Shown piece by piece: positions 1 to 64,000 of a DNA stretch of 64,000 bases. The notes under the pieces were generated by a model that was not told where the DNA came from, did no database searches, and saw nothing but the letters and a program-made list of their open reading frames with translations. Source of the stretch: Chitinispirillum alkaliphilum. GTDB taxonomy: Bacteria; Fibrobacterota; Chitinivibrionia; Chitinivibrionales; Chitinispirillaceae. Every line of letters starts with the position of its first letter. Position 1 is the stretch's first letter. The position numbers were made by a program, and so were the translations under genes. The stretch covers positions 1 through 64,000 of the forward strand of contig LDWW01000010.1 of NCBI GenBank assembly GCA_001045525.1. Reading direction: 5' to 3'.

Positions 1-841
1 TGTAAATAATCCAGCCGGTCAGGCGGGGTTTGGGTTCGCCATGATAATGGTCCTGTATGCCTTTGGGGGATGGAGCGAATCCGCTTTTATCGCGGCTGAG
101 ATGCGTGATCCAAAAAGAAGCATCCCAAAGGCATTGATCGCAAGTCTTGGTATTATAACCCTGGTCTATCTTGTAACCAATCTTGCATATCTCTTCGGAT
201 TGGGGTTTGAGGAATTGAGAACATCTTCTGCTCCGGCTGCGGCTGTGATGGGTACCGTATTGGGGAACTGGGGGGCAACATTTATAAGCCTCATTGTTAT
301 TATCTCAGTGCTTGGATCTATAAATGGAACAATCCTAACTGGCTCACGGGTATATGCCGCAATGGGGAAGGATCATAGGATATTCTCTGCTATGGGTAGA
401 TGGTCAGAAAAGCTTGCAACTCCGGTCTGGGCATTTTTCTTTCAGGGTTGTATAACAATTATAATGATCTTTGCCGTTGGGACAGAAACCGGGCAGAATG
501 GGTTAGATCGGTTGCTGGGAGTTATTGGGTTCGAATCACTTCCGTGGAGTAGTTATGGAGGGGGGGGTGGGACTTTGGTGGCCGGAACTGCACCTGTTTT
601 TTGGTCATTTATGCTTCTGACTGGAATCTCTCTGTTTTCTTTGCGGTGGCGCGACAGAAATATAAAAAGAGTCTTTTCTGTTCCCCTTTATCCTGTGCTG
701 CCACTGATTTTTTGTGTTACATCCGTTTATATGCTTTACTGCAGTATTACTTACGCAAAGGGGTTGATTCTCTTTGGTGTGATCCTTATGACTCTTGGAG
801 TGCCGTTTTATTGGTTAGGGTGTACGCCACAAAAAAGATAA
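1..841 (+). CDS. APC-family amino-acid/polyamine permease, C-terminal part (5' end outside window)
   Basis: The reading frame is open from base 2 to the TAA at 839-841, so the start lies upstream of the window. The first in-frame ATG at 41 is internal. The visible part begins in a segment rich in G, F, W and S followed by an EMRDPKRSIPKAL loop, which is typical of APC-superfamily transporters (amino acid or polyamine uptake or exchange in the inner membrane). At least six hydrophobic segments follow. A run of eight G bases at 560-567 encodes a Gly5 loop (SYGGGGG) between two membrane segments, which is unusual for the family. Substrate cannot be told. The family call is fairly sure; the membership of a subfamily is not. 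Confidence 0.8.
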   Translation, partial: VNNPAGQAGFGFAMIMVLYAFGGWSESAFIAAEMRDPKRSIPKALIASLGIITLVYLVTNLAYLFGLGFEELRTSSAPAAAVMGTVLGNWGATFISLIVIISVLGSINGTILTGSRVYAAMGKDHRIFSAMGRWSEKLATPVWAFFFQGCITIIMIFAVGTETGQNGLDRLLGVIGFESLPWSSYGGGGGTLVAGTAPVFWSFMLLTGISLFSLRWRDRNIKRVFSVPLYPVLPLIFCVTSVYMLYCSITYAKGLILFGVILMTLGVPFYWLGCTPQKR

Positions 842-892
842 ACATGAGTGGCTTACAGTCCTTTTTATCAACATAATTGAAAGGTTGTCTAA

Positions 893-1465
893 ATGGTTAC
901 AAAAAAATGTTCTGGTGTGTTGTTTTTTATGCTTCTCTTGGTTCAGTTCACTGTTTATGCGGAAAGAAAGCCTGCACGTACACCTGATATACATTTTGTT
1001 CCCACACCGCATGAAGTGGTTGAAGTTATGCTGCGATTGGCAGATGTAAAAGAAGATGATGTCGTGTATGACCTTGGGTGCGGGGATGGAAGGATTGTGA
1101 TTGCTGCTGCAAAAAAGGCTGGCTGCAGGGCTTATGGCTTCGATATCGATCCAAGGATGGTGGATAAGTCTATTGAGAATGTTAAAGCAAACAATCTGGA
1201 AAATCTGGTTACAATCAAGGAAAAAGACATTTTCGACCTTGATCTCAGCGAGGCATCTGTGGTCACATTGTACCTGTTACCCGACCTTAATGTCAGGCTG
1301 ATTCCACAGCTTGAAAAACTTGCCCCCGGCTCAAGAATCGTTTCACATGATTTCAATATGGCTGGCGTTGAGCCTGATGTCACCGCGAGTGTAAGACGGG
1401 AAAATGGCGGGTACAGCAGAGTATATCTCTGGACAACACCTCTGAGAAAAACAGGAAATCAATAA
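893..1465 (+). CDS. exported-looking class I SAM-dependent methyltransferase
   Basis: 190 aa. Residues 1-23 look like a cleavable signal peptide or membrane anchor (positive start, hydrophobic core, VYA-E). A Rossmann methyltransferase follows: glycine-rich SAM motif DLGCGDG at 60-66, an acidic residue ending strand 2 in GFDID (Asp84), and a motif-IV-like VVTLYLLPD segment. Substrate unknown. The ATG at 893 lies about 50 bases after the permease stop. The next gene downstream is a decayed pcm, another methyltransferase that also seems to have had a hydrophobic N-terminus, so the pair may once have acted on the same compartment. An exported SAM enzyme is odd because SAM is cytoplasmic; the hydrophobic segment may instead be an anchor. 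Confidence 0.8.
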   Translation: MVTKKCSGVLFFMLLLVQFTVYAERKPARTPDIHFVPTPHEVVEVMLRLADVKEDDVVYDLGCGDGRIVIAAAKKAGCRAYGFDIDPRMVDKSIENVKANNLENLVTIKEKDIFDLDLSEASVVTLYLLPDLNVRLIPQLEKLAPGSRIVSHDFNMAGVEPDVTASVRRENGGYSRVYLWTTPLRKTGNQ

Positions 1466-1509
1466 CCGGACAGTTCATAGGTAATTGTCTGAAATAAAGG
1501 AGAATCGAC

Positions 1510-2177
1510 ATGAGAAAAATATGTTTTTGTCAAAACTGTCCCCGCAACTCCGGTTCTCCTTTACATTCCTGCTTTTTTTCCCTTTACGCTACACTTTTGC
1601 TTATCTGTTCAGGTTATCTGTGCCAATACATTCTCTTCCCAACGCACAAGCGTACGGTGCAGTAGCAGATCCTCTACAGAGGGATCGATAACCCCCGATC
1701 TGCTCGGGGCTATGAAATATGTGGAGCGGCATAAATTCGTCCCCGACAACTAAAAGAAAAAGCGTATGGTGATTTCCTCTCCCAATAGGCGAGGGACAAA
1801 CATATCACAACCCTTCATTGTAGCTTGAGGACCCGGGTAATCGATTTTCAACCGGAAATGAAAGTCCTTGAAATCGGTACTGTTCAGGACATCTGGCTGC
1901 TGTGATTGCAGAGCTTGGTTATGAAAATGTTTATGTTAAAATTGGTGATGGGTACAGAGGGTGGAGTGAGCATGCTCCCTTCGATGCGTTGATTGTAACT
2001 TGTGCACCAACTCACACCTCCCCCCCAGCTATTGATTGATAAGCTTGCGGATGGAGGAAGAATGATATTCCGGTTGGTCGGGATGGTACTTAGGTCCTTA
2101 TGACAAAAATCAATGATGAACTGCGTCTGGATGCAATTTTTTCTGTCCGGTTTGTGCATATGGTAAAACCGGGATAA
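1510..2177 (+). pseudogene. pcm: decayed protein-L-isoaspartate O-methyltransferase (pcm)
   Basis: Pcm signatures are spread over all three forward frames. Around 1690-1752 the frame reads ITPDLLGAMKYVERHKFVPD. AYGDF then lies in another frame, LPIGEGQT and ISQPFIVA follow in shifted frames near 1775-1828, MKVLEIGT near 1859-1880, AAVIAEL then GYENVYVKIGDGYRGWSEH near 1896-1976, FDALIVTCAP to about 2010, LADGGRM near 2045-2065, and FVHMVKPG then TAA at 2175-2177. At least five frameshifts, in-frame stops and a deletion of the stretch between AIAEL and GYENV (which normally carries motif II) rule out a working enzyme. The 5' limit is uncertain; the ATG at 1510 precedes a hydrophobic stretch that may be a relic signal sequence. 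Confidence 0.85.
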
Positions 2178-2199
2178 CCATTTGGAATGGGTAATGCTA

Positions 2200-2235
2200 A
2201 AACAGGGATAGAATCCATAGATTCTCCCCCTGTTT
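2200..2235. terminator. long hairpin between convergent genes
   Basis: AAACAGGG at 2200-2207 pairs with CCCTGTTT at 2228-2235, and AGAATC at 2210-2215 pairs with GATTCT at 2220-2225 around a CATA loop. It sits between the end of the pcm remnant (+) and the end of the GH65 fusion gene (-), where a shared terminator is expected. No clear T-tract follows on either strand, so termination is inferred from position and stem strength. Confidence 0.5.
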
Positions 2236-2255
2236 GGTTGTATGATGAAAATGTG

Positions 2256-5200
2256 TCACAAAGCAGTGCTATGGTCTGTGGCGAAAATGCGGTCTGATTC
2301 CTGGTATTCGATTTCAAGGGTATCGCTGCCTTCAAGCTCATATGATGTCCCATTGACAACTATATATAAGGGAACTTTATTGCTTTTGAGCTGCGTAACC
2401 TCAATTTTGTTTTTACTGATAGTAAAAGCTAACCAGTGGTCTTTGTGAAGAAGTTTAAAGCTGATAAAATCCCAAATTTCAGGCATCCTTGGCGAAACTT
2501 CTATATGATCCTTGAATCTGCTTATACCGGCAAAACTCTTGATGACCATATCGATGGTGCCACCCATAACTCCTGTATGAATACCCTCCCTGGTTGTTCC
2601 GCCTTGAGTATCGTTGATATCGCTTTTTAAAGCTGACTGGAACCAGGTCCACTTGTCTTCCTTGTGTGCATTGCAGTACTTGAGCACTGCAGAGTGAACA
2701 ACGTGGCTAAGGGTGGAGCCATGACTTGTTCTATTTACATAGTATTCATAGTTCTTCTCCAGAAACGATATCTCGTCATCAATCGTATAACCCATCAATG
2801 AGAGAATTTTGCAAACCTGACCTGGAGACAGCAGGTAAAACAGCATAAGCACATCAGCTTGTTTTGCAACTTTGTACTTATCCGGAGAATCATTTTCAGA
2901 TTTCAGAATCCGATCCATCCGGTGGATATCGTCGTACTTTTCTTTGTACGAATCCCAGTCGAGCTCCTTGAGATTCATATACCCTTCAAACTGTTCTATA
3001 ATACCATCAGAGGTAATACTAACATTTAATTTGTTAATGAGATGTTCCCACTCTTTAGATTCTTTCATCTCAAAGCCGATTTTCTTGCTGAGACTTTTCA
3101 GTACGTCTGCTGGAAGGTGTTCTGTCATTTCAATTGTCTTGTGAGTTAACCAGCTTACAAGTATGTTGGTGTAGGCATTGTCTTTGAGGCCGGGAGAATC
3201 GGAGCCTGGATACGCTTCATGGAACTCATCAGGACCCATAACTCCGGTTATTGAATATCTGCCTGTTTTCTTGTCGGGTTTGGCCATGCTTGCCCACATT
3301 CTGGCGATCTCAATCATCATTTCAGCACCGTATTTGTATAGAAAATCCATGTCATAGGTGCAGTAATAGTATTCCCAGATGTTATAGGCTATGGCAAGAG
3401 ATACATGTCGTTGATTTCTGCTAAGGTCAGGATCCCACTTGTCGGAAACTGGATTATAATGCACCTCCTGAGTTTCCTCATGTCCGGTGTCTGCGGTTTG
3501 CCAGGGGTACATTGCACCGCGGTATCCGTTTTTCTCTGCATTTTGTCGTGCCTGATCGAGATGTCTGTATCTGTACATGAGAAGTGATCTGGTGACTTCC
3601 GGCGAGTGCTGGTTGTAGAATGGGAATATGTAAAGTTCATCCCAGAATACATGTCCCCGGTAGGCTTCACCGGAAAGGCCTCTTGCCGGCATACCTGCAT
3701 CGATAAACTTGTTGTGCTCTGATGCTGTAGAAAACAGATGGTAGATATGTAATCTAAGTGCTTTTTGAGAAAACCTGTCATTTTTTACGACTATATCACC
3801 TTTATCCCAGAGTGAAGCCCATTTTTTGATATGATTTGTTTTGAGCTTCTCATAATCCGGCATCGCGGCAATTGACTCTAACGATTTCTGTTCCGGTTTT
3901 TCTGTGTCCTGGTCCAAAGAGGTATATATGGTTATCAGTTTGTTTAATCTGTACTCCTTACCCTCTTTAGCTGTAAACATGAAATCCTGACCAATGAACT
4001 CTTCTTCTGATGCTGTATTTTTTCTAAGCTCACAATCTCCCTCAAAGTCGTGCTTTGCTCTGGTGTATATACTGACTCCGGAAGCGGTGGTCTTGGTATG
4101 AAGATAGAGTGTGTCGTTCTGAATCTCATTTGTAATTGTAGTCAGGTGCTTGGATTTTAAACTCCTGTATCTGGGTACACCATCGTTTATTACTGTGCCG
4201 TCCAGAGAAGAGCGCAATACAATGGATGAACTGTAGTTAAGGGGTGTGATTTTGTATTTGAGAGCTCCGCAATGGGGGTTATCCATAGAGGCAAACTGAG
4301 AAATTTCCAGTTTGGTTTCTCTGTTGCCGAAATCTTTGAAAATCATGGATCTCTTAACTATTGCTTTTTTGATGTTAAGCTCATGATGATAGTAAACGAT
4401 TTCTTCTTCCATGGGATTGAAAAAATCCCCATCTCCGATTTTCATCTCTATGAGCAACCAGTTGGGGCAGTTTACAAAATCGTTGTTGTAAACGGGGCGC
4501 CCGTGCATTGGGGTTGGAATATTGTTGTAAACACCGGCAATGTAAGTGCCGGGATAGTGAATGTCTCTTATCTCTTTGGTTCCTGGAAAGCAACCCCTTG
4601 TTCCGTAATACCCGTTGGCTGTAGTGGTAAGAGTTTCACGAAGGTTTTCATCTGCAGGATCGAAACCGTAGTAGGACAATTTCCAACTGTCCTGTTCGAT
4701 CCCTGACTTGAACCATTCTTTGATTTCTTTAAGAGTTATCTGACTAAGATCTTCAACTACTATATCTGCACCGTTTTGAAGAAGATTTTCCTTATCCTTG
4801 GCCCCATGCCTTGCAACTCCAAGAACCAACGCAAAATTCCCGTTTTTACCCGATTGAACTCCGGATATTGCATCCTCAACCATCATACATTCGTTGTGGT
4901 CAACTCCCATGTTTTTGGCTGCCTGAAGGAAAATATCCGGATGGGGTTTGCCTTTCAGCTTAAGCTCAAGAGATACATTGCCGTCAACAACGGTTTCGAA
5001 TAAATCGATTAATCCGGTTACCTCAAGAATGTATCTACAGTTTTTGCTCGATGAAGCAATGCCCGTTTTTATACCCGCTTTTCTCAGTTCTTTGACAAGC
5101 TCAATGGTGCTGTTGAAAATATCGGCACCGTTGCTGCTTATAAGATTTCTGAACACATTATTCTTTTTTGTTGCTAAACCGTGTGCGGTGGTTTTCTCTG

Positions 5201-5468
5201 GCCCATCGCCTGGAGAGCCAAGAGGCATTTCTATGTCACGTGAAGCAAGAAAGGAGCATATTCCCTGAAGCCGCGGTTTGCCATCGACATATACCAAATA
5301 ATCATCTTCTAAAGTAAAGGGAACGAATTCGGTTCCGTTTTTTTCAGAAAGCTCCTGCAGGTAATCATCAAATATCTTCTTCCAGGCATAAGAATGGGTT
5401 TTCGCTGTGTTGGTTACCACTCCATCCAGATCAAATATCGCACCTTTGAGTTCAAACATGTGTATCAT
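2256..5468 (-). CDS. bifunctional HAD beta-phosphoglucomutase / GH65 glycoside phosphorylase
   Basis: 1070 aa, a fusion of two enzymes that act in series. Residues 5-245 are a HAD-fold beta-phosphoglucomutase: motif I FDLDG (Asp13, Asp15), motif II GIASSS (137-141), Lys174 in GKPHPD, acidic motif IV VEDAISG (197-203). Residues about 260-1060 are a GH65 phosphorylase (maltose, trehalose or kojibiose phosphorylase family) with ARGLSGEAYRGHVFWDE and the catalytic GPDEFHE motif, Glu748 being the likely general acid. GH65 inverting phosphorolysis gives beta-glucose 1-phosphate, which the N-terminal domain would convert to glucose 6-phosphate. Disaccharide specificity cannot be read. The start overlaps the upstream gene by ATGA (5465-5468); a second ATG at 5459 is possible. 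Confidence 0.9.
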   Translation of the reverse strand: MIHMFELKGAIFDLDGVVTNTAKTHSYAWKKIFDDYLQELSEKNGTEFVPFTLEDDYLVYVDGKPRLQGICSFLASRDIEMPLGSPGDGPEKTTAHGLATKKNNVFRNLISSNGADIFNSTIELVKELRKAGIKTGIASSSKNCRYILEVTGLIDLFETVVDGNVSLELKLKGKPHPDIFLQAAKNMGVDHNECMMVEDAISGVQSGKNGNFALVLGVARHGAKDKENLLQNGADIVVEDLSQITLKEIKEWFKSGIEQDSWKLSYYGFDPADENLRETLTTTANGYYGTRGCFPGTKEIRDIHYPGTYIAGVYNNIPTPMHGRPVYNNDFVNCPNWLLIEMKIGDGDFFNPMEEEIVYYHHELNIKKAIVKRSMIFKDFGNRETKLEISQFASMDNPHCGALKYKITPLNYSSSIVLRSSLDGTVINDGVPRYRSLKSKHLTTITNEIQNDTLYLHTKTTASGVSIYTRAKHDFEGDCELRKNTASEEEFIGQDFMFTAKEGKEYRLNKLITIYTSLDQDTEKPEQKSLESIAAMPDYEKLKTNHIKKWASLWDKGDIVVKNDRFSQKALRLHIYHLFSTASEHNKFIDAGMPARGLSGEAYRGHVFWDELYIFPFYNQHSPEVTRSLLMYRYRHLDQARQNAEKNGYRGAMYPWQTADTGHEETQEVHYNPVSDKWDPDLSRNQRHVSLAIAYNIWEYYYCTYDMDFLYKYGAEMMIEIARMWASMAKPDKKTGRYSITGVMGPDEFHEAYPGSDSPGLKDNAYTNILVSWLTHKTIEMTEHLPADVLKSLSKKIGFEMKESKEWEHLINKLNVSITSDGIIEQFEGYMNLKELDWDSYKEKYDDIHRMDRILKSENDSPDKYKVAKQADVLMLFYLLSPGQVCKILSLMGYTIDDEISFLEKNYEYYVNRTSHGSTLSHVVHSAVLKYCNAHKEDKWTWFQSALKSDINDTQGGTTREGIHTGVMGGTIDMVIKSFAGISRFKDHIEVSPRMPEIWDFISFKLLHKDHWLAFTISKNKIEVTQLKSNKVPLYIVVNGTSYELEGSDTLEIEYQESDRIFATDHSTAL

Positions 5469-6655
5469 CCTTTGCTGAATTTGTCTAGAATAGTAATTAA
5501 TACATCGGGAGAGCTGACAGTTATACTGTTACTGCAAAGAGACTCGAGTGTATCTGTGAGATTTCTATCTTCAGTAACAAATATTGCACGAGTCTGATTG
5601 TTTTTTTTCATGGCAGCTTCCACCATGGGTAAATCTGATCGGGTATCACCACATATCAGAGGTGTCCCCTTCTCAAGATTGAGAGGGATTTCTTTGTCCA
5701 GATAACTTACACCGTCTCCCTTGTCGTAATCTTTTGCACTTGTGCCCTCGACTTCGATTGTCAGAATAATCTCTATATCCTTACCGGTATCTTCAATCCT
5801 GAATATATTGCCACTGGGATCCAGTTTACTGATAATTTCCTGTACCTTTTTTAGTAAAGTAAGAGATTTTTCGTTGTCAACAGATGAGTAGATGTCCTGT
5901 CTTGCAAGTGTGGTCTGTCCGAATTTTGGTTGAAATCCGGAGCCGATATAGCTGAAGATTTCGTACCCTTCGGTACTCACAAGTTTATTGAGTTCTGCGT
6001 TGAGCTTATCTAAAGCACTTTGTTTATCACTTTCAATGGGAAATGAGAGCCGTTCACCTTTTTTGGTGAGGTACTCTCTACCTTTTGAGCCTGCGTAGGT
6101 GAAAAGCCCTTCAGGGTTGACGCTTATGTCGACAATACCAACATCATCCAGCGGGGCTGCGGTGAGAATTACACTCTCTGCCGTTCTATGGGAAAATCTG
6201 GAGATAAAAACTGAATTGTAAACTGATTGTATTGATGAAAGATAACGTCCGCAGTAATTGTTTACGGTTCCGTCTCTGTCTGTAATAAAAGTCCTTACGT
6301 TACGGCCTTTCAGAAATTCAAGACCGTTTTCAACCTGACTTGTAAAATTGTGATGACAATCGCTTAAATATTCATAAAGAGCTCCTTCGCCCTTTTCGAT
6401 AAAAAGAATATCTCTCTTGAGCTCCTCTGTTTCATAGCCAAGATCAGTGGAGATTTTCCTGGAATTAACGGTTAACATCCTTTTTCCGTTCTCTTCAGGA
6501 ATGGAATCGAGTTTATAATAGGCAGCCTTGAGTGTATCAAGATTTTCCTGCCGGGGCTCTGAAGCTGACAGTATGTTCCTGGTGAGATGACGCCGGGCAG
6601 GTAGAGTACTTTGAATTATGCTGTAGAATTCATGTAGACTGATTGTTTTTGTCAT
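5465..6655 (-). CDS. HAD-superfamily phosphatase, possibly sugar-phosphate (trehalose-6-P-like)
   Basis: 396 aa. A helical N-terminal part of about 115 residues precedes a HAD domain: motif I TDRDGT (nucleophile Asp126, Asp128), and motif IV CGDTRSD (Asp337, Asp341) near the C-terminus. The large insertion between them fits a cap of the type seen in sucrose-phosphate and trehalose-phosphate phosphatases. Its TGA overlaps the ATG of the GH65 fusion, so the two are co-translated and probably share a disaccharide route, for example dephosphorylating a sugar phosphate whose free disaccharide the GH65 enzyme then splits. That link is inference. The exact substrate is not recognisable. Confidence 0.7.
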   Translation of the reverse strand: MTKTISLHEFYSIIQSTLPARRHLTRNILSASEPRQENLDTLKAAYYKLDSIPEENGKRMLTVNSRKISTDLGYETEELKRDILFIEKGEGALYEYLSDCHHNFTSQVENGLEFLKGRNVRTFITDRDGTVNNYCGRYLSSIQSVYNSVFISRFSHRTAESVILTAAPLDDVGIVDISVNPEGLFTYAGSKGREYLTKKGERLSFPIESDKQSALDKLNAELNKLVSTEGYEIFSYIGSGFQPKFGQTTLARQDIYSSVDNEKSLTLLKKVQEIISKLDPSGNIFRIEDTGKDIEIILTIEVEGTSAKDYDKGDGVSYLDKEIPLNLEKGTPLICGDTRSDLPMVEAAMKKNNQTRAIFVTEDRNLTDTLESLCSNSITVSSPDVLITILDKFSKG

Positions 6656-7336
6656 AGCAACTCTTTTGATAAAATGAGATTAAATTGACAAAAAGCTTTG
6701 TTTCTAATATTATACCATAAATGTACGTAAATGAAAACAAAAATATTCACACCTGTTTGACAGAGTGCGCATTGATGCGGGGCTTTTAGTTAAATATAGC
6801 AACATTACAAAACCATTGTCAAATATAGGCCAAAGTGCAGGGGTGCAAGTAAAAAGAAGTGTGAAATTCATATGCAAAACTTAACACTGTTGGTGTTGAC
6901 AAAGGTCACAAAGGTATTTTTGACAAGTTGTAATTTTGTAGATCGCCCGACGTTAAAAAAACACTTCCTTTTAGCCGAGTACTGTACAGGGATTTTTGTC
7001 TTCACAAAAAACCCCTGGAGCTTTGGACTCCGGTGGCTCCCTGAGTGGCATGGGATTTCCATGATTAAAAAACCCACACGTTTCAGCTGTTCCAGTTCCG
7101 GACTCCGGAATTTGAAATATCGTTAGGAATAAGAGAAATTATATTAAATTTTTTAAAGAATAAAACTAACAATTACTGTTCATATATGGATAGAACTGGT
7201 TTATCGAAGTATGCAAATATCAGTATACCTTGATGATTACGGGGATTTATGATATTTTCAGAGGAATTATTCGAAGCATTCGATATTAGCTAATCACTTC
7301 CTTACACAATACTGAATATACCTTCCGGGATATGAT
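6656..7336. other. long intergenic region between divergent genes
   Basis: 681 bases separate the HAD/GH65 operon (-) and the Rrf2 gene (+), so both promoters should lie here. TTGACA occurs at 6896-6901 and again shortly after, without a convincing -10 box. GGACTCCGG occurs twice (near 7025 and 7100), the second as two abutting TCCGGA palindromes separated by C. The symmetric element TCGAA-gca-TTCGA lies about 60 bases before the Rrf2 start and could be an operator. Open frames here have no protein-like features. Confidence 0.4.
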
Positions 7337-7774
7337 ATGAAACTATCTACCAAGTGTCGCTACGGGATGCGTGCTATACTAAACGTAGCAGAGAGTTATG
7401 GATCAGCATCTTCATGTAAGAGGAAAGATATTGCAGAGAGTGAAAACATTTCTGATTCTTATCTTGAGAACATTCTGATTATTCTCAAAACCGGGGGCTT
7501 GATTAAAACCATACGAGGGGCCAAAGGTGGATATCAGCTTAGCAGGGCACCATGGGAGATTTCCCTTCTTGAGATAGTGCACTCTCTTGAGGGCCCGCTG
7601 GATCTTGTGGATTGTGTCGGTTCCCCAATCTCCTGCGAGAGACAGCCAGACTGTGTAACGCATCTCTTATGGAAAGATTTATCTGAATCATGGCAGATGA
7701 TTTTAAAGAAAAGAACTCTTCAGGATCTTCTTGATCTCAAAAATCAGGGCAAAAGAATAGATTTCGTGATCTGA
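7337..7774 (+). CDS. Rrf2-family transcription regulator (IscR-like)
   Basis: 145 aa. N-terminal winged helix-turn-helix with the family start MKLSTKCRYGMRAIL, recognition region KDIAESENISDSYLENIL, and wing GAKGGYQL (61-68). Three cysteines Cys93, Cys100 and Cys106 have nearly the spacing of the Fe-S ligands of IscR-type members, followed by the usual THLLW helix, so an iron-sulfur or redox sensor is likely. It stands alone, with its own upstream region, before malQ. Its targets are not visible here; the suf-type genes near the right end are a plausible but untested candidate. The family call is sure, the cofactor is inferred. Confidence 0.9.
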   Translation: MKLSTKCRYGMRAILNVAESYGSASSCKRKDIAESENISDSYLENILIILKTGGLIKTIRGAKGGYQLSRAPWEISLLEIVHSLEGPLDLVDCVGSPISCERQPDCVTHLLWKDLSESWQMILKKRTLQDLLDLKNQGKRIDFVI

Positions 7775-7854
7775 TACCTGCTTAGGTGATCAGATAAAAA
7801 AAAGTTTCGTACTAAATAGTCAAAAATTACTCTTTCTGAATAAGGAAATTTTTT

Positions 7855-9339
7855 ATGAGAGCATCAGGCATCTTTCTTCACCCCACCAGTTTACCTTCTC
7901 GTTATGGAATCGGAGATATGGGTGAAAATGCCATGGGGTGGATTGATCTTCTTGCTTCAAGACAGCAAACTTACTGGCAGGTGTGTCCCCTCGGGCCGAC
8001 AGGGTATGGAGATTCCCCCTACCAGACACTTTGTTCATTTGCAGGTAATACTCTGCTCATTTCTCCCGATGAACTCCTCAGCCAAGGCCTGCTCAAGGCA
8101 GAAGAAGTTGAAGCATTTCCCCATCTTTCGGACAATGCTGTTGATTATGGCAATGTAATAACAGAAAAAGAAAAACTTTTTTTACGTGCATTCAGCAGGT
8201 TTACTGGTAATGAAGATTTTCAGGCTTTCTGTAAACAGCAAAACTGGTGGCTTCATGACTATGCTTTGTTCAGGGTAATAAAGGAGAGTCAATCAGGCAA
8301 ACCATGGTGGTTATGGGAAAAGAAGTATAAATTGCGGCAGAAAGCTGCTATCAGGGATATTGAGCAAACATTCGGCTCTCAATTATTGTATCATAAATTT
8401 CTCCAGTATGTTTTCCACTCTCAGTGGGATAAGTTGCGGGAGTATGCGGGGAGCAAAAAAATTCGCATCATCGGTGATTTGCCCTATTATACCGCCTATG
8501 ACAGCAGCGATACCTGGGCAGAGCCGAAGTTTTTTGAGTTCGATAAATCAGGTAAACCTATCAGAGTCGCTGGTGTGCCACCTGATTATTTCAGTGAAAC
8601 CGGTCAGCTGTGGGGGAATCCCCTGTATCGCTGGGATGTGATGAAAAAGGATAATTATTCCTGGTGGGTGAGACGGTTGAGAAAAACTCTGGAGATGGTT
8701 GATCTGATTCGACTCGATCATTTCAGGGCGTTTGAGTCATACTGGGCTGTTCCTGCAGATCATGATTCTGCAATCAATGGGGTCTGGGAAAAGGGGCCGG
8801 GATTTGATTTCTTCCGCTCTGTTAAAAAACAGCTTGGTGAACTTCCGCTTATAGCTGAAGATCTGGGGGTTATTACCCCTCAGGTACTCGAGTTAAGAGA
8901 GCAGGTTAATGCTCCCGGGATGAAAATCCTTCAGTTTGCATTCGATGGTAAACCAGATAACCCCTATCTGCCTTATAATATACCAAAGGATAGTGTCACT
9001 TATACCGGAACACATGATAATGATACATCCCTGGGCTGGTTTAATATGCTCTCTCACGACGAGAAGAGTAGAGTGTGCAGATTCCTTGGGTGTACTGAAG
9101 AGGGCTTTCTCAGAAGTTTCATAAGGTGTGCATTTGCTTCCAAATCCGACATCTGCATCGTTCCTTTTCAGGATATCCTTGAACTGGACTCTTCTCACCG
9201 GATGAATACACCGGGAACATTTGGTGGGAACTGGAGCTGGAGATTCACCCCCGATATGGTATGTGACCATAAGCTAAATGCTTTAGAGGAGCATACGGTG
9301 ACTTTTGGCAGGACTCTTGAGTCTGGAGTTATGATCTGA
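7855..9339 (+). CDS. malQ: 4-alpha-glucanotransferase (amylomaltase, GH77)
   Basis: 494 aa, the usual length of bacterial MalQ. It moves alpha-1,4-glucan segments between acceptors in the cytoplasm, in glycogen or maltodextrin turnover. GH77 signatures are intact: N-terminal SGIFLHPTSLPSRYGIGD, nucleophile Asp288 in RLDHFRAFESYW, acid/base Glu335 in IAEDLG, and Asp388 in GTHDNDT. The ATG follows a weak AAGGAA about ten bases upstream. Together with the nearby GH65 phosphorylase it suggests storage or salvage of alpha-glucans. The gap to the preceding Rrf2 gene is 80 bases. Confidence 0.96.
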   Translation: MRASGIFLHPTSLPSRYGIGDMGENAMGWIDLLASRQQTYWQVCPLGPTGYGDSPYQTLCSFAGNTLLISPDELLSQGLLKAEEVEAFPHLSDNAVDYGNVITEKEKLFLRAFSRFTGNEDFQAFCKQQNWWLHDYALFRVIKESQSGKPWWLWEKKYKLRQKAAIRDIEQTFGSQLLYHKFLQYVFHSQWDKLREYAGSKKIRIIGDLPYYTAYDSSDTWAEPKFFEFDKSGKPIRVAGVPPDYFSETGQLWGNPLYRWDVMKKDNYSWWVRRLRKTLEMVDLIRLDHFRAFESYWAVPADHDSAINGVWEKGPGFDFFRSVKKQLGELPLIAEDLGVITPQVLELREQVNAPGMKILQFAFDGKPDNPYLPYNIPKDSVTYTGTHDNDTSLGWFNMLSHDEKSRVCRFLGCTEEGFLRSFIRCAFASKSDICIVPFQDILELDSSHRMNTPGTFGGNWSWRFTPDMVCDHKLNALEEHTVTFGRTLESGVMI

Positions 9340-9406
9340 TAAGAAAAATCAAGAACTGGTTATCTGGCCGCTGTTCTTTGGCGTGAGAATTGCTTAAGTA
9401 GCATCC

Positions 9407-10915
9407 ATGTCAACAAAAAGTCCTACCAATACAGAGTGCATAGCAGAGCTTCTCAAGCCTCTTAACAATGAGCAGCTTGAGGCTGTATCGGTTATGCACA
9501 AAAAACCGGTTCTTGTCCTGGCTGGAGCGGGGTGTGGCAAAACTGCTGTGCTCACAAGGCGAATAGCGTTTCTATGTGCATCCGGGGTTCAGCCTTCACG
9601 GCTTCTCGCACTCACTTTCTCCAGAAAAGCCGCTCAGGAAATGGCTTCCCGCATTCAGACAATGCAAATCGGTTTGCAGGGATGTTCTGCTCCGTTGGTT
9701 ACCACTTTCCACAGTTTCGCACTGAAAGTGTTGAGCTCAGAGATTCAGGGTAAATCAAATTTCGCCAGAATCGGGTATGCCGCAACCCCTTTTGTCCTCA
9801 GTGACAGAGAGAGCCTTGAGATAATTTCCGGAATGGTCGATATCCGTCAGAGAAAATTTCTGGGGCTGTCACTGACAGAACTGGACAATCATCTGAAAAG
9901 GATGGAGCTTTTCCCATCAAAGGTAAGAAATGGGTTTGACTCCAAGCAATGGGAGTTGTTGCTGAAAATCAGAACAGATTTCTCCGAACAAAAAAAACGG
10001 ATGGGTCTATGGGGGTTTTCCGATCTGATTGCAGGTACAATCGAGCTTTTTGAGAGGGAACCCGTACTGGCTTCGTATTATTCCACTCTTTTTGACTCTG
10101 TATTGGTGGATGAATTTCAGGACACCAACCCCATACAGATAAAGTTATTGGAGCATCTTCTCTCCGGTGAGGCATCTCTCTTTGCCGTGGGCGATGACGA
10201 TCAGGCCATTTATGGGTTTCAGGGTGCGGATATCAGCTCGATCAGGGAATTTAGAAGTCGATTTCCCTCTGCCTGCATTATAAAGCTTCAAACAAACTAT
10301 AGAAGTGTCACTTCAATTCTCGATTATGCGAATAAACTCTGGGTCGGTAAGCCCGATGAATATAAAAAAATACTTAAATGCGGAAAACCGTCTCACCTCA
10401 AGGGGTGTAAAAAACCAATATGGAAAACGTACAATAATGAAAAGAGTGCAGCGTTTTGGATCCTGCACAAGGCTGAGGAACTGCAAAAAAAAGAGCGTAT
10501 TAAAATCTCCTCTATGGCCATTCTGTTCAGGCTGAATAAAACACTGAATTATATGAAGGAAATTATGACAGAGATCGCGCCCGCCTCAGATTCACTCCCC
10601 ACTTTCATTACCGTTCATGCCAGCAAGGGGCTTGAGTACCCGGTTGTGTTTTTGTGTGATCTGGAGGAGGGGGTTTTCCCGCATTACAGGTCTAAACGAG
10701 CTCCTCAGTTTTGTTCCTGGGGGGATATGTGCAAGGCGATGTTTAAAGGGAAAATGGATCTGGTGCCGGAAGAGACTCTGGAGGAGGAGTTAAGGCTTTT
10801 TTATGTCGGGTTAACCAGAGCTGAAAGATTTCTCTTTCTTTTAACGTGCAGAAACAGAAAGTTTTCCGGGAGAAGGGAAAGGTTAGTTGCATCCCGTTTC
10901 AGAAAACTGGTTTAA
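9407..10915 (+). CDS. short UvrD/Rep-type SF1A DNA helicase apparently lacking subdomain 2B
   Basis: 502 aa against about 650-750 in UvrD, Rep and PcrA. Present in order: Q motif LNNEQLEAV, Walker A GAGCGKT (40-46), motif Ia TFSRKAAQEM, motif Ib TTFHSFA, Walker B VDEFQDT (234-240), motif III GDDDQAIYGFQGA, motif IV TNYRS, an ILFR segment (Arg375), motif V VHASKGLEYPVVFL (His404) and motif VI YVGLTRAE. Only about 28 residues lie between the ILFR segment and motif V, where UvrD has roughly 180 residues forming 2B. The motor core therefore seems complete while the regulatory 2B domain is absent. It is most likely an active translocase or helicase in repair. No frameshift is seen. Confidence 0.88.
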   Translation: MSTKSPTNTECIAELLKPLNNEQLEAVSVMHKKPVLVLAGAGCGKTAVLTRRIAFLCASGVQPSRLLALTFSRKAAQEMASRIQTMQIGLQGCSAPLVTTFHSFALKVLSSEIQGKSNFARIGYAATPFVLSDRESLEIISGMVDIRQRKFLGLSLTELDNHLKRMELFPSKVRNGFDSKQWELLLKIRTDFSEQKKRMGLWGFSDLIAGTIELFEREPVLASYYSTLFDSVLVDEFQDTNPIQIKLLEHLLSGEASLFAVGDDDQAIYGFQGADISSIREFRSRFPSACIIKLQTNYRSVTSILDYANKLWVGKPDEYKKILKCGKPSHLKGCKKPIWKTYNNEKSAAFWILHKAEELQKKERIKISSMAILFRLNKTLNYMKEIMTEIAPASDSLPTFITVHASKGLEYPVVFLCDLEEGVFPHYRSKRAPQFCSWGDMCKAMFKGKMDLVPEETLEEELRLFYVGLTRAERFLFLLTCRNRKFSGRRERLVASRFRKLV

Positions 10916-10925
10916 AATTTGCTAA

Positions 10926-10954
10926 TTGACACCTATATTTGCTTAACCTATTTT
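10926..10954 (+). promoter_or_regulatory. sigma-70-like promoter for purM
   Basis: TTGACA at 10926-10931 and TATTTT at 10949-10954 are separated by exactly 17 bases. Transcription would start near 10961, giving a leader of about 100 bases before purM. The first 12 bases (attgacacctat) are shared with the nrdD promoter. Confidence 0.6.
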
Positions 10955-10970
10955 TTTGCTGATTTAATGC

Positions 10971-11040
10971 ACCCGTAGGGTAAACTGGATTTTATTGTCT
11001 TCTTGGCAAAACTGCCAAGGGCAGTGATGGGTGTGTAACA
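10971..11040 (+). promoter_or_regulatory. structured purM leader with two mutually exclusive hairpins
   Basis: CTTGGC (11002-11007) can pair with GCCAAG (11014-11019), but ACTGCC (11011-11016) can instead pair with GGCAGT (11020-11025); the two stems share GCC and cannot coexist. An upstream GGGTaaACTGG and the GCCaaGGGCA element faintly recall the pfl/ZTP riboswitch, which controls purine and one-carbon genes, but the match is too short and incomplete to assign. Confidence 0.3.
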
Positions 11041-11062
11041 ACTCTAATTCCGAAAGATCATC

Positions 11063-12100
11063 ATGGCTGAATCATTAAAGTACTCAGATGCAGGTGTGAA
11101 TATCGATGCGTGGAATCAGGTAAAAACACGCATTGGTCAACTTGTCGCCTCAACCTATAACAGCAATGTTCAGGGGCAGTTCGGACAATTTGGCGGAATG
11201 TACGATATCTCTTCGCTCAAAGACATGCCGGGCCCCGTACTGGTTTCATCAACTGACAGTGTGGGTACAAAGGTAAAGATCGCTTTTGAGACCGGGGTGT
11301 ATGATACCGTTGGGCAGGATATCGTTAATCACTGTGTCGATGACATTCTGGTCATGGGGGCTAAACCTCTGTTTTTTCTCGATTATATCGGGATTGGCAG
11401 GCTTGTACCCGAAATCGCAGAGCAGCTTGTCTCTGGTTTGGTTTCAGCATGTAAATTAAACGAGTGTGTTCTTATCGGAGGTGAGACGGCTGAAATGCCG
11501 GATGTGTACAGTTCTGGAGAATTCGATCTGGTAGGGTGTATTGTCGGAGTGGTGAACAAGCCCGACGTCATAGATGGAAGTAAAATTGTTCCCGGTGATA
11601 CGCTTATTGGACTTCGTTCCAATGGCTTGCACACAAACGGGTACAGCATGGCTCGCAAAATCGTGCGTGAGTTGGCCAAAAAGGAGTACTCTGATATATT
11701 TGAAGAGACTGGTAAGACTTTCGGAGAGGAGCTTCTCCGTCCTCACAGATCATATGCTCCAATCCTCTCCCTGATGCAGAAGGGGCTTATCAAGGGATGT
11801 GCACACATAACCGGTGGGGGATTTCCCGATAATGTAGACAGAATTCTGCCCCAAAACTGTGATGCGCGAATCGATGCCCGCACGTGGGAGCCTGATCCTA
11901 TTTTTACCTTCATGCAAAAGGCGGGTAATGTGGAAAATCTCGAAATGTACCGTACCTTCAATATGGGTATAGGGATGGTGCTTGCTGTGAAGGAAGATGA
12001 TGCAGAGAAAATTGTGGCCTCCGGAGAGCTGAAGCAGTTTGATCCGGTTGTGGTCGGTGCTGTTCAGCAGGGTTCGGGCAAAGTGATGATGGAGTTCTGA
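11063..12100 (+). CDS. purM: phosphoribosylformylglycinamidine cyclo-ligase (AIR synthetase)
   Basis: 345 aa, the normal length. It closes the imidazole ring, converting FGAM to AIR with ATP in de novo purine synthesis. Family marks include SLKYSDAGVNID at the start, the ATP-binding STDSVGTKVKIA, VNHCVDDILVMGAKPLFFLDY, GGETAEMP and ITGGGFPDN. No other pur gene adjoins; the TGA is followed at once by the TTG start of cysS, so the two are co-transcribed and translationally coupled. A promoter and a structured leader lie upstream. Confidence 0.97.
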   Translation: MAESLKYSDAGVNIDAWNQVKTRIGQLVASTYNSNVQGQFGQFGGMYDISSLKDMPGPVLVSSTDSVGTKVKIAFETGVYDTVGQDIVNHCVDDILVMGAKPLFFLDYIGIGRLVPEIAEQLVSGLVSACKLNECVLIGGETAEMPDVYSSGEFDLVGCIVGVVNKPDVIDGSKIVPGDTLIGLRSNGLHTNGYSMARKIVRELAKKEYSDIFEETGKTFGEELLRPHRSYAPILSLMQKGLIKGCAHITGGGFPDNVDRILPQNCDARIDARTWEPDPIFTFMQKAGNVENLEMYRTFNMGIGMVLAVKEDDAEKIVASGELKQFDPVVVGAVQQGSGKVMMEF

Positions 12101-13600
12101 TTGAAAAAAAAACTAACCGTATACAATACAGCAACCAGGGTTAAGGAGCCTTTTGAGCCTCTTCATGAGAAGGTTAATATGTACTGCTGTGGGCCTACAG
12201 TGTACAATTATGCTCATATCGGAAACCTGCGAACCTATATTTTCGAGGATGTCCTTAAAAGAACTCTTCTTGCCTTGGGTTACAAAGTCAAACACGTTGT
12301 CAATATCACCGATGTGGGGCATCTGACCAGTGATGCAGACACCGGTGAAGATAAAATGGAGAGCGGAGCCCTTCGGGAGGGTAAAACCGTATGGGATATA
12401 GCTGAATTCTATACCTCTGAATTCATGCGAAACTTCAAAGAGCTAAACTTGCTCAAGCCCGATTTGTGGCCTAAGGCTACGAGTCATATCTCCCATATGA
12501 TCGATATGATTCAGGCTCTGGAAAAAAAAGGCTACACTTATATCACGGGGGATGGTGTCTATTTTGATACTACCAGGTTTGAAAAATATTGTGATTTCGC
12601 CCAACTGGATGCAGAATCACTGCGCGCTGGTGAAAGAGTTGAAATGGGGGATAAAAGGGCTGTAACCGATTTTGCTCTTTGGAAATTCTCTCCCAAAGAC
12701 AAAAAGAGGCAAATGGAGTGGGAGAGTCCATGGGGTACAGGGTTTCCCGGATGGCATATTGAGTGCAGTGCGATGGCTTTGGCTTATTTAAAAGTGCCGC
12801 TGGATATACACTGCGGAGGTATGGATCATATACGGGTTCATCACTCAAATGAGATTGCGCAGTCTGAAGCTGCCATGGGAAAACCGTTTGCCAAATACTG
12901 GCTGCATGGTGAATTCCTGGTGCTCGATAAGGGTAAGATGGCAAAGAGTGGTGGAAATTTCATTACTCTGGATGCACTCAAAAAAGAGGGGATTTCTCCC
13001 GCTGCGTATAAAATGTTCTGTTACTCCGCACACTACAGATCCCCGCTGACATTTTCATGGGAAGGGGTAAGGGCTTCGGCGCAGAGTCTCAGAAACATGC
13101 TCAAGGCTATGGCTGTATTGGGCAGGGGTGAGGGAGATGCGGTATCACAAAGCAGTGTGAAGGATGTTCTTGGGGAATTTTGGGGGGCGGTTTGTGACGA
13201 TCTCAATATGCCAAGGGCGGTTGCTGCGGTTTGGGATATACTGAAAAATGACAAGCTTACTCAGGGGGAAAAGATCTCAGCGCTAAAAGTCGCTGATTCT
13301 GTACTGGGGCTTGATCTATTTGCGGTCGATGGCCGAAATGAAACCATAGAAGAAATCAATGGGCATAAGATAAAGATTGTTTCCACTACGCAATTGTCCG
13401 CCTCGCTGAGAAGTGTTCTGGTTGAGGAGATGGTCAGGCGCAGGGTCGCCCGTGCTGAAAGAAATTACAGTTTGGCAGATGATATCAGGGAAAAATTTGC
13501 TTTGGCTGGAGTTGCAGTAAAGGATCTGCCCGATGGCTCTTCTGAGTGTCTGGTTGAAGATTCTGCTAAAGCACAGAATGTTCTATTGCAGGCAACCTGA
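12101..13600 (+). CDS. cysS: cysteinyl-tRNA synthetase
   Basis: 499 aa class I aminoacyl-tRNA synthetase that charges tRNA-Cys. The HIGH motif is HIGN at 39-42 and the KMSKS loop is KMAKS at 279-283. Zinc ligands fit the family: Cys29 or Cys30 in MYCCGPTVY, the Cys in WHIECSAMA, and the His/Glu in HHSNEIAQ. It starts with TTG directly after the purM stop. The C-terminal part has the anticodon-binding helical domain with an ARAERNYSLADDIRE motif. clpP follows after 32 bases, so purM-cysS-clpP probably form one transcript. Confidence 0.97.
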   Translation: MKKKLTVYNTATRVKEPFEPLHEKVNMYCCGPTVYNYAHIGNLRTYIFEDVLKRTLLALGYKVKHVVNITDVGHLTSDADTGEDKMESGALREGKTVWDIAEFYTSEFMRNFKELNLLKPDLWPKATSHISHMIDMIQALEKKGYTYITGDGVYFDTTRFEKYCDFAQLDAESLRAGERVEMGDKRAVTDFALWKFSPKDKKRQMEWESPWGTGFPGWHIECSAMALAYLKVPLDIHCGGMDHIRVHHSNEIAQSEAAMGKPFAKYWLHGEFLVLDKGKMAKSGGNFITLDALKKEGISPAAYKMFCYSAHYRSPLTFSWEGVRASAQSLRNMLKAMAVLGRGEGDAVSQSSVKDVLGEFWGAVCDDLNMPRAVAAVWDILKNDKLTQGEKISALKVADSVLGLDLFAVDGRNETIEEINGHKIKIVSTTQLSASLRSVLVEEMVRRRVARAERNYSLADDIREKFALAGVAVKDLPDGSSECLVEDSAKAQNVLLQAT

Positions 13601-13632
13601 ACATAAACGATGGGGAAACCCAGGAAAAGGAG

Positions 13633-14226
13633 ATGTCGTTCATGATGAAGGATAAAGATGATGAATTTCTAACCAAAATGCGAAGTGCAATGGTTGGTTC
13701 CGAAATGGAAGAGCAGTTTCTCAAGCGCAGAGAGATTTTTCTCTGGGGTGAAATCAGGGACGAGTCGGCTGAAAGTATTGTTAAAAAAATTCTCTTTTAC
13801 GATGGCCTGAGTGATGATGACATCACCCTTTACATAAATAGTCCCGGTGGGGTTATAACATCGGGGTTGGCTATTTATGATGCAATGCAGTATGCTAAAT
13901 CCGATATAGTGACAGTTTGCATGGGGCAGGCTGCCAGTATGGGCGCTGTGCTTCTGTGTGCTGGGGCAAAAGGAAAAAGGCATGCGTGGGGGCATGCAAG
14001 GGTTTTAATACATCAGCCCCTCATTTCTGGAAATATGTTTGGTCCGGCAAGTGATATAGAAATTCAGGCTGAAGAGATGCTCAGGGTTAGGGATAACCTA
14101 AACCATATCCTCGCCGAACACTCCGGACAACCCTTAAAGAAAATCGTTCAGGACACAGACAGAGACTTCTTTATGTCCTCTGCTGAAGCCAAAAAATATG
14201 GAATTATTGACAAAGTAATCAAATAA
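13633..14226 (+). CDS. clpP: ATP-dependent Clp protease proteolytic subunit
   Basis: 197 aa serine peptidase that forms the ClpP barrel for ClpX or ClpA. Catalytic Ser102 in GQAASMGA, His127 in VLIHQPL and the Asp of the DTDRD motif (174-178) are intact. The start carries about 25 extra residues before the conserved region, with a GGAG Shine-Dalgarno sequence ahead of ATG 13633 (further ATGs at 13642 and 13645). No clpX or tig adjoins, unlike the common tig-clpP-clpX order, so this may be one of several clpP copies. Confidence 0.95.
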   Translation: MSFMMKDKDDEFLTKMRSAMVGSEMEEQFLKRREIFLWGEIRDESAESIVKKILFYDGLSDDDITLYINSPGGVITSGLAIYDAMQYAKSDIVTVCMGQAASMGAVLLCAGAKGKRHAWGHARVLIHQPLISGNMFGPASDIEIQAEEMLRVRDNLNHILAEHSGQPLKKIVQDTDRDFFMSSAEAKKYGIIDKVIK

Positions 14227-14259
14227 TTTCAAAAAAAGTGAAAATATCTAAGAAATAGT

Positions 14260-14288
14260 TTGACTGCGGTATCTTCAGAACATATATT
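14260..14288 (+). promoter_or_regulatory. promoter of the tRNA-tuf operon
   Basis: TTGACT at 14260-14265 and TATATT at 14283-14288 with a 17-base spacer. The predicted start lies 20-25 bases before the first tRNA. It follows the clpP stop by about 30 bases and would drive Thr-Tyr-Gly-Thr tRNAs and possibly tuf. Confidence 0.6.
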
Positions 14289-14315
14289 TGATAGACTTTT
14301 TCTTCAAGGCTTTTT

Positions 14316-14391
14316 GCCGATGTAGCTCAGTTGATAGAGCGTTCGACTTGTAATCGAATGGTCGGGGGTTTGAGTCCCTCCATCGGCTCCA
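14316..14391 (+). tRNA. tRNA-Thr (TGT), CCA encoded
   Basis: Acceptor GCCGATG (14316-14322) pairs with CATCGGC (14381-14387), discriminator T, then CCA in the genome. Anticodon loop CTTGTAA gives TGT. The TTTGAGTC T-loop is a slight variant of TTCGAGTC. First of the cluster Thr-Tyr-Gly-Thr-tuf. Confidence 0.95.
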
Positions 14392-14398
14392 TATAATT

Positions 14399-14481
14399 GG
14401 GTAGGTGCCCGAGTGGTTAAAGGGGATGGACTGTAAATCCATTGGCTTACGCCTACGGTGGTTCGAAACCACCCCTGCCCA
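14399..14481 (+). tRNA. tRNA-Tyr (GTA)
   Basis: 83 bases with a long variable arm, as expected for tRNA-Tyr. Acceptor GGGTAGG (14399-14405) pairs with CCTGCCC (14474-14480), with one T-G pair and discriminator A; CCA is not encoded. Anticodon loop CTGTAAA gives GTA. Confidence 0.95.
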
Positions 14482-14503
14482 TTTTTAAATTTTTTTTCTA
14501 TCG

Positions 14504-14576
14504 GCGGGCATAGCTCAATTGGTAGAGCTCCACCCTTCCAAGGTGGTTGTTGTGAGTTCGAATCTCATTGCCCGCT
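14504..14576 (+). tRNA. tRNA-Gly (TCC)
   Basis: Acceptor GCGGGCA (14504-14510) pairs with TGCCCGC (14569-14575), discriminator T. Anticodon loop CTTCCAA gives TCC; T-loop GTTCGAATC. CCA not encoded. Confidence 0.95.
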
Positions 14577-14585
14577 CTTTTTTTT

Positions 14586-14659
<74 letters not shown>

Positions 14660-14749
14660 TTAAATGGGTGTTTTTGGTTTTCGTTTGAATATATCGAATT
14701 AACTAATTAATAAATGTTTATTTCATCAACCATGTACTGAGAGGTTTCC

Positions 14750-15955
14750 ATGTCAAAGGAAAAATTTGATCGTTCTAAACCCCATATCAATGTCGGTACG
14801 ATCGGTCATGTGGATCATGGTAAGACGACACTGACAGCTGCTATCACCCGCGTTATGGCTGCAAGAGGACTTGCGCAGCCGATCTCTTATGATGAGGTTG
14901 CTAAGGCTTCTGAATCCCAGGGACGTCGTGATGACACTAAGATTCTTACTATCGCCACTTCACACGTTGAGTATGAGTCAGAAAATCGCCACTACGCTCA
15001 CGTTGACTGTCCGGGTCACGCAGATTACGTAAAGAACATGATTACTGGTGCGGCGCAGATGGATGGTGCTATTCTTGTTGTGAGTGCTGCTGATGGTCCT
15101 ATGCCTCAGACACGTGAGCACATTCTGTTGGCGCGTCAGGTTGGTGTGCCTTATATTGTTGTGTTTCTCAACAAGGTTGACGTTGTTGATGATCCTGAGC
15201 TTCTTGAGCTGGTTGAGCTTGAGGTTCGTGAGTTGTTGAGTAAGTATGAGTTCCCTGGTGATGACATTCCTATCGTTCGCGGAAGTGCTGTTGGGGCTCT
15301 TACTAATCCTGAAGATGATGAAAAGGCAAAATGTATTCTTGACCTTATGGCTGCTATCGACTCTTACATTCCTACACCTGAGCGTGATGTTGACAAAGAC
15401 TTTCTGATGTCAGTTGAGGATGTTTTCTCAATCACCGGTCGTGGGACTGTTGCTACTGGTCGTGTGGAGCGTGGTACTGTTAAGGTTGGAGATGAGGTTG
15501 AGCTTGTTGGTATCAGGGACACACGCAAGAGCGTTGTGACTGGTGTTGAGATGTTCCGCAAGCTTCTTGACAGAGCTGAGGCTGGTGATAACATCGGTAC
15601 TCTTTTGCGCGGTGTAGACAAAAACGATATTGAGCGTGGTATGGTTCTGGCAAAGCCCAGTTCAATTACACCTCACAAAAAGTTCAAGGCTGAAGTTTAC
15701 GTTCTTTCAAAAGAAGAGGGTGGACGTCATACTCCTTTCTTTAGTGGTTATCGTCCTCAGTTCTATTTCCGTACAACTGATGTTACAGGTTCACTGAATC
15801 TGGCTGAAGGTGTTGAGATGATTATGCCGGGTGACAATGCGGCTCTTGAGGTTGAGCTGATTGCTCCTGTTGCTATGGAGAAAGAACTCAGATTTGCTAT
15901 TCGTGAAGGTGGAAGAACTGTCGGTGCTGGTGTTGTTACCGAGATCGTAGAGTGA
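14750..15955 (+). CDS. tuf: elongation factor Tu with an atypical switch I
   Basis: 401 aa GTPase that delivers aminoacyl-tRNA to the ribosome. G1 GHVDHGKT (19-26), G3 DCPGH (86-90), G4 NKVD and the domain 2/3 sequences ([36 protein letters not shown]) are standard. The effector region is not: where nearly all bacterial EF-Tu read EEKARGITINTSH, this one reads [17 protein letters not shown] (residues 56-72) and is about five residues longer. The magnesium-coordinating Thr (here Thr67) is kept, but the Arg-Gly-Ile before it is lost. A similar variant is recalled from planctomycete EF-Tu. It is the only tuf in the window; the str operon has none. Confidence 0.97.
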
Positions 15956-16004
15956 TTTCCGCTTTTATGGCAATGGCTTGAACGTTAAAGAGAGTGGTTA
16001 AATA

Positions 16005-16157
16005 ATGCCCAGAGATAGAATAATACTGGAATGCACATCGTGCAAACAGCGAAATTACCAAACGACCAAGAACAAGCGTAAGCATTCAGGTCGTGTGGAG
16101 TTCACAAAGTACTGCCCTTTTGAGCGCAAAAGAACTGCACACAAGGAGACACGCTAA
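16005..16157 (+). CDS. rpmG: 50S ribosomal protein L33
   Basis: 50 aa, ATG start, between tuf and tRNA-Trp as in many bacteria. Reads MPRDRIILEC then TKNKRKHSGRVEFTKYCPFE. Zinc-type cysteines Cys10, Cys13 and Cys37 remain, but the fourth (expected at residue 40) is Glu, so metal binding may be incomplete or lost. Confidence 0.93.
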   Translation: MPRDRIILECTSCKQRNYQTTKNKRKHSGRVEFTKYCPFERKRTAHKETR

Positions 16158-16229
16158 ACACCGCGTGTGCAGTAAAGTGCTTGCTTGCAAGGTGTCATAA
16201 CAGAACGCGATTATTTCTTTCCGGATGAT

Positions 16230-16302
16230 AGGTCTGTAGCTCAATTGGTAGAGTAGCGGTCTCCAAAACCGTTGGTTGGGGGTTCAAGTCCCTCCAGACC
16301 TG
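16230..16302 (+). tRNA. tRNA-Trp (CCA)
   Basis: Acceptor AGGTCTG (16230-16236) pairs with CAGACCT (16295-16301), discriminator G. Anticodon loop CTCCAAA gives CCA. It lies between rpmG and secE, the usual place. Confidence 0.96.
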
Positions 16303-16321
16303 TTTTCCCTGGTAGTTTAAG

Positions 16322-16510
16322 ATGAAGAAGTTTATTCAATATTTAAGAGATGTTCGTTCCGAGTTGTCTAAGGTAAGTTGGCCGACCTGGAACGAGGTTC
16401 GGGGTGCTACTGTGCTTGTAGTGGTATTGAGCGTGGTGGTGTCACTGTATGTATTTGCCTGTGATCAGCTTCTGCTGGCGATAATGGGCTATTTTCTCGG
16501 AACAAATTAG
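16322..16510 (+). CDS. secE: preprotein translocase subunit SecE
   Basis: 62 aa, the short single-membrane-segment form. The amphipathic part FIQYLRDVRSELSKVSWPTW ends in the conserved Lys-Val-Ser-Trp-Pro and is followed by one hydrophobic helix (about 28-58). It stabilises SecY, whose gene is at 39652. Twenty bases after tRNA-Trp and just before nusG. Confidence 0.95.
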   Translation: MKKFIQYLRDVRSELSKVSWPTWNEVRGATVLVVVLSVVVSLYVFACDQLLLAIMGYFLGTN

Positions 16511-16533
16511 TGAAATGTGATTTGGGGTAATTG

Positions 16534-17064
16534 ATGCCTTCTAAATGGTATGTTGTTCACACGTATTCTGGTCAGGAAAACAAGGTGTTTACACATCTTG
16601 AAGAGCTTATCGAATCGGGAGATTATGAGGATTTGATAACAAATGTTCTAATGCCTACACAGGATGTGGTTCAGGTTAAGAACGGAAAAAAACAAAAAAC
16701 TACAAGAAAGTTTTTTCCCGGCTATGTACTTGTGGAGATGGAATTAAACAAAGATACACTTCATGCGGTCAGGAACACTCCGGGTGTAGCAGGTTTTATC
16801 GGTGGAAACAAACCTCAGCCTCTAAGGGATGATGAGGTTAGGAGAATTCTGGGGCAGACCGAGAAAAGTACTCGTCAACAAATATCTGAGGTGCCATTTG
16901 AGATTGGCGACGCAGTTAAAATTAAAGAGGGCCCGTTCAAAGATTTTGATGGTGTTGTTGATGAAATACATCCTGAAAAAGGTAAAATAAAAGTTATGGT
17001 CAGTGTATTTGGCAGATCGACTCCTGTTGAGGTCGACTTCATGCATGTGACTCCAATTAGTTGA
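16534..17064 (+). CDS. nusG: transcription termination/antitermination factor NusG
   Basis: 176 aa from the ATG at 16534, which has GGGG eight to ten bases upstream; a TTG at 16531 is in frame but less likely. N-terminal NGN domain (KWYVVHTYSGQE, PGYVLVEM, TPGVAGFIG) and a C-terminal KOW domain (GDAVKIKEGPFKDFDGVV, EKGKIKVMVSVFGR). Binds RNA polymerase and links it to Rho or to ribosomal S10. secE-nusG-rplK is the standard order. Confidence 0.97.
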   Translation: MPSKWYVVHTYSGQENKVFTHLEELIESGDYEDLITNVLMPTQDVVQVKNGKKQKTTRKFFPGYVLVEMELNKDTLHAVRNTPGVAGFIGGNKPQPLRDDEVRRILGQTEKSTRQQISEVPFEIGDAVKIKEGPFKDFDGVVDEIHPEKGKIKVMVSVFGRSTPVEVDFMHVTPIS

Positions 17065-17085
17065 ACATAAAAGGGGTTTGAGAAA

Positions 17086-17508
17086 TTGGCTAAGAAAGAG
17101 ATAGGTCAGATTAAGTTGCAGATTCCGGGTGGACAGGCCACACCTGCTCCTCCTGTTGGACCGGCACTTGGGCAGAAGGGTGTAAACATTATGGAGTTCT
17201 GTAAAAACTTCAATGCCAAGACCAAAGATGCTCAGGGGATGCTTATACCTGTAATTATAACGGTATATTCAGACAGATCTTTTACATTTGTAACAAAAAC
17301 TCCTCCGGCAGCTGTTCTCATTCTTAAGGAACTGGGAAAAGACAAAGGATCAGGGGTGCCAAATAAGGAAAAGATCGGTGCTCTTACAGAGGAACAGGTG
17401 AAAAATATTGCCGAAATCAAAATGGCTGATCTTAATTCTGCCACTCTTGAGGCGGCTATGAGGATTGTCACAGGCACTGCCCGCAGTATGGGAGTTGACG
17501 TTAAGTAA
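17086..17508 (+). CDS. rplK: 50S ribosomal protein L11
   Basis: 140 aa. TTG start with a strong AAGGGG upstream; the product begins [20 protein letters not shown], including the Pro-rich thiopeptide-binding region ([20 protein letters not shown]). Part of the GTPase-associated centre with L10 and L7/L12, encoded just downstream. Confidence 0.97.
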
Positions 17509-17549
17509 CACGTCCCCGGGGCGAACGTAATAGGAGTGGAGTGTATTTC

Positions 17550-18239
17550 ATGAAACATGGAAAAAAATATAACAGTGTGTATCAGAAGGTCGATAAGTTT
17601 AAAGAGTATAGTGCCCTGGAAGCTGTCGAATTCCTGAAAGAAAATTCAGCAGTGAAATTTGATGAAACTGTTGAGATCGCTATCAAACTCGGTGTCGATC
17701 CCAGAAAAAGTGACCAGGCGGTCAGGGGTGCTGCATTATTGCCCCACGGACTCGGTAAAACTGTAAGAGTGCTTGCATTTGTGCAGGGGGAGAAGGAAGC
17801 TGAAGCTAAAGAGGCTGGGGCTGATTATACCGGTGGTGAAGAACTGGCCGAAAAAATCAAAGGCGGATGGCTGGAATTTGATTCTGTTGTGGCTACACCA
17901 GATATGATGAAAGTTGTAGGGAAACTTGGGAAAATCCTGGGTACAAGAGGTCTTATGCCTAATCCAAAAGTAGGAACGGTTACTATGGATATAAGCAAGG
18001 CTATTCAGGAGTTGAAAAAAGGAAAAGTTGAGTTCAGAGTTGATAAAGGCGCTATTTTACATGCTCCTTTAGGTAAACTCTCCTTTGACTCTGCAAAAAT
18101 CATCGAAAATGCCAAAGCATTCTTTGACGCTGTTGTAAAGGCAAAGCCTTCAACTGCCAAAGGGCAGTATGTTAAGAAAGCAACTTTGACAAGCACAATG
18201 GGTCAGGGTTTAAAAATAAATGTTAATGATCTTAAATAG
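17550..18239 (+). CDS. rplA: 50S ribosomal protein L1
   Basis: 229 aa from ATG 17550, eight bases after GGAG at 17538-17541; an in-frame GTG at 17541 is less well placed. Typical stretches: [49 protein letters not shown]1 stalk protein and, in many bacteria, translational repressor of rplKA. Confidence 0.97.
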
Positions 18240-18293
18240 AGTGTTTCTTTAACACGGGCTAAAAGATTTTATATAACCTGAGGATTTGTAAAG

Positions 18294-18815
18294 ATGTCTA
18301 CAAGAGCTGAGAGAACAGCAGTTATTGACGATTTAGAGCAGGAATTTAAGCATGCCAGCGGTATTTATCTCGCTGATAATGACAAAATCAATGTGGAGAA
18401 AGTAACTAAGCTCCGGACTGATTTGCGAAAGCAGGGAATAAAGTTTCTGGTGGTCAAAAACACTTTGGCCAAAGAAGCATGTAAACGCTTGGGGATTGAG
18501 AATCTCGACCCTCATTTCAAAGGGCCAACCGCTGTTGTTGTAACTGAAAGTGAAGGGGCTGTTCCTGCAAAAATTCTCAAGCAGTTTCAGAAAGAAAATA
18601 AGCTTTTATCTATCAAGGCTGCATATGTCGACGGCAGCTATTTTGATGGTAATCAGGCAGTTCAGCTTGCTGATCTTCCTTCAAGAGAAGCGCTTCTTTC
18701 TATGCTACTTGGTTGCCTGCAGAGTCCTGTTGGAAATTTCGCTGGTGTTCTCAATGGAATTATGACCAAGTTTGTACGTACACTGGATGCTGTTAAAGAG
18801 CAAAAAGGCTCTTAA
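18294..18815 (+). CDS. rplJ: 50S ribosomal protein L10
   Basis: 173 aa. N-terminal rRNA-binding part with KFLVVKNTLAKEACKR and FKGPTAVVV; the C-terminal helix that carries L7/L12 dimers is present (about 135-173). AGGA precedes ATG 18294. The 54-base gap after rplA is too short for the long rplJ leader seen in enterobacteria. Confidence 0.96.
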   Translation: MSTRAERTAVIDDLEQEFKHASGIYLADNDKINVEKVTKLRTDLRKQGIKFLVVKNTLAKEACKRLGIENLDPHFKGPTAVVVTESEGAVPAKILKQFQKENKLLSIKAAYVDGSYFDGNQAVQLADLPSREALLSMLLGCLQSPVGNFAGVLNGIMTKFVRTLDAVKEQKGS

Positions 18816-18875
18816 TATTAATGTATAAAAAATATACGAAAAATAAAACTTTTTTCATTTTAATGGAGGTTTATT

Positions 18876-19259
18876 GTGGCTACCTTAAATAAGGAAGAAA
18901 TCATCGATGCCATTGGGGGTATGACTGTCCTGGAGTTGTCTGATCTGATAAAGGCAATTGAAGAGAAATTTGATGTCAAAGCTGCAGCACCTATGGCTGT
19001 TGCTGCTCCTGCGGGTGGCGCGCCTGCTGCAGAAGCCGCCGAAGAAAAAACAGAGTTTGATGTTGTTCTCACAGGTGCTGGCGAGAAGAAAATCCAGGTT
19101 ATTAAAGTGGTAAGAGAAATAACCGGTCTTGGCCTCAAAGATGCCAAAGACATGGTTGATGGTGTTCCCAAAAACATCAAAGAAGCAGTCTCAAAGGAAG
19201 AGGCTGAAACAGTCAAAAAGAAAATTGAAGAAGTTGGCGGCACCGTTGAGGTTAAATAA
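18876..19259 (+). CDS. rplL: 50S ribosomal protein L7/L12
   Basis: 127 aa, GTG start six bases after GGAGG. N-terminal dimerisation part (about 1-35), Ala/Pro/Gly-rich hinge (about 36-55) and the C-terminal domain with [19 protein letters not shown] that recruits GTPase factors. A strong hairpin lies downstream, before rpoB. Confidence 0.97.
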
Positions 19260-19319
19260 TCCTACCTATGGGGTTGCTGCAATCAAACAGATTCATTTTA
19301 AAAAAATAGTTGGTATTTA

Positions 19320-19360
19320 GACGTAAAAAACACCTTGTATGTTCAAGGTGTTTTTACGTC
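19320..19360 (+). terminator. long hairpin (attenuator) between rplL and rpoB
   Basis: Eighteen bases from GACGTAAAA to CACCTTG (19320-19337) pair with CAAGGTG to TTACGTC (19344-19360) with a single bulged A and a six-base loop. The T-run is inside the 3' arm. It likely lets only part of the ribosomal-protein transcripts continue into rpoBC, by termination or RNase III-type cleavage. Confidence 0.65.
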
Positions 19361-19415
19361 GTTATTGTACTTTGTGCCATAGATAAGGCTATGAATAAAC
19401 TGAGGGGATGCGCGA

Positions 19416-22400
19416 ATGACAGATAGAAAAAGCTATTCCCGGATAAAGCGGGCTGCGGAGCTTCCAAATTTGCTGGAGATTCAGACTACTTCCTATGAGT
19501 CGTTCCTTCAGCCAGAAACCCCTCCCGGGTTGCGAAAAAAGCAGGGGCTTCATGGATCATTTCTGAGTCTCTTTCCGGTAAACGATGTTAAAGGTTATTA
19601 TTCTCTTGAATATGATGGATATAAATTAGGCATTCCAAAATACACTCTGAGGGAGTGTAAAGAGAGAGGGATGACCTATGCCGCTCCGTTAAAAGTGGAT
19701 ATGTCTCTGCTTGTTTACGAACAAGATGGAGAAACAAAAAAATTCGTAGAAAAAATCTCCAACGAAGTTTATATTGGGGAAATCCCTCTTATGACCGAAC
19801 GTGGCACTTTTGTTATTAATGGTGCGGAGAGGGTTATTGTCAGTCAGTTGCACAGATCCCCTGGAATCACTTTCGATGAAGTGTTTCACCCCAATGGCAA
19901 AAAACTACTAACCGCAAGAATCATTCCCCAAAGGGGTTCATGGGTTGAACTGCTCGTAGATGTAGATGATGTTCTTACTGTCAATATTGACAGAAGAAAA
20001 AAGATGCCTGCCACAATTTTACTCAGAGCTATGGGATTCTCAACTGATGAAGAGATCCTCTCACTCTTTTACGATACAGTCAGAGCAAAAATAAACCAAG
20101 ATTCAAAAGATGAGGTCTTAGGTACTGTAAACGCAAAAACCGTTTTTGACGAGCAGACCGGAGAAATCTTAATCGATGCAAATGAAGTCATCAATGAGGA
20201 AAGATTTAACAGACTTCTTGAAAATAAAATCGATTTTGTTGAGGTTTTCGACTCTGAAAACATGATTATTAGAAACACTCTGGCTACTGATCCCACTAAG
20301 TCTGAAGAAGAAGCTCTCTTCTTTATGTATGCCACAATGAGACCGGGGGATCCACCAAACGTCGAAACCGCAAGAAATCTCATACAAAGATTGTTCTTTG
20401 ATGAAAAAAGATATGACCTGGGGAATGTGGGACGGTACCGCATTAACACCAGATTAGGAGTCAATCCTCCGGAAGATGTAAACACGCTCACAAAAGAAGA
20501 TATAGTCGCTGCATATAAATATATCACCGGTTTAAATGAGGGTGTAGGGTTTATTGATGATATTGACCATCTTGGTAACAGACGTGTAAGATCGGTTGGG
20601 GAACTTCTTGCCGCTCAGTTCACTGTAGGGCTGACAAGAATGGTTCGTACAATAAAAGAGAGACTGAGTCTCAGAGATACAGAAAATATTACTCCTCAGG
20701 ATCTGATTAATGCCAGAACTGTTTCAACCGTTGTACAGGCATTCTTTGGATCAAGTCAGCTCTCACAGTTTCTCGATCAGACAAACCCTCTCTCAGAGCT
20801 CACTCACAAAAGAAGAGTAAGTGCTCTTGGGCCGGGTGGTCTTACAAGGGAAAGGGCTGGGTTTGAGGTGCGTGACGTACACCACACCCACTATGGACGT
20901 CTCTGTCCTATTGAAACTCCTGAAGGACCAAACATCGGTCTTATTGCATCTCTGAGTACATTTGCAAGAGTAAATGAGTTCGGGTTCATACAGACACCTT
21001 ACCAAAAGGTGGAAAATGGTGTGTTGCTTAACGAGGTCGCTTACCTGACTGCTGATCAGGAAGATAACTATATTATCGCTCAGGCAAATACTCCCATTGA
21101 TGAAAATGGAAAGATAGCAGAGGAACTTGTCTTTGCGCGCTACAGAGGAGACTTTCCCGTTGTAGCTCCAAAGGAAATTACCTACATGGATATCTCTCCA
21201 ATGCAGCTGGTTAGTATTGCTGCCGGATTGATACCTTTCCTTGAACACGATGACGCAAACCGTGCTCTTATGGGGTCAAACATGCAACGCCAGGCTGTAC
21301 CGTTGCTTAGAACAGAACCCCCGGTGATTGGAACAGGTTTGGAGAGAAGGGCTGCGATCGATTCCGGGTGTATGATTGTTGCAAAAAATCCCGGGGTAGT
21401 CGAAACCGTTGACGCAAACAAAATCGTCATTCGAAAGGCTAAGGATGAGGTATCTGCTGATATACTAGGTCTTACAGAATTTGACACCTACGATTTAGTG
21501 AAATATGAAAGATCAAACCAGGACACCTGCATAAACCAGAAAGTCTGTGTAAGGGAAGGGCAGAAAGTTGCCAGAGGGGATGTTCTGGCTGATGGTCACG
21601 CGACAAAAGATGGCGAACTGGCCTTGGGACGAAATGTAGTAGCTGCCTTTATGCCCTGGAGAGGGTATAACTTTGAGGATGCTATTGTAGTGTCAGAACG
21701 TCTTGTAGCCGAAGATATCTATACTTCTGTGCATATTGAAGTTTTTGAAACTGAAGTGCGCGATACAAAGCGTGGACCGGAGGAACTTACCCAGGAAATC
21801 CCCAACGTTTCAGAGGAGGCCCTGAGCAACCTTGATGAAAATGGTGTGGTGAGGGTAGGAACTGAAGTGGAAGCAGGAGATATTCTGGTTGGTAAAGTTA
21901 CACCTAAGGGAGAAACTGAACTGTCCCCGGAAGAGCGACTCTTAAGAGCCATTTTCGGAGAGAAAGCAGGAGATGTAAGGGATTCTTCACTTAAGGCACC
22001 TCCCGGACTCAAGGGTGTAGTTATCGACTCTCGCGTTTACTCCAGAAAAGAGAGAGATAAACGCTCAAAGAAAAAAGACAAAAGCCGAATAGATGCTCTG
22101 AAAGCCGATATTACAAAGCAGATAAGTGAAATTGAAAAACTTAGAATCGAAAGGCTCTCAGAATTTCTCACAGACACCCTTACTAATGAAATCACTAATT
22201 TCCATACTGGTGAAATTATGATTTCCGCCGGAAAAAAATGGTCAAAAACCATGCTCCAGAAACTTGATCTGGAAGCGGTTTCATTCAAAGATGGTCTGTG
22301 TCAGGATGAGGAGAAAAACAAAATTGCCGAAGAGGTATTCTATAAGGCCAATGATCTTATCGCAAAGCTCGAGGACAAGCTCGAAAAGGAGATCGACAAG

Positions 22401-23165
22401 ATCGTAAGAGGGGATGAGCTTAAGCCTGGAGTACTGCAGCTTGTAAAGGTCTATGTTGCAAAAAAGAGAAAACTTTCTGTTGGTGATAAAATGGCCGGGC
22501 GACACGGAAACAAGGGAGTCATTTCAAAGGTACTTCCTGTTGAAGAGATGCCTTATTTACCGGATGGTACTCCAGTGGATATCATTCTCAATCCTCTTGG
22601 TGTGCCATCTCGTATGAACGTGGGACAGATTCTAGAAACCCACATGGGATGGGCCGCTCAGAAACTTGGCCTTAAAATAGCAACACCGGTTTTCGATGGT
22701 GCAAACTATGAACAGGTTACTCAGCTGCTCGATGAGGCCGGGTTGCCAAACAACGGAAAAGTCCAGCTCAGAGACGGAAGAACGGGTGAGCCGTTTGAGC
22801 GTGAAGTAACTGTTGGTCCAATGTATATGCTAAAACTTTGTCACCTTATCGATGACAAAATTCATGCTCGTTCAATCGGACCATATTCTCTTGTCACCCA
22901 GCAGCCTCTCGGGGGTAAATCCCAGTTCGGAGGACAGCGTTTCGGTGAGATGGAGGTGTGGGCACTTGAAGCATACGGGGCTGCATACACTCTGCAACAG
23001 GTCCTTACTGTTAAGAGTGATGACCTGACAGGGCGGTCAAAAACTTACGAGGCGATTGTAAAGGGAGAAAATGCGCCGCAGGCTGGTATTCCGGAATCTT
23101 TCAAAGTGCTTATAAGGGAAATCCAGGCTCTTGCACTGGATATCGATATCTTGACCGAAGAATAA
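19416..23165 (+). CDS. rpoB: DNA-directed RNA polymerase subunit beta
   Basis: 1249 aa. Conserved blocks run from [20 protein letters not shown] through [20 protein letters not shown] (rifampicin pocket, with the usual Gln, Asp, His and Ser, so sensitivity is expected), [34 protein letters not shown], and the C-terminal [20 protein letters not shown] and [19 protein letters not shown] lysine-rich coiled segment (about 870-960) is the usual variable insertion. GGGG before ATG 19416. rpoC follows after 54 bases. Confidence 0.98.
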
Positions 23166-23219
23166 GTGCTTCTTTAATTTTGAAAAACGCAATAGAGCCC
23201 AAAACAGGGGGGTACGATA

Positions 23220-26200
23220 GTGGCAGACAGTATTAGCCAATTGGATCGAAAAACAAGTGAGATTACCGGTGTTTCTATCAGGTTATCTTCACCCGATATC
23301 ATTAGAAACTGGTCATTTGGTGAAGTTACCAAACCGGAAACTATAAATTACCGTTCTTTTAAACCAGAGAGAGATGGGCTGTTCTGTGAAAGAATTTTTG
23401 GCCCTGTCAGAAACTGGGAATGTAACTGTGGTAAATATAAAAGGATTCGTTACAGGGGAGTTGTATGTGACAGGTGTGGTGTTGAGGTTACACACTCAAA
23501 GGTGCGCAGAGAGCGTATGGGGCATATTGAACTTGCCGTGCCGGTAATTCATATATGGTTCCTTAAAAGCGTACCCTCTCACATAAGCTATCTGCTTGGT
23601 CTTCCGGGTTCAACTCTCGAAAGAATCGTTTACTATGAGTCTTACGTGGTTATAGATCCCGGTAACACCAATTTGCGCAAGGGAATGCTCCTGAGTGAGG
23701 ATGAGTTCTTTGAGCTGGAGGACCAGGATAAACAATTTGTTGCAAAAATGGGTGGTGAAGCAGTTCTTGAAATGCTTGCAACAATTGATCTTGAAGAGCT
23801 TGCAATCGATCTGCGCTCAAAAATAAAAATTGAATCTTCCGAGCAGAGAAAACAGGAACATCTGAAGAGACTGCGTGTCGTGCAGGCTTTCCTGCAGTCA
23901 AAAAACAGACCAGAAAACATGGTACTGAGAACTCTTCCGGTGCTTCCGCCTGATCTGCGCCCTCTGGTGCCGCTTGAAGGTGGCAGATTTGCTACCTCTG
24001 ATCTCAATGACCTCTACAGAAGGGTCATTAACCGTAATAACCGACTCAAAAAACTCATTGAAATCAAGGCCCCGGATGTTATTCTCCGCAACGAAATGAG
24101 AATGCTTCAGGAATCTGTTGATACGCTGTTCGATAACGGGAGAAGAACTTTCTCCGTAAAAGGTGAAGGTAAACGTCCGCTGAAATCTCTTAGTGACCTG
24201 CTGAAAGGAAAACAGGGACGATTCAGACAAAACCTTCTGGGTAAGAGAGTGGATTATTCCGGTCGAAGTGTTATTGTGGTTGGCCCTGAGCTGAAACTAC
24301 ATCAGTGTGGCCTTCCGAAAATGATGGCTCTTGAGCTCTTTAAACCTTTCGTTATACAGAAACTGGAAGAAAAGGGTTATGTACAGACTGTAAAAAGCGC
24401 AAAAAAGTTTGTCGAGAAAGAACGCCCAGAGGTATGGGATATTCTGGAGGAAGTAATTAAAGATCATCCGGTGCTTCTTAACCGTGCACCTACGCTGCAC
24501 AGACTCGGTATCCAGGCTTTCTTTCCTGTTTTGGTTGAGGGAAAAGCAATTCGTCTACATCCACTTGTGTGTTCTGCATTCAATGCCGACTTTGATGGTG
24601 ACCAGATGGCTGTACACGTACCTCTCTCTTTTGAGTCGCAGCTTGAGTGTAGATTTTTAATGCTCAGTGCAAATAACCTCCTGTCTCCGGCTTCGGGACA
24701 ACCGGTCATGACCCCAACGCAGGATATTGTGCTCGGTATATATTACCTTACAAAAATGTCTCCCGATCGCAAAGGGCAGGGACGTGCGTTTGCCGATGTG
24801 GATGAAGTAATGCATGCTATCTCCGACAAACAGGTCGATATACATGCCAAAATCAAACTCCGTCTTGATGGGAAGACGATTGAGACAACCCCGGGAAGAG
24901 TGATTTTCAATACCGTTCGCCCGCTTGGTGTGCCTTTTGTAAATGAGCTGCTGAATAAAAAAAGAGTTCAGCTCTTCATTGATGAAGTCTTCAAGACATC
25001 GGGTGTTAAGGCTACATGCAAATTTCTCGATGATATCAAAACTTTAGGATATGAATACGCCACCAGAGCTGGTATCACCTTTGGTGCCGATGATCTCATT
25101 ATTCCTGAAGAGAAAAAGGAAATCATCGACAAGTCAATGGAAGAGGTTATAAGAATAAGAAAGCAGTATGACAGGGGTATTATCACTGAGGGTGAACGAT
25201 ACAATAAACTCATTGACCTGTGGACACATACTACAAATGATGTCGCTGATAAGATGCATGAGCGTCTTGCCGGTGATAAGGACGGGTTCAATCCTGTCTA
25301 TATCATGATGGATTCTCAGGCAAGAGGAAGTAAGGACCAGATTAAGCAGCTTGCGGGTATGCGTGGTCTTATGCAGAAACCTCAGAAAAAAATCACCGGT
25401 GCCGTTGGTGAAATTATTGAAAACCCCATTATTTCAAACTTCAAAGATGGGCTTACCGTGCTTGAGTACTTTATTTCTACTCACGGTGCACGTAAGGGAC
25501 TTGCTGACACCGCGCTGAAAACTGCGGATGCCGGATATCTGACACGAAGACTTGTTGATGTGGTTCAGGATGTGGTCATATATACTGATGACTGTGGTAC
25601 AAGCAAAGGTATTGCTATCGAAGAACTCAGGGAAGGGGATGAGGTGATGGAGTCCCTGTCGACAAGAATTCTTGGACGATACACCCAGGAGGATGTCTAT
25701 GACCCTGTTACAGAAGAGATGATCTGTCCGGTAAATACCCTTGTAGATGAAAAGCTTGCCAAAAGAATTGAAGAAGCCGGTATTGAGATTGTAAATATTC
25801 GCTCTGTACTTACCTGTGATGCTATGCAGGGAGTTTGCAGAAAATGTTACGGAAGAAATCTGGCTACAGGTAAAGTTGTCGACACTGGTGAAGCTGTTGG
25901 TATAATGGCCGCACAGAGTATCGGGGAGCCGGGAACGCAGCTTACTCTGCGTACTTTCCATATCGGTGGTACGGCTTCAAGACTTATCGCTCAGTCAAAG
26001 GAGATCGCTAAGATCGACGGGGAAGTTCGTTTCTTCAATGTGGAAACTGTCCAGCATACAAACGGTACTGTCGTGATGAACCGTACTGCTGAAATTGCCG
26101 TTGTTGACGACCAGGAGAGAGAGCGCTACAGGTACAATATCCCTTACGGATCATTTATGCAGGTAACCGATGGTCAAAAAGTTTCCAAGGGAGAGGACCT

Positions 26201-27305
26201 GTTTAACTGGGATCCTTACAACAATGTAATCCTTGCTCCTCGTAAAGGTAAACTGAAATTTATTGATCTGGTTGACGGGGACACTGTACGTGAGCTCTAT
26301 GATGAACGATCCGGTATTACAAATATCGTAGTTGTTGAGCATAGGGAACGTAAACTTCATCCTCATATTCAGATTGTAGATGAAAACGATAAAAGGGTCG
26401 CCAACCTCTCCGTTCCTTCTGGCTGTTTTCTGCAGGTAACGGATGGCAAAGAGGTGAATCCAGGTGACATCCTGGTCAAAATCCCAAGAGAGAGTAGCAA
26501 AAGTAGGGATATTACCGGTGGTCTTCCTAGAGTTGCCGAACTGTTCGAAGCACGAAGACCAAAAGATTCTGCCGTTGTGACTGAAATTGACGGATTTATA
26601 GAATTTGGTGAAAATGAACGGGGGAATCGGAAAATCATTGTCAGGGATGAGGTCGGTGGAGCAAGAGAATATCTGATTCCTCCCGGAAAACATCTCAGAG
26701 TTCATGAAAATGACAGAGTGAAAGCGGGGGACAGGTTAAGTGAAGGGTCGATTGACCCACATGATATCCTGAGAATCATGGGTGAGAATGCTGTGCAGCA
26801 GTACTTGCTCGATGAAATTCAGGCGGTGTATCGTCTCCAGGGTGTAACTATCAATGATAAGCATGTTGAAGTTATCGTTGCACAGATGCTTCGTAAGGTG
26901 AGGGTGAAAAAAGCCGGAGATACAGAGTATCTTGAAGGTGATGATGTGGACAGGAAAAAACTAAGAGCTGCAAACGAACAGGTAATTGCAGAAGGCGGAG
27001 AACCTGCCACCTTTACACCGCTTTTGCTTGGTATCACTAAAGCATCCCTTACAACCGAATCATTCCTAAGTGCTGCTTCCTTCCAGGAAACCACTAAAGT
27101 TCTATCAAGAGCTGCAGTGGAAGGTAAAGTGGATACTCTAAGCGGGTTGAAGGAAAACCTTATCATGGGTAATCTTATTCCTGCTGGTACCGGCACACGT
27201 ATCTACCGCAACTTATCAGTAAAGGATTTGGAATCTGAAATGGGTTCAGTTGACCAGCAGTATGAACGTAGTGATGATTTTGTGGAAATCGGCGGAGAAT
27301 TCTGA
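23220..27305 (+). CDS. rpoC: DNA-directed RNA polymerase subunit beta'
   Basis: 1361 aa, GTG start after a GGGGGG run. Zinc ribbon Cys68, Cys70, Cys83, Cys86; catalytic NADFDGDQ (455-462) with the three magnesium-binding Asp residues; bridge-helix and trigger-loop region with [20 protein letters not shown]; second zinc site in [13 protein letters not shown]. The length and single insert pattern match Gram-negative FCB-type beta' better than the split or long cyanobacterial forms. The C-terminus includes [15 protein letters not shown]. Confidence 0.98.
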
Positions 27306-27384
27306 AAAAAAATCAATAATGTGATTGATTGTTGTTAACTGATTTATTATATTTTGTGACTGTCTTTATTTTTGGAGGATTTAG

Positions 27385-27759
27385 GTGCCTACGATTAGTC
27401 AACTTATACGTAAAGGACGTGCGAATCTGCAGGAGAGAAGTAAATCACCTGCGCTACACAGTTGTCCGCAACGTCGTGGAGTTTGTACACGTGTTTTCAC
27501 AACGACGCCTAAAAAGCCCAACTCGGCTTTGAGGAAAGTGGCTCGTGTTCGTTTAACAAATCACATGGAAGTAAATGCATATATTCCAGGTGAAGGGCAT
27601 AATCTGCAGGAGCATTCGATCGTTTTGATTCGTGGTGGTCGTGTAAAGGATGTGCCGGGTGTGCGTTATCATATTGTAAGAGGTGCGCTTGATACGCAGG
27701 GTGTTCAGGATCGTAAACGTAGCCGTTCCAAGTACGGTGTAAAGCGGCCAAAAAAATAG
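27385..27759 (+). CDS. rpsL: 30S ribosomal protein S12
   Basis: 124 aa, GTG start after GGAGG. Begins [12 protein letters not shown]; the decoding-centre loops [12 protein letters not shown] and [13 protein letters not shown] keep the lysines at which streptomycin resistance changes occur, so sensitivity is expected. Opens the str operon, 79 bases after rpoC. Confidence 0.97.
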
Positions 27760-27768
27760 GGAATAATT

Positions 27769-28239
27769 ATGTCGAGAAGAAGGAAAGCTGAAAAGCGAGA
27801 GGTTGTTGCGGATCCAAAGTTCAAGAGCGTTTTGGTTACGCAATTTGTAAACAGTGTTGTTAGTGATGGTAAAAAGCGTCTTGCTGAGCGTCTGTTTTAT
27901 GATGCTGTTGAGATTGTCTCGCAGCGTACTGGGCAGGATGGGCTTGGTGTGTTTAAGAAGGCTATTGATAATGTGAAGCCTGTTCTTGAGGTGAAGTCTC
28001 GCAGGATTGGTGGGGCTAACTATCAGGTTCCTGTTGAAGTGGCTCCGGAAAGGCGTGTGTCTCTTGCTATTCGTTGGCTGATAACTTACTCCAGATCACG
28101 TTCGGAGAAAAGTATGGCTGAGAAGTTGGCAAATGAATTTATCCAGGCCTCAAAAAATGAGGGTGGGGCTGTCAGGAAAAAAGTTGAGACGCATAAGATG
28201 GCTGAGGCTAACAAGGCCTTTGCTCACTTTCGCTGGTAG
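27769..28239 (+). CDS. rpsG: 30S ribosomal protein S7
   Basis: 156 aa, nine bases after rpsL. Contains RIGGANYQVPVEV and the C-terminal AEANKAFAHFRW. Nucleates assembly of the 30S head and is the usual autoregulator of the str operon. Confidence 0.97.
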   Translation: MSRRRKAEKREVVADPKFKSVLVTQFVNSVVSDGKKRLAERLFYDAVEIVSQRTGQDGLGVFKKAIDNVKPVLEVKSRRIGGANYQVPVEVAPERRVSLAIRWLITYSRSRSEKSMAEKLANEFIQASKNEGGAVRKKVETHKMAEANKAFAHFRW

Positions 28240-28339
28240 TTTGTTGGCTGTTCTTTGACTTTGGTGTGTGGGTGTGCTGATGTTTTTGGTTTTGGGGTTC
28301 TGGTAAAGTGCTCCTTTTTTAAGCAGGAATGTGGGTTGT

Positions 28340-30427
28340 ATGAGTGATGAAGTAAATCTTGCGGCTATTAGAAATATCGGTATCATGGCACACATCGATG
28401 CTGGGAAGACCACTACAACTGAGAGGATGCTCTTTTATTCGGGTATCGTTCACAGGATGGGTGAGGTTCATGATGGTAGTGCTGTTATGGACTGGATGCA
28501 GCAGGAGCGTGAAAGGGGTATTACTATCACCTCTGCTGCAACAACATGTTTCTGGAAAGATTGCAGAGTTAATATTATTGACACTCCGGGGCATGTTGAT
28601 TTTACAATTGAAGTAGAGCGTTCTTTGAGAGTGTTGGATGGCGCAGTTGCTGTTTTTGATTCGGTTGGAGGCGTGGAACCTCAATCAGAAACTGTCTGGA
28701 GGCAGGCTGATAAATATAACGTTCCCCGAATAGCCTATGTAAATAAAATGGACCGTGTTGGGTCAGATTTCGATGGGTGTATAGAAGGAATGAATGAAAA
28801 GTTCCCTGTGCATGCTGTGGCTATACAGATTCCAATGGGTAAAGAAGCCGGGTTTGAAGGTGTTGTTGATCTTGTAAAAATGAAGGCGTACAGGTTTGAC
28901 GATTCAGCGCTTGGTGTTAAGTATTTTGAGGAGGATATACCCGAAGGGTTTGTTGAGGAAGCTGCTCTCAGAAGGGAAGAGATGTTGGAGGCTGTTTGTG
29001 ATTACAGTGAGCAGCTCATGCATCAGATGCTTGAAGGTGGAGAGGTGAAGCTTGAGTTGGTTAAGTCTGCAATCAGGGCTGGGGTATTGACTGCTAAGGT
29101 GTGCCCGGTTTTGTGTGGCTCCTCTTTTAAGAATAAAGGTGTTCAGCTTTTGTTGGATGCTGTGGTTGATTATCTTCCGTCTCCTTTGGATAGGGGAGAG
29201 GTTGCGGGGTTGGATCCTGAGTCCGGGGAGGAAGTGGTCAGATCTCCCGGTGAAAATGAGCCTTTCTCTGCTTTGGTTTTTAAGGTTGCTTCCGATTCTC
29301 ATGTCGGGCGTCTTGCCTTTGCGCGTGTTTACTCCGGTAAGGCTGGGTTTAAAAATGCTCTTTACAACCCAAGGACAAAGACAAGAGAGAGGGCAAGTAG
29401 AATATTTCGTATGCATTCCAATCGCAGGCATGCGGAAACTGAGATGAGGGTAGGTGATATAGTTGCTCTTGTGGGTTTGAAAGAGACTACTACAGGAGAT
29501 ACAATATGTGATCAGACTGCTCAGATTGTGTTTGAAAGAATGGTTTTTCCTGAGCCTGTTTTGGCTAGGTCGATTGAGCCTAAAAGTAGTGTCGATGAAG
29601 AAAAGTTGAAGGGGTCTCTTGATAGATTGGTGGATGAGGATCCCACCTGTCGGGTGTATGTGGATTCTGAGACTGGACAGAGGTTGATCTCTGGTATGGG
29701 TGAGTTGCATGTGGAAATTCTTGTCGACAGATTGATCAGGGAATTCAATGTAGGTGTAAATGTTGGTAAGCCACAGGTTTCCTATAGGGAAACTGTAAGT
29801 AGGTCTGCAAAGAAAGAGGTTGAATTTTCTCAGCAGATAGGAGGGAAAGGGCATTTCGGGCATGTTGTGCTGTCTGTTTCGCCTATAGAGCCTTCCCGGG
29901 GTGTTGAATTTGAAAGTAAGGTAGGAGCTGGAGAAGTTCCTGTTCAGTTTATAGAAGCTGTAAAGCAGGGTGTGATGGAGGCCTCCACAGGTGGAGAGCT
30001 CTCAGGGTTTCAGGTTGTTGGGGTCAGGGTTGTGCTGTTAAGCGTGCAGTACAGGGAGGATGATTCAACTGAGATCGGTTATAAGATTGCTTCCAGTATG
30101 GCCTTTAAGGAGGCGTGCAGGGAAGCGGATCCGGTAATCCTGGAGCCGGTCATGAAGATAGAGGTTGTTGTGCCTTCTGATTATATGGGCTCAGTAATCA
30201 ATGATCTTAATGGTCGCAGAGGTAAAATAGCCGGTATTAATCCTCGAAAAGATGTTCAGGCAGTAGATGCTGAAGCTCCCCTTTCGGAGATGTTTGGATA
30301 CGCAACTGCGCTACGTTCTCTTACTCAGGGAAGAGCAATGTATACCATGCAGTTTGATAGATATGAAAATGCCGGTACGGTGGTTCAGAAAGAAATCCTC
30401 CGCCGAATCGGCAGGTGGACAGATTAA
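28340..30427 (+). CDS. fusA: elongation factor G
   Basis: 695 aa from ATG 28340, giving [20 protein letters not shown]; an in-frame GTG at 28331 is less likely. Translocation GTPase with G1 AHIDAGKTT, switch I RGITI, G3 DTPGHVDF and G4 NKMDR, then domains II-V ([30 protein letters not shown]). Some central stretches ([20 protein letters not shown]) differ from the commonest EF-G and recall the mitochondrial-like spd type, but this is an impression. It lies between rpsG and rpsJ with no tuf after it. Confidence 0.96.
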
Positions 30428-30479
30428 AATAGCCAATTAAGAGATCAACTGTAAGATTGATAACAAGGAGCAGTATTTC

Positions 30480-30788
30480 ATGCCAGGTGAAAAAATCCGC
30501 ATTCGACTTAAGTCGTTTGATCACAACATCCTTGACAAATCCGCTTCGGATATTGTCCGTACCGCTAAAGGTACTGGGGCAAGAATTTCAGGGCCCATTC
30601 CTTTACCCACAGAAAGAACTGTGTACACAGTACTTCGTTCTCCTCACGTGAACAAGAAGTCCCGTGAACAGTTTGAGACCAGAATTCATAAGAGATTGAT
30701 AGATATTCTGGAGTCAACTCCGCAGACTGTCGACTCTCTCATGAAACTTGATCTCCCTTCTGGTGTTGATGTTGAGATTAAAGTGTAA
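30480..30788 (+). CDS. rpsJ: 30S ribosomal protein S10
   Basis: 102 aa; AGGAG before ATG 30480. Conserved [20 protein letters not shown] and [13 protein letters not shown]. Also the NusE antitermination factor that contacts NusG. First gene of the S10 block, following fusA directly because tuf is missing from this position. Confidence 0.97.
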
Positions 30789-30851
30789 TTTTGTTTCGCA
30801 ATTAAATGACACAGATAATAAATAATTTTCAGAATAACGAGCAGGTGTAAT

Positions 30852-31490
30852 ATGATTGGTTTGATAGGAAGAAAAGTTGGGATGACCCGTATTTTTGATG
30901 AATCGGGGAAATCGGTTCCAGTTACAGTTATTCAAACCGGAAACAACATTGTTCACCAGGTTAAGACTAACGAAAAAGACGGGTATGTTGCTGTGCAGCT
31001 TGGTTTTGGAGAAGTTTCCACAAAAAAGCTCACAAAACCCATGGAGGGACACTTCAAAAAGCACAACTCCACTCCTACGAAGGTGATTAGAGAGTTTAAG
31101 CTTGACAACGAGGCTGAAGAACTTCAGCCTGGTCAGGCTGTCGGTGTTGAAGCTTTTGAAAACATCAAATATGTTGATGTCGAGGGTGTGTCCAAGGGAA
31201 GAGGGCATGCGGGTACTATTAAAAGGTACAACTTTCAGCGTGGTCGTGAAACTCATGGTAACACAAATGTGCGTGAACGTGGATCTTCCGGAGCGGGTAC
31301 CTACCCTGCAAGAGTTTTCCCGGGTTTGAAAATGTCAGGCCATATGGGCGCTGAGAGTGTGACGGTGAAAAGGCTCGAGTTGGTTGGGGTCGATAAGGAT
31401 GCCGGGTTGATGTTTGTTAAAGGCGCTGTTCCCGGGCGTAATAAAGGTGTCGTGTATATCTATAAAAACTATTATAAACAACAGCAGTAG
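30852..31490 (+). CDS. rplC: 50S ribosomal protein L3
   Basis: 212 aa. Starts MIGLIGRKVGMTRIF; the peptidyl-transferase loop reads RGSSGAGTYPARVFPG with MSGHMG, slightly different from the usual GSIGACSTPGRVFKG. Early assembly protein of the 50S subunit. Confidence 0.97.
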   Translation: MIGLIGRKVGMTRIFDESGKSVPVTVIQTGNNIVHQVKTNEKDGYVAVQLGFGEVSTKKLTKPMEGHFKKHNSTPTKVIREFKLDNEAEELQPGQAVGVEAFENIKYVDVEGVSKGRGHAGTIKRYNFQRGRETHGNTNVRERGSSGAGTYPARVFPGLKMSGHMGAESVTVKRLELVGVDKDAGLMFVKGAVPGRNKGVVYIYKNYYKQQQ

Positions 31491-31512
31491 CTTCTTCCCA
31501 GGATGTTATTAA

Positions 31513-32145
31513 ATGAAGGCTAAATTGTATCAACAAAACGGAACTGTAAAAGGTGAAGTCGAGCTGCCAAATGCTGCTTTTGCCTCTGAAATCAATGAGC
31601 CTGTACTGTTTCAGGTTATCAAATCCTATCTTGCCAACCAGCGTCAGGGTACGGCAAAAACAAAGGGGAGATCAGAGGTTAGTGGTGGAGGCAGAAAACC
31701 CTGGCGTCAAAAGGGTACAGGACGTGCCAGAGCTGGTTCAAACACCTCGCCCATATGGGTTAGGGGAGGTAAGGCTTTTGGACCGGAACCACGTGACTAC
31801 TACACTGTGATTCCTAAGAAACTAAAGAAGATTGCGCTGGTTTCAGCACTCTCTTCAAGGGCAAAGGAAGAGAAGGTTTTGGTTGTGGATGAAATCGTTT
31901 GCAGCGAGCCAAAAACCAAGATTATGCTTCAAATGCTCAGTGATCTTACAGTTTCTGGAAAAAAGAATCTTTTAGTAGTTGATGTTGAGGGTGACAAAAA
32001 CTTATATTTGTCGGGCCGTAATATTAAGGATCTTAAAATCAAGCCGGTCTCTGAGATTAACGCTTACGATATCATTAACAGTGAGAATGTTATTCTCGGC
32101 GGAGAGAAGTTGCTTGGAAAAGTTGAAGAGGTGGTGGCACTGTGA
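31513..32145 (+). CDS. rplD: 50S ribosomal protein L4
   Basis: 210 aa. The tunnel loop KTKGRSEVSGGGRKPWRQKG is intact, which lines the exit tunnel near the macrolide site. In many bacteria L4 represses its own S10 operon. Its stop overlaps the GTG start of rplW by four bases. Confidence 0.97.
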   Translation: MKAKLYQQNGTVKGEVELPNAAFASEINEPVLFQVIKSYLANQRQGTAKTKGRSEVSGGGRKPWRQKGTGRARAGSNTSPIWVRGGKAFGPEPRDYYTVIPKKLKKIALVSALSSRAKEEKVLVVDEIVCSEPKTKIMLQMLSDLTVSGKKNLLVVDVEGDKNLYLSGRNIKDLKIKPVSEINAYDIINSENVILGGEKLLGKVEEVVAL

Positions 32146-32432
32146 GTAAAAATCATTCTATAATTCGCTATCCTTCCATAACTGAGAAGAATACCAATCT
32201 TCGCAGTATTCAAAACAAGTATGTTTTTGAAGTGGCTCGCGATGCAACCAAGAAGGATGTCAAAAACGCTGTTGAGCAGATTTTTGATGTCACAGTGGAA
32301 GCCGTAAACACTATGGTGGTCAAGGGTAAGAAAAAGCGTATGGGTCGGTTCAGTGGGTACAGGCCTAATTGGAAGAAAGCAATAGTTAAAGTTAAAGAGG
32401 GCGAAAGTATCGCCAAATTTGGTGAAGTTTAA
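32142..32432 (+). CDS. rplW: 50S ribosomal protein L23
   Basis: 96 aa, GTG start in a GTGA overlap with rplD, so translationally coupled. Contains YPSITEKNT and the rRNA-binding loop [20 protein letters not shown]. Docking site for trigger factor and SRP at the tunnel exit. Confidence 0.96.
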
Positions 32433-32479
32433 TATGGGTTTCGGCTCGGATTTGCAAAGCTGGAGAGCGGAGTAAGTTT

Positions 32480-33307
32480 ATGGCAATTAAATCATTCAGA
32501 CCTGTTACCCCTACCTTGAGGTACAGATCTAATAATAATTTCGAACAGGTTACAACAGACAAGCCACACAAGCCTCTTCTTGTCCCAAAGACAAGAGCAA
32601 GCGGGCGTAACAACAGAGGTGTCATAACTGTGCGGCACCGTGGTGGTGGTAACAAAAGGTTTATAAGAATCATTGACTTTAAGAGAAATAAGATCAATGT
32701 TCCGGGTATTGTAGAGACTATCGAATACGATCCTAACAGGACTGCTTTCATAGCGCTTATAAAATACCTGGATGGGGAAAGACGCTATATCTTGGCTACA
32801 ACCAATATGAAGGTTGGGCAGAAGGTTGTGTCTGGTCCCGATGCTGAAATTGCTGAAGGGAACTGTCTGCCATTAGCAAAAATACCGGCTGGAACTCAGA
32901 TTCATAATGTTGAGCTTCGTGAGAATAAGGGTGGTCAGGTGGTAAGGAGTGCGGGAGCGTATGCTCAGATTTTGGCTAAAGAAGGGGATATGGTGCAGAT
33001 CAAGTTTCCTTCAAGCGAAATTCGCAACGTTCGCCAAACCTGCACTGCAACAATTGGTCAGGTTAGTAATCCTGAAAACATGAATACTGTCCTTGGGTCT
33101 GCCGGGCGTTCACGTCACAAGGGAATACGTCCGAGGGTGCGTGGTGTTGCTATGAACCCAGTGGATCATCCGATGGGTGGTGGTGAAGGAAAGACTTCCG
33201 GTGGTGGTCATCCGGTTTCTCCTTGGGGTCAGAAGGCAAAGGGTCTCAAGACTCGCAGGGCTAAGAAGTTGTCAAGTAAATACATAGTAAGACGTAGATC
33301 CAAATAA
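32480..33307 (+). CDS. rplB: 50S ribosomal protein L2
   Basis: 275 aa. Conserved [19 protein letters not shown] and the peptidyl-transferase-centre loop [13 protein letters not shown] with its His. Needed for subunit joining and peptidyl transfer. GGAG upstream of the ATG. Confidence 0.98.
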
Positions 33308-33319
33308 GGGAAAGTTTAT

Positions 33320-33601
33320 ATGGCTCGTTCAGTTAAAAAAGGTCCGTTTGTTGATGGTCATGTAGAGAAGAAGGTTGAAGAAGCCAACACTACGGGTCAG
33401 AAAAAAGTTATTAAGACTTGGTCCAGGCGTTCGACCATACTTCCGGAATTTGTTGGGCATACATTCGCCGTTCATAACGGAAATAAATTTGTACCTGTTT
33501 ATGTTTCGGAGAATATGGTGGGGCATAAGCTTGGTGAGTTTGCTCCTACAAGAAATTACCGTGGGCATGGTGGCAAATCTGACAAGGCTGCCAGGAAATA
33601 G
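33320..33601 (+). CDS. rpsS: 30S ribosomal protein S19
   Basis: 93 aa, starting [20 protein letters not shown]. Conserved [20 protein letters not shown] and [11 protein letters not shown]. Head protein contacting tRNA and S13. Confidence 0.97.
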
Positions 33602-33616
33602 TTTAGGAGGAGTAAG

Positions 33617-33958
33617 GTGGAATCACAGGCAACTATCAGGTACCTTAAATCAACACCCAGAAAAGCACGTTTGGTTGTTGATGTTGTAAGGGGCAAAATG
33701 GTAGGTGAAGCATTAAATATGCTTGAGTTTGGAGTAAAAAAGGAAGTGGCTACAGATGTTGCCAAGCTTATTAAATCAGCTGTGGCGAATATGCAAAGCA
33801 AAAATGCTGAAGCTGCTATAGAGGTGGATGGTCTTAGGGTAAAAGAGATCAGGGTCGATGAAGGTCCGGTGATGAAGCGGTTCCGTCCGCGTGCCAGAGG
33901 GCGTGCATCACAGATCATTAAGCGTCAGTGCCATATCACCGTTACCGTTTCTAATTAA
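33617..33958 (+). CDS. rplV: 50S ribosomal protein L22
   Basis: 113 aa, GTG start six to seven bases after GGAGGAG. Contains [16 protein letters not shown] and the tunnel hairpin ending [11 protein letters not shown]. Lines the nascent-peptide tunnel with L4. Confidence 0.97.
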
Positions 33959-33969
33959 CAGGAGGAGTT

Positions 33970-34638
33970 GTGGGGCAGAAAACTAATCCGGTAGGTTTAC
34001 GGCTGGGGATTACAAGATCCTGGTTTTCTAACTGGTTTGCTAAAGAGCGTTTTTCTGATTATCTCTATGAAGATATAGTTATCAGAAACTATCTCAAAAA
34101 GCGATTGGAGCATGGTGGTATCAGTGCGCTTGAAATCGAAAGAACAGCAAAGCGTGTTACTGTGGGGGTACACACTTCACGTCCAGGTATCATTATTGGA
34201 AAAAAGGGTGAAGAGGTTGAGAGACTCAAGGGTGAACTTCAGCATCTGACTCAGAAAGAGATTCAGATTAACATCCGCGAGGTAAAGAAACCGGAAATGG
34301 ATGCTCAGCTTGTAGCTGACAATATTGCCCGCCAGGTGGAAAAGCGTGTTTCCTATAAAAAGGCCACAAAAAAGGCTATATCAACCGCTATGCGCATGGG
34401 TGCTGAAGGGATAAAGGTGATGATCTCCGGAAGGCTGAATGGTGCTGAAATCGCCAGGACTGAAACCTATAAAGAGGGTAGAATTCCGCTTCACACTTTA
34501 AGAGCTGATATCGATTATGCTACTTCGACTGCGCATACCACTTACGGTTGTATCGGTGTAAAGATATGGATTTGCAAGGGAGAGATTATCACCCGAAATG
34601 AAAAGCAGACTTCGGTTGCTGAAGGCGCCAAGGCTTAG
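33970..34638 (+). CDS. rpsC: 30S ribosomal protein S3
   Basis: 222 aa, GTG start directly after GGAGGAG; product [24 protein letters not shown]-binding domain with [11 protein letters not shown], then the C-terminal [15 protein letters not shown] part. Lies at the mRNA entry site. Confidence 0.97.
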
Positions 34639-34651
34639 GAGGATATAAAAG

Positions 34652-35071
34652 ATGCTGTCGCCCAAAAAAGTTAAATGGAGAAAAACTCAGCGCGGTAGGA
34701 TGAAGGGTATGGCTACCCGTTGTAATCAGATCTCCTTTGGTGAGTTTGGTTTACAGGCAATGCAGCCTGGTTGGATTAATAATCGTCAGATCGAAGCAGC
34801 ACGTATAGCCATGACCAGGTATATAAAGCGTGGTGGTAAAATCTGGATCAGAGTGTTTCCTGACAAGCCGATTACAAAACACCCTGCCGAATCCCGTATG
34901 GGTAAGGGTAAAGGATCGCCCGAAGGATGGGTGACTGTGGTACGGCCGGGTACAATGATGTTTGAGATGTCAGGGGTTAAGTCTGAGGTGGCAAAAGAGG
35001 CCCTGCGTCTTGCAGCTCAGAAACTTCCAATTCAGGTTAAGTTCGTAGAACTTGAGAAACAGGGTGTTTGA
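34652..35071 (+). CDS. rplP: 50S ribosomal protein L16
   Basis: 139 aa, starting [19 protein letters not shown]. Conserved RKI-type core here as [20 protein letters not shown] and the loop [12 protein letters not shown] close to the A-site tRNA. GGAGG precedes the ATG. Confidence 0.97.
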
Positions 35072-35072
35072 T

Positions 35073-35273
35073 ATGAAAGCAAATGAATTAAGAGAACTTT
35101 CAGAAAAAGAGATCCTTGAGAAGATAGATGGTTGGGAAGAAGAACTTTTCAATCTCAGGTTCCAGGCAAAGATGGGGCAACTGAGCAATCCACTCCAGCT
35201 TCGTTTGGTTCGAAGGGAAATCGCTAAGGCAAAAACAGTTCTTCGTGAGAAGAGCGCAACTGCACAGGCTTAA
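35073..35273 (+). CDS. rpmC: 50S ribosomal protein L29
   Basis: 66 aa from ATG 35073, one base after the rplP stop; longer in-frame starts inside rplP are unlikely. Two-helix protein with MKANELRELSEKEILEKI and LRLVRREIAKAKTVLRE. Sits near the tunnel exit beside L23. Confidence 0.95.
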   Translation: MKANELRELSEKEILEKIDGWEEELFNLRFQAKMGQLSNPLQLRLVRREIAKAKTVLREKSATAQA

Positions 35274-35291
35274 CTTTGGTGCGAGGAAAGA

Positions 35292-35549
35292 ATGGCTGAA
35301 AGAAATTACAGGAAAGAAAGAATTGGTGTGGTAGTCAGTTCCAGTATGGAAAAAAGTGTTGTCGTAAGCATTGAAAGACAGCTGAAGCACTCCAAGTATG
35401 GAAGAACTATCAGATTGAAGAAAAAATACATTGCTCATGATGAACAGAATGACTGCAAAGTAGGAGACAAGGTGAAGATATTTGAAACTCGTCCTCTGTC
35501 AAAGCTAAAGAGGTGGAGAGTCGGGCAAGTATTGGAACGTGCTAAATAA
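35292..35549 (+). CDS. rpsQ: 30S ribosomal protein S17
   Basis: 85 aa. OB-fold protein with KERIGVVVSSSMEKSVVV and VGDKVKIFETRPLSKLKRW. Primary 16S rRNA binder. GAGG lies before ATG 35292. Confidence 0.97.
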   Translation: MAERNYRKERIGVVVSSSMEKSVVVSIERQLKHSKYGRTIRLKKKYIAHDEQNDCKVGDKVKIFETRPLSKLKRWRVGQVLERAK

Positions 35550-35590
35550 TCATATAATATCAGAATTGATAAGCGGGTTGAGGAAGAAAT

Positions 35591-35959
35591 ATGATACAGG
35601 TAGAAACAAATCTTGTTGTTGCCGACAATTCCGGCGCAAAGAAAGTACAGTGTATTAGAGTTTTGGGTGGTACACGCCGGCGGTATGCCCGTGTTGGTGA
35701 TGTGATTATTGTTTCTGTCAAAGATGCTGCGCCAAATGGGGCTGTGAAGAAAGGAACTGTCGCAAGAGCTGTCGTTGTTCGTACCACCAAAGAGTATGGA
35801 CGCAAAAACGGAACTTATATCCGTTTCAGTGATAATGCAGCAGTTATTGTAAATGATACCGGAGAGCCAAAGGGTACCAGAATTTTTGGCCCGGTGGCAA
35901 GAGAACTTAGAGATAAAAAATTTATGCGTATCGTGTCGCTTGCACCTGAGGTGCTATAA
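35591..35959 (+). CDS. rplN: 50S ribosomal protein L14
   Basis: 122 aa, [19 protein letters not shown]. Conserved [15 protein letters not shown] and [17 protein letters not shown]. Lies at the subunit interface, where RsfS binds. Confidence 0.97.
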
Positions 35960-35977
35960 GGGGTACAGGGAGATGCT

Positions 35978-36295
35978 ATGGGGTTAAAGTTAAGAAAAGA
36001 TGATATGGTTCAGGTAATGACAGGAGAATACATTGGTAAAAAAGGACGTATTCTCAGGGTTATTCCCGAAAAGAACAGAGCCATTGTAGAAGGAATCAAT
36101 ATTGTGAAGCGTCACACCAAGCCCAGTCCGAAAAATCAGCAGGGCGGTATCATGGAGAAAGAGGCTTCGTTGCATCTTTCTAATCTGATGCTCATATGTC
36201 CTAAAACCGGAGAGCCAACCAGATTAGGTGTGAGTGTACTGGAGAACGGAAAGAGAGTTAGATTCTCAAAAAAGGCTAAGGAGTCGATAGAGTGA
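35978..36295 (+). CDS. rplX: 50S ribosomal protein L24
   Basis: 105 aa. KOW domain near the start ([20 protein letters not shown]) and [20 protein letters not shown]. Assembly initiator of the 50S subunit. The stop overlaps the GTG of rplE by four bases. Confidence 0.96.
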
Positions 36296-36852
36296 GTACG
36301 GGAACAAAACAGAAGCCCAGAATGAGGGAAATGTACGAAAAGACAGTCGTACCTGCGCTCCAGAAAAAGTTCAGTTACAAGAACGTTATGCAGGTGCCTG
36401 TCATTGACAAAATTGTGATTAATATGGGTGTCGGGGATGCCGTTTCTGATGCAAAACTTCTTGATGAAGCGCTGATGTGTGTCAGGGAAATATCCGGGCA
36501 AAAACCTATAGTCACAAGAGCTAAAAAGGCTATTTCAAACTTTAAGCTCAGAGAAGGAATGCCCATTGGCTGTAAAGTGACTCTCCGTGGTCAGATGATG
36601 TGGGAGTTCTTCGACAGGCTCGTTTCTATTGCAATTCCAAGAATAAGGGATTTCAGAGGGTTACCCAGGAAATCATTTGATGGAAACGGTAACTACACCA
36701 TGGGTGTTAAAGAACAAATCGTATTTCTTGAAATTGACAGAGATAAAATTTCCAGAATCACCGGAATGGATATATGTATCGGAACTACTGCATCAACAAA
36801 TGAGGAAGGTCTCGCTCTGCTTCAGGAGTTAGGCATGCCGTTCCGTAAATAA
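36292..36852 (+). CDS. rplE: 50S ribosomal protein L5
   Basis: 186 aa; GTG start in a GTGA overlap with rplX. Typical [39 protein letters not shown] and RDFRGL. Binds 5S rRNA in the central protuberance. Confidence 0.97.
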
Positions 36853-36867
36853 AATAGGGGGAGTAGG

Positions 36868-37053
36868 GTGGCACGAAAGGCACTTATAGAAAAATCCAGA
36901 AAGAAAGCCAAGTTTTCAACCAGGGCATATACAAGATGCAGAAGGTGCGGCAGACCGCGCGCTATTTACCGTGACTACGGTCTGTGCAGGGTCTGTTTCA
37001 GAGAGATGGCTTTAAAGGGTGAAATACCAGGTGTTGTCAAAGCAAGCTGGTAA
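36868..37053 (+). CDS. rpsZ: 30S ribosomal protein S14, zinc-binding type Z
   Basis: 61 aa, GTG start after GGGGGAG. The short form with a Cys4 zinc site, Cys24, Cys27, Cys40 and Cys43 ([14 protein letters not shown]), and the C-terminal GVVKASW. The type Z S14 is expected in the spc operon of many anaerobes. Confidence 0.96.
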
Positions 37054-37086
37054 GAAAAATTCAAAATTGCATAAGGGGTTTATGGA

Positions 37087-37482
37087 ATGTTAACAGATCA
37101 GATCGCCGATATGTTCAACAGAATTCGTAATGCTGTTCAGGCAAAGAAACGTACGGTTGATGTACCTGCATCAAAAATCAAAAAAGAAATCACCAGAATT
37201 CTATTTGAAAACCATTTCATCAGCAAATACGCTTTTGTGGATGATGGCAAACAGGGTGTAATAAAAATTCTCTTGAAATACGATGATAATATGCAGAATG
37301 CAATTCAGGGTATTAAAAGAGTAAGTACTCCTGGTCTGAAAAAGTATTCCGGTGCCAGTGATATCCCGCGTGTCAAAAATGGTATGGGCATCGCAATCGT
37401 CACCACATCAAAGGGTGTGATGATTGATAATGAATGTCGCAAAATGAATGTGGGTGGAGAAATTATCGGACAGGTTTGGTAA
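37087..37482 (+). CDS. rpsH: 30S ribosomal protein S8
   Basis: 131 aa. Conserved DQIADMFNRIRNAVQAKK and the C-terminal GMGIAIVTTSKGVM plus GGEIIGQVW. Primary 16S rRNA binder and common repressor of the spc operon. Confidence 0.97.
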   Translation: MLTDQIADMFNRIRNAVQAKKRTVDVPASKIKKEITRILFENHFISKYAFVDDGKQGVIKILLKYDDNMQNAIQGIKRVSTPGLKKYSGASDIPRVKNGMGIAIVTTSKGVMIDNECRKMNVGGEIIGQVW

Positions 37483-37544
37483 ACTGTACCTTTGATTATA
37501 CTTGAAATTAATCAGATTGAACAATTATAATGAGGAGTTGAGAC

Positions 37545-38084
37545 TTGTCTCGCATAGGTAAACTACCAGTTGTAATCCCCAGTGGTGTTCAGGTAAAACT
37601 GGATGGGGCAAATCTTGAGGTTAAAGGGAGTAAAGGAACTTTAAACCGGGTAATCCCCGAGCAGATTAAAGTTGAGATATCTGATAAGGAAATCAGATGT
37701 CAGCCCAATGATGAATCCAAAGAAACAAAGGCTCTCTGGGGGCTTTACCGTGTTCTAATTTACAACATGGTTATCGGAGTTTCTGAAGGGTACAAACGTG
37801 AGCTTGAGATTGTCGGTGTCGGATACAAAGCAGAAATGAAGGGTAAAGATGTGTTGGTCGCTGCGGGATTTTCAACTCCCGTTTTGTTCAAAACACTGCC
37901 TGGTGTAAATATTAGTACTTCCGGTCCTAACAGAGTTGTCGTTGAAGGAGTTGACAAACAGGCTGTTGGACAGGTAGCAGCGGATATCAGAAGGCTTAGG
38001 CCACCAGAACCTTACAAAGGTAAAGGGATCAGATATCTTGGTGAGCAGATCAAAAGAAAAGCTGGTAAAGCAGCTGGTAAGTAA
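37545..38084 (+). CDS. rplF: 50S ribosomal protein L6
   Basis: 179 aa, TTG start after TGAGGAG; product MSRIGKLPVVIPSGVQV. Duplicated domain ending in RLRPPEPYKGKGIRY. Lies near the factor-binding site. A 62-base gap separates it from rpsH. Confidence 0.97.
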   Translation: MSRIGKLPVVIPSGVQVKLDGANLEVKGSKGTLNRVIPEQIKVEISDKEIRCQPNDESKETKALWGLYRVLIYNMVIGVSEGYKRELEIVGVGYKAEMKGKDVLVAAGFSTPVLFKTLPGVNISTSGPNRVVVEGVDKQAVGQVAADIRRLRPPEPYKGKGIRYLGEQIKRKAGKAAGK

Positions 38085-38104
38085 AATAGGGGAGTATTAA
38101 ACAA

Positions 38105-38482
38105 ATGGATAAATCAAAACGTAGATTGCTTGAGCGGACCAGAAGGGCTGCCAGGGTACGTACAAAAATTTCAGGAACATCCGAACGTCCCCGTCTGTGC
38201 GTAAGACGCAGTATAAGTCATGTTTACGCTCAGGTTATCGATGACGTGAAAGGTGAAACTATAGCTCAGGTTGCCAGTTTCGGAAAGTCTTTCCAGGACA
38301 GAACAGAAGGAAAAAAAGACTTGACCAAAACTGATATCTCAAAGCTTGTCGGAGAGATGATCGCGGAAAAGGCTATGGAAAAAGGTGTCACTTCAGTTGT
38401 TTTTGATAGAAAAGGTTATCTCTTCCATGGTCGTATTAAGGCTTTGGTTGAGGCTGCACGCAGTAAAGGGCTCGTTTTTTGA
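38105..38482 (+). CDS. rplR: 50S ribosomal protein L18
   Basis: 125 aa with basic N-terminus (KRRLLERTRRAARVRTKI) and RLCVRRSISHVYAQVIDD. 5S rRNA-binding protein. C-terminal VFDRKGYLFHGRIKALVEAA is standard. Confidence 0.97.
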   Translation: MDKSKRRLLERTRRAARVRTKISGTSERPRLCVRRSISHVYAQVIDDVKGETIAQVASFGKSFQDRTEGKKDLTKTDISKLVGEMIAEKAMEKGVTSVVFDRKGYLFHGRIKALVEAARSKGLVF

Positions 38483-38504
38483 GTAGTTGAAAGGGGAATT
38501 TCCT

Positions 38505-39002
38505 TTGAGTAATGAACAAATGAATGCAGGAAGCACAGAAGCACAACTGACAGACAGGCTTATCGCCGTAAACAGATGTGCAAAGGTGGTAAAAGGTGGA
38601 AGACGTTTCGGATTTAACGCTCTTGTAGCTGTTGGGGATGGTAACGGTACTGTCGGAATTGGCATGGGTAAAGCCAACGATGTCACCGAAGCTATACGTA
38701 AAGCTGTACAGAGTGCAAAGAAACATCTGGTTAAGGTGAGTATTGTTGATGGAACTATACCTCATGAGGTTCTGGGGCATTTTGGCGCAGGAAAAATGAT
38801 GCTTAAGCCTGCTGCACCAGGTACCGGAGTTATCGCTGGCGGGCCTGCACGTGCTGTACTGGAACTTGTTGGGGTTCGTAACATCCTCACCAAATGTTTA
38901 GGTACTACTAATGCCCACAATGTTGTCAAGGCAACTCTTGATGGATTGAAACAGTTGAAAACTAAGGAACAGATTAAAAAGCTGCGACAAATAGCGGCTT
39001 AA
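38505..39002 (+). CDS. rpsE: 30S ribosomal protein S5
   Basis: 165 aa if translation starts at TTG 38505, eight bases after GGGG (38493-38496); TTG 38487 and ATG 38520 are alternatives. Contains [20 protein letters not shown] and [20 protein letters not shown]. Acts in decoding fidelity and carries the spectinomycin-site loop. Confidence 0.95.
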
Positions 39003-39015
39003 GCCGGAGACTGCA

Positions 39016-39195
39016 ATGAGCAAGAAAATTAAGATAACTCAGGTAAGAAGCGCTATTGGTAGACTTGAGAATCAGAAAAAGACCATGAAGGCGCTTGGTT
39101 GTAAAATGAATAAATCCAGAATCCATGATGATACTCCTGTTATCAGGGGTATGATCAACACTGTTAAACATCTGGTGAAAATCGAAGAAGTCTAA
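39016..39195 (+). CDS. rpmD: 50S ribosomal protein L30
   Basis: 59 aa, ATG start after GCCGGAGA. Reads MSKKIKITQVRSAIGR, then QKKTMKALGCKMN and the C-terminal IRGMINTVKHLVKIEE, matching the two-layer L30 fold. In its usual place between rpsE and rplO. Confidence 0.95.
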   Translation: MSKKIKITQVRSAIGRLENQKKTMKALGCKMNKSRIHDDTPVIRGMINTVKHLVKIEEV

Positions 39196-39203
39196 CGGAG
39201 AGA

Positions 39204-39659
39204 ATGATGCTTACACTCAGTAATATTAAGCCCTTTCCAGGGTCACATAAAAACAAAAAAAGGGTTGGACGCGGCCAGGGCAGTGGTACAGGTACTACTG
39301 CAGGGCATGGAAACAATGGGCACAACGCAAGAAGTGGCCCTTCTTTCAAACCCTATTTCGAAGGTGGACAGACACCACTTACGCGCAGATTGCCCAAAAA
39401 AGGTTTTCACAATCCATTTAAAAAACAGTACCAGATTGTTAACCTGAGTTCAATCGAAAAGCTTGAGGGTGTTAAAGAAGTAACTCCTGAAGTTCTTTAT
39501 GACAAAGGGCTGATTCATGAAGCTGAACTTCCCGTGAAAATACTGGGTGTAGGGGAGCTGACAGAATCTGTTTTGGTGAAAGCTCACGCTTTTTCCAAAA
39601 CAGCAAAGGAAAAAATTGAAAAAGCTAAAGGGAAAGCAGAGGTAGTTTCAAGTGCTTGA
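39204..39659 (+). CDS. rplO: 50S ribosomal protein L15
   Basis: 151 aa; ATGs at 39204 and 39207. Glycine-rich N-terminal arm (RVGRGQGSGTGTTAGHGNNG) and GGQTPLTRRLPKKGF. The stop overlaps the secY start by eight bases. Confidence 0.96.
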   Translation: MMLTLSNIKPFPGSHKNKKRVGRGQGSGTGTTAGHGNNGHNARSGPSFKPYFEGGQTPLTRRLPKKGFHNPFKKQYQIVNLSSIEKLEGVKEVTPEVLYDKGLIHEAELPVKILGVGELTESVLVKAHAFSKTAKEKIEKAKGKAEVVSSA

Positions 39660-40968
39660 GACCGTAAAAAATATTTTCAGGATTCCGGAGCTCAAAAAAC
39701 GGATCATATTCACACTGATTATTGTTTTCATTTATAGAATCGGTGGTCACGTACCCACTCCGGGTGTGAATCCAAGTGTGTTGGCAGAGTTTTTTGGCGG
39801 TCACCAAAACTCTCTGTTCGGATTATATGATATGTTCGTTGGTGGAGCTTTCAAGCGGCTTACCGTTTTCGCGCTGGGTATCATGCCTTATATCAGTGCA
39901 TCAATTATAATCCAATTGATGGGAACCGTTTTCCCCTATTTTCATAAGCTTCAGCGTGAAGGGGCGGAAGGCAGGAAGAAAATTACTCAGTACACACGGT
40001 ATGGAACTGTACTTCTTGCACTGATTCAGGCTGTCGGTATAAGTATTTTCATTCAGAACATTACCTCTGATGCTGGCGAAAGTGCTGTAATACCTTTCAT
40101 GCAGGGATTTCTATTCACTTTTACTACAGCGATAAGTTTGACCACCGGTACAATACTCATCATGTGGCTGGGTGAGCAGATTACAAGCAGGGGTCTTGGA
40201 AACGGTATTTCACTTATAATTTTCATTGGTATTATTGCACGCCTGCCTGAAGCGGTGGTAAGTGAAATTGTGCAGGTAAGTGCCGGGGCACGTCATCCGA
40301 TGATCTCTCTTATCATTCTTGCGATAATTCTGGCTATGACCGGGTTTATCGTCCTGATGACACAGGCAATGAGAAGGATTCCAATTCAGACACCCAAAAA
40401 AGTGGTCGGAACAAAAATGTATGCCGGACAGAATACTGTTCTCCCGCTTAAGCTTAACATGGCTGGTGTTATTCCAATTATCTTTGCTTCCTCACTTATG
40501 ACATTCCCTGGAATGATACGTAATTTCTTCCCGGAATCAATGGTCATGGAAGATATTTCAAGGATTTTTGCACCGGGTGGAATTCTTTATTCACTCATAT
40601 ATGCGTTATTAATTATATTCTTTACCTATTTTTACACAGCAATTATTTTCAATCCGGTCGATATTGCAGATAACCTGAAGCGTTCGGGTGGATTTATACC
40701 TGGAATACGTCCCGGAAAAAAGACTGCTGAGTTCCTTGATAATGTGCTGACAAGAATCACTCTACCAGGATCGGTTTTCCTGGCATTTATTGCAATCGCT
40801 CCATTTATGGTGATGAGCGGATTGCGAATAGATTTTTATTTCGGCGGGACCAGTGTGCTCATTGTTGTTGGTGTTGCTCTTGATACACTCCAGCAGCTCG
40901 AGTCTCATCTGCAAAATCGCAATTATGAAGGTTTCATGAAAAAGGGCCGTTTACGTGGAAGGAGATAA
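39652..40968 (+). CDS. secY: preprotein translocase subunit SecY
   Basis: 438 aa, GTG start inside rplO. Ten membrane segments; family marks RIGGHVPTPGVNP, MPYISASIIIQLM, LGNGISLIIF and the cytoplasmic loop RRIPIQTPKKVVG. Forms the SecYEG channel with SecE (16322). Unlike many spc operons it is followed by infA directly, with no adk or map. Confidence 0.98.
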   Translation: MLETVKNIFRIPELKKRIIFTLIIVFIYRIGGHVPTPGVNPSVLAEFFGGHQNSLFGLYDMFVGGAFKRLTVFALGIMPYISASIIIQLMGTVFPYFHKLQREGAEGRKKITQYTRYGTVLLALIQAVGISIFIQNITSDAGESAVIPFMQGFLFTFTTAISLTTGTILIMWLGEQITSRGLGNGISLIIFIGIIARLPEAVVSEIVQVSAGARHPMISLIILAIILAMTGFIVLMTQAMRRIPIQTPKKVVGTKMYAGQNTVLPLKLNMAGVIPIIFASSLMTFPGMIRNFFPESMVMEDISRIFAPGGILYSLIYALLIIFFTYFYTAIIFNPVDIADNLKRSGGFIPGIRPGKKTAEFLDNVLTRITLPGSVFLAFIAIAPFMVMSGLRIDFYFGGTSVLIVVGVALDTLQQLESHLQNRNYEGFMKKGRLRGRR

Positions 40969-40991
40969 TGATCTCGTAACCGAGAGAATCT

Positions 40992-41210
40992 ATGGCTAAA
41001 CACGACTCAATACAGGTTGAAGGTACAGTAACAGAAACACTACCAAATGCTTCTTTTAAGGTGCAACTCGAAGGAAAGCATGAGATACTGGCACACATTT
41101 CAGGAAAGATGCGTATGAATTATATCCGCATTCTTCCTGGGGATAAGGTGCTGGTTGAGTTGTCGCCTTATGATTTATCACGTGGCCGAATAGTTTATAG
41201 GTACAAGTAA
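40992..41210 (+). CDS. infA: translation initiation factor IF-1
   Basis: 72 aa single OB-fold protein that occupies the A site during initiation. Contains [38 protein letters not shown] and [11 protein letters not shown]. Starts 23 bases after secY. Confidence 0.97.
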
Positions 41211-41225
41211 TTAAAGGAGATCAGC

Positions 41226-41342
41226 TTGAAAGTCAGGGCTTCGGTAAAAAAGATTTGCAATGGATGTAAAGTAATTAGGCGCAGGGGTATAGTAAGGGTT
41301 ATATGCACCAAGAGTCAAAAACATAAGCAACGTCAAGGTTGA
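41226..41342 (+). CDS. rpmJ: 50S ribosomal protein L36
   Basis: 38 aa, TTG start after AAGGAG. Zinc ribbon Cys11, Cys14, Cys27, His33 is complete. Begins [15 protein letters not shown]. Between infA and rpsM as usual. Confidence 0.94.
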
Positions 41343-41410
41343 GATCTTTTTCAGATCAATGTGTTGATGAAATTTCAAACTATAAGAATTGTTAAAGAGG
41401 GGGAGCAGAA

Positions 41411-41788
41411 ATGGCTCGTGTAGCTGGAGTCGACATTCCTAATAACAAAAGAGGCCAGATATCACTTACATATATCTTTGGTATAGGTCCAACATCGGCT
41501 GTTAAAATACTTAACAAAGCTGGAATAGATCCTGATAAAAAGGTAAAAGACTATTCAGAAGATGAACTTGACCAGATAAGACGTATTATTGATGGCGATT
41601 ATCAGACAGAAGGTAATCTTCGTGCTGCTACTCGCATGAATATCAAAAGGCTTATGGATATTGGATGTTATCGTGGCTTAAGGCATCGTAGAGGACTTCC
41701 TGTAAGAGGACAGCGTACAAAGACAAACAGTCGTACAAGAAAAGGTCCAAGACGTACTATTGCTGGTAAAAAGAAAGCCACTAAGTAA
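41411..41788 (+). CDS. rpsM: 30S ribosomal protein S13
   Basis: 125 aa, [19 protein letters not shown], with [20 protein letters not shown] and a basic C-terminal tail reaching the tRNAs. AGGGGGAG upstream. Opens the alpha-operon part. Confidence 0.97.
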
Positions 41789-41819
41789 TATAATCTTTCA
41801 GAATAAGAGGTGTTTTTAG

Positions 41820-42215
41820 ATGAACAAGGATAGCAGTGCAAGTGCAACCAAAAAGATAAAAAAGAAAGCTACTTCTGAAGGGGTAGCTCATATTAGGTCA
41901 ACTTTTAACAACACAATTATCAACATTACCGATACAAAAGGTAATGTGGTTGCATGGAATACACCTGGTAAGTCCGGTTTTAAAGGATCTCGAAAGAGTA
42001 CACCTTTTGCTGCCGGTATCGCTGCAGAAGTTGTAGGTAAGCTTGCCTATGATGCAGGGGTTCGCAAACTGGAAGTACATCTGCGGGGTGCTGGTAACGG
42101 CAGAGAGAATGCTATTCGGTCACTTGCAGCCGCAGGTTTGAAAATTGTGGCCATAAAAGACTTTACTGCAGTTCCGCATAACGGGTGTCGTCCTCCCAAA
42201 AAGCGTAGAGTCTGA
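41820..42215 (+). CDS. rpsK: 30S ribosomal protein S11
   Basis: 131 aa with a lysine-rich N-terminal extension (residues 1-20). Conserved [23 protein letters not shown] and the C-terminal [13 protein letters not shown]. Platform protein beside the E site. Confidence 0.97.
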
Positions 42216-42281
42216 TTTGTTGATTCTGGATAAAAAAAATACATATAGAAATTCACTGTCGTTCGAGTAGAGGAGATTGTC

Positions 42282-42905
42282 ATGGCAGTATATCACGGCC
42301 CGCGGTGTAGGCAATGCCGTAGGGAAGGTATTAAATTGATGCTCAAGGGGGAGCGTTGTAAAACTGAGAAATGTGCTGTTGAGCGCAGACCATTTCCTCC
42401 AGGAATGCGTGTGTCAAAACGCAGACGTGCCTCTACAGAGTATAATACACAGCTCAGGGAAAAACAAAAGATCCGTCGTATCTACGGTATCTTGGAGAAA
42501 CAATTCAGACTGTATTTCCAGGCTGCGGCCAAAACCACGGGTGTAACGGGTGAGAATCTTTTGAAGATTCTTGAAATGCGTCTTGATAACATAGTTTATC
42601 GTCTTGGGTTCGCCCCTTCCCGCAGCAGCGCTCGTCAGCTTGTTCTTCATAACCACTTTGTGGTAAATGGCAAGAAGGTGAATATTCCTTCGTACAAGCT
42701 AAAAGAGGGTGATACAATACAGGTTAAAGAGAAGAGCAATAATCTAGAACTGATTCACAGCTCGCTTAAGGCTATGAGAGACACTCCAGAGTGGCTTACA
42801 GTTGATAAAGTTAAGCTTGTTGGTCAGGTAATACGCGTGCCGGATCGCGCTTCCATACCGGAAAATGTACAGGAGCAGCTTGTCGTCGAATTGTACTCCA
42901 GATAA
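42282..42905 (+). CDS. rpsD: 30S ribosomal protein S4, zinc-binding form
   Basis: 207 aa. Four cysteines at 9, 12, 26 and 31 give the zinc-binding form of S4. RRIYGILEKQFRLYF, the S4 RNA-binding domain (MRLDNIVYRLGFAPSRSSAR) and LVVELYSR are typical. Often the repressor of the alpha operon. Confidence 0.97.
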   Translation: MAVYHGPRCRQCRREGIKLMLKGERCKTEKCAVERRPFPPGMRVSKRRRASTEYNTQLREKQKIRRIYGILEKQFRLYFQAAAKTTGVTGENLLKILEMRLDNIVYRLGFAPSRSSARQLVLHNHFVVNGKKVNIPSYKLKEGDTIQVKEKSNNLELIHSSLKAMRDTPEWLTVDKVKLVGQVIRVPDRASIPENVQEQLVVELYSR

Positions 42906-42926
42906 AAAAGGGAGACTTAATACAAG

Positions 42927-43916
42927 ATGAAATGGAAGAGTTTGTTGATGCCCAAAGGCATCCAGGTAGAGAATCCGAATAATTTGCCCAACTTTGGACA
43001 TGTTGTAATAGAACCATTGGAAAGAGGATGGGGTCATACCTTAGGGAATTCTCTCAGAAGGATCATGCTTTCTTCCCTTCAGGGTGCAGCTGTTATATCC
43101 GTCAGAATTGAAGGCGTTTCTCATGAGTACTCAACAATCGACGGTGTTGTAGAAGATGTGAGTGATATTATTCTCAATCTTAAACAGTTAAGGCTTAAGA
43201 TGATATCCGATCAGGATACTTATCTGAAACTGGAGGTCAGTGGTGAGGGTGAGATCAAAGCTTCTGATATCGAACCGAATTCAGATGTTGAAATTCTTAA
43301 TCCCGACCTTCACATCGCCACCATTAACTCCGATGCCAAACTGAAAATGGAAATGAGAGTTTCAGATGGAAGGGGTTATGTACCGGCTGAAATGAACAAA
43401 AGAGAAGATGAGCCTATTGGTACTATTCCCATTGATGCAATTTTCTCTCCTGTAACAAAGGTTAATTTCACAGTAGAGAACACCCGTGTCGGGCAACGCA
43501 CTGATCTTGACAAGGTTGTTTTCGATGTGTGGACAGATGGAAGTCTTAGTGTTGAGGACGCCCTGGGATATGCATCAAAGCTACTTTATGATCACCTTGA
43601 GATCTTTATCAATATTGAAGGTGAGTTTGAGCCGGTAGAAGAATCTGTGCATGATGAAAAGGCCGAAAAACTAAGACAGCTTCTTAAAATGAGAGTGGAT
43701 GAGCTTGAGCTCTCTGTACGCTCAAACAACTGTCTTCGTGCTGCCAATATCCACACTCTTGCTGATCTTGTAAGAAATCAGGAGTCGGATATGCTCAAGT
43801 ACAAAAACTTCGGCCGCAAATCTTTGGTCGAACTGAATCATGTACTTGGTAATCTTGGTTTGACATTTGGTATGGATGTAGATAAAATCATGGGTCAGGA
43901 AATGGAAACTGCCTGA
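42927..43916 (+). CDS. rpoA: DNA-directed RNA polymerase subunit alpha
   Basis: 329 aa. N-terminal dimerisation and assembly domain (GWGHTLGNSLRRIMLSSLQG, VEGVVEDV-like) and C-terminal DNA/activator-binding domain (ELSVRSNNCLRAANIHTLADL, KNFGRKSLVELN). Follows rpsD by 21 bases. Confidence 0.98.
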   Translation: MKWKSLLMPKGIQVENPNNLPNFGHVVIEPLERGWGHTLGNSLRRIMLSSLQGAAVISVRIEGVSHEYSTIDGVVEDVSDIILNLKQLRLKMISDQDTYLKLEVSGEGEIKASDIEPNSDVEILNPDLHIATINSDAKLKMEMRVSDGRGYVPAEMNKREDEPIGTIPIDAIFSPVTKVNFTVENTRVGQRTDLDKVVFDVWTDGSLSVEDALGYASKLLYDHLEIFINIEGEFEPVEESVHDEKAEKLRQLLKMRVDELELSVRSNNCLRAANIHTLADLVRNQESDMLKYKNFGRKSLVELNHVLGNLGLTFGMDVDKIMGQEMETA

Positions 43917-43964
43917 TTTTGATTTTTTTAATTCAACAATGGTATAAGAGAAAAGGTAAGAACC

Positions 43965-44465
43965 ATGCGTCATTTAGTATCAGGACGAAAATTCAATAGA
44001 ACAGCCAGTCATCGTAAAGCGATGCTCAATAACATGGCTATGTCTATACTGGAAAATGAGAGAATCACAACAACACAAACTAAAGCTAAAGAGGTTCGTG
44101 GCGTTGTAGAACGTCTTATCACTTACGGTAAAAAGGGTAATCTTCAAGGTATCCGTATGGCTGCCAGGAAAATAAACGACAAAACCCTTTTGAAAAAGCT
44201 TTTTGACGATATCGCTCCAAGCTATAAAGATCGGGAAGGTGGATACACCAGAATAATCAAAATTGGAGAACGTAAGGGCGATAATGCTCCTATGGCAATT
44301 ATTGAGCTTGTAGGAAGAGGAACGCCTGATGCGGTTAGAAAAAATAAGAAAAAAGGCAAGGCAAAAAGCACTACACCTAAAGTTGAAAAAGTTCAAACTC
44401 CGGTTTCAGAAGAATCAAAGCAGGCAGAGCCTTCTGATAAAGGTTCTGAAAAAGAGGAAAAGTAA
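43965..44465 (+). CDS. rplQ: 50S ribosomal protein L17 with a charged C-terminal tail
   Basis: 166 aa. The core (about 1-120) is standard: MRHLVSGRKFNRTASHRKAM and ITTTQTKAKEVR. The last 40-odd residues are a Lys/Glu/Ser/Pro-rich low-complexity extension not present in the short 116-127 aa forms. Last ribosomal-protein gene of the block; fba follows after 44 bases. Confidence 0.96.
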   Translation: MRHLVSGRKFNRTASHRKAMLNNMAMSILENERITTTQTKAKEVRGVVERLITYGKKGNLQGIRMAARKINDKTLLKKLFDDIAPSYKDREGGYTRIIKIGERKGDNAPMAIIELVGRGTPDAVRKNKKKGKAKSTTPKVEKVQTPVSEESKQAEPSDKGSEKEEK

Positions 44466-44509
44466 TTAATCAATGTTTTTTTTGGTTTCATTTCCGAAAG
44501 GATTGATTT

Positions 44510-45505
44510 ATGGCAGTTAGTTATAAAGAGTTGGGTTTTGTAAACACCAAAGAAATGTTCAAGAAAGCTTTCGAAGGTGGATATGCTATTCCTGCATATA
44601 ACTTCAATAATATGGAGCAGATTCAGTCAATAGTAACTGCCTGCGGAAAATCAAACTCACCTGTTATCATGCAGGTTTCAAGTGGAGCCAGAAAATACGC
44701 TAATCCGACTCTGCTGCGCTACATGGCTCAGGGAGCTGTTCAGATGGCAAAAGAAGCCGGACATGATATACCTGTCGCACTTCATCTCGACCATGGGGAT
44801 ACTTATGATATATGTGTGTCATGTATTGAAAGCGGATTCTCATCTGTTATGATCGACGGCTCACACCACGAATATGAGAAAAATGTTGAGCTGACTGCGA
44901 AAGTTGTTGAATATGCACATAAACATGATGTGACTGTAGAAGGGGAGCTTGGAGTTCTGGCCGGAATCGAAGATGATGTTGTCGCAGCTGAATCCATCTA
45001 CACTCAGCCTGAACAGGTTGAAGATTTCGTAAAGAAAACAGGTGTTGATTCGCTTGCTATTTCAATCGGAACTTCCCACGGTGCCTATAAGTTCAAACCA
45101 GAACAGTGCACACGTGATGAAAATGGTGTACTCGTTCCTCCTCCACTCCGTTTTGACATACTTGAGGAGATCGAGCGACGCATTCCCGGATTCCCGATTG
45201 TGTTGCACGGGTCAAGTTCTGTGCTTCCTGAATACGTTGATATCATAAACAACAATGGTGGTAAACTTGCCGCTGCTGTAGGTATTCCGTCAGAGCAGTT
45301 AAGACGCGCTGCAAAATCTGCGGTTTGTAAAATCAATATCGACTCCGACGGTCGTCTTGTGATGACTGCAATGATCAGGAAAATATTTGCTGATAAACCC
45401 GATGAGTTTGATCCAAGAAAATATCTTGGTCCAGCACGTGAAGAACTGATCAAAATGATGATCGACAAGAACGAAAACGTTCTTGGAAGTGCCGGAAATG
45501 CCTAA
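44510..45505 (+). CDS. fba: class II fructose-bisphosphate aldolase
   Basis: 331 aa zinc-dependent aldolase of glycolysis and gluconeogenesis, splitting fructose 1,6-bisphosphate into DHAP and glyceraldehyde 3-phosphate. Active-site region VALHLDHGDTYD (His92, Asp94, His95), the glycine- and Glu-rich VEGELGVLAG, and the phosphate loops ISIGTSHGAYK and LHGSSSV are intact. AAGG precedes ATG 44510. It closes the ribosomal block and is followed by a strong terminator. Confidence 0.97.
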   Translation: MAVSYKELGFVNTKEMFKKAFEGGYAIPAYNFNNMEQIQSIVTACGKSNSPVIMQVSSGARKYANPTLLRYMAQGAVQMAKEAGHDIPVALHLDHGDTYDICVSCIESGFSSVMIDGSHHEYEKNVELTAKVVEYAHKHDVTVEGELGVLAGIEDDVVAAESIYTQPEQVEDFVKKTGVDSLAISIGTSHGAYKFKPEQCTRDENGVLVPPPLRFDILEEIERRIPGFPIVLHGSSSVLPEYVDIINNNGGKLAAAVGIPSEQLRRAAKSAVCKINIDSDGRLVMTAMIRKIFADKPDEFDPRKYLGPAREELIKMMIDKNENVLGSAGNA

Positions 45506-45537
45506 GTTTTAGCTATATATTTCAATGATTTGAGTTT

Positions 45538-45573
45538 AAAAGCCTGTTTCAATTACTGAAACAGGCTTTTTTG
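45538..45573 (+). terminator. rho-independent terminator of fba / ribosomal block
   Basis: AAAAGCCTGTTTC pairs with GAAACAGGCTTTT around the loop AATTACT, followed by TT. A textbook intrinsic terminator 30-odd bases after the fba stop. Confidence 0.9.
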
Positions 45574-45804
45574 TTATTACCCGCCAATTTTTGATCTCCA
45601 AAATACATTATAATGGTTCCACTCTCATGTTCCCGCTTGTTATATAATCATTTGTATAATCCTGATTTAACATATTAACGTGGTTTAAACTCAAGTTTTT
45701 GATCAAGGTATGGAAATGGCGCGGGATATGTTTGGGAAATACTGCTCTTAATATTACAATTTAAGCGATGCCATAAATTGGGAGGAAAAAATAAAATTAT
45801 TAGA

Positions 45805-45833
45805 TTGACACCTATGCGTATATATTGTATGTT
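45805..45833 (+). promoter_or_regulatory. promoter of nrdD-nrdG
   Basis: TTGACA at 45805-45810 and TATGTT at 45828-45833 with a 17-base spacer. The start would lie near 45840, giving a leader of about 60 bases. The rest of the 330 bases between the fba terminator and nrdD shows nothing else clear. The block attgacacctat is shared with the purM promoter. Confidence 0.6.
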
Positions 45834-45900
45834 CTTGCCCAGAAGGTAGCACCTGTTGTGGTGTAATCTTAAACATAAATATGGGAAAGGTATAGTTTTT

Positions 45901-48024
45901 ATGATTTCTACGATCCGAAAGCGTGATGGCAAATTAGTACCGTATGACAATTTTAAAATAGCCAATGCAATTTTTAAATCAGCTGAGGCCGTTGGGGGGA
46001 GAGATTTCGGATTGTCGCTTATGCTTGCAAAGGAAGTAGAAGAGGTAATAAAGGTACGCTTTCACTCCAATTCTATTCCTGCCGTTGAGGAGATCCAGGA
46101 TATAGTAGAGAAAGTGCTTATAGAGCAGGGGCATGCACGTGTCGCAAAGGCATATATCTTATATCGTGAACAGCACCGCCGCATCCGAACTACTGATAAT
46201 CTGCTTCTTGATATTGCCAATACAATGAACGGGTATTTAAAACAGGAAGACTGGCGGGTAAACGAGAATTCAAATGTGAATTATTCTCTTGGGGGCCTTA
46301 TCCTTCATAACAGCGGGGCAATAACAGCCAATTACTGGCTTGAAAATATCTATGGAAGTGATATCTCATCAGCACACAGAAACGGAGATATCCACCTTCA
46401 TGACCTGAGTATGTTTTCAGGCTACTGTGCAGGGTGGTCACTAAGACAGCTGATTTCAGAAGGTCTTGGAGGGGTTAGAGGCAAAATTTCATCCCGTCCT
46501 CCCAAACACCTCTCTACTCTTATACAGCAGATGGTGAATTTCCTTGGAATACTTCAGAACGAGTGGGCTGGGGCACAGGCCTTTTCATCTTTTGATACCT
46601 ATCTGGCGCCGTTTATCAGAGTAGATAACTTAAGCTTTAAAGATGTTAAGCAGCAGATTCAGTCCTTTGTTTTTGGTGTGAATACTCCATCACGCTGGGG
46701 CTCCCAGGCTCCATTCACAAATATCACCTTTGACTGGGTTGTACCGGATGATCTTAAAGATCAGCCCGCTATAGTTGGTGGGGAACTGCTGGATGTGTGT
46801 TATGGGGATTTTCAGCACGAAATGGATATGGTAAATAAAGCATTCCTTGAAATTCTTATCGAAGGGGATGCTGACGGGAGAGGGTTTTCTTATCCTATAC
46901 CAACCTATAACATAACAGATGGTTTCAATTGGGACAGCGAAAATGCACAACTTCTGTTTAAAATGACAGGAAAGTATGGAACACCCTATTTTCAGAACTT
47001 TATAAATTCAACACTGAACCCAAGTGATGTGCGTTCGATGTGCTGCAGGCTCCAGTTAGATAAAAGGGAGCTGCGCAACAGAGGCGGTGGATTGTTTGGT
47101 GCAGATGAATTCACTGGTTCCATTGGGGTTGTGACCATAAATCTTCCGAGAATAGGGTACTTTTCTACCTCGAAGGATGATTATTTCAGCCAGTTGAATC
47201 ATTATATGGATGTGGCACGTGACTCACTGGAGATCAAACGAAAGGTTATAACCAAACTTATGGATCAGGGTTTGTTCCCCTACACCCAGCGATATTTGCG
47301 TCATTGGAACAACCATTTCTCCACAATCGGACTCATTGGGATGAATGAATCCACACTGAATTTCATGGGTAAGGATCTCACAGACCCCGAAGCTCGTCAA
47401 TTTGCAATGGAAGTGCTTCAGCATATGCGTGATAGGCTCATACAGTATCAGGAGCAGACCGGACACTTGTACAATCTGGAAGCAACTCCGGGTGAGGGTA
47501 CATCCTACAGACTCGCAAAAATCGATAAGGCCCGCTTCTCAAGAATGATCATTGCAGGAGATATTGAACCTTACTATACCAACTCAACTCAGCTTCCTGT
47601 TAATTCTACAGAGGATATTTTTGAAGCTTTGGATATGCAGGTGGATATTCAGAAACAGTACACTGGGGGTACAGTGTTTCATGCTCATATCGGAGAGTCG
47701 ATTGATGATGTAGAGACCTGTAAGCAGCTGGTTCGCAAAATCGCCTACAATTACGGTATACCCTATTTTACACTTTCACCGGTTTTCTCTGTGTGCAAAC
47801 TGCATGGATACCTCAAAGGGGAGCATTTCTCATGCCCCACCTGCTCAGAAGAAGCCGAAGTTTATGCACGTATCGTAGGATACTACCGACCAGTGAAAAA
47901 CTGGAATCCGGGAAAGAAATCAGAGTATAAGGATCGTACTGTTTTTGATACCGGGGATAAATCCGCGCAGGAGAAACCAGTAATTCAAAAAGTGGCAGAA
48001 GAGAAAAAATGTGTGAATACGTGA
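45901..48024 (+). CDS. nrdD: anaerobic (class III) ribonucleoside-triphosphate reductase
   Basis: 707 aa from ATG 45901, preceded by GGGAAAGG; an upstream in-frame TTG at 45856 is rejected. Makes dNTPs with a glycyl radical and so works only without oxygen. N-terminal ATP-cone (MISTIRKRDGKLVPYD, about 1-95); catalytic Cys pair in SMCCRLQLD (381-382); YTNSTQLPV; C-terminal zinc site with Cys632, His635, Cys645 and Cys648; radical Gly660 in RIVGYYRPV. The activase gene nrdG overlaps its end. Confidence 0.97.
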   Translation: MISTIRKRDGKLVPYDNFKIANAIFKSAEAVGGRDFGLSLMLAKEVEEVIKVRFHSNSIPAVEEIQDIVEKVLIEQGHARVAKAYILYREQHRRIRTTDNLLLDIANTMNGYLKQEDWRVNENSNVNYSLGGLILHNSGAITANYWLENIYGSDISSAHRNGDIHLHDLSMFSGYCAGWSLRQLISEGLGGVRGKISSRPPKHLSTLIQQMVNFLGILQNEWAGAQAFSSFDTYLAPFIRVDNLSFKDVKQQIQSFVFGVNTPSRWGSQAPFTNITFDWVVPDDLKDQPAIVGGELLDVCYGDFQHEMDMVNKAFLEILIEGDADGRGFSYPIPTYNITDGFNWDSENAQLLFKMTGKYGTPYFQNFINSTLNPSDVRSMCCRLQLDKRELRNRGGGLFGADEFTGSIGVVTINLPRIGYFSTSKDDYFSQLNHYMDVARDSLEIKRKVITKLMDQGLFPYTQRYLRHWNNHFSTIGLIGMNESTLNFMGKDLTDPEARQFAMEVLQHMRDRLIQYQEQTGHLYNLEATPGEGTSYRLAKIDKARFSRMIIAGDIEPYYTNSTQLPVNSTEDIFEALDMQVDIQKQYTGGTVFHAHIGESIDDVETCKQLVRKIAYNYGIPYFTLSPVFSVCKLHGYLKGEHFSCPTCSEEAEVYARIVGYYRPVKNWNPGKKSEYKDRTVFDTGDKSAQEKPVIQKVAEEKKCVNT

Positions 48025-48710
48025 AAATCTCTGGTTGGCTGAAAACATCATTCATAGATTATCCGGGGACGGTTTCAACCGTCCTTTTCCTTTCTGGATG
48101 TAATTTGCGCTGCCCTTTTTGTCATAACCCGGGGATTGTAAATGATGAATTACCGCAGGTCGCATTTGATGAGGTTAAGCAATACCTCATCAAAAGAAAA
48201 CATATAGTCGAAGGTGTCGTGATAAGTGGGGGAGAACCTACGCTTCACCCGTCTCTTCCGGAGCTTGTCAGGGAACTCAAAAATATGAAATTGCGGGTAA
48301 AGATCGATACCAACGGACTTTTACCTGAAATGATTGAAAAAACCTCCCCTGATTACCTTGCCCTGGATATAAAGACCGTTCCGGAAAAGTACAGACTTCT
48401 GGGTGCAGATATGGTGGATGTTCAATGCAGGCTGCGCAAATCGATATCTATGGTGGAGGCTATGGGAGAGAATGGCGAAGTTAGAATCCCGGTAGTCCCC
48501 GGTTTGGTTGATGATTTTGAAATTGAGGAACTCAAAGAATTGCTTGGGGGAGTAAGGAAGGTTTTTATTCAGCCTTTTAAGAGGAATGCAGAATTGCTCG
48601 ATCCTGCATTTAGTGATATTGAGCCACATTCACCAGAAAAATTGAAAGGGTGGTGCCGTATGCTGCGCAGTCTTTCGATTGATTGTCATATCAGGGGGAT
48701 GGAATATTGA
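48009..48710 (+). CDS. nrdG: anaerobic ribonucleotide reductase activating protein (radical SAM)
   Basis: 233 aa. Radical-SAM CxxxCxxC at Cys31, Cys35 and Cys38 (CNLRCPFC), SAM motif ISGGEPTL, and DYPGTVSTVLFLSG typical of NrdG-type activases. Installs the glycyl radical in NrdD. Starts 16 bases inside nrdD, in another frame, so coupled translation is expected. Confidence 0.95.
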   Translation: MCEYVKISGWLKTSFIDYPGTVSTVLFLSGCNLRCPFCHNPGIVNDELPQVAFDEVKQYLIKRKHIVEGVVISGGEPTLHPSLPELVRELKNMKLRVKIDTNGLLPEMIEKTSPDYLALDIKTVPEKYRLLGADMVDVQCRLRKSISMVEAMGENGEVRIPVVPGLVDDFEIEELKELLGGVRKVFIQPFKRNAELLDPAFSDIEPHSPEKLKGWCRMLRSLSIDCHIRGMEY

Positions 48711-48759
48711 GTCGCTTTTAAAAGGCTTAAACAAACAAAGAAGCGTTGGGGGGGCGATC

Positions 48760-48784
48760 CTCAGAAAAAAAGAGGCTTTTTGAG
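48760..48784 (+). terminator. possible hairpin after nrdG
   Basis: CTCAGAAAAA can pair with TTTTTGAG around AAGAGGC, fifty bases after the nrdG stop. One arm carries the T-run. Weak; function as terminator is inferred from position. Confidence 0.3.
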
Positions 48785-48970
48785 TCCTCAGGTGGCAAAA
48801 AAAAGAAAATGGGGTGGTGTGCTGCTGGGGTGAGCTGCACTATTTCGATTATGTTACCCTCAGATCAAGACACCCTTTCCAATCTCCTTTTTTAATTTAA
48901 AGCTGCTGTAGTAAAAAAGAACTTTGTGTTTTGGTAATTTGCTTGTCAATTTACATTGAGGGGTATATAG

Positions 48971-50119
48971 ATGGAATCTTATGTTTCAAGTGTAAATAAA
49001 AAAGTAGTATTCTATATCATTTCTGTTTTGGCCGCTTTGGCGCTCCCTGGATATGTGGTTGTGCAGTTTTACAGCAGGTTGCCAGAAAGTACCTATGTAA
49101 TGAAAACAGAATATCTCTCCCCCGATGCAAAGCAGTTTAGGGTACAGGGGTTTAAAGAAAATCATATGATAGAGTTTATCGTTTTAGCACACGAGGATAA
49201 GGGAGAGCAATATTCAGACTTTATCACCTTTAATGATCGGGACGGTCGGCGGTTAATGTTGTATTCCCACAACGAAGAGATCAAAAACCCGGTAAGAAGG
49301 TACCATGCTCTGGTTGAAGATATGAAGACAAGAAATGGTAAAATGATAACTGGTGAAATGTCTTTTGTAAATAACAAGAAGAGTTCTTTTTGTGATGATA
49401 CATATTGCGTGACGAGGTTGGGAGGGCTCGGTGTCGTTCAGATGATTTCACCAAAAGAACTCAAGACCCAGATTGAGGAGGTTTTCAGTGAGATGGGCAT
49501 ATTAGAAAAACGGACAGATATTCCTCCTGCATCAATGTGGTTAAAGAAGCATGCCAATGTAATATCCATATCATTTCTCCTCTTTTACTCTGTGATCTGG
49601 TTAACCGGTATTTTTTTGGGAGGGGAGTGGCTTGCAAAAATTAAGCCGGAGTTTGGTATATGGCCTAAAAGCAAAGATGATTTGAGAAGCGAAATACTGG
49701 CTCTAAATAGACTGGATATCCCGTTTAGAATAGAAGAGCAGGACGATGATATCCTCTGCTCTGTCTGGAAATGTGATGGTAAATGGAAAAACCTATATGA
49801 TTCTTCGCGTCTGCACAAGGTTCACGAAATTAAAATGAAATTAAAGCAAAACAGTAAATCTGTATCAGTAATGGAGACCGTTAGAGCTGTGATTAGGGAT
49901 AACGGGGCTATTGCTTTCTCAAAAAAGGAGCAAATCTGCAGGTCGCAAGCATTTTTTGAGTACGCCAGCAGCCGTACCTTTGGTTTGAAATATCAGTCCG
50001 GGTTACCAGTTCTCACAGGGGTAGATTTCACTTTGGACGTCCAGGAGATAAAAAATCCGTTGATTGAGATTGTTACAGCTTCAGGCTGGTCCTGGAAACC
50101 AAAAAGTTTCAAAATGTAA
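48971..50119 (+). CDS. hypothetical protein with two membrane segments
   Basis: 382 aa, not recognised. A hydrophobic segment at about 11-31 (FYIISVLAALALPGYVVVQF) and a second at about 197-216 (ISISFLLFYSVIWLTGIFLGG) place residues 32-195 on the outside and 220-382 in the cytoplasm, or the reverse. The outer part has two close cysteines (CDDTYC), the inner part is charged with few motifs. GAGGGG precedes the ATG. It begins an accessory stretch rich in membrane and secreted proteins. Confidence 0.75.
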   Translation: MESYVSSVNKKVVFYIISVLAALALPGYVVVQFYSRLPESTYVMKTEYLSPDAKQFRVQGFKENHMIEFIVLAHEDKGEQYSDFITFNDRDGRRLMLYSHNEEIKNPVRRYHALVEDMKTRNGKMITGEMSFVNNKKSSFCDDTYCVTRLGGLGVVQMISPKELKTQIEEVFSEMGILEKRTDIPPASMWLKKHANVISISFLLFYSVIWLTGIFLGGEWLAKIKPEFGIWPKSKDDLRSEILALNRLDIPFRIEEQDDDILCSVWKCDGKWKNLYDSSRLHKVHEIKMKLKQNSKSVSVMETVRAVIRDNGAIAFSKKEQICRSQAFFEYASSRTFGLKYQSGLPVLTGVDFTLDVQEIKNPLIEIVTASGWSWKPKSFKM

Positions 50120-50613
50120 AATTTTTACTCTGTTTTGCCGGGTTTGGATTTTTGTTTGGCTTTAGGATTAGTCTTTCCATGAAGATCTGAAAAAACACCG
50201 TTTTTTAAGTCAGTTGCTGATTTTCTGGTTTGAATTGTTAAATATCTTTACAGATTGTCTAAATTTACGTTATATTATTTCTGAGCGGATCATCTCATCA
50301 CAAAAAAAAAATTTCAGCACCATGCTCCAGATTATCCGCACCAGCAAAATATATTACTTCACACATTTTGTTTTTTTTACATTTGTAGCTTTAACTGCAG
50401 TATTCAAGCTTTTACATGTGATTTCATGTATATACTGTGGGATTGGTGTTGTAGTTTCATATATGTAATCTCTGTCAAATGATGATTTGTGTCGTTTCGG
50501 CAGGATTACATTCTATCCCGAAAGAGATCAATTAAACGGTATCTTATGAAGTAGTTTTGTTATGAAAAATTAAAATTACAGCAATTTTACAAACCATTTT
50601 TAAAGGAGTAATT
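50120..50613. other. intergenic region without a clear gene
   Basis: 494 AT-rich bases with homopolymer A and T runs. The only open frame of note (84 codons from 50214) is rich in Phe, Ile and Tyr, lacks a convincing ribosome-binding site, and looks like composition bias. The promoter of the repeat protein should be near its right end; AAAGGAG lies just before the next ATG. Confidence 0.4.
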
Positions 50614-52644
50614 ATGAAATGTGCCATTGTGTCTTTTTCCCTTTTGCTGGGGGTATTTGTCAACTCTCATGCAGGTTCTTCTCCTATCCCTCTCCTGGTT
50701 GGACATGAAATAAGCCTAAATACAGAAGAGGCTCTGGAGCTTTACTGTGAATCAGCAAGAGGAATACGGTATTCTTTTGCGGTATCAAAAGGGGAAAGTT
50801 ATGTAATTGATATGAAATCGGATGAAGTAGATTCCTACCTTGAACTTAGTGTGTCCGGAATGCATTTGAGTGATGATGATGGAGGAGAAGGGTACGATGC
50901 ACGTATCATTTTTGAGGCGGAATCTGATGATAATGCAGTGATTCTGGCACGAACATACGAGCAAAGTGGAATCGGTGCGTTTTCTTTAGGTTTATCAAAA
51001 CTAGCTTCTCCTATCCCTCTCCAGGTTGGACATGAAATAAGCCTAAGTACAGAAGAGGCTCTGGAGCTTTACTGTGAATTAGCAAGAGGAATACGGTATT
51101 CTTTTGCGGTATCACAAGGGGAAAGATATATAATTGATATGAAATCGGATGAAGTAGATTCCTACCTTGAACTTAGTGTGTCCGGAATGCATTTGAGTGA
51201 TGATGATGGGGGGGAAGGGCACGATGCACGCCTCTTTTTTGAGGCGCAATCTGATGATAATGCGGTGATTCTGGCACGAACATATAATTACAGTGGAATC
51301 GGTGCGTTTTCTTTAGGTATATCAAAACTAGCTTCTCCTATCCCTCTCCAGGTTGGACATGAAATAAGCCTAAATACAGAAGAGGCTCTGGAGCTTTACT
51401 GTGAATCAGCAAGAGGAATACGGTATTCTTTTGCGGTATCACAAGGGGAAAGTTATATAATTGATATGAAATCGGATGAAGTAGATTCCTACCTTGAACT
51501 TAGTGTGTCCGGAATGCATTTGAGTGATGATGACGGAGGAGAAGGGCACGATGCACGTATCATTTTTGAGGCGCAATCTGATGATAATGCGGTGATTCTG
51601 GCACGAACATATAATTACAGTGGAATCGGTGCGTTTTCTTTAGGTATATCAAAACTAGCTTCTCCTATCCCCTTCCAGGTTGGACATGAAATAAGCCTAA
51701 GTACAGAAGAGGCTCTGGAGCTTTACTGTGAATCAGTAAGAGGTATACGGTATTCTTTTGCGGTATCACAAGGGGAAAGTTATATAATTGATATGAAATC
51801 GGATGAAGTAGATTCCTACCTTGAACTTGATGTATCCGGAATGCATTTGAGTGATGATGACGGAGGAGAAGGGTACGATGCACGTATCATTTTTGAGGCG
51901 GAATCTGATGATAGTGCAGTGATTCTGGCAAGGACGCATGATCACAACAGTATAGGTGCATTCTCCTTAAGCATAGTATCATTATCCCAGCGCTCTCCAT
52001 CTCCTGTTACCGTAGGAGAAACGGTTTCGGTAAGTACAGCACAAGCCCAAAGCCTCTACTGTCATGCAAGTGGTGGTTTCCCTTATAGCTTTGAAATAAA
52101 AGAAGGTGAAAAGTACATAGTAGAAATGATGTCTGACGAAATCGATTCATATCTTGAAATCGCCTTTCCTGATGGCAAAACGCTGGTTGATGATGACGGA
52201 GGGGATGGTAGAAATGCAAGAGTGGTTTTCACTTCACATATGGATGGTGAGGTTGATGTACTCGCAAGAACTTACAGTCGTTCAGAAATCGGGCCATACA
52301 ATTTAAGAGTATCTCAACCTGAAATTTTAAGACAATATAGAGGAAGACTGAATGAAAGAAGTAAGCGTGAGCTTATTGCTAATCGTTTCTATACCAGACA
52401 TACTTACAGGGGAACTTCAGGTAAAGAGGTGTTAGTAATTCTTGAAAGCGATTGCTACGATACATATCTGGTAGTGTCTGACAGAGACGGTAACTTGCTG
52501 GAGCTAAATGATGATTTCGGCGGAACAACAAACTCACGGGTGACAGTTACAATACCGGATGATAGAAGACTTGTTATTACAAATACACATGCCTTAGATC
52601 AACCTGTTGATGGGGAGTACAAAATCACCATCTATGGGAATTAG
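50614..52644 (+). CDS. secreted tandem PPC-like domain repeat protein
   Basis: 676 aa. Signal peptide about 1-21 (cleavage near SHA-G). Then four nearly identical 109-residue repeats (residues about 23-458), a fifth at about 460-568 that keeps the pattern but diverges, and a sixth, shorter and more diverged. Each repeat has an SYxIDMKSDEVDSYLEL strand, a DDDGGEG turn and an ILARTY then GAFSLG ending, the pattern of bacterial pre-peptidase C-terminal (PPC) domains, which are beta-sandwiches on secreted enzymes. No catalytic domain is present, so a surface or periplasmic binding role is likely. The acidic DDDGG turns suggest calcium binding. Confidence 0.85.
   Translation: MKCAIVSFSLLLGVFVNSHAGSSPIPLLVGHEISLNTEEALELYCESARGIRYSFAVSKGESYVIDMKSDEVDSYLELSVSGMHLSDDDGGEGYDARIIFEAESDDNAVILARTYEQSGIGAFSLGLSKLASPIPLQVGHEISLSTEEALELYCELARGIRYSFAVSQGERYIIDMKSDEVDSYLELSVSGMHLSDDDGGEGHDARLFFEAQSDDNAVILARTYNYSGIGAFSLGISKLASPIPLQVGHEISLNTEEALELYCESARGIRYSFAVSQGESYIIDMKSDEVDSYLELSVSGMHLSDDDGGEGHDARIIFEAQSDDNAVILARTYNYSGIGAFSLGISKLASPIPFQVGHEISLSTEEALELYCESVRGIRYSFAVSQGESYIIDMKSDEVDSYLELDVSGMHLSDDDGGEGYDARIIFEAESDDSAVILARTHDHNSIGAFSLSIVSLSQRSPSPVTVGETVSVSTAQAQSLYCHASGGFPYSFEIKEGEKYIVEMMSDEIDSYLEIAFPDGKTLVDDDGGDGRNARVVFTSHMDGEVDVLARTYSRSEIGPYNLRVSQPEILRQYRGRLNERSKRELIANRFYTRHTYRGTSGKEVLVILESDCYDTYLVVSDRDGNLLELNDDFGGTTNSRVTVTIPDDRRLVITNTHALDQPVDGEYKITIYGN
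50681..51988 (+). repeat. four tandem 327-bp direct repeats
   Basis: Units start at 50681, 51008, 51335 and 51662, always exactly 327 bases (109 codons) apart. Long blocks are identical at the nucleotide level, including silent sites; units 2 and 3 differ at few positions. This points to recent duplication or ongoing gene conversion, and makes copy-number change by slippage or recombination likely. Confidence 0.95.
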
Positions 52645-52684
52645 ACCGTTTTCTAATGAATTTTAAGAAAAGCTGACAACTATC

Positions 52685-52732
52685 AATACTTCACTGCAAA
52701 ATTTGCAAATTGTGGTGGAGTATTTTTGTTTT
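52685..52732 (+). terminator. terminator of the repeat-protein gene
   Basis: AATACTTCAC (52685-52694) pairs with GTGGAGTATT (52715-52724), one T-G pair, then TTTGTTTT. Forty bases after the stop codon. Confidence 0.6.
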
Positions 52733-52969
52733 CTGCCTGTTAGAGAGAAAGAATCTTGCATTATGTAAAGGGAAGGGGTAAGGTTTTGATGAAATCAGAA
52801 AAACTATTATCCCCTTTTGGTGATATGGTTTATTTGTCTTTTTTTGCGATACGCATTGGTATAAGTCTTAGTAGAAATAGCACTATTTCCGGAATGTTGG
52901 CTCCGGGGGAATCTGAGGTTGTTTTCCGTTCCGCAAGTTGCATGGGGTGATGTAACGCCTTTTTAGTTG

Positions 52970-53324
52970 CGTCGCATAGCCAATTATAATTTCATGTCAA
53001 GAATAGATGCAACATGCTGCTGGTAAATCGGTATAATGAAGCTAAGGAGTATTCTGCAGATGGTGAGTACCTATTCTGAACGGTAGCAAGTCAGTATTGC
53101 CATAATTTGACATGGTATGTAAAAATGCGCTGATGTGACTCATTACTCCGGTTTACCATGGCCAGGCAAGTAAAAACTACTCCGGGATGGATAATTTGAA
53201 AAAATGGCGGGAGAGACACACCTTACCTCTATTCCAAAGGTGATTATGTGGGGCTACTTGTTTACAGCTCAAATAAATTGAAACCCGGAAAATTTATTTT
53301 TTTAAAAAAATTACCTGATATCTG
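52970..53324 (+). pseudogene. frameshifted remnant of an unknown gene
   Basis: Protein-like segments follow one another in different forward frames: RYNEAKEYSADGEYLF near 53030-53076, NGSKSVLP near 53078-53101, NLTWYVK near 53104-53125, ADVTHYSGLPWPGK near 53132-53173, MDNLKKWRERHT near 53188-53223, and TPYLYSKGDYVGLLVYSSN then KLKPGKF near 53218-53303, ending in TGA near 53324. Several single-base shifts separate them. The family is not recognised. The rest of the 850-base gap (52645-53495) holds the preceding terminator, a 64-codon open frame at 52756 without support, and a very AT-rich stretch near 53300-53360. Confidence 0.4.
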
Positions 53325-53435
53325 ATAATGTTTTATATATTATATACTTTTAGTAAAACGGGATGATCATATCTTTTCTCGGTTGTTGTTTTAGGAGTAA
53401 ACTAAAATCAAACAAAATCACCATGTAAAAAATAC

Positions 53436-53457
53436 AGGTGAGAACCAGGTGAGAACC
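53436..53457 (+). repeat. tandem pair of an 11-bp repeat
   Basis: AGGTGAGAACC occurs twice head to tail at 53436-53446 and 53447-53457, about 40 bases before the DUF3592-like gene. It may be a protein-binding site or a simple duplication. Confidence 0.6.
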
Positions 53458-53495
53458 TGAAAGAAATAAGAGAGAATTAATTCAAGGGAGTCGAT

Positions 53496-54194
53496 ATGAA
53501 AAAGGTACATTTAGTTCTCGCCTTGTTTTTCCTTATCGGTGTGGGTTTACTGATTGGTGCTGGATTTACTTTAAAAAAAAGTCTTGAGTTGCTTAACAGA
53601 GGCATTGAAACCACAGGGACAGTTATACAATACCGCCAGTCTGTGGATGAGGACGGAAGGTACAGCTACTACCCAATCGTTTCCTTTGTTACTTCTGATG
53701 GTGATACCATAATCCATTCCTCCTCAGTTGGCAGTAGCCAGAGACCTCATGTAATCGGAGGAGCTGTACCTGTTCGTTACCATGCAAACAATCCCCAAAA
53801 TGCAATCATTGACTCCTTTTCGGGTTTGTGGGCAGGTCCTTTGGCACTTGGAATTTCTGGTTTTTTAACCATGTTTCCCTGGCCTGTATATGCGGTGGTT
53901 CTTAAGAAAAAAAAGGAAAAAAGGGAGTGGCTTAAGCTGTATGGAGAGAGGTTGAATGCCAAGATTCAACGAGTAGGTCTCGACACATCCACTAGATTTA
54001 ATGAGCAGCACCCTTTCAGGATTTATGCCCAGTGGAATGATCCGCACAGTGGTAAAGTACAAATATTTAAAAGCGAGTCAATCTGGTTTAATCCGGGGGA
54101 TTATATAAAAGGAGAAAATATCGAGGTTCTGGTTGATAAGAACAATCCCCGAAAATATTGGGTCGATATTTCCTTTCTGCCAAAAATCGGTTGA
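53496..54194 (+). CDS. DUF3592-like membrane protein
   Basis: 232 aa. Hydrophobic N-terminal segment (about 5-27), a beta-rich outer domain with TTGTVIQYRQS, YYPIVSFVTSDGD and VPVRYHANNPQNAIID, which is the DUF3592 pattern, a second hydrophobic segment (about 107-135), then a basic KKKKEKREW linker and a further beta-rich domain. Function unknown. AGGGAG lies before ATG 53496. The lemA gene starts 43 bases after its stop, so it may belong to the LemA-M48 envelope unit. Confidence 0.75.
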   Translation: MKKVHLVLALFFLIGVGLLIGAGFTLKKSLELLNRGIETTGTVIQYRQSVDEDGRYSYYPIVSFVTSDGDTIIHSSSVGSSQRPHVIGGAVPVRYHANNPQNAIIDSFSGLWAGPLALGISGFLTMFPWPVYAVVLKKKKEKREWLKLYGERLNAKIQRVGLDTSTRFNEQHPFRIYAQWNDPHSGKVQIFKSESIWFNPGDYIKGENIEVLVDKNNPRKYWVDISFLPKIG

Positions 54195-54237
54195 AAAAAA
54201 TTCACTAATTCTATACTCACAACACACAGGAGTTTTT

Positions 54238-54834
54238 ATGGAAACAATTATTATTAGTATTGTTTTGGTTCTTGTAATTGCTTTAGCTGTAGGATCGGTA
54301 ATTAAAATCTACAATAAGCTGGTAAAACTGCGTAACCGGTACAAAAACAGTTATGCTCAGATCGATGTGCAGCTCAAACGCAGGTATGACCTGATTCCAA
54401 ATCTGGTTGAAATTGCAAAGAAATTTATGGAACACGAAAGGGGAACGCTTGAAGGGGTGACAAAAGCCAGGAATACAGCATATATAGCTTCCACCAAAGC
54501 AGCGAATAACCCCGGAGATCCAGATGCAATGAGAGAGTTGATCCAAGCTGAAAGCGTATTTCGCGGACGTATGGGCGGCTTTTTTGAACGAGCAGAAAAT
54601 TATCCTGCACTCCAGGCAAATACGAATATGATGCACCTCAAGGAAGAGTTGACTTCTACAGAAAATAAGATTGCTTTTGCACGTCAGGCTTTCAATGATG
54701 CAGTGACTCTGTACAATACATCACGTGAACAGTTTCCAAGTGTGGTGTTTGCAAACACGTTCAACTTCGGTGCCGCAATGTTGTTTGAAATCGAGGAAGA
54801 GCAACGTGAGGGCGTCAGGGTGTCTTTTGATTAA
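54238..54834 (+). CDS. lemA: LemA family protein
   Basis: 198 aa from ATG 54238 (CAGGAG upstream); a longer in-frame start inside the preceding gene is rejected. One N-terminal membrane helix (about 2-24), then the LemA helical domain with YAQIDVQLKRRYDLIPNLVE, ENYPALQAN, STENKIAFARQAFNDAV and FPSVVFAN. Function is poorly known; LemA is frequently paired with M48 proteases, as here, where the protease gene begins 21 bases later. Confidence 0.93.
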   Translation: METIIISIVLVLVIALAVGSVIKIYNKLVKLRNRYKNSYAQIDVQLKRRYDLIPNLVEIAKKFMEHERGTLEGVTKARNTAYIASTKAANNPGDPDAMRELIQAESVFRGRMGGFFERAENYPALQANTNMMHLKEELTSTENKIAFARQAFNDAVTLYNTSREQFPSVVFANTFNFGAAMLFEIEEEQREGVRVSFD

Positions 54835-54855
54835 TTTAACCGAAGGAATAGATAA

Positions 54856-56847
54856 ATGTCTCTGACTCTTACAATGGACTTTTTTGGCCACCAGGATGAA
54901 GCGCGAAGAAAGACAACTCTTCTTGTGTGGTATTTTACGGCTGCGGTGCTGATGATTATCGCCGGTATTTACTTCGTGGTTGCTGGTTTAATGGTATACT
55001 ACGAAGCAATAGATTCATTGATCCATCCTCTCCTGCTGCTTTCGACTTCCGCCATTACCCTGTCGGTTATCCTCTCCGGCAGTTTATACAAAATCTCCTC
55101 ACTGCGCAAAGGGGGGGCGGTTGTTGCCAGAATGATGGGTGCAGAGGTGGTGTCTTTGGACACAGAGAACTTTGAGGAACGGAAGTTGATGAATGTAGTG
55201 GAAGAAATGTCCATAGCTTCCGGGTTTCCCATGCCGGAAGTATATGTGATGGATGATTCAGCTATTAATGCTTTTGCTGCAGGCCATTCTCAGGATGATG
55301 CTGTAATCTGTGTTACACGCGGTTGTATGGAGCAGCTTAGCCGTGATGAGCTTCAGGGGGTTGTTGCTCATGAGTTCAGCCATATCATAAATGGTGATGT
55401 GCTGATCAACATCCGCCTTATCGGTGTTTTGCACGGAATTTTAATGATAGGGCTTTTCGGGAAATATCTGTTCACTTCTTCTTACAGCTCTGTAATGTTC
55501 AGTTTACGCACATCATCATACTCTTCTTCTTCATCTGATTCTTCCCGTTTTAATTCACTGAAAAAGAAGAAAGAAGCTTTTGTTACACTATTGGCCGGTC
55601 TGGCAATAATGGCGTTAGGCTATTTTGGTGTTTTTTTTGGAAGTTTGATTAAGGCTGCCATCTCACGCAACAGGGAGTACCTTGCTGATGCTTCTGCGGT
55701 TCAGTTTACCCGCTCTCCTGATGGTATTTCTGGAGCACTGAAAAAAATTGGCGGTGTAAAGGGTAGCTCTGAAATTAAAAGTTTTCATGCTTCGGAGGTA
55801 AGCCACCTTTTCTTTGGAAACGGGATAAAGAGACCTTTCCTTAAGGCAATGGCAACACACCCTCCACTGATTGAAAGAATCAAAAGAATTGAGCCTCAGT
55901 TTAAAGGTTATGGAAATTCTGATTTGGATCAAACAGCACCGTCTGGGGGGGATAGCCTGGGGGTAAATGTAAGTGGGTTTGTTGGATCCGCTCCAGTTAG
56001 AGAATACAATCCCGGGAATATCGTTGAATCAGTTGGACGTCCGACTGCTGATCACCTCTCCTATGCATCAAATTTTCTGAAATCATTGCCCGATGAGATC
56101 CATACCGCCTGTCAGCAAGCTGAAGACGCAATGGCTCTGATCTTCTCTGTGTTGATTTCTGAGCAGGCAGATGTCGCAGAAAAGCAAATGGCTACAATTC
56201 AGCAGGAGGCAGGGGTTGAAGTTTTGAGTAAAGTGGAAACACTTCTCCCTCAGATACAAATGCTGGAGCGTAAATCATACATTCCAGTGTCCGAGCTCGC
56301 TCTTGGTGGTCTTAGGTCTATGACAGAACAGCAATATTCAATGTTTATTTCAGTTATCGGGAAACTTATCGAAGCCGATAACCGTGTTTCCATATTTGAG
56401 CTTGCCCTCAGGCAGATGATAACCCGAAAACTCAGCCATAGATTTGTCACTTTGAAAAGGCCAAAAGTGGCTTATCGCTCGATTCCTTCTGTAAAGAAGC
56501 ATCTCTCACTCCTGATCTCCACGCTCGCCTGGTCGGGTACTGATAATAGCAGTGAGGCCCAGGCTGCATTTGATGCCGGGATCTCTGAGGTACAAGAAGG
56601 TTCACAGTTCTCACTTCAGCCGCAGAACACCCTTGGCACAGAGCAACTGGAGGTAAGCCTCAAAGAGCTGGACAAAGCATCTGCATCGATAAAGAAACAT
56701 ATACTAAAAGCTGCCGTTGCGGTCGTGGCGCATGATGGAAAAATTGGTGTCGATCAGGCTGAGCTTATACGGGCTGTAGCGGAATACCTACATTGTCCCG
56801 TACCGCCCGTTCTGGTTAATGTTGCTGAGACTGCCACAGCCTCCTGA
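54856..56847 (+). CDS. M48-family membrane metalloprotease with TerB-like C-terminal region
   Basis: 663 aa, more than twice the length of HtpX (about 290). Two membrane helices at about 23-48 and 56-80, zinc motif HEFSH (His172, Glu173, His176), two more helices (about 180-205 and 243-270), and the third ligand Glu274 in NREYLADASA. The peptidase core ends near 350. The extra C-terminal 300 residues contain two segments (about 490-540 and 615-650, IGKLIEADNRVSIFELAL and AVVAHDGKIGVDQAELIRAV) that resemble TerB-like acidic helical domains. Likely an envelope quality-control protease working with LemA. Substrates unknown. Confidence 0.9.
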   Translation: MSLTLTMDFFGHQDEARRKTTLLVWYFTAAVLMIIAGIYFVVAGLMVYYEAIDSLIHPLLLLSTSAITLSVILSGSLYKISSLRKGGAVVARMMGAEVVSLDTENFEERKLMNVVEEMSIASGFPMPEVYVMDDSAINAFAAGHSQDDAVICVTRGCMEQLSRDELQGVVAHEFSHIINGDVLINIRLIGVLHGILMIGLFGKYLFTSSYSSVMFSLRTSSYSSSSSDSSRFNSLKKKKEAFVTLLAGLAIMALGYFGVFFGSLIKAAISRNREYLADASAVQFTRSPDGISGALKKIGGVKGSSEIKSFHASEVSHLFFGNGIKRPFLKAMATHPPLIERIKRIEPQFKGYGNSDLDQTAPSGGDSLGVNVSGFVGSAPVREYNPGNIVESVGRPTADHLSYASNFLKSLPDEIHTACQQAEDAMALIFSVLISEQADVAEKQMATIQQEAGVEVLSKVETLLPQIQMLERKSYIPVSELALGGLRSMTEQQYSMFISVIGKLIEADNRVSIFELALRQMITRKLSHRFVTLKRPKVAYRSIPSVKKHLSLLISTLAWSGTDNSSEAQAAFDAGISEVQEGSQFSLQPQNTLGTEQLEVSLKELDKASASIKKHILKAAVAVVAHDGKIGVDQAELIRAVAEYLHCPVPPVLVNVAETATAS

Positions 56848-56858
56848 AGTTTTTAAAA

Positions 56859-56914
56859 CCCCGGTTTCCATTGTAAGAAAAGGTTCTTGGAAAGCCGGGG
56901 GAACCATCTTTTTT
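56859..56914 (+). terminator. terminator after the M48 protease gene
   Basis: CCCCGGTTTCC (56859-56869) pairs with GGAAAGCCGGGG (56889-56900) with one bulged G; a CTTTTTTG run follows a few bases later at 56907-56914. Confidence 0.55.
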
Positions 56915-57071
56915 GCCTCTGTTTTCTGCTTCAAAACGCTAATACTACTCTAAATATTTCAGTATAAAGAAGAGTAATCATTTATCTCACAGGGGGATAG
57001 ATGCTATTTTTATTCTGGTTGTTGGTTTTCATATGTTTTTATTAACAGGTTTAGCTAAACGGAGCAATGTG

Positions 57072-58124
57072 GTGAAAAGAGTACTGGCGGCAATGAGTGG
57101 TGGTGTTGATTCTTCGGTCACAGCAGCACTTTTGAAAGAACAGGGTTATGAAGTCATTGGTGTGACAATGAAATTGCTGGATACAATGGATGTGTGTGAT
57201 GAGAGTCGGTCTTGCTGTGGTTACGATGCCGCGAGGGATGCAAAGGTGGTTGCAGATTCTCTGGGTATCCCGCACTATACGATCAATGCTGTAGAGGCCT
57301 TTAAGGAATGGGTTATTGACGATTTCGTAGGTGAATACACTCGTGGACGTACGCCTAATCCATGTATAAGATGTAACTACTTTTTAAAATTCGATTTTCT
57401 CATGAAGAAGGCACGGGAACTGGGGTGTGAGTTTCTTGCAACCGGGCATTATGCCATTATGGAAAACGGCACTCTTAGAAGGGGGGTTGATCAGGTGAAG
57501 GATCAATCCTACTTTCTATACCCTGTTTTTGCAAATGATCCCTGTAAAATTCTCTTTCCCCTTGGCAGAATGTGTAAAAGCGAGGTACGGGAAATTGCCG
57601 GAAGGTATAATCTCCTTACCGCCCAGAAAAAGGAGAGTCAGGACATATGCTTCATCCCCGATGGGGATTACGCCTCATTTCTGAAAGAGAAAAGGGACAT
57701 GGACGTTGTTCCCGGCTATATAGTTGATCTTGATGGCAACAGGGTAGGAACTCATCAGGGGGTTCAGTTCTATACTGTCGGTCAGCGAAAGGGGCTGGGG
57801 GCTTTGGGATGCAGAATGTATGTAAAAGAGATCAGGGTTAAGGAGAATGAGGTTGTGGTGGCGAGGGATGAACAGCTTTTCTGTGATGCCATTGAGATTG
57901 AGGAATTGTTGAGTCAGGAGGACCAAATCTCGGTTGGTGATCAGTTTCTTGCACAGGTAAGATACAGAAGTAAACCGGTTGGGGCTGTTGTAGAGGATTA
58001 TAGAGACGGAAAAATGGTATTGCGTTTTGATACTCCGGTGAGGGCGGTTGCACCCGGTCAGTCAGCAGTTCTTTACAGAGACGACGTGGTTGTAGCCGGA
58101 GGTCTTATTACAAGGGAAATTTAG
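57072..58124 (+). CDS. mnmA: tRNA-specific 2-thiouridylase
   Basis: 350 aa from GTG 57072, seven bases after GGAG (57061-57064); an in-frame ATG at 57033 would add 13 residues without homology. Thiolates U34 of Lys, Glu and Gln tRNAs using ATP and a persulfide. PP-loop SGGVDSS (9-15), catalytic Cys98 in PNPCIRC and Cys193 in ESQDICF, plus FYTVGQRKGL. The sulfur donor (IscS/TusA or SufS-type) is not linked directly, though sufS and sufE lie 4 kb downstream. Confidence 0.95.
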   Translation: MKRVLAAMSGGVDSSVTAALLKEQGYEVIGVTMKLLDTMDVCDESRSCCGYDAARDAKVVADSLGIPHYTINAVEAFKEWVIDDFVGEYTRGRTPNPCIRCNYFLKFDFLMKKARELGCEFLATGHYAIMENGTLRRGVDQVKDQSYFLYPVFANDPCKILFPLGRMCKSEVREIAGRYNLLTAQKKESQDICFIPDGDYASFLKEKRDMDVVPGYIVDLDGNRVGTHQGVQFYTVGQRKGLGALGCRMYVKEIRVKENEVVVARDEQLFCDAIEIEELLSQEDQISVGDQFLAQVRYRSKPVGAVVEDYRDGKMVLRFDTPVRAVAPGQSAVLYRDDVVVAGGLITREI

Positions 58125-58227
58125 GCTAAATCCTGTTGTCCATGGAACATCTGTTCATTTGTTGCGCAGTAGTTCTCTCTTCAATTTTCTGGTTTTATGA
58201 AAAGATTCTCCACCACCCTGTAGTGTG

Positions 58228-58251
58228 ATGCAGGAATTTTACCTCCTGCAT
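58228..58251. terminator. hairpin between convergent mnmA and fmdB-like genes
   Basis: ATGCAGGA (58228-58235) pairs perfectly with TCCTGCAT (58244-58251) around an eight-base loop. It lies between the 3' ends of two convergent genes; no T-tract is seen, so a terminator role is inferred. Confidence 0.4.
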
Positions 58252-58275
58252 GCTTCTATACTTTAGGCTACCTAC

Positions 58276-58512
58276 TCAGCCCTGTGGGCACCCTCCCTGC
58301 ATTGCCGCAGCACATGATGACATCCCGCTGCATCCCCCCGGACATGGCCCAGAAGGTGAGCTTCCCATGGAAATTGCCCCGATTGCACTCATGAGTTTGT
58401 CGGTTGCTATAGAATTGCAGGCTGGGCATGGGACTTTTTGGTTGAGATCCCCAGTGATCAGCTCTTCATAGGTGTGATTGCACTCAGTGCATCTGTATTC
58501 AAAAATCGGCAT
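58276..58512 (-). CDS. FmdB-type zinc-ribbon protein
   Basis: 78 aa. N-terminal zinc ribbon MPIFEYRCTECNHTYEEL with a second CPAC pair (Cys8, Cys11, Cys29, Cys32), the FmdB putative regulatory family. The last 25 residues are rich in Gly, Ser, Pro and Cys (GPCPGGCSGMSSC), as in many members. Function unknown; the family was named from a formamidase cluster. AGGTAG lies before its ATG. Confidence 0.88.
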   Translation of the reverse strand: MPIFEYRCTECNHTYEELITGDLNQKVPCPACNSIATDKLMSAIGAISMGSSPSGPCPGGCSGMSSCAAAMQGGCPQG

Positions 58513-58723
58513 ACTACCTCCAGATTAAGGTTTTCAAATAAACAGCACTACGATTACAGGAACAAGAAATTTAGTATATGGGTAAATTTGGTTCCACTTA
58601 TACACTGTATTCTGGGTGTAGTGGAATTTATAAATTAATATCAGGACAGGGTATTGGGAATGGTAATTGCTCTTTAAGGTTAGTGCAGTATTTCTTATCT
58701 GTTTTGAGAAAGGAGTGGTTTTT

Positions 58724-59041
58724 ATGTTTCAACCTTGGATAAGTTTATTGGCTGGATTGTGGGCGTTCTTTTCATCGTTTTCCGCTCCACTTCTTGTTCC
58801 GCTTAATTTTATCATAACCGGGTTGGTTTTGGCGGTTATGGGATTTTGGAGAGTTCAGCGGACCTGGCAGGGTGTAGTTAACGGGATATTGGGATTGTGG
58901 CTTGTGTTTTCAGGTTTTGTGCCGGCGCTTCAGACTCAGACCAATCTTCTGACAGTGGGAGTTGCGGCGGTGATAATCGCGGCCTGGCGTATAAGTGAGA
59001 CCAGAGCCCCAAGGCGTCATGCTGTTCGTGGTGCCCGTTAG
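58724..59041 (+). CDS. small membrane protein with SPW-like repeats
   Basis: 105 aa from ATG 58724, eight bases after AAAGGAG. Four hydrophobic segments arranged as two similar halves, each with a W, G and L-rich pattern (PWISLLAGLWAFFSS and VVNGILGLWLVFSGF), as in SPW-repeat proteins. A basic tail follows. Function unknown. It precedes the rhodanese/ergothioneine-like cluster by 130 bases and may not belong to it. Confidence 0.7.
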   Translation: MFQPWISLLAGLWAFFSSFSAPLLVPLNFIITGLVLAVMGFWRVQRTWQGVVNGILGLWLVFSGFVPALQTQTNLLTVGVAAVIIAAWRISETRAPRRHAVRGAR

Positions 59042-59173
59042 GGAGTGGGTGTGTGAGTTGATGTCTTTGTGGAATAGCATATGAAAAGAGAAAGTAAGCG
59101 GGTGTGGTCTGGAGCGGTTTGCTCCAGGCTGCGTCACGCACCTGTATAGATCAATTGTATTTGGAGGAAAGTC

Positions 59174-60451
59174 TTGGAGGAGATTACCACACCCCAGCTT
59201 CTGGAGCTGTTGGATGATCCGGAAGTGAAGATTATAGATGTGCGTCCAACTGAGGCATATAATGGGTGGAGAAATAAGGGCGAGAAAAGGGGAGGGCATA
59301 TAAAAACGGCAAAAAGTCTTCCGCTTAAATGGACCTCCTATTTCGACTGGCCAGAAATTGTAAAGGAAAAGAAAATAAGACCAGCTGACCGGTTGGTAAT
59401 TTATGGCTACAACAGAGATGAAGCCCAAAAGGTTGCATCCCTTTTCCTTAGGGCCGGATATCAAAACCTCTCTCTCTACGACCATTTTCTGCACCACTGG
59501 GACAAGGATCATAATCTCCCGGTCTCAAAACTGACCCGATACAAACAACTGGTCTCACCCGCTTGGCTCAGGCAGCTTATAAGTGACGGAACTGCATCCG
59601 GGTTTAACTCTGAGAGGTACTGTATCTGTCATTGCTATTATCGTGATTCGGGCAGTTATGACAAGGGACACATCCCCGGAGCAGTACCGCTTGACACAAA
59701 TTCTCTCGAATCTCCAATCACCTGGAATCGCAAAACCCCCGAAGAGATAAAAACAGCCCTTGAGCAGTTGGGTATAACTCATGACACAACCGTGGTGCTT
59801 TACGGCACCTACTCTTTTCCACGCAATGATGATCCTTTCCCCGGAAGCAGCGCAGGGCATCTGGGAGCAATGCGTTGCGCCCTTTTGATGCTCTATGCAG
59901 GGGTAGAGGATGTTCGTCTTCTCAATGGTGGATTTCAGGCCTGGACAGATGAGGGCTTTGAAATTTCAAAAGAGCATACTACACCTCGTGCTGTTGCTAG
60001 TTTTGGGATCACTGTACCAAAATACCCCCACCTTATGATCGATACCGAAGAGGCACGGAAATATTTACAATCAGAAGATAAGAATCTGGTATGTGTGCGG
60101 AGTTGGAGTGAGTATATAGGTGAGGTCAGCGGTTACAATTATATCAAAAAGAGGGGACGTATTCCCGGCGCTGTGTTTGCAGATTGTGGCAGCGATGCCT
60201 ATCATATGGAGAATTACAGAAATCCCGATCATACCACACGTGAATTTGGCGAAATACACTCTATGTGGGCCAACTCCGGTATCACCAAGGACAAGCATAA
60301 TGCTTTTTATTGTGGGACGGGATGGCGTGGGAGTGAGGCTTTTGTCAACGCCTGGCTTATGGGGTGGAAAAATATCTCTGTTTATGACGGAGGGTGGTAT
60401 GAATGGAGCAGTGATGAAACAAATCCGACTGAAACTGGTGTTCCAGACTGA
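59174..60451 (+). CDS. eanB: EanB-like triple-rhodanese sulfurtransferase
   Basis: 425 aa, TTG start seven bases after GGAGG. Three rhodanese folds: residues 1-115 and about 125-265 lack the catalytic Cys (IYGYNRDEA; VVLYGTYSF), while the third, about 290-415, has it: Cys380 in the loop YCGTGWRGSEAF. This size, the single active Cys in the last domain and the CGTGWR loop match what I recall of EanB of Chlorobium limicola (Cys412), which puts sulfur on the imidazole C2 of trimethylhistidine to give ergothioneine without oxygen. Counting back by the spacing of its Tyr353 gives Tyr321 here. The next gene is the matching histidine methyltransferase. A general sulfurtransferase role cannot be excluded. 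Confidence 0.82.
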   Translation: MEEITTPQLLELLDDPEVKIIDVRPTEAYNGWRNKGEKRGGHIKTAKSLPLKWTSYFDWPEIVKEKKIRPADRLVIYGYNRDEAQKVASLFLRAGYQNLSLYDHFLHHWDKDHNLPVSKLTRYKQLVSPAWLRQLISDGTASGFNSERYCICHCYYRDSGSYDKGHIPGAVPLDTNSLESPITWNRKTPEEIKTALEQLGITHDTTVVLYGTYSFPRNDDPFPGSSAGHLGAMRCALLMLYAGVEDVRLLNGGFQAWTDEGFEISKEHTTPRAVASFGITVPKYPHLMIDTEEARKYLQSEDKNLVCVRSWSEYIGEVSGYNYIKKRGRIPGAVFADCGSDAYHMENYRNPDHTTREFGEIHSMWANSGITKDKHNAFYCGTGWRGSEAFVNAWLMGWKNISVYDGGWYEWSSDETNPTETGVPD

Positions 60452-60483
60452 AAATATGTGAAAACCTGATATTGGAATTGAAT

Positions 60484-61491
60484 ATGGACTATTCTGAAAC
60501 TGCACTGATTTCCGACAAAATAACAATTAAGAATGCATTCAGAGAAATCAAAGCTGAGGACATCGTCTCTTCTGTACTGCAAGGGCTTCTCTCTGCTCCA
60601 AGGCACATATCGAGTATGCATTTTTATGATACCGCAGGCTCAAAACTGTTCGAAAAGATAACTGCCCTCCCCGAATACTATCTGACCTCATCAGAAAAAA
60701 AAATGCTTCAGAAAAATGGCGCCTCGATTTCGGAAAAATTTCTCAACAGAGATGTTGTTGAGTTGGGGAGCGGGGATTGTTCAAAAATTTCTATCCTTTT
60801 TGACGGTCTCAGTGCGGATGAACTTAAATCGATCAGATATATACCACTGGACATAAGTTTTGAAGCAGTCAGGCAATCGGCTTTGACGCTTAACTCCAGA
60901 TACCCGGACTTAATAGTGTCGGGGATAATTGCAGACTTTACAAAACAGCTTTCTGAGATACCAAAAGACAAAAGTCGGTACTTCTTGCTGTTAGGTAGTA
61001 CAATTGGGAATTTTACACCAGAACAGTGCTGCAGTTTTTTGACACTTTTGTCGCAAAATATGGGGCCAGATGATTTATTCCTGATTGGAATAGACTTGGT
61101 TAAGGATGAAACCGTTATTCACAAGGCCTACAACGACAGCCAGCTCGTAACTGCAGCTTTCAACCGAAATATACTCAATGTAATTAATTCTATTGCTAAA
61201 ACGAATTTCAAGCCCGATTTGTTTAATCATTATGCATTCTTTAATCACATTTACTCTCGTGTAGAGATGCACCTTCGGGCATCTGAGGATATGTGTGTGT
61301 GTTCACCCTACCTTTCTCAGTCTCTACTCCTGAAAAAGGGTGATATGATTCACACGGAAAATTCCTATAAGTTTACGATGCCTCAAATTTGTAAGATAGT
61401 TGAATCTGCCGGGTTAGCAGTTAACTCCTGTATTTCGGATAAAAATAGATACTACTCTCTGGTGACAGTTTCAAAAAAAAGACAGGTATAA
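60484..61491 (+). CDS. eanA: EgtD/EanA-type L-histidine N-alpha-methyltransferase
   Basis: 335 aa from ATG 60484, seven bases after GGA; TTG 60472 is an alternative. Makes N,N,N-trimethylhistidine (hercynine) with SAM. SAM motif ELGSG (93-97), then PLDIS (Asp123), GSTIGNF (Asn176), KAYND (Tyr216) and HTENSYKF (Glu292, Ser294). These sit ten residues after the substrate-binding Asn166, Tyr206, Glu282 and Ser284 I recall for Mycobacterium EgtD, with no gap, so histidine methylation is well supported. No egtB (oxygen-dependent) gene is near; eanB is 32 bases upstream and sufS 4 bases downstream. The symbol follows the anaerobic pathway. Confidence 0.9.
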   Translation: MDYSETALISDKITIKNAFREIKAEDIVSSVLQGLLSAPRHISSMHFYDTAGSKLFEKITALPEYYLTSSEKKMLQKNGASISEKFLNRDVVELGSGDCSKISILFDGLSADELKSIRYIPLDISFEAVRQSALTLNSRYPDLIVSGIIADFTKQLSEIPKDKSRYFLLLGSTIGNFTPEQCCSFLTLLSQNMGPDDLFLIGIDLVKDETVIHKAYNDSQLVTAAFNRNILNVINSIAKTNFKPDLFNHYAFFNHIYSRVEMHLRASEDMCVCSPYLSQSLLLKKGDMIHTENSYKFTMPQICKIVESAGLAVNSCISDKNRYYSLVTVSKKRQV

Positions 61492-61495
61492 AAAA

Positions 61496-62713
61496 ATGGC
61501 TTTGGTTGAGAAGGTTAGAGAAGATTTTCCGATTCTGAATCGTAAAATAAATGGGAATCCATTGGTTTACCTGGACAATGCAGCAACAACTCAAAAACCG
61601 ATTCAGGTTCTCGAAAAAGTAAAATCCTTTTATGAAAACTGGAACAGCAATATTCACCGGGGTGTACATTGCCTTAGTGAAAAAGCCGGAGAACTGTATG
61701 AGGAGTCAAGAAAAACGGTCAGGGATTTCATCAATGCCAAGGATGAGAAAGAGATTGTTTTCACCCGAGGTACAACTGAAGCAGTTAACCTTGTGGCCAG
61801 CTGTTTTGGGGAAAAGTTTGTTGAAGAGGGTGATGAGATAGTTATTTCAGAAATGGAGCATCACTCAAATCTTATCCCCTGGCAAAATCTCTGCAAAAAG
61901 AGAAATGCACACTTAAAAACGGTTCCTTTTAATGATGAGGGAGCTTTGCAAATTGATCATCTAAAATCGGTGATTTCCTCCAAAACAAAACTTATTTCAG
62001 TTACCTATATATCGAACGTCTTTGGCCTGTTAAATCCGGTAAAGGAGATCGTTTCAATTGCACACAAGCATAATATCCCGGTTTTTATTGATGGGGCTCA
62101 GGCTGTTCCTCATACGCCTATAGATGTAATTGATCTGAATTGTGATTTTTTCGCCTTTTCCGGACATAAACTTTATGCTGAAACCGGGGTTGGCGTGCTT
62201 TACGGAAAAGAAGATTGGCTGAACCGGTTGCCTCCTTATCAGACAGGTGGGGGAATGATCGACTCTGTTGATTTGCACACTACGGTTATCTCTGAAATTC
62301 CACAAAAGTTTGAAGCCGGTACTCCAAATATCAGTGGGGTATTGAGTCTTGGTGCTGCAATAGAATACATAGAATCTGTTGGGGTTGAGCAGATCTGCAG
62401 TTATGAGCAGGAATTGCTTCAGTATATGATACAAAAACTTAAGTCAATTGGTAGTATAAGAATCTTCGGCTCTGTTGAGCAGAGAAATGGAATAGTGTCT
62501 TTCAACCTGAAAGACACAAACTCTTACGATGTTGCTTTACTTTTGAATCAGTCTGGCATTGCGGTCCGCTCCGGATCCCATTGTGCACAGCCTTTAATGA
62601 AACATTACGGCGTAAGAGGAATGGTGCGTGCCAGTCTGGCCTTTTACAATACAAAAGAGGAAATTGATCGGTTTATACAGTCGATAGCCAGAGCAGAATC
62701 AATTCTTTTATGA
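61496..62713 (+). CDS. sufS: SufS-type cysteine desulfurase
   Basis: 405 aa class V aminotransferase-fold PLP enzyme that takes sulfur from cysteine. PLP Lys225 (SGHKLY), YLDNAATTQKP, EMEHHSNLIPW, and the persulfide-forming Cys363 in RSGSHCAQPLM, the group II (SufS) form. It begins four bases after eanA and is followed after nine bases by a SufE, its usual activator. There is no sufBCD here, so the pair may serve the adjacent ergothioneine-like route, mnmA, or general Fe-S needs. Confidence 0.95.
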   Translation: MALVEKVREDFPILNRKINGNPLVYLDNAATTQKPIQVLEKVKSFYENWNSNIHRGVHCLSEKAGELYEESRKTVRDFINAKDEKEIVFTRGTTEAVNLVASCFGEKFVEEGDEIVISEMEHHSNLIPWQNLCKKRNAHLKTVPFNDEGALQIDHLKSVISSKTKLISVTYISNVFGLLNPVKEIVSIAHKHNIPVFIDGAQAVPHTPIDVIDLNCDFFAFSGHKLYAETGVGVLYGKEDWLNRLPPYQTGGGMIDSVDLHTTVISEIPQKFEAGTPNISGVLSLGAAIEYIESVGVEQICSYEQELLQYMIQKLKSIGSIRIFGSVEQRNGIVSFNLKDTNSYDVALLLNQSGIAVRSGSHCAQPLMKHYGVRGMVRASLAFYNTKEEIDRFIQSIARAESILL

Positions 62714-62722
62714 GGTAGTTTG

Positions 62723-63142
62723 ATGACTATAAACGAAAACCAGAACAGGATTATCAAAACGTTTGAATCTTTAAATGATTGGTTTGACCGTTATGAGTAT
62801 CTTGTGAAATTGGGTAAGGAGCATGCACCAGAGCATGAAAAAGTAAGAACAGAAGAGAATTTATTGAATGGTTGTCAGTCGGGGGTTTGGATTTATAAAG
62901 AGGTCAGGGAAGGGAAAGTTTTTTACAAGGGTGATAGTGATTCTGTTATTATAAGGGGTATACTTGTATTATTAATGGAAATACTCAGCGATAATTATCC
63001 TATTGACATAGTAAATGCTGATCTGTACTTTGTTAAAGAAATTGGGTTAAATAACAGTCTTTCACCTGTAAGAAAGGATGGTATGAGCTCAATAATTAAG
63101 CAGATGAAAACATTGGCCAGAAATTGCATATATCCAAGCTGA
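62723..63142 (+). CDS. sufE: SufE-family sulfur acceptor
   Basis: 139 aa from ATG 62723 (GAGGTAG upstream). Conserved LLNGCQSGVW with the acceptor Cys51, and RGILVLLMEILS. Takes the persulfide from SufS and passes it on. Last gene of the eanB-eanA-sufS-sufE unit; the next gene converges with only three bases between stops. Confidence 0.93.
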   Translation: MTINENQNRIIKTFESLNDWFDRYEYLVKLGKEHAPEHEKVRTEENLLNGCQSGVWIYKEVREGKVFYKGDSDSVIIRGILVLLMEILSDNYPIDIVNADLYFVKEIGLNNSLSPVRKDGMSSIIKQMKTLARNCIYPS

Positions 63143-63145
63143 AAT

Positions 63146-63586
63146 TCATGAAATAAGAGGCAGGCAGCATTTCTTGAATTTTTTGTTGCTTCCACATGGG
63201 CAGAGTGAGTTACGATTGACATCGCTGTATTTTTTTACAAAAGTTTCTCCCTTAAAGGAGCCGTCACTGCGTAAGCGGGATAGAAAGCTATTACTTTGGG
63301 ATTGTATTGAGGATTTCCACTCCCCGGCCTGAGGAAATTTGCCTGTGGTGTTTAGGTATTCACAATACTCTGTAATAAGATATGGAATACTCTTTTTCAC
63401 TTCGGAAGGAACGCTCAGTTTCCCCATAGCCGTCAATGAGTCATGGATATCAGTGCTTGAATTGTTCTCTATTATCCACGACCAGTTAAGAAGTATGGGT
63501 TCTGCGTACTCTTTCACTGAGGGGTCAAGAAATAAGAAGTGTTCAGAGGTGCAGTAATCGGTAACATATTGAGTTAGCTCTGACAT
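63146..63586 (-). CDS. SEC-C motif protein
   Basis: 146 aa from ATG 63586 (a TTG at 63595 is closer to an AAGGA and also possible). The C-terminal zinc-binding SEC-C motif is clear: RNSLCPCGSNKKFKKCC. The first 115 residues are helical and not recognised. SEC-C motifs occur at the end of SecA and in many small proteins of unknown role. Confidence 0.8.
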   Translation of the reverse strand: MSELTQYVTDYCTSEHFLFLDPSVKEYAEPILLNWSWIIENNSSTDIHDSLTAMGKLSVPSEVKKSIPYLITEYCEYLNTTGKFPQAGEWKSSIQSQSNSFLSRLRSDGSFKGETFVKKYSDVNRNSLCPCGSNKKFKKCCLPLIS

Positions 63587-63657
63587 ATGATGCAAAAAAT
63601 CCTTAAGGGAAGTCTGAACAATATATAACTGAAACAGACTTCCGGGTTAGGGGCAAT

Positions 63658-64000
63658 TTACAATTTTTTATCAAAAGAGCGTTCATAAAGAGCAAGAATC
63701 GCTTTTTGACTTCCTTCGGACAGATTGCGGGATCCGGTACCACAGAATGCCTGTCTTGATATAACCGGTTCATCTTCTCTCCACTCAGCCTGCATCCATG
63801 TGAACCATTTGTTTACGGTTTTATCAAAAACATGGACATCGCGATTGAAGAATTTCCCAAGCTCAACCGCCCACCCGGTTCCGCCTTTAACGGTATTGTC
63901 GGCCTGAATTTCACCGATTGCGAAAATCTGTTCACTTTTGTGCACCATGTGGAAAATCGACTGTAAAACACTTTTGATTTTTTCCGAGTTGCTGTATTTT
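63658..64000 (-). CDS. SLOG-like (YspA/TIGR-type) nucleotide-binding protein, 3' part only
   Basis: The frame is open to the window edge, so the N-terminal part lies outside; ATG 63948 is probably internal. Visible features are IFAIGEIQ, KGGTGWAVELGKFF, VHVFDKTVNKWFTW and a closing FCGTGSRNLSEGSQKAIL, a pattern I associate with the SLOG/YpsA-type Rossmann proteins found in phages and defence islands. Role unknown; the family binds or processes nucleotide-derived ligands. Subfamily uncertain. Confidence 0.6.
   Translation of the reverse strand, partial: KYSNSEKIKSVLQSIFHMVHKSEQIFAIGEIQADNTVKGGTGWAVELGKFFNRDVHVFDKTVNKWFTWMQAEWREDEPVISRQAFCGTGSRNLSEGSQKAILALYERSFDKKL

Follow-up and report, generated by a model that had tools for sequence, protein, structure and literature searches.

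A UvrD-like helicase of Chitinispirillum alkaliphilum without subdomain 2B belongs to a short form widespread in Fibrobacterota

Most of the argument about what subdomain 2B does in UvrD-type helicases, namely autoinhibition, a dimer interface and coupling to protein displacement, rests on structures and on engineered deletions. According to a 2026 review, deletion of 2B turns the Rep monomer into an active helicase and activation of UvrD-type monomers acts via 2B; 2B-2B dimerisation is put forward there as a general route to activation (PMC13238157). Rep that lacks 2B still unwinds, but it is described as defective in protein displacement and as an accessory replicative helicase (PMC6158625).

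A natural enzyme of this architecture, the 2B-less PcrAs of Mycoplasma pneumoniae, was published in 2013 and showed ATP-driven DNA unwinding. In that paper, the relative rates of two PcrAs variants were 49 and 100 on one substrate, compared to 46 for the 2B-bearing paralogue, and 19 and 35 on another, compared to 26 (PMC3720892). By these values, PcrAs was not uniformly faster than the paralogue despite its lack of 2B. An EMSA gave no stable PcrAs-DNA complex (PMC3720892). This paper was the only one on natural 2B-less enzymes that our literature search returned. A sequence-only reading of the gene studied here had noted that 2B is missing. The gene is not the sole natural case, as E. coli helicase IV has an equally short gap (see below) and the Mycoplasma PcrA is likewise without 2B (PMC3720892).

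The gene lies in a window of 64,000 nucleotides from C. alkaliphilum (contig LDWW01000010.1, positions 1 to 64,000), and all coordinates below refer to this window. The motifs were placed by alignment; the structural model was used in addition for the junction and for the V-VI insert. The features were as follows.

9407..10915, + strand: 2B-less SF1A (UvrD-like) helicase gene, ATG start, 502 aa
9521..9544, + strand: motif I (Walker A) AGAGCGKT, residues 39-46; G44, K45 and T46 invariant in 23 aligned proteins (window protein included)
9719..10015, + strand: 1B region, residues 105-203, of ordinary length
10100..10132, + strand: motif II VLVDEFQDTNP, residues 232-242
10184..10234, + strand: motif III AVGDDDQAIYGFQGADI, residues 260-276
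10283..10309, + strand: motif IV KLQTNYRSV, residues 293-301
10517..10537, + strand: motif IVa AILFRLN, residues 371-377
10538..10609, + strand: junction of 24 residues (378-401), where UvrD, Rep and PcrA have about 200 (2B)
10610..10660, + strand: motif V TVHASKGLEYPVVFLCD, residues 402-418
10685..10780, + strand: insert between motifs V and VI, about residues 427-458
10781..10825, + strand: motif VI EEELRLFYVGLTRAE, residues 459-473

The earlier claim that all SF1A motifs are present was confirmed. Motifs I, Ia and II-VI, the membership feature of UvrD, PcrA and Rep, were all found in the window protein, and the motor motifs were intact in both the alignment and the Pfam search. The N-terminal UvrD-helicase domain was full (residues 19-287 on profile positions 1-271 of 271). 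The best stretch for UvrD_C covered only the tail of that profile (residues 400-482, positions 289-349 of 350). The window protein was aligned with 22 order-level relatives of 40-56% whole-protein identity, partial and near-duplicate loci being excluded. Among the motor residues, GKT (44-46), DEFQD (235-239), Q266, R299 and R471 were invariant in these 23 proteins. Across 27 proteins from the window's order, the 1B region was 98-100 residues long; 23 full-length proteins had 89-102 residues there, and 21 proteins fused to a second domain (see below) had 79-81.

Several features were typical of the short proteins. A267 was present in 98% of 54 short proteins and K315 in all 54, compared to mostly S and N in the long proteins (19/23 each). 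Position 271 in motif III was F in 54/54 short proteins, and W (15/23) or F (8/23) in the long ones. Between motifs V and VI, the 27 order-level proteins carry an insert of 28-36 aa, compared to 9-16 aa in the fused proteins, those of other families and the full-length ones. It was conserved in part, and it contained the only residues with confidence below 50 in the model described below (431-438 and 440-456). The insert is possibly an order-specific binding element or a substitute regulatory element. Together with A267, K315 and F271, it could bear the lineage's own biology. The chain stops 29 residues past motif VI and thus lacks a C-terminal tail domain. The distance from the start of motif VI to the chain end was 44 residues, compared to 155 in the longest of the three full-length UvrD-like paralogues of the same genome (736, 677 and 675 aa). 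The tail of that paralogue is presumably an RNA polymerase-binding Tudor domain.

The absence of 2B, as read from the sequence, was borne out by an alignment to PcrA, by gap counts and by a structural model. In the alignment to PcrA (1pjr), residues 14-388 matched 7-372 and residues 388-498 matched 550-637, leaving 177 PcrA residues (373-549) unmatched in the window protein. A single alignment then served to count the residues between the last position of motif IVa (377) and motif V (402). This gap came to 24 residues in the window protein and to 21-24 across its order (27 proteins, the window's own among them); six short proteins of other families had 20-25 and the 21 fused proteins 26-38. 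The full-length counts were 186-202 in the three UvrD-like paralogues of the window genome and 171-263 in 20 proteins of other phyla. Identical counting gave 203 in E. coli Rep and 200 in E. coli UvrD. The earlier estimate of about 28 residues versus about 180 was therefore a fair one. The GIG duplex-contact motif of 2B was not seen by eye in the 502 residues; GIG is not universal, and E. coli Rep has EIG at the same place. With intact motifs and a conserved short junction, chance plays no part here.

The AlphaFold model of the window protein had a pLDDT of 84.1 and a pTM of 0.85. The modelled junction passes from a strand (371-374) to a helix (377-390) and, by a turn, into the strand of motif V (399-402), and a 2B fold would not fit there. 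D. radiodurans UvrD was a good structural match (Z 42.2, 452/502 residues). The comparison with Rep and PcrA that had been proposed from the sequence returned the same fold (Z 38.2 over 443 residues for E. coli Rep, Z 37.9 over 452 for PcrA 1pjr). Superposition on UvrD, Rep and PcrA covered 441-453 of 502 residues, and no element took the place of 2B in the model. The model input consisted of 33 full-length homologues and no other short protein, so the model leans to the UvrD fold. GajB was absent among the 50 structural matches listed, an absence that carries no weight.

A search for similarly short homologues showed that the form is conserved. At least 132 of the 167 genomes of the phylum Fibrobacterota carried it, including 20 of 24 in the window's family, 9 of 16 in the rest of its order (which we take to be Chitinispirillales), at least 93 of 111 in family f8 (presumably Fibrobacter/Fibrobacteraceae) and at least 10 of 16 in the remaining families. 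Twenty-four genomes lay outside the matches listed (18 of f8, G041, G042 and G160-G163), and the short-form loci in G026 and G165 were cut by contig ends. The phylum is taken to be Fibrobacterota from family TIGR02145 (Fib_succ_major), which had 112, 99 and 82 matches in three genomes of genus g24 and appeared in one of 14 control genomes; elsewhere its signal was weak (9 matches in the window's genome, 1 in G166 and 0 in G157). The set of the 41 nearest genomes contained 27 order-level relatives that matched nearly end to end at 41-58% identity. No unbroken short match was found in 11 genomes of the window's order (four of the window's family, seven of the rest), which indicates that the gene is dispensable. 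All five genomes of family f7 lacked the short form, as did G007, a 98% complete genome of the window's family.

This distribution bears on whether the short junction is a recent deletion or an assembly artefact of the window genome. That genome is a draft of 160 contigs, and nothing else was found in favour of such an origin. Against it, the same kind of junction occurred in 27 order-level, six other and 21 fused proteins from separate genomes. We consider this explanation hardly conceivable, and a recent deletion was ruled out by the conserved junction. A full-length family with a shortened member in this one genome is thus not what was found, as the short proteins also formed a separate group in trees.

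In a quick tree, 41 short rows fell on one side of a branch with an SH-aLRT value of 98. A careful tree was built on a subset of these rows plus eight full-length proteins of the phylum. It separated 21 short from 24 long rows at 100/99, the long side including the full-length UvrD-like proteins of the phylum. A third tree contained helicase IV-like proteins and the protein of genome G170, without RecB/AddA-like ones, and omitted eight rows (own_L003, L178, L179, L101, L028, L029, L138 and L158). The short group received 99/94, the long group 83/95 and the helicase IV set 73/55. The last tree, with seven helicase IV-like proteins and an outgroup of five RecB/AddA-like proteins added and six more rows dropped (L220, L020, L099, L083, L185 and L139), gave 91/86 for short, 99/95 for long, 100/99 for helicase IV-like and 100/100 for RecB/AddA-like proteins. 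Because the short rows formed one group in all four trees, the short form is, judged from sequence, a separate old lineage inherited within the phylum and not a truncated PcrA. Short proteins fell outside the group of 2B-bearing proteins in these trees on row subsets. On the last tree with its RecB/AddA-like outgroup, the presence of 2B needs two changes. Two losses of 2B would be the simplest reading, the tree by itself giving no direction.

The window protein might also be of helicase IV (HelD) type, its short junction being the ordinary anatomy of that family. The gap between motifs IVa and V was 22 residues in E. coli helicase IV and 20-33 in five more helicase IV-like proteins, close to the 24 of the window protein, so the missing large insert is not peculiar to the latter. 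The best stretch of the helicase IV profile also crosses the junction (residues 147-481). However, that profile (PRK11054) scored 176.6 bits, below its NCBIfam cut-off of 543 and below the scores for PcrA (299.2), UvrD (266.3 and 255.4) and Rep (241.4 and 178.5). These scores likewise lay under their curated cut-offs (pcrA, 299.2 of 911.2; uvrD, 255.4 of 1144.45; rep, 241.4 of 951.45). The helicase IV-like and short proteins were distinct groups in the tree with the RecB/AddA-like outgroup, and the window protein lacks the long N-terminal part of helicase IV, where GKT lies near residue 220. We therefore judge this assignment very unlikely. Membership of helicase IV was ruled out on profile score and tree, the short junction nonetheless being common to both. 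The 2B of E. coli HelD is given as 79 aa in the PcrAs paper (PMC3720892); our count in E. coli helicase IV reveals no 79-aa insert between motifs IVa and V.

Genomes outside the phylum were searched around four centres (296, 249, 288 and 398 genomes; 1231 in total), and no unbroken match across the junction was found at E <= 1e-50. This search scored the best few candidates per genome (2 to 6 in the matches listed), and its threshold is too strict for forms as distant as some Fibrobacter-like ones (G104, best E 2.7e-33). The 249-genome set gave no match at all, which alone shows nothing. Each of the 60 matches from the 1231 genomes stopped at or before residue 390. A family-alignment scan of genome contigs returned no short form, judged by match length, among the best 80 of 583 relatives; near-whole queries matched over about 1.8-2.1 kb, and one match stopped at residue 377. 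The source genomes of 28 of these 80 were searched at E <= 1e-20, which gave one weak unbroken match (L220 in G170, a 691-aa frame, 28% identity). L220 is SF1A-like with a gap of 27 residues and a long branch in the tree. A second SF1A-like frame, L221 (781 aa), has a gap of 33 residues and groups with helicase IV. These short gaps indicate that other 2B-less kinds exist. Viral contigs gave five pattern matches and no relatives. Among the matches listed from phage and plasmid records (25 of 163 and 15 of 1187) there were no short forms, these matches being 1.8-2.2 kb and split in two pieces.

The sequence-only reading had offered a constitutively active motor or one regulated by a partner. In the window's order no partner was found beside the gene, whereas a PlsC-type acyltransferase was fused to the helicase or overlapped it in two other families. 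According to Pfam, the window neighbours were an Rrf2 regulator, malQ, purM, cysS, clpP and tuf, and none of them had a DNA-repair link. The order helicase-purM-cysS-clpP-tuf recurred in 4 of the 14 other stretches of the order (L121, L122, L131 and L133). A DNA ligase gene was directly upstream in L125 only (15 order stretches). A gene of about 590 aa preceded the helicase in 9 of the 15 (L123, L124, L126-L130, L132 and L133) and was absent beside the window gene; the two copies scanned had no Pfam or NCBIfam match.

In family f8 the helicase frame ran on into a PlsC-type acyltransferase at all 32 loci examined (21 plus 11, one of the latter cut by a contig end; 93 f8 genomes were counted). 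PF01553 was found in both fused loci scanned with Pfam. Homology to one of these two loci, with H(X4)D and PEGTR, which we take to be the motif names of PlsC-type acyltransferases, was present in 21/21 fused loci. In family f11 the PlsC homologue was a separate gene directly downstream of the helicase (6/6 loci). Assuming true starts, its overlap with the helicase stop was 4 bases long (ATGA or GTGA) at five loci and 7 bases long at the sixth. In L197, a short tandem repeat (unit of 24 bases, by eye) was seen where the helicase gene ends, immediately ahead of the overlapping plsC start. All 15 stretches of the window's order (window and 14 others) lacked a PlsC homologue next to the helicase, so the PlsC link does not extend to the window gene. 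The single stretches of f10 and f13 and two shorter ones of f12 also lacked it.

The linked PlsC domains grouped near unlinked ones of f10 and f13 with modest support (85/77) in a long-branched tree, and a single clade of fused and adjacent PlsC was not rejected (p-AU 0.247). Each of four f8 genomes had 5-6 PF01553 matches, so the fused copy is not the sole one. The helicase-PlsC gene at L148:3804-5597 comes after methyltransferase and flippase-like (LPG_synthase_TM) genes (Pfam), and the LPG_synthase_TM family was directly upstream in 8 of 20 f8 stretches, a lipid-like setting. Our literature search found no publication on a UvrD-PlsC fusion. The fusion to an apparently intact PlsC was unexpected and is a concrete partner lead; PlsC may be a partner in the Fibrobacter-like family and one other, and the link may reflect a common function or merely joint expression.

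Two explanations build on this link. The short form might be a remnant or a pure single-stranded DNA translocase, having lost unwinding and depending on a partner, with PlsC serving as a membrane tether in Fibrobacter-like bacteria. The fusion in 32/32 f8 loci and the overlapping downstream gene in 6/6 f11 loci speak for it, as does the lack of a stable PcrAs-DNA complex (PMC3720892). However, the two fused forms examined retain the motor motifs, PlsC was beside the gene in 0/15 stretches of the window's order and in none of the single f10 and f13 stretches, and 2B-less enzymes, engineered and natural, do unwind (PMC3720892, PMC6158625, PMC13238157). We regard this explanation as unlikely. It is quite unlikely that in Fibrobacter-like bacteria and another family the 2B-less motor forms the DNA-handling side of a device tying DNA processing to the membrane, in which PlsC, an enzyme of the type that makes phosphatidic acid, takes over the regulatory and tethering part of 2B.

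We rather favour a natural SF1A motor of an old lineage, built from 1A, 1B and 2A alone, with 3'-5' monomeric unwinding and weak protein stripping. The window protein would translocate 3'-5' on single-stranded DNA and, as a monomer, unwind short duplex tracts, since it lacks both the contact of 2B with the duplex, which keeps UvrD-type monomers inactive, and a 2B-2B dimer interface. The activation of Rep by removal of 2B, mentioned in the sequence-only reading, fits a motor freed from autoinhibition (PMC13238157). The protein would probably be poor at removing proteins from DNA, which points to a repair or processing motor and not an accessory replicative helicase. Its control would have to come from abundance, substrate choice or partners, and it presumably works beside the full-length UvrD-like paralogues. 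As far as we searched, the old, widespread 2B-less lineage and the link to a PlsC-type acyltransferase are new. Since this lineage without 2B runs through most families of the phylum, the role of 2B becomes testable with evolved enzymes at many sequence distances.

The window protein can be placed among known systems as follows. It shares with UvrD, PcrA and Rep the motor motifs, the length of 1B, the fold and its best NCBIfam scores. It differs from them by the absence of 2B (24 residues compared to 186-203) and of a C-terminal tail domain, by scores of at most about a third of their cut-offs, and by its separate tree group. Like DNA helicase IV (HelD, E. coli helD), it has an equally short junction (22 residues in HelD), but HelD has a long N-terminal part, 28% identity and its own tree group. 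Engineered Rep without 2B has the same architecture, produced artificially in a single enzyme. PcrAs (MPN340) of Mycoplasma pneumoniae is likewise a natural 2B-less SF1A enzyme next to a full-length PcrA, and the window protein shows the absence of 2B with every motor motif retained, on which that kind is founded. The likeness of the two is one of architecture; PcrAs was reported for a single species, whereas the lineage of the window protein is phylum-wide.

Follow-up and report, generated by a model that had tools for sequence, protein, structure and literature searches.

How an anaerobic ergothioneine synthase is supplied with sulfur in the cell is the question raised by a locus on contig LDWW01000010.1 of Chitinispirillum alkaliphilum, in which an eanB–eanA pair is followed by genes for a cysteine desulfurase and a SufE protein. 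In published work on EanB, E. coli IscS was used in vitro, and polysulfide was later argued to be the direct donor (PMC9103826). Within the window, meaning the whole 64,000-nucleotide stretch that was analyzed, positions 59174–63142 hold four complete open reading frames, all on the + strand: eanB (59174..60451, TTG start), a predicted triple-rhodanese ergothioneine synthase of 425 aa; eanA (60484..61491, ATG start), a predicted EgtD-type histidine N-alpha-trimethyltransferase of 335 aa; sufS (61496..62713, ATG start), a group II cysteine desulfurase of 405 aa; and sufE (62720..63142), a persulfide carrier and desulfurase activator of 140 aa, for which the TTG at 62720 and the ATG at 62723 are equally likely starts. 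Direct reading of the sequence places a likely ribosome-binding site (GGAGG) together with the eanB TTG start at 59157..59180 (+ strand). The Pfam domains across the cluster are three rhodanese domains, Methyltransf_33, Aminotran_5 and SufE. The initial annotation had described four genes in tight succession; this was borne out, with intergenic gaps of 32 (eanB/eanA), 4 (eanA/sufS) and 6 bases (sufS/sufE), and all four of its gene identities hold. The operon-like arrangement suggests co-transcription. Scans of positions 58000–63700 showed no excess of promoters over shuffled sequences and no terminator on the + strand after sufE.

A gene-neighborhood survey recovered the eanB-eanA-sufS-sufE order, on the same strand, at 18 further loci from several bacterial phyla and archaea (Fibrobacterota, Planctomycetota, Aminicenantes, Omnitrophota, Elusimicrobiota, Thermoplasmatota and Methanosarcinia), and because gene order and strand are identical at so many loci the arrangement is far beyond chance. 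With eanA set aside, no gene family occurs near eanB nearly as often as SufE (23 loci) and SufS (21); the next one is present at 8. Among about 40 genomes of the same order (G000–G039), SufE is present only in the six with EanB (Fisher p = 2.6e-7, uncorrected for kinship). The EanB-linked SufEs form one clade (SH-aLRT 99), distinct from the SufEs that EanB genomes encode in SUF operons, EanB and SufE distances are correlated (r = 0.80), and the SufE-linked EanBs likewise form a single clade (99/87), separate from Chlorobium limicola EanB. Seven loci carry eanB-sufE without sufS; SufS is encoded elsewhere in six of these seven genomes, and a full SufB/SufD pair is also present in six, the seventh having just one copy, located at the edge of a contig. 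Many EanBs in the survey have no neighboring SufS or SufE, so the pair is not required by every EanB. The earlier proposal that SufS and SufE are tied to EanB is thus upheld by conserved gene order, co-occurrence within the order, clade structure and the absence of SufB/SufD from this genome, and the two proteins look dedicated to bringing cysteine sulfur to EanB.

The four genes very probably make the antioxidant ergothioneine without oxygen. It is likely that they constitute a self-contained, oxygen-independent operon in which sulfur passes from cysteine to SufS, to SufE, to EanB (directly or via polysulfide) and on to hercynine. EanA would convert histidine to hercynine by three methylations, while SufS would take sulfur from cysteine and hold it as an enzyme-bound persulfide. 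SufE would then accept this sulfur, stimulating SufS, and Cys380 of EanB would be charged either by direct transpersulfidation from SufE or by way of a transient polysulfide that SufS–SufE would produce. In the final step EanB would attach the sulfur to the imidazole C2 of hercynine, and Tyr321 (Tyr353 of the C. limicola enzyme) would probably act as proton donor/acceptor. We infer the enzyme activities, the SufE–EanB contact and the product. Precedents by analogy for such a cysteine sulfur relay are the transfer of sulfur from E. coli IscS to YnjE (PMC8931425), the driving of EanB in vitro by E. coli IscS (PMC9103826) and the cysteine desulfurase built into the unrelated ergothioneine synthase MES (PMC9516567).

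The last protein-to-protein step, from SufE to EanB, would be the point at which two routes diverge. For C. limicola EanB, polysulfide is reported to be able to act as the direct donor, and it is favored because the catalytic Cys412 sits at the bottom of a 13 angstrom tunnel closed to IscS (PMC9103826). Polysulfide made locally is a possible alternative donor for the window EanB. In its strictest form, this alternative holds that ergothioneine is made but that diffusible polysulfide or sulfide is the sole means of charging EanB, with SufS–SufE raising the local sulfane-sulfur pool and never docking. Consistent with it, alignment of the SufE-linked EanBs showed no additional newly invariant cysteine, which leaves an added relay cysteine in these proteins unsupported. 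We regard it as a serious possibility, although we lean against it; it is a sub-case of the preferred explanation, and its likelihood overlaps with the one given above. However, SufE stays beside eanB even in clusters without sufS, and a dedicated SufE clade follows EanB, both of which are more easily explained by a specific carrier than by a general supply of sulfur. We tentatively propose, at close to even chances, that the donor in the SufE-linked EanB clade is a protein, with SufE, once charged by a dedicated SufS, reaching into the EanB tunnel with its persulfide cysteine to load Cys380 directly. If true, this would be a cysteine-based, protein-to-protein route to ergothioneine, carried as one transferable block across bacteria and archaea, and would depart from the accepted view that polysulfide is the donor.

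SufS and SufE are normally part of iron–sulfur assembly, and SufE also serves general SufS chemistry in other organisms. The pair might accordingly act in iron–sulfur assembly or in tRNA thiolation, for example with MnmA, whose gene (57033–58124) is located about 1 kb upstream of the cluster, and its position by eanBA would then be coincidental. The identities of the two proteins are not at issue: SufS scored 578.1 bits against the NCBIfam model TIGR01979 (cut-off 475.1) and retains the PLP lysine in SGHKLY and the persulfide cysteine in SHCA when aligned to E. coli SufS/CsdA, and SufE scored 129.4 bits against PF02657 (cut-off 27), with the cysteine of its GCQS motif equivalent to Cys51 of E. 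coli SufE. They are the sole SufE and, in a search at 1e-90, the one SufS-type protein of the genome. No SUFBD_core match to SufB or SufD was found in this 98.9% complete genome, whereas the same search gave matches in 14/14 control genomes, which puts the pair outside any SUF iron–sulfur system. Both proteins also fall outside the SUF-operon groups with which they were compared. Moreover, genomes of this order that lack EanB also lack SufE, and mnmA is found beside eanB at no other locus, unlike sufS-sufE; a functional link to the upstream mnmA was rejected on this ground. A role in these processes, with a merely coincidental place beside eanBA, is therefore very unlikely. Two NifS/IscS-type desulfurases are encoded elsewhere in the genome; the neighbor of the one on contig 44, considered as a NifU/IscU scaffold, resembles NadA quinolinate synthase instead.

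The triple-rhodanese protein could also be a YnjE-type sulfurtransferase for another acceptor (molybdopterin synthase or similar), the methyltransferase then yielding only hercynine. The initial annotation had identified EanB by its CGTGWR loop; the identity stands, but the loop fails as a marker. Cys380, in FYCGTGWR, is the catalytic cysteine equivalent to Cys412 of C. limicola, and Tyr321, Thr382 and Arg385 correspond to Tyr353, Thr414 and Arg417. YnjE-type proteins share the loop, and in the alignment all seven YnjE-like proteins have the equivalents of Cys412, Tyr353 and Arg417, so these features are required of an EanB but do not identify one by themselves. The predicted EanB assignment is carried instead by other residues and by phylogeny. 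Over 422 residues the window EanB aligned gap-free, with catalytic residues kept, to C. limicola EanB, whose structure is solved (6ktv; phmmer, 581 bits, against 300 bits for YnjE), its identity is about 59–60% to that protein compared with 36–42% to the seven YnjE-like proteins, and it has all 14 of the residues that are invariant among EanBs but missing in YnjE-like proteins. In the tree it groups with C. limicola EanB, with YnjE split off at 100/99, and an EgtD homolog adjoins it. A YnjE-type function is thus highly improbable.

The adjoining EanA is the sole Methyltransf_33 match in the genome. It scored 318.5 bits against the EgtD model TIGR03438 (NCBIfam; cut-off 290.9), and alignment with mycobacterial EgtD showed identity at 10/10 pocket positions checked (Tyr39, Phe47, Tyr56, Gly161, Asn166, Tyr206, Thr213, Met252, Glu282 and Ser284), as the initial annotation had anticipated for the histidine-binding residues. 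Its assignment to the EgtD-type histidine methyltransferases is therefore supported. The absence of an oxygen-dependent egtB extends to the whole genome: of the seven FGE-sulfatase proteins, the best reached an EgtB score of 93.7 (cut-off 360) in a match confined to the C-terminal portion of the model, and none has the EgtB N-terminal half, which rules them out as EgtB sulfoxide synthases. No MES-type fusion of desulfurase and metallopterin domains (>1100 aa) was found, as all Aminotran_5 matches in the genome lie in frames of at most 495 aa. Group II cysteine desulfurases are promiscuous and accept selenocysteine, which could make the product selenoneine or a mixture of the sulfur and selenium compounds. 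This is highly improbable, as no selenium gene recurs next to the cluster in the gene-family survey of eanB loci and selenoneine synthesis with EanB was attempted and failed (PMC9103826).

We rate the cluster as a variant of the known EanAB pathway, new in the addition of sufS-sufE. It shares with C. limicola (Clim_1148/Clim_1149) the two enzymes, their catalytic residues, the adjacent eanB and eanA and independence from oxygen, but differs in the two downstream genes and in its SufE-linked EanB clade. In the literature searched, which covered the original EanB reports in part, no mention of a desulfurase adjoining the C. limicola genes and no publication on EanB and SufS together was found. 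MES of Caldithrix abyssi is likewise anaerobic and draws cysteine sulfur through a dedicated desulfurase tied to the ergothioneine enzyme, but as one fused metallopterin/NifS-like protein rather than separate SufS and SufE serving a rhodanese. In the E. coli IscS–YnjE relay for molybdenum cofactor, a cysteine desulfurase also feeds a triple-rhodanese protein; the window differs in desulfurase class, in SufE as a possible intermediate, in hercynine as acceptor and in its EanB clade. The SUF system (SufBCDSE) has SufS and SufE with the same catalytic residues, but includes the SufB and SufD that this genome lacks.

The cluster would offer a matched sulfur-supply module for anaerobic ergothioneine production. 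That a dedicated SufS–SufE pair accompanies EanB across both domains suggests that the sulfur comes from cysteine and that SufE is the partner protein, and makes the donor question testable on specific proteins. EanA/EanB had been described in the initial annotation as known from green sulfur bacteria, which is correct but too narrow, since eanAB pairs have been reported from over 20 anaerobes, bacterial and archaeal (PMC9103826), and also occur in Methanococcoides (PMC7278568). Ergothioneine was undetected in archaea as of 2020 (PMC7278568). The range of predicted ergothioneine-making anaerobes is widened here to include culturable methanogens, with Methanolobus halotolerans SY-01, Methanosalsum natronophilum AME2 and Methanohalophilus among the carriers: eanB-eanA-sufS is present in 28 of the 29 EanB-positive Methanosarcinia genomes, and the contig of the remaining one breaks off behind eanA.

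The candidate anaerobic ergothioneine cluster (59174-63142) consists of four + strand genes which, as initially described, follow one another in tight succession, with intergenic gaps of 32, 4, and 6 bases. Domain and family profiles identify the products, in order, as a triple rhodanese, a histidine-specific methyltransferase, a SufS-family cysteine desulfurase, and SufE. A convergent SEC-C gene (63146-63595, - strand) lies downstream; upstream, profile searches placed a short SPW-domain gene and, about 1 kb away, the sulfur-using tRNA 2-thiouridylase gene mnmA (57033-58124), whose position beside eanB is not conserved in the other surveyed loci.

The EanB-like active loop noted in the initial annotation is present, and the catalytic cysteine, Tyr353, and Arg417 (Chlorobium limicola numbering) are kept as well. 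However, the loop is not decisive alone, because FYCGTGWR is identical in the Escherichia coli triple rhodanese YnjE and the other three residues occur in all seven YnjE-like proteins compared. The EanB assignment was instead confirmed by alignment and grouping: the protein matched C. limicola EanB structures with 581 bits over 422 gap-free residues, versus only 300 bits for YnjE. It has all 14 EanB-specific positions, defined as invariant or almost invariant across 85 EanB-type sequences and found in no YnjE-like one, and falls among EanBs in a bootstrapped tree from which YnjE-like proteins separate at 100/99. The proposed EgtD-type identity of EanA, the sole such methyltransferase in the genome, also held, with 318.5 bits against an equivalog cut-off of 290.9. 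Ten positions chosen from EgtD structures as lining the mycobacterial EgtD pocket are identical in EanA, including Tyr56, Asn166, Tyr206, Glu282, and Ser284.

Catalytic residues are intact in SufS and SufE, which are the only SufS-type desulfurase and SufE in the genome (4.43 Mb assembly, 98.9% complete). No SufB/SufD was found genome-wide by a search positive in 14 of 14 control genomes, and two NifS/IscS-type desulfurases are encoded elsewhere; the SufS-SufE pair therefore lies outside any SUF iron-sulfur system. The reported absence of egtB extends to the whole genome. One NifS-type desulfurase (L222, contig 44, 2314-4331) adjoins an apparent NadA quinolinate synthase, and no general iron-sulfur scaffold was recognised beside it.

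To survey gene neighborhoods, as initially suggested, 84,980 species genomes were scanned for EanB relatives, and the best 80 of at least 557 loci were combined with relatives from the window's phylum. Within this set, the four genes recur in the same order on one strand in 18 other loci, from Fibrobacterota, Planctomycetota, Aminicenantes, Omnitrophota, Elusimicrobiota, a Thermoplasmatales archaeon, Methanolobus, Methanosalsum, Methanohalophilus, and a MAG labelled Nealsonbacteria. Several of these genomes were binned from metagenomes of one sediment, so any single phylum assignment could be incorrect. Strain names, and no MAG label, are attached to the records of Methanolobus halotolerans, Methanosalsum natronophilum, and Methanohalophilus, and two further cluster-bearing assemblies (L017, L027) are chromosome-length. 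The two partial clusters are a Thermoplasmata contig ending within sufS and a Fibrobacterota locus lacking eanA between eanB and sufS. In the class Methanosarcinia, eanB-eanA-sufS occurs in 28 of 29 EanB-positive genomes, the contig of the 29th stopping just past eanA. When all neighbors within 6 kb of eanB were clustered into families, SufE was present at 23 loci and SufS at 21; the next recurrent family reached eight.

Among G000-G039, the window's order as far as listed kinship shows, SufE is found in exactly the six EanB genomes (Fisher p = 2.6e-7, kinship ignored); Fibrobacter-type members of the phylum outside the order have a different SufE, away from eanB. SufE-linked EanBs form one clade (99/87) separate from C. 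limicola EanB, and the SufEs linked to EanB likewise group in a single clade (SH-aLRT 99), apart from the SUF-operon SufEs of eanBA-only genomes. Pairwise distances correlate at r = 0.80 for EanB-SufE and 0.50 for EanB-SufS, correlations to which shared host ancestry may add. At seven loci sufE accompanies eanB but sufS is missing; a full SufB/SufD pair is encoded in six of these genomes and one copy, at the edge of a contig, in the seventh, and SufS was located elsewhere in six of the seven. No genome with sufS in its cluster, of 21, has a SufB/SufD pair. On the simplest reading, SufE is EanB's constant partner, and sufS is co-carried in hosts that have no SUF-type SufS.

Pairs of eanA and eanB have already been described from over 20 anaerobic bacteria and archaea (PMC9103826; PMC7278568). 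No description of the sufS-sufE extension was found in the literature searched, the scope of which did not include Burn et al. 2017, and we rate the four-gene cluster as a widely conserved variation on the known EanAB pathway. Drawing on the established enzymology of C. limicola EanB, EgtD, and E. coli SufS-SufE together with the gene arrangement, sulfur from cysteine would pass as a persulfide from SufS to SufE, then by protein-to-protein transfer to Cys380 of EanB, and finally to C2 of hercynine. The equivalent Cys412 of C. limicola EanB is held to be buried and unreachable for IscS, with polysulfide as the donor (PMC9103826). Either SufE can reach the EanB tunnel, or SufS-SufE generates polysulfide locally; the sequences are compatible with both. 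Precedents exist in IscS-YnjE, where a desulfurase feeds sulfur to a triple rhodanese (PMC8931425), and in the metallopterin-dependent ergothioneine synthase MES, to which a desulfurase is fused (PMC9516567). Linked and unlinked EanBs differ most strongly at positions located chiefly in the second rhodanese domain, plus Asn376 near the catalytic loop; these offer a lead to a candidate docking surface. The four-gene cluster makes the sulfur-donor question of EanB directly testable.

Several minor observations emerged from the survey. In one Methanosarcinia genome, eanA apparently lies in two frames within an otherwise intact cluster (L249, 2757-3716), from a frameshift or sequencing error. In Methanohalophilus-type genomes the four-gene block is preceded by a second SufS-like gene that is only remotely similar (26-29% identity; L087, 8763-9302; L231, 271-795; L241, 275-799). 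In eight loci without sufS/sufE (L039, 15-443, and seven others), a DUF427 gene immediately precedes eanB. Finally, one Caldithrix-labelled and one Melioribacteraceae genome (L136, 550-1920; L215, 545-1896) show a rhodanese-SufE pairing unrelated to EanB, in which a divergent SufE-like gene (58 and 55 bits) comes directly after a two-domain rhodanese.
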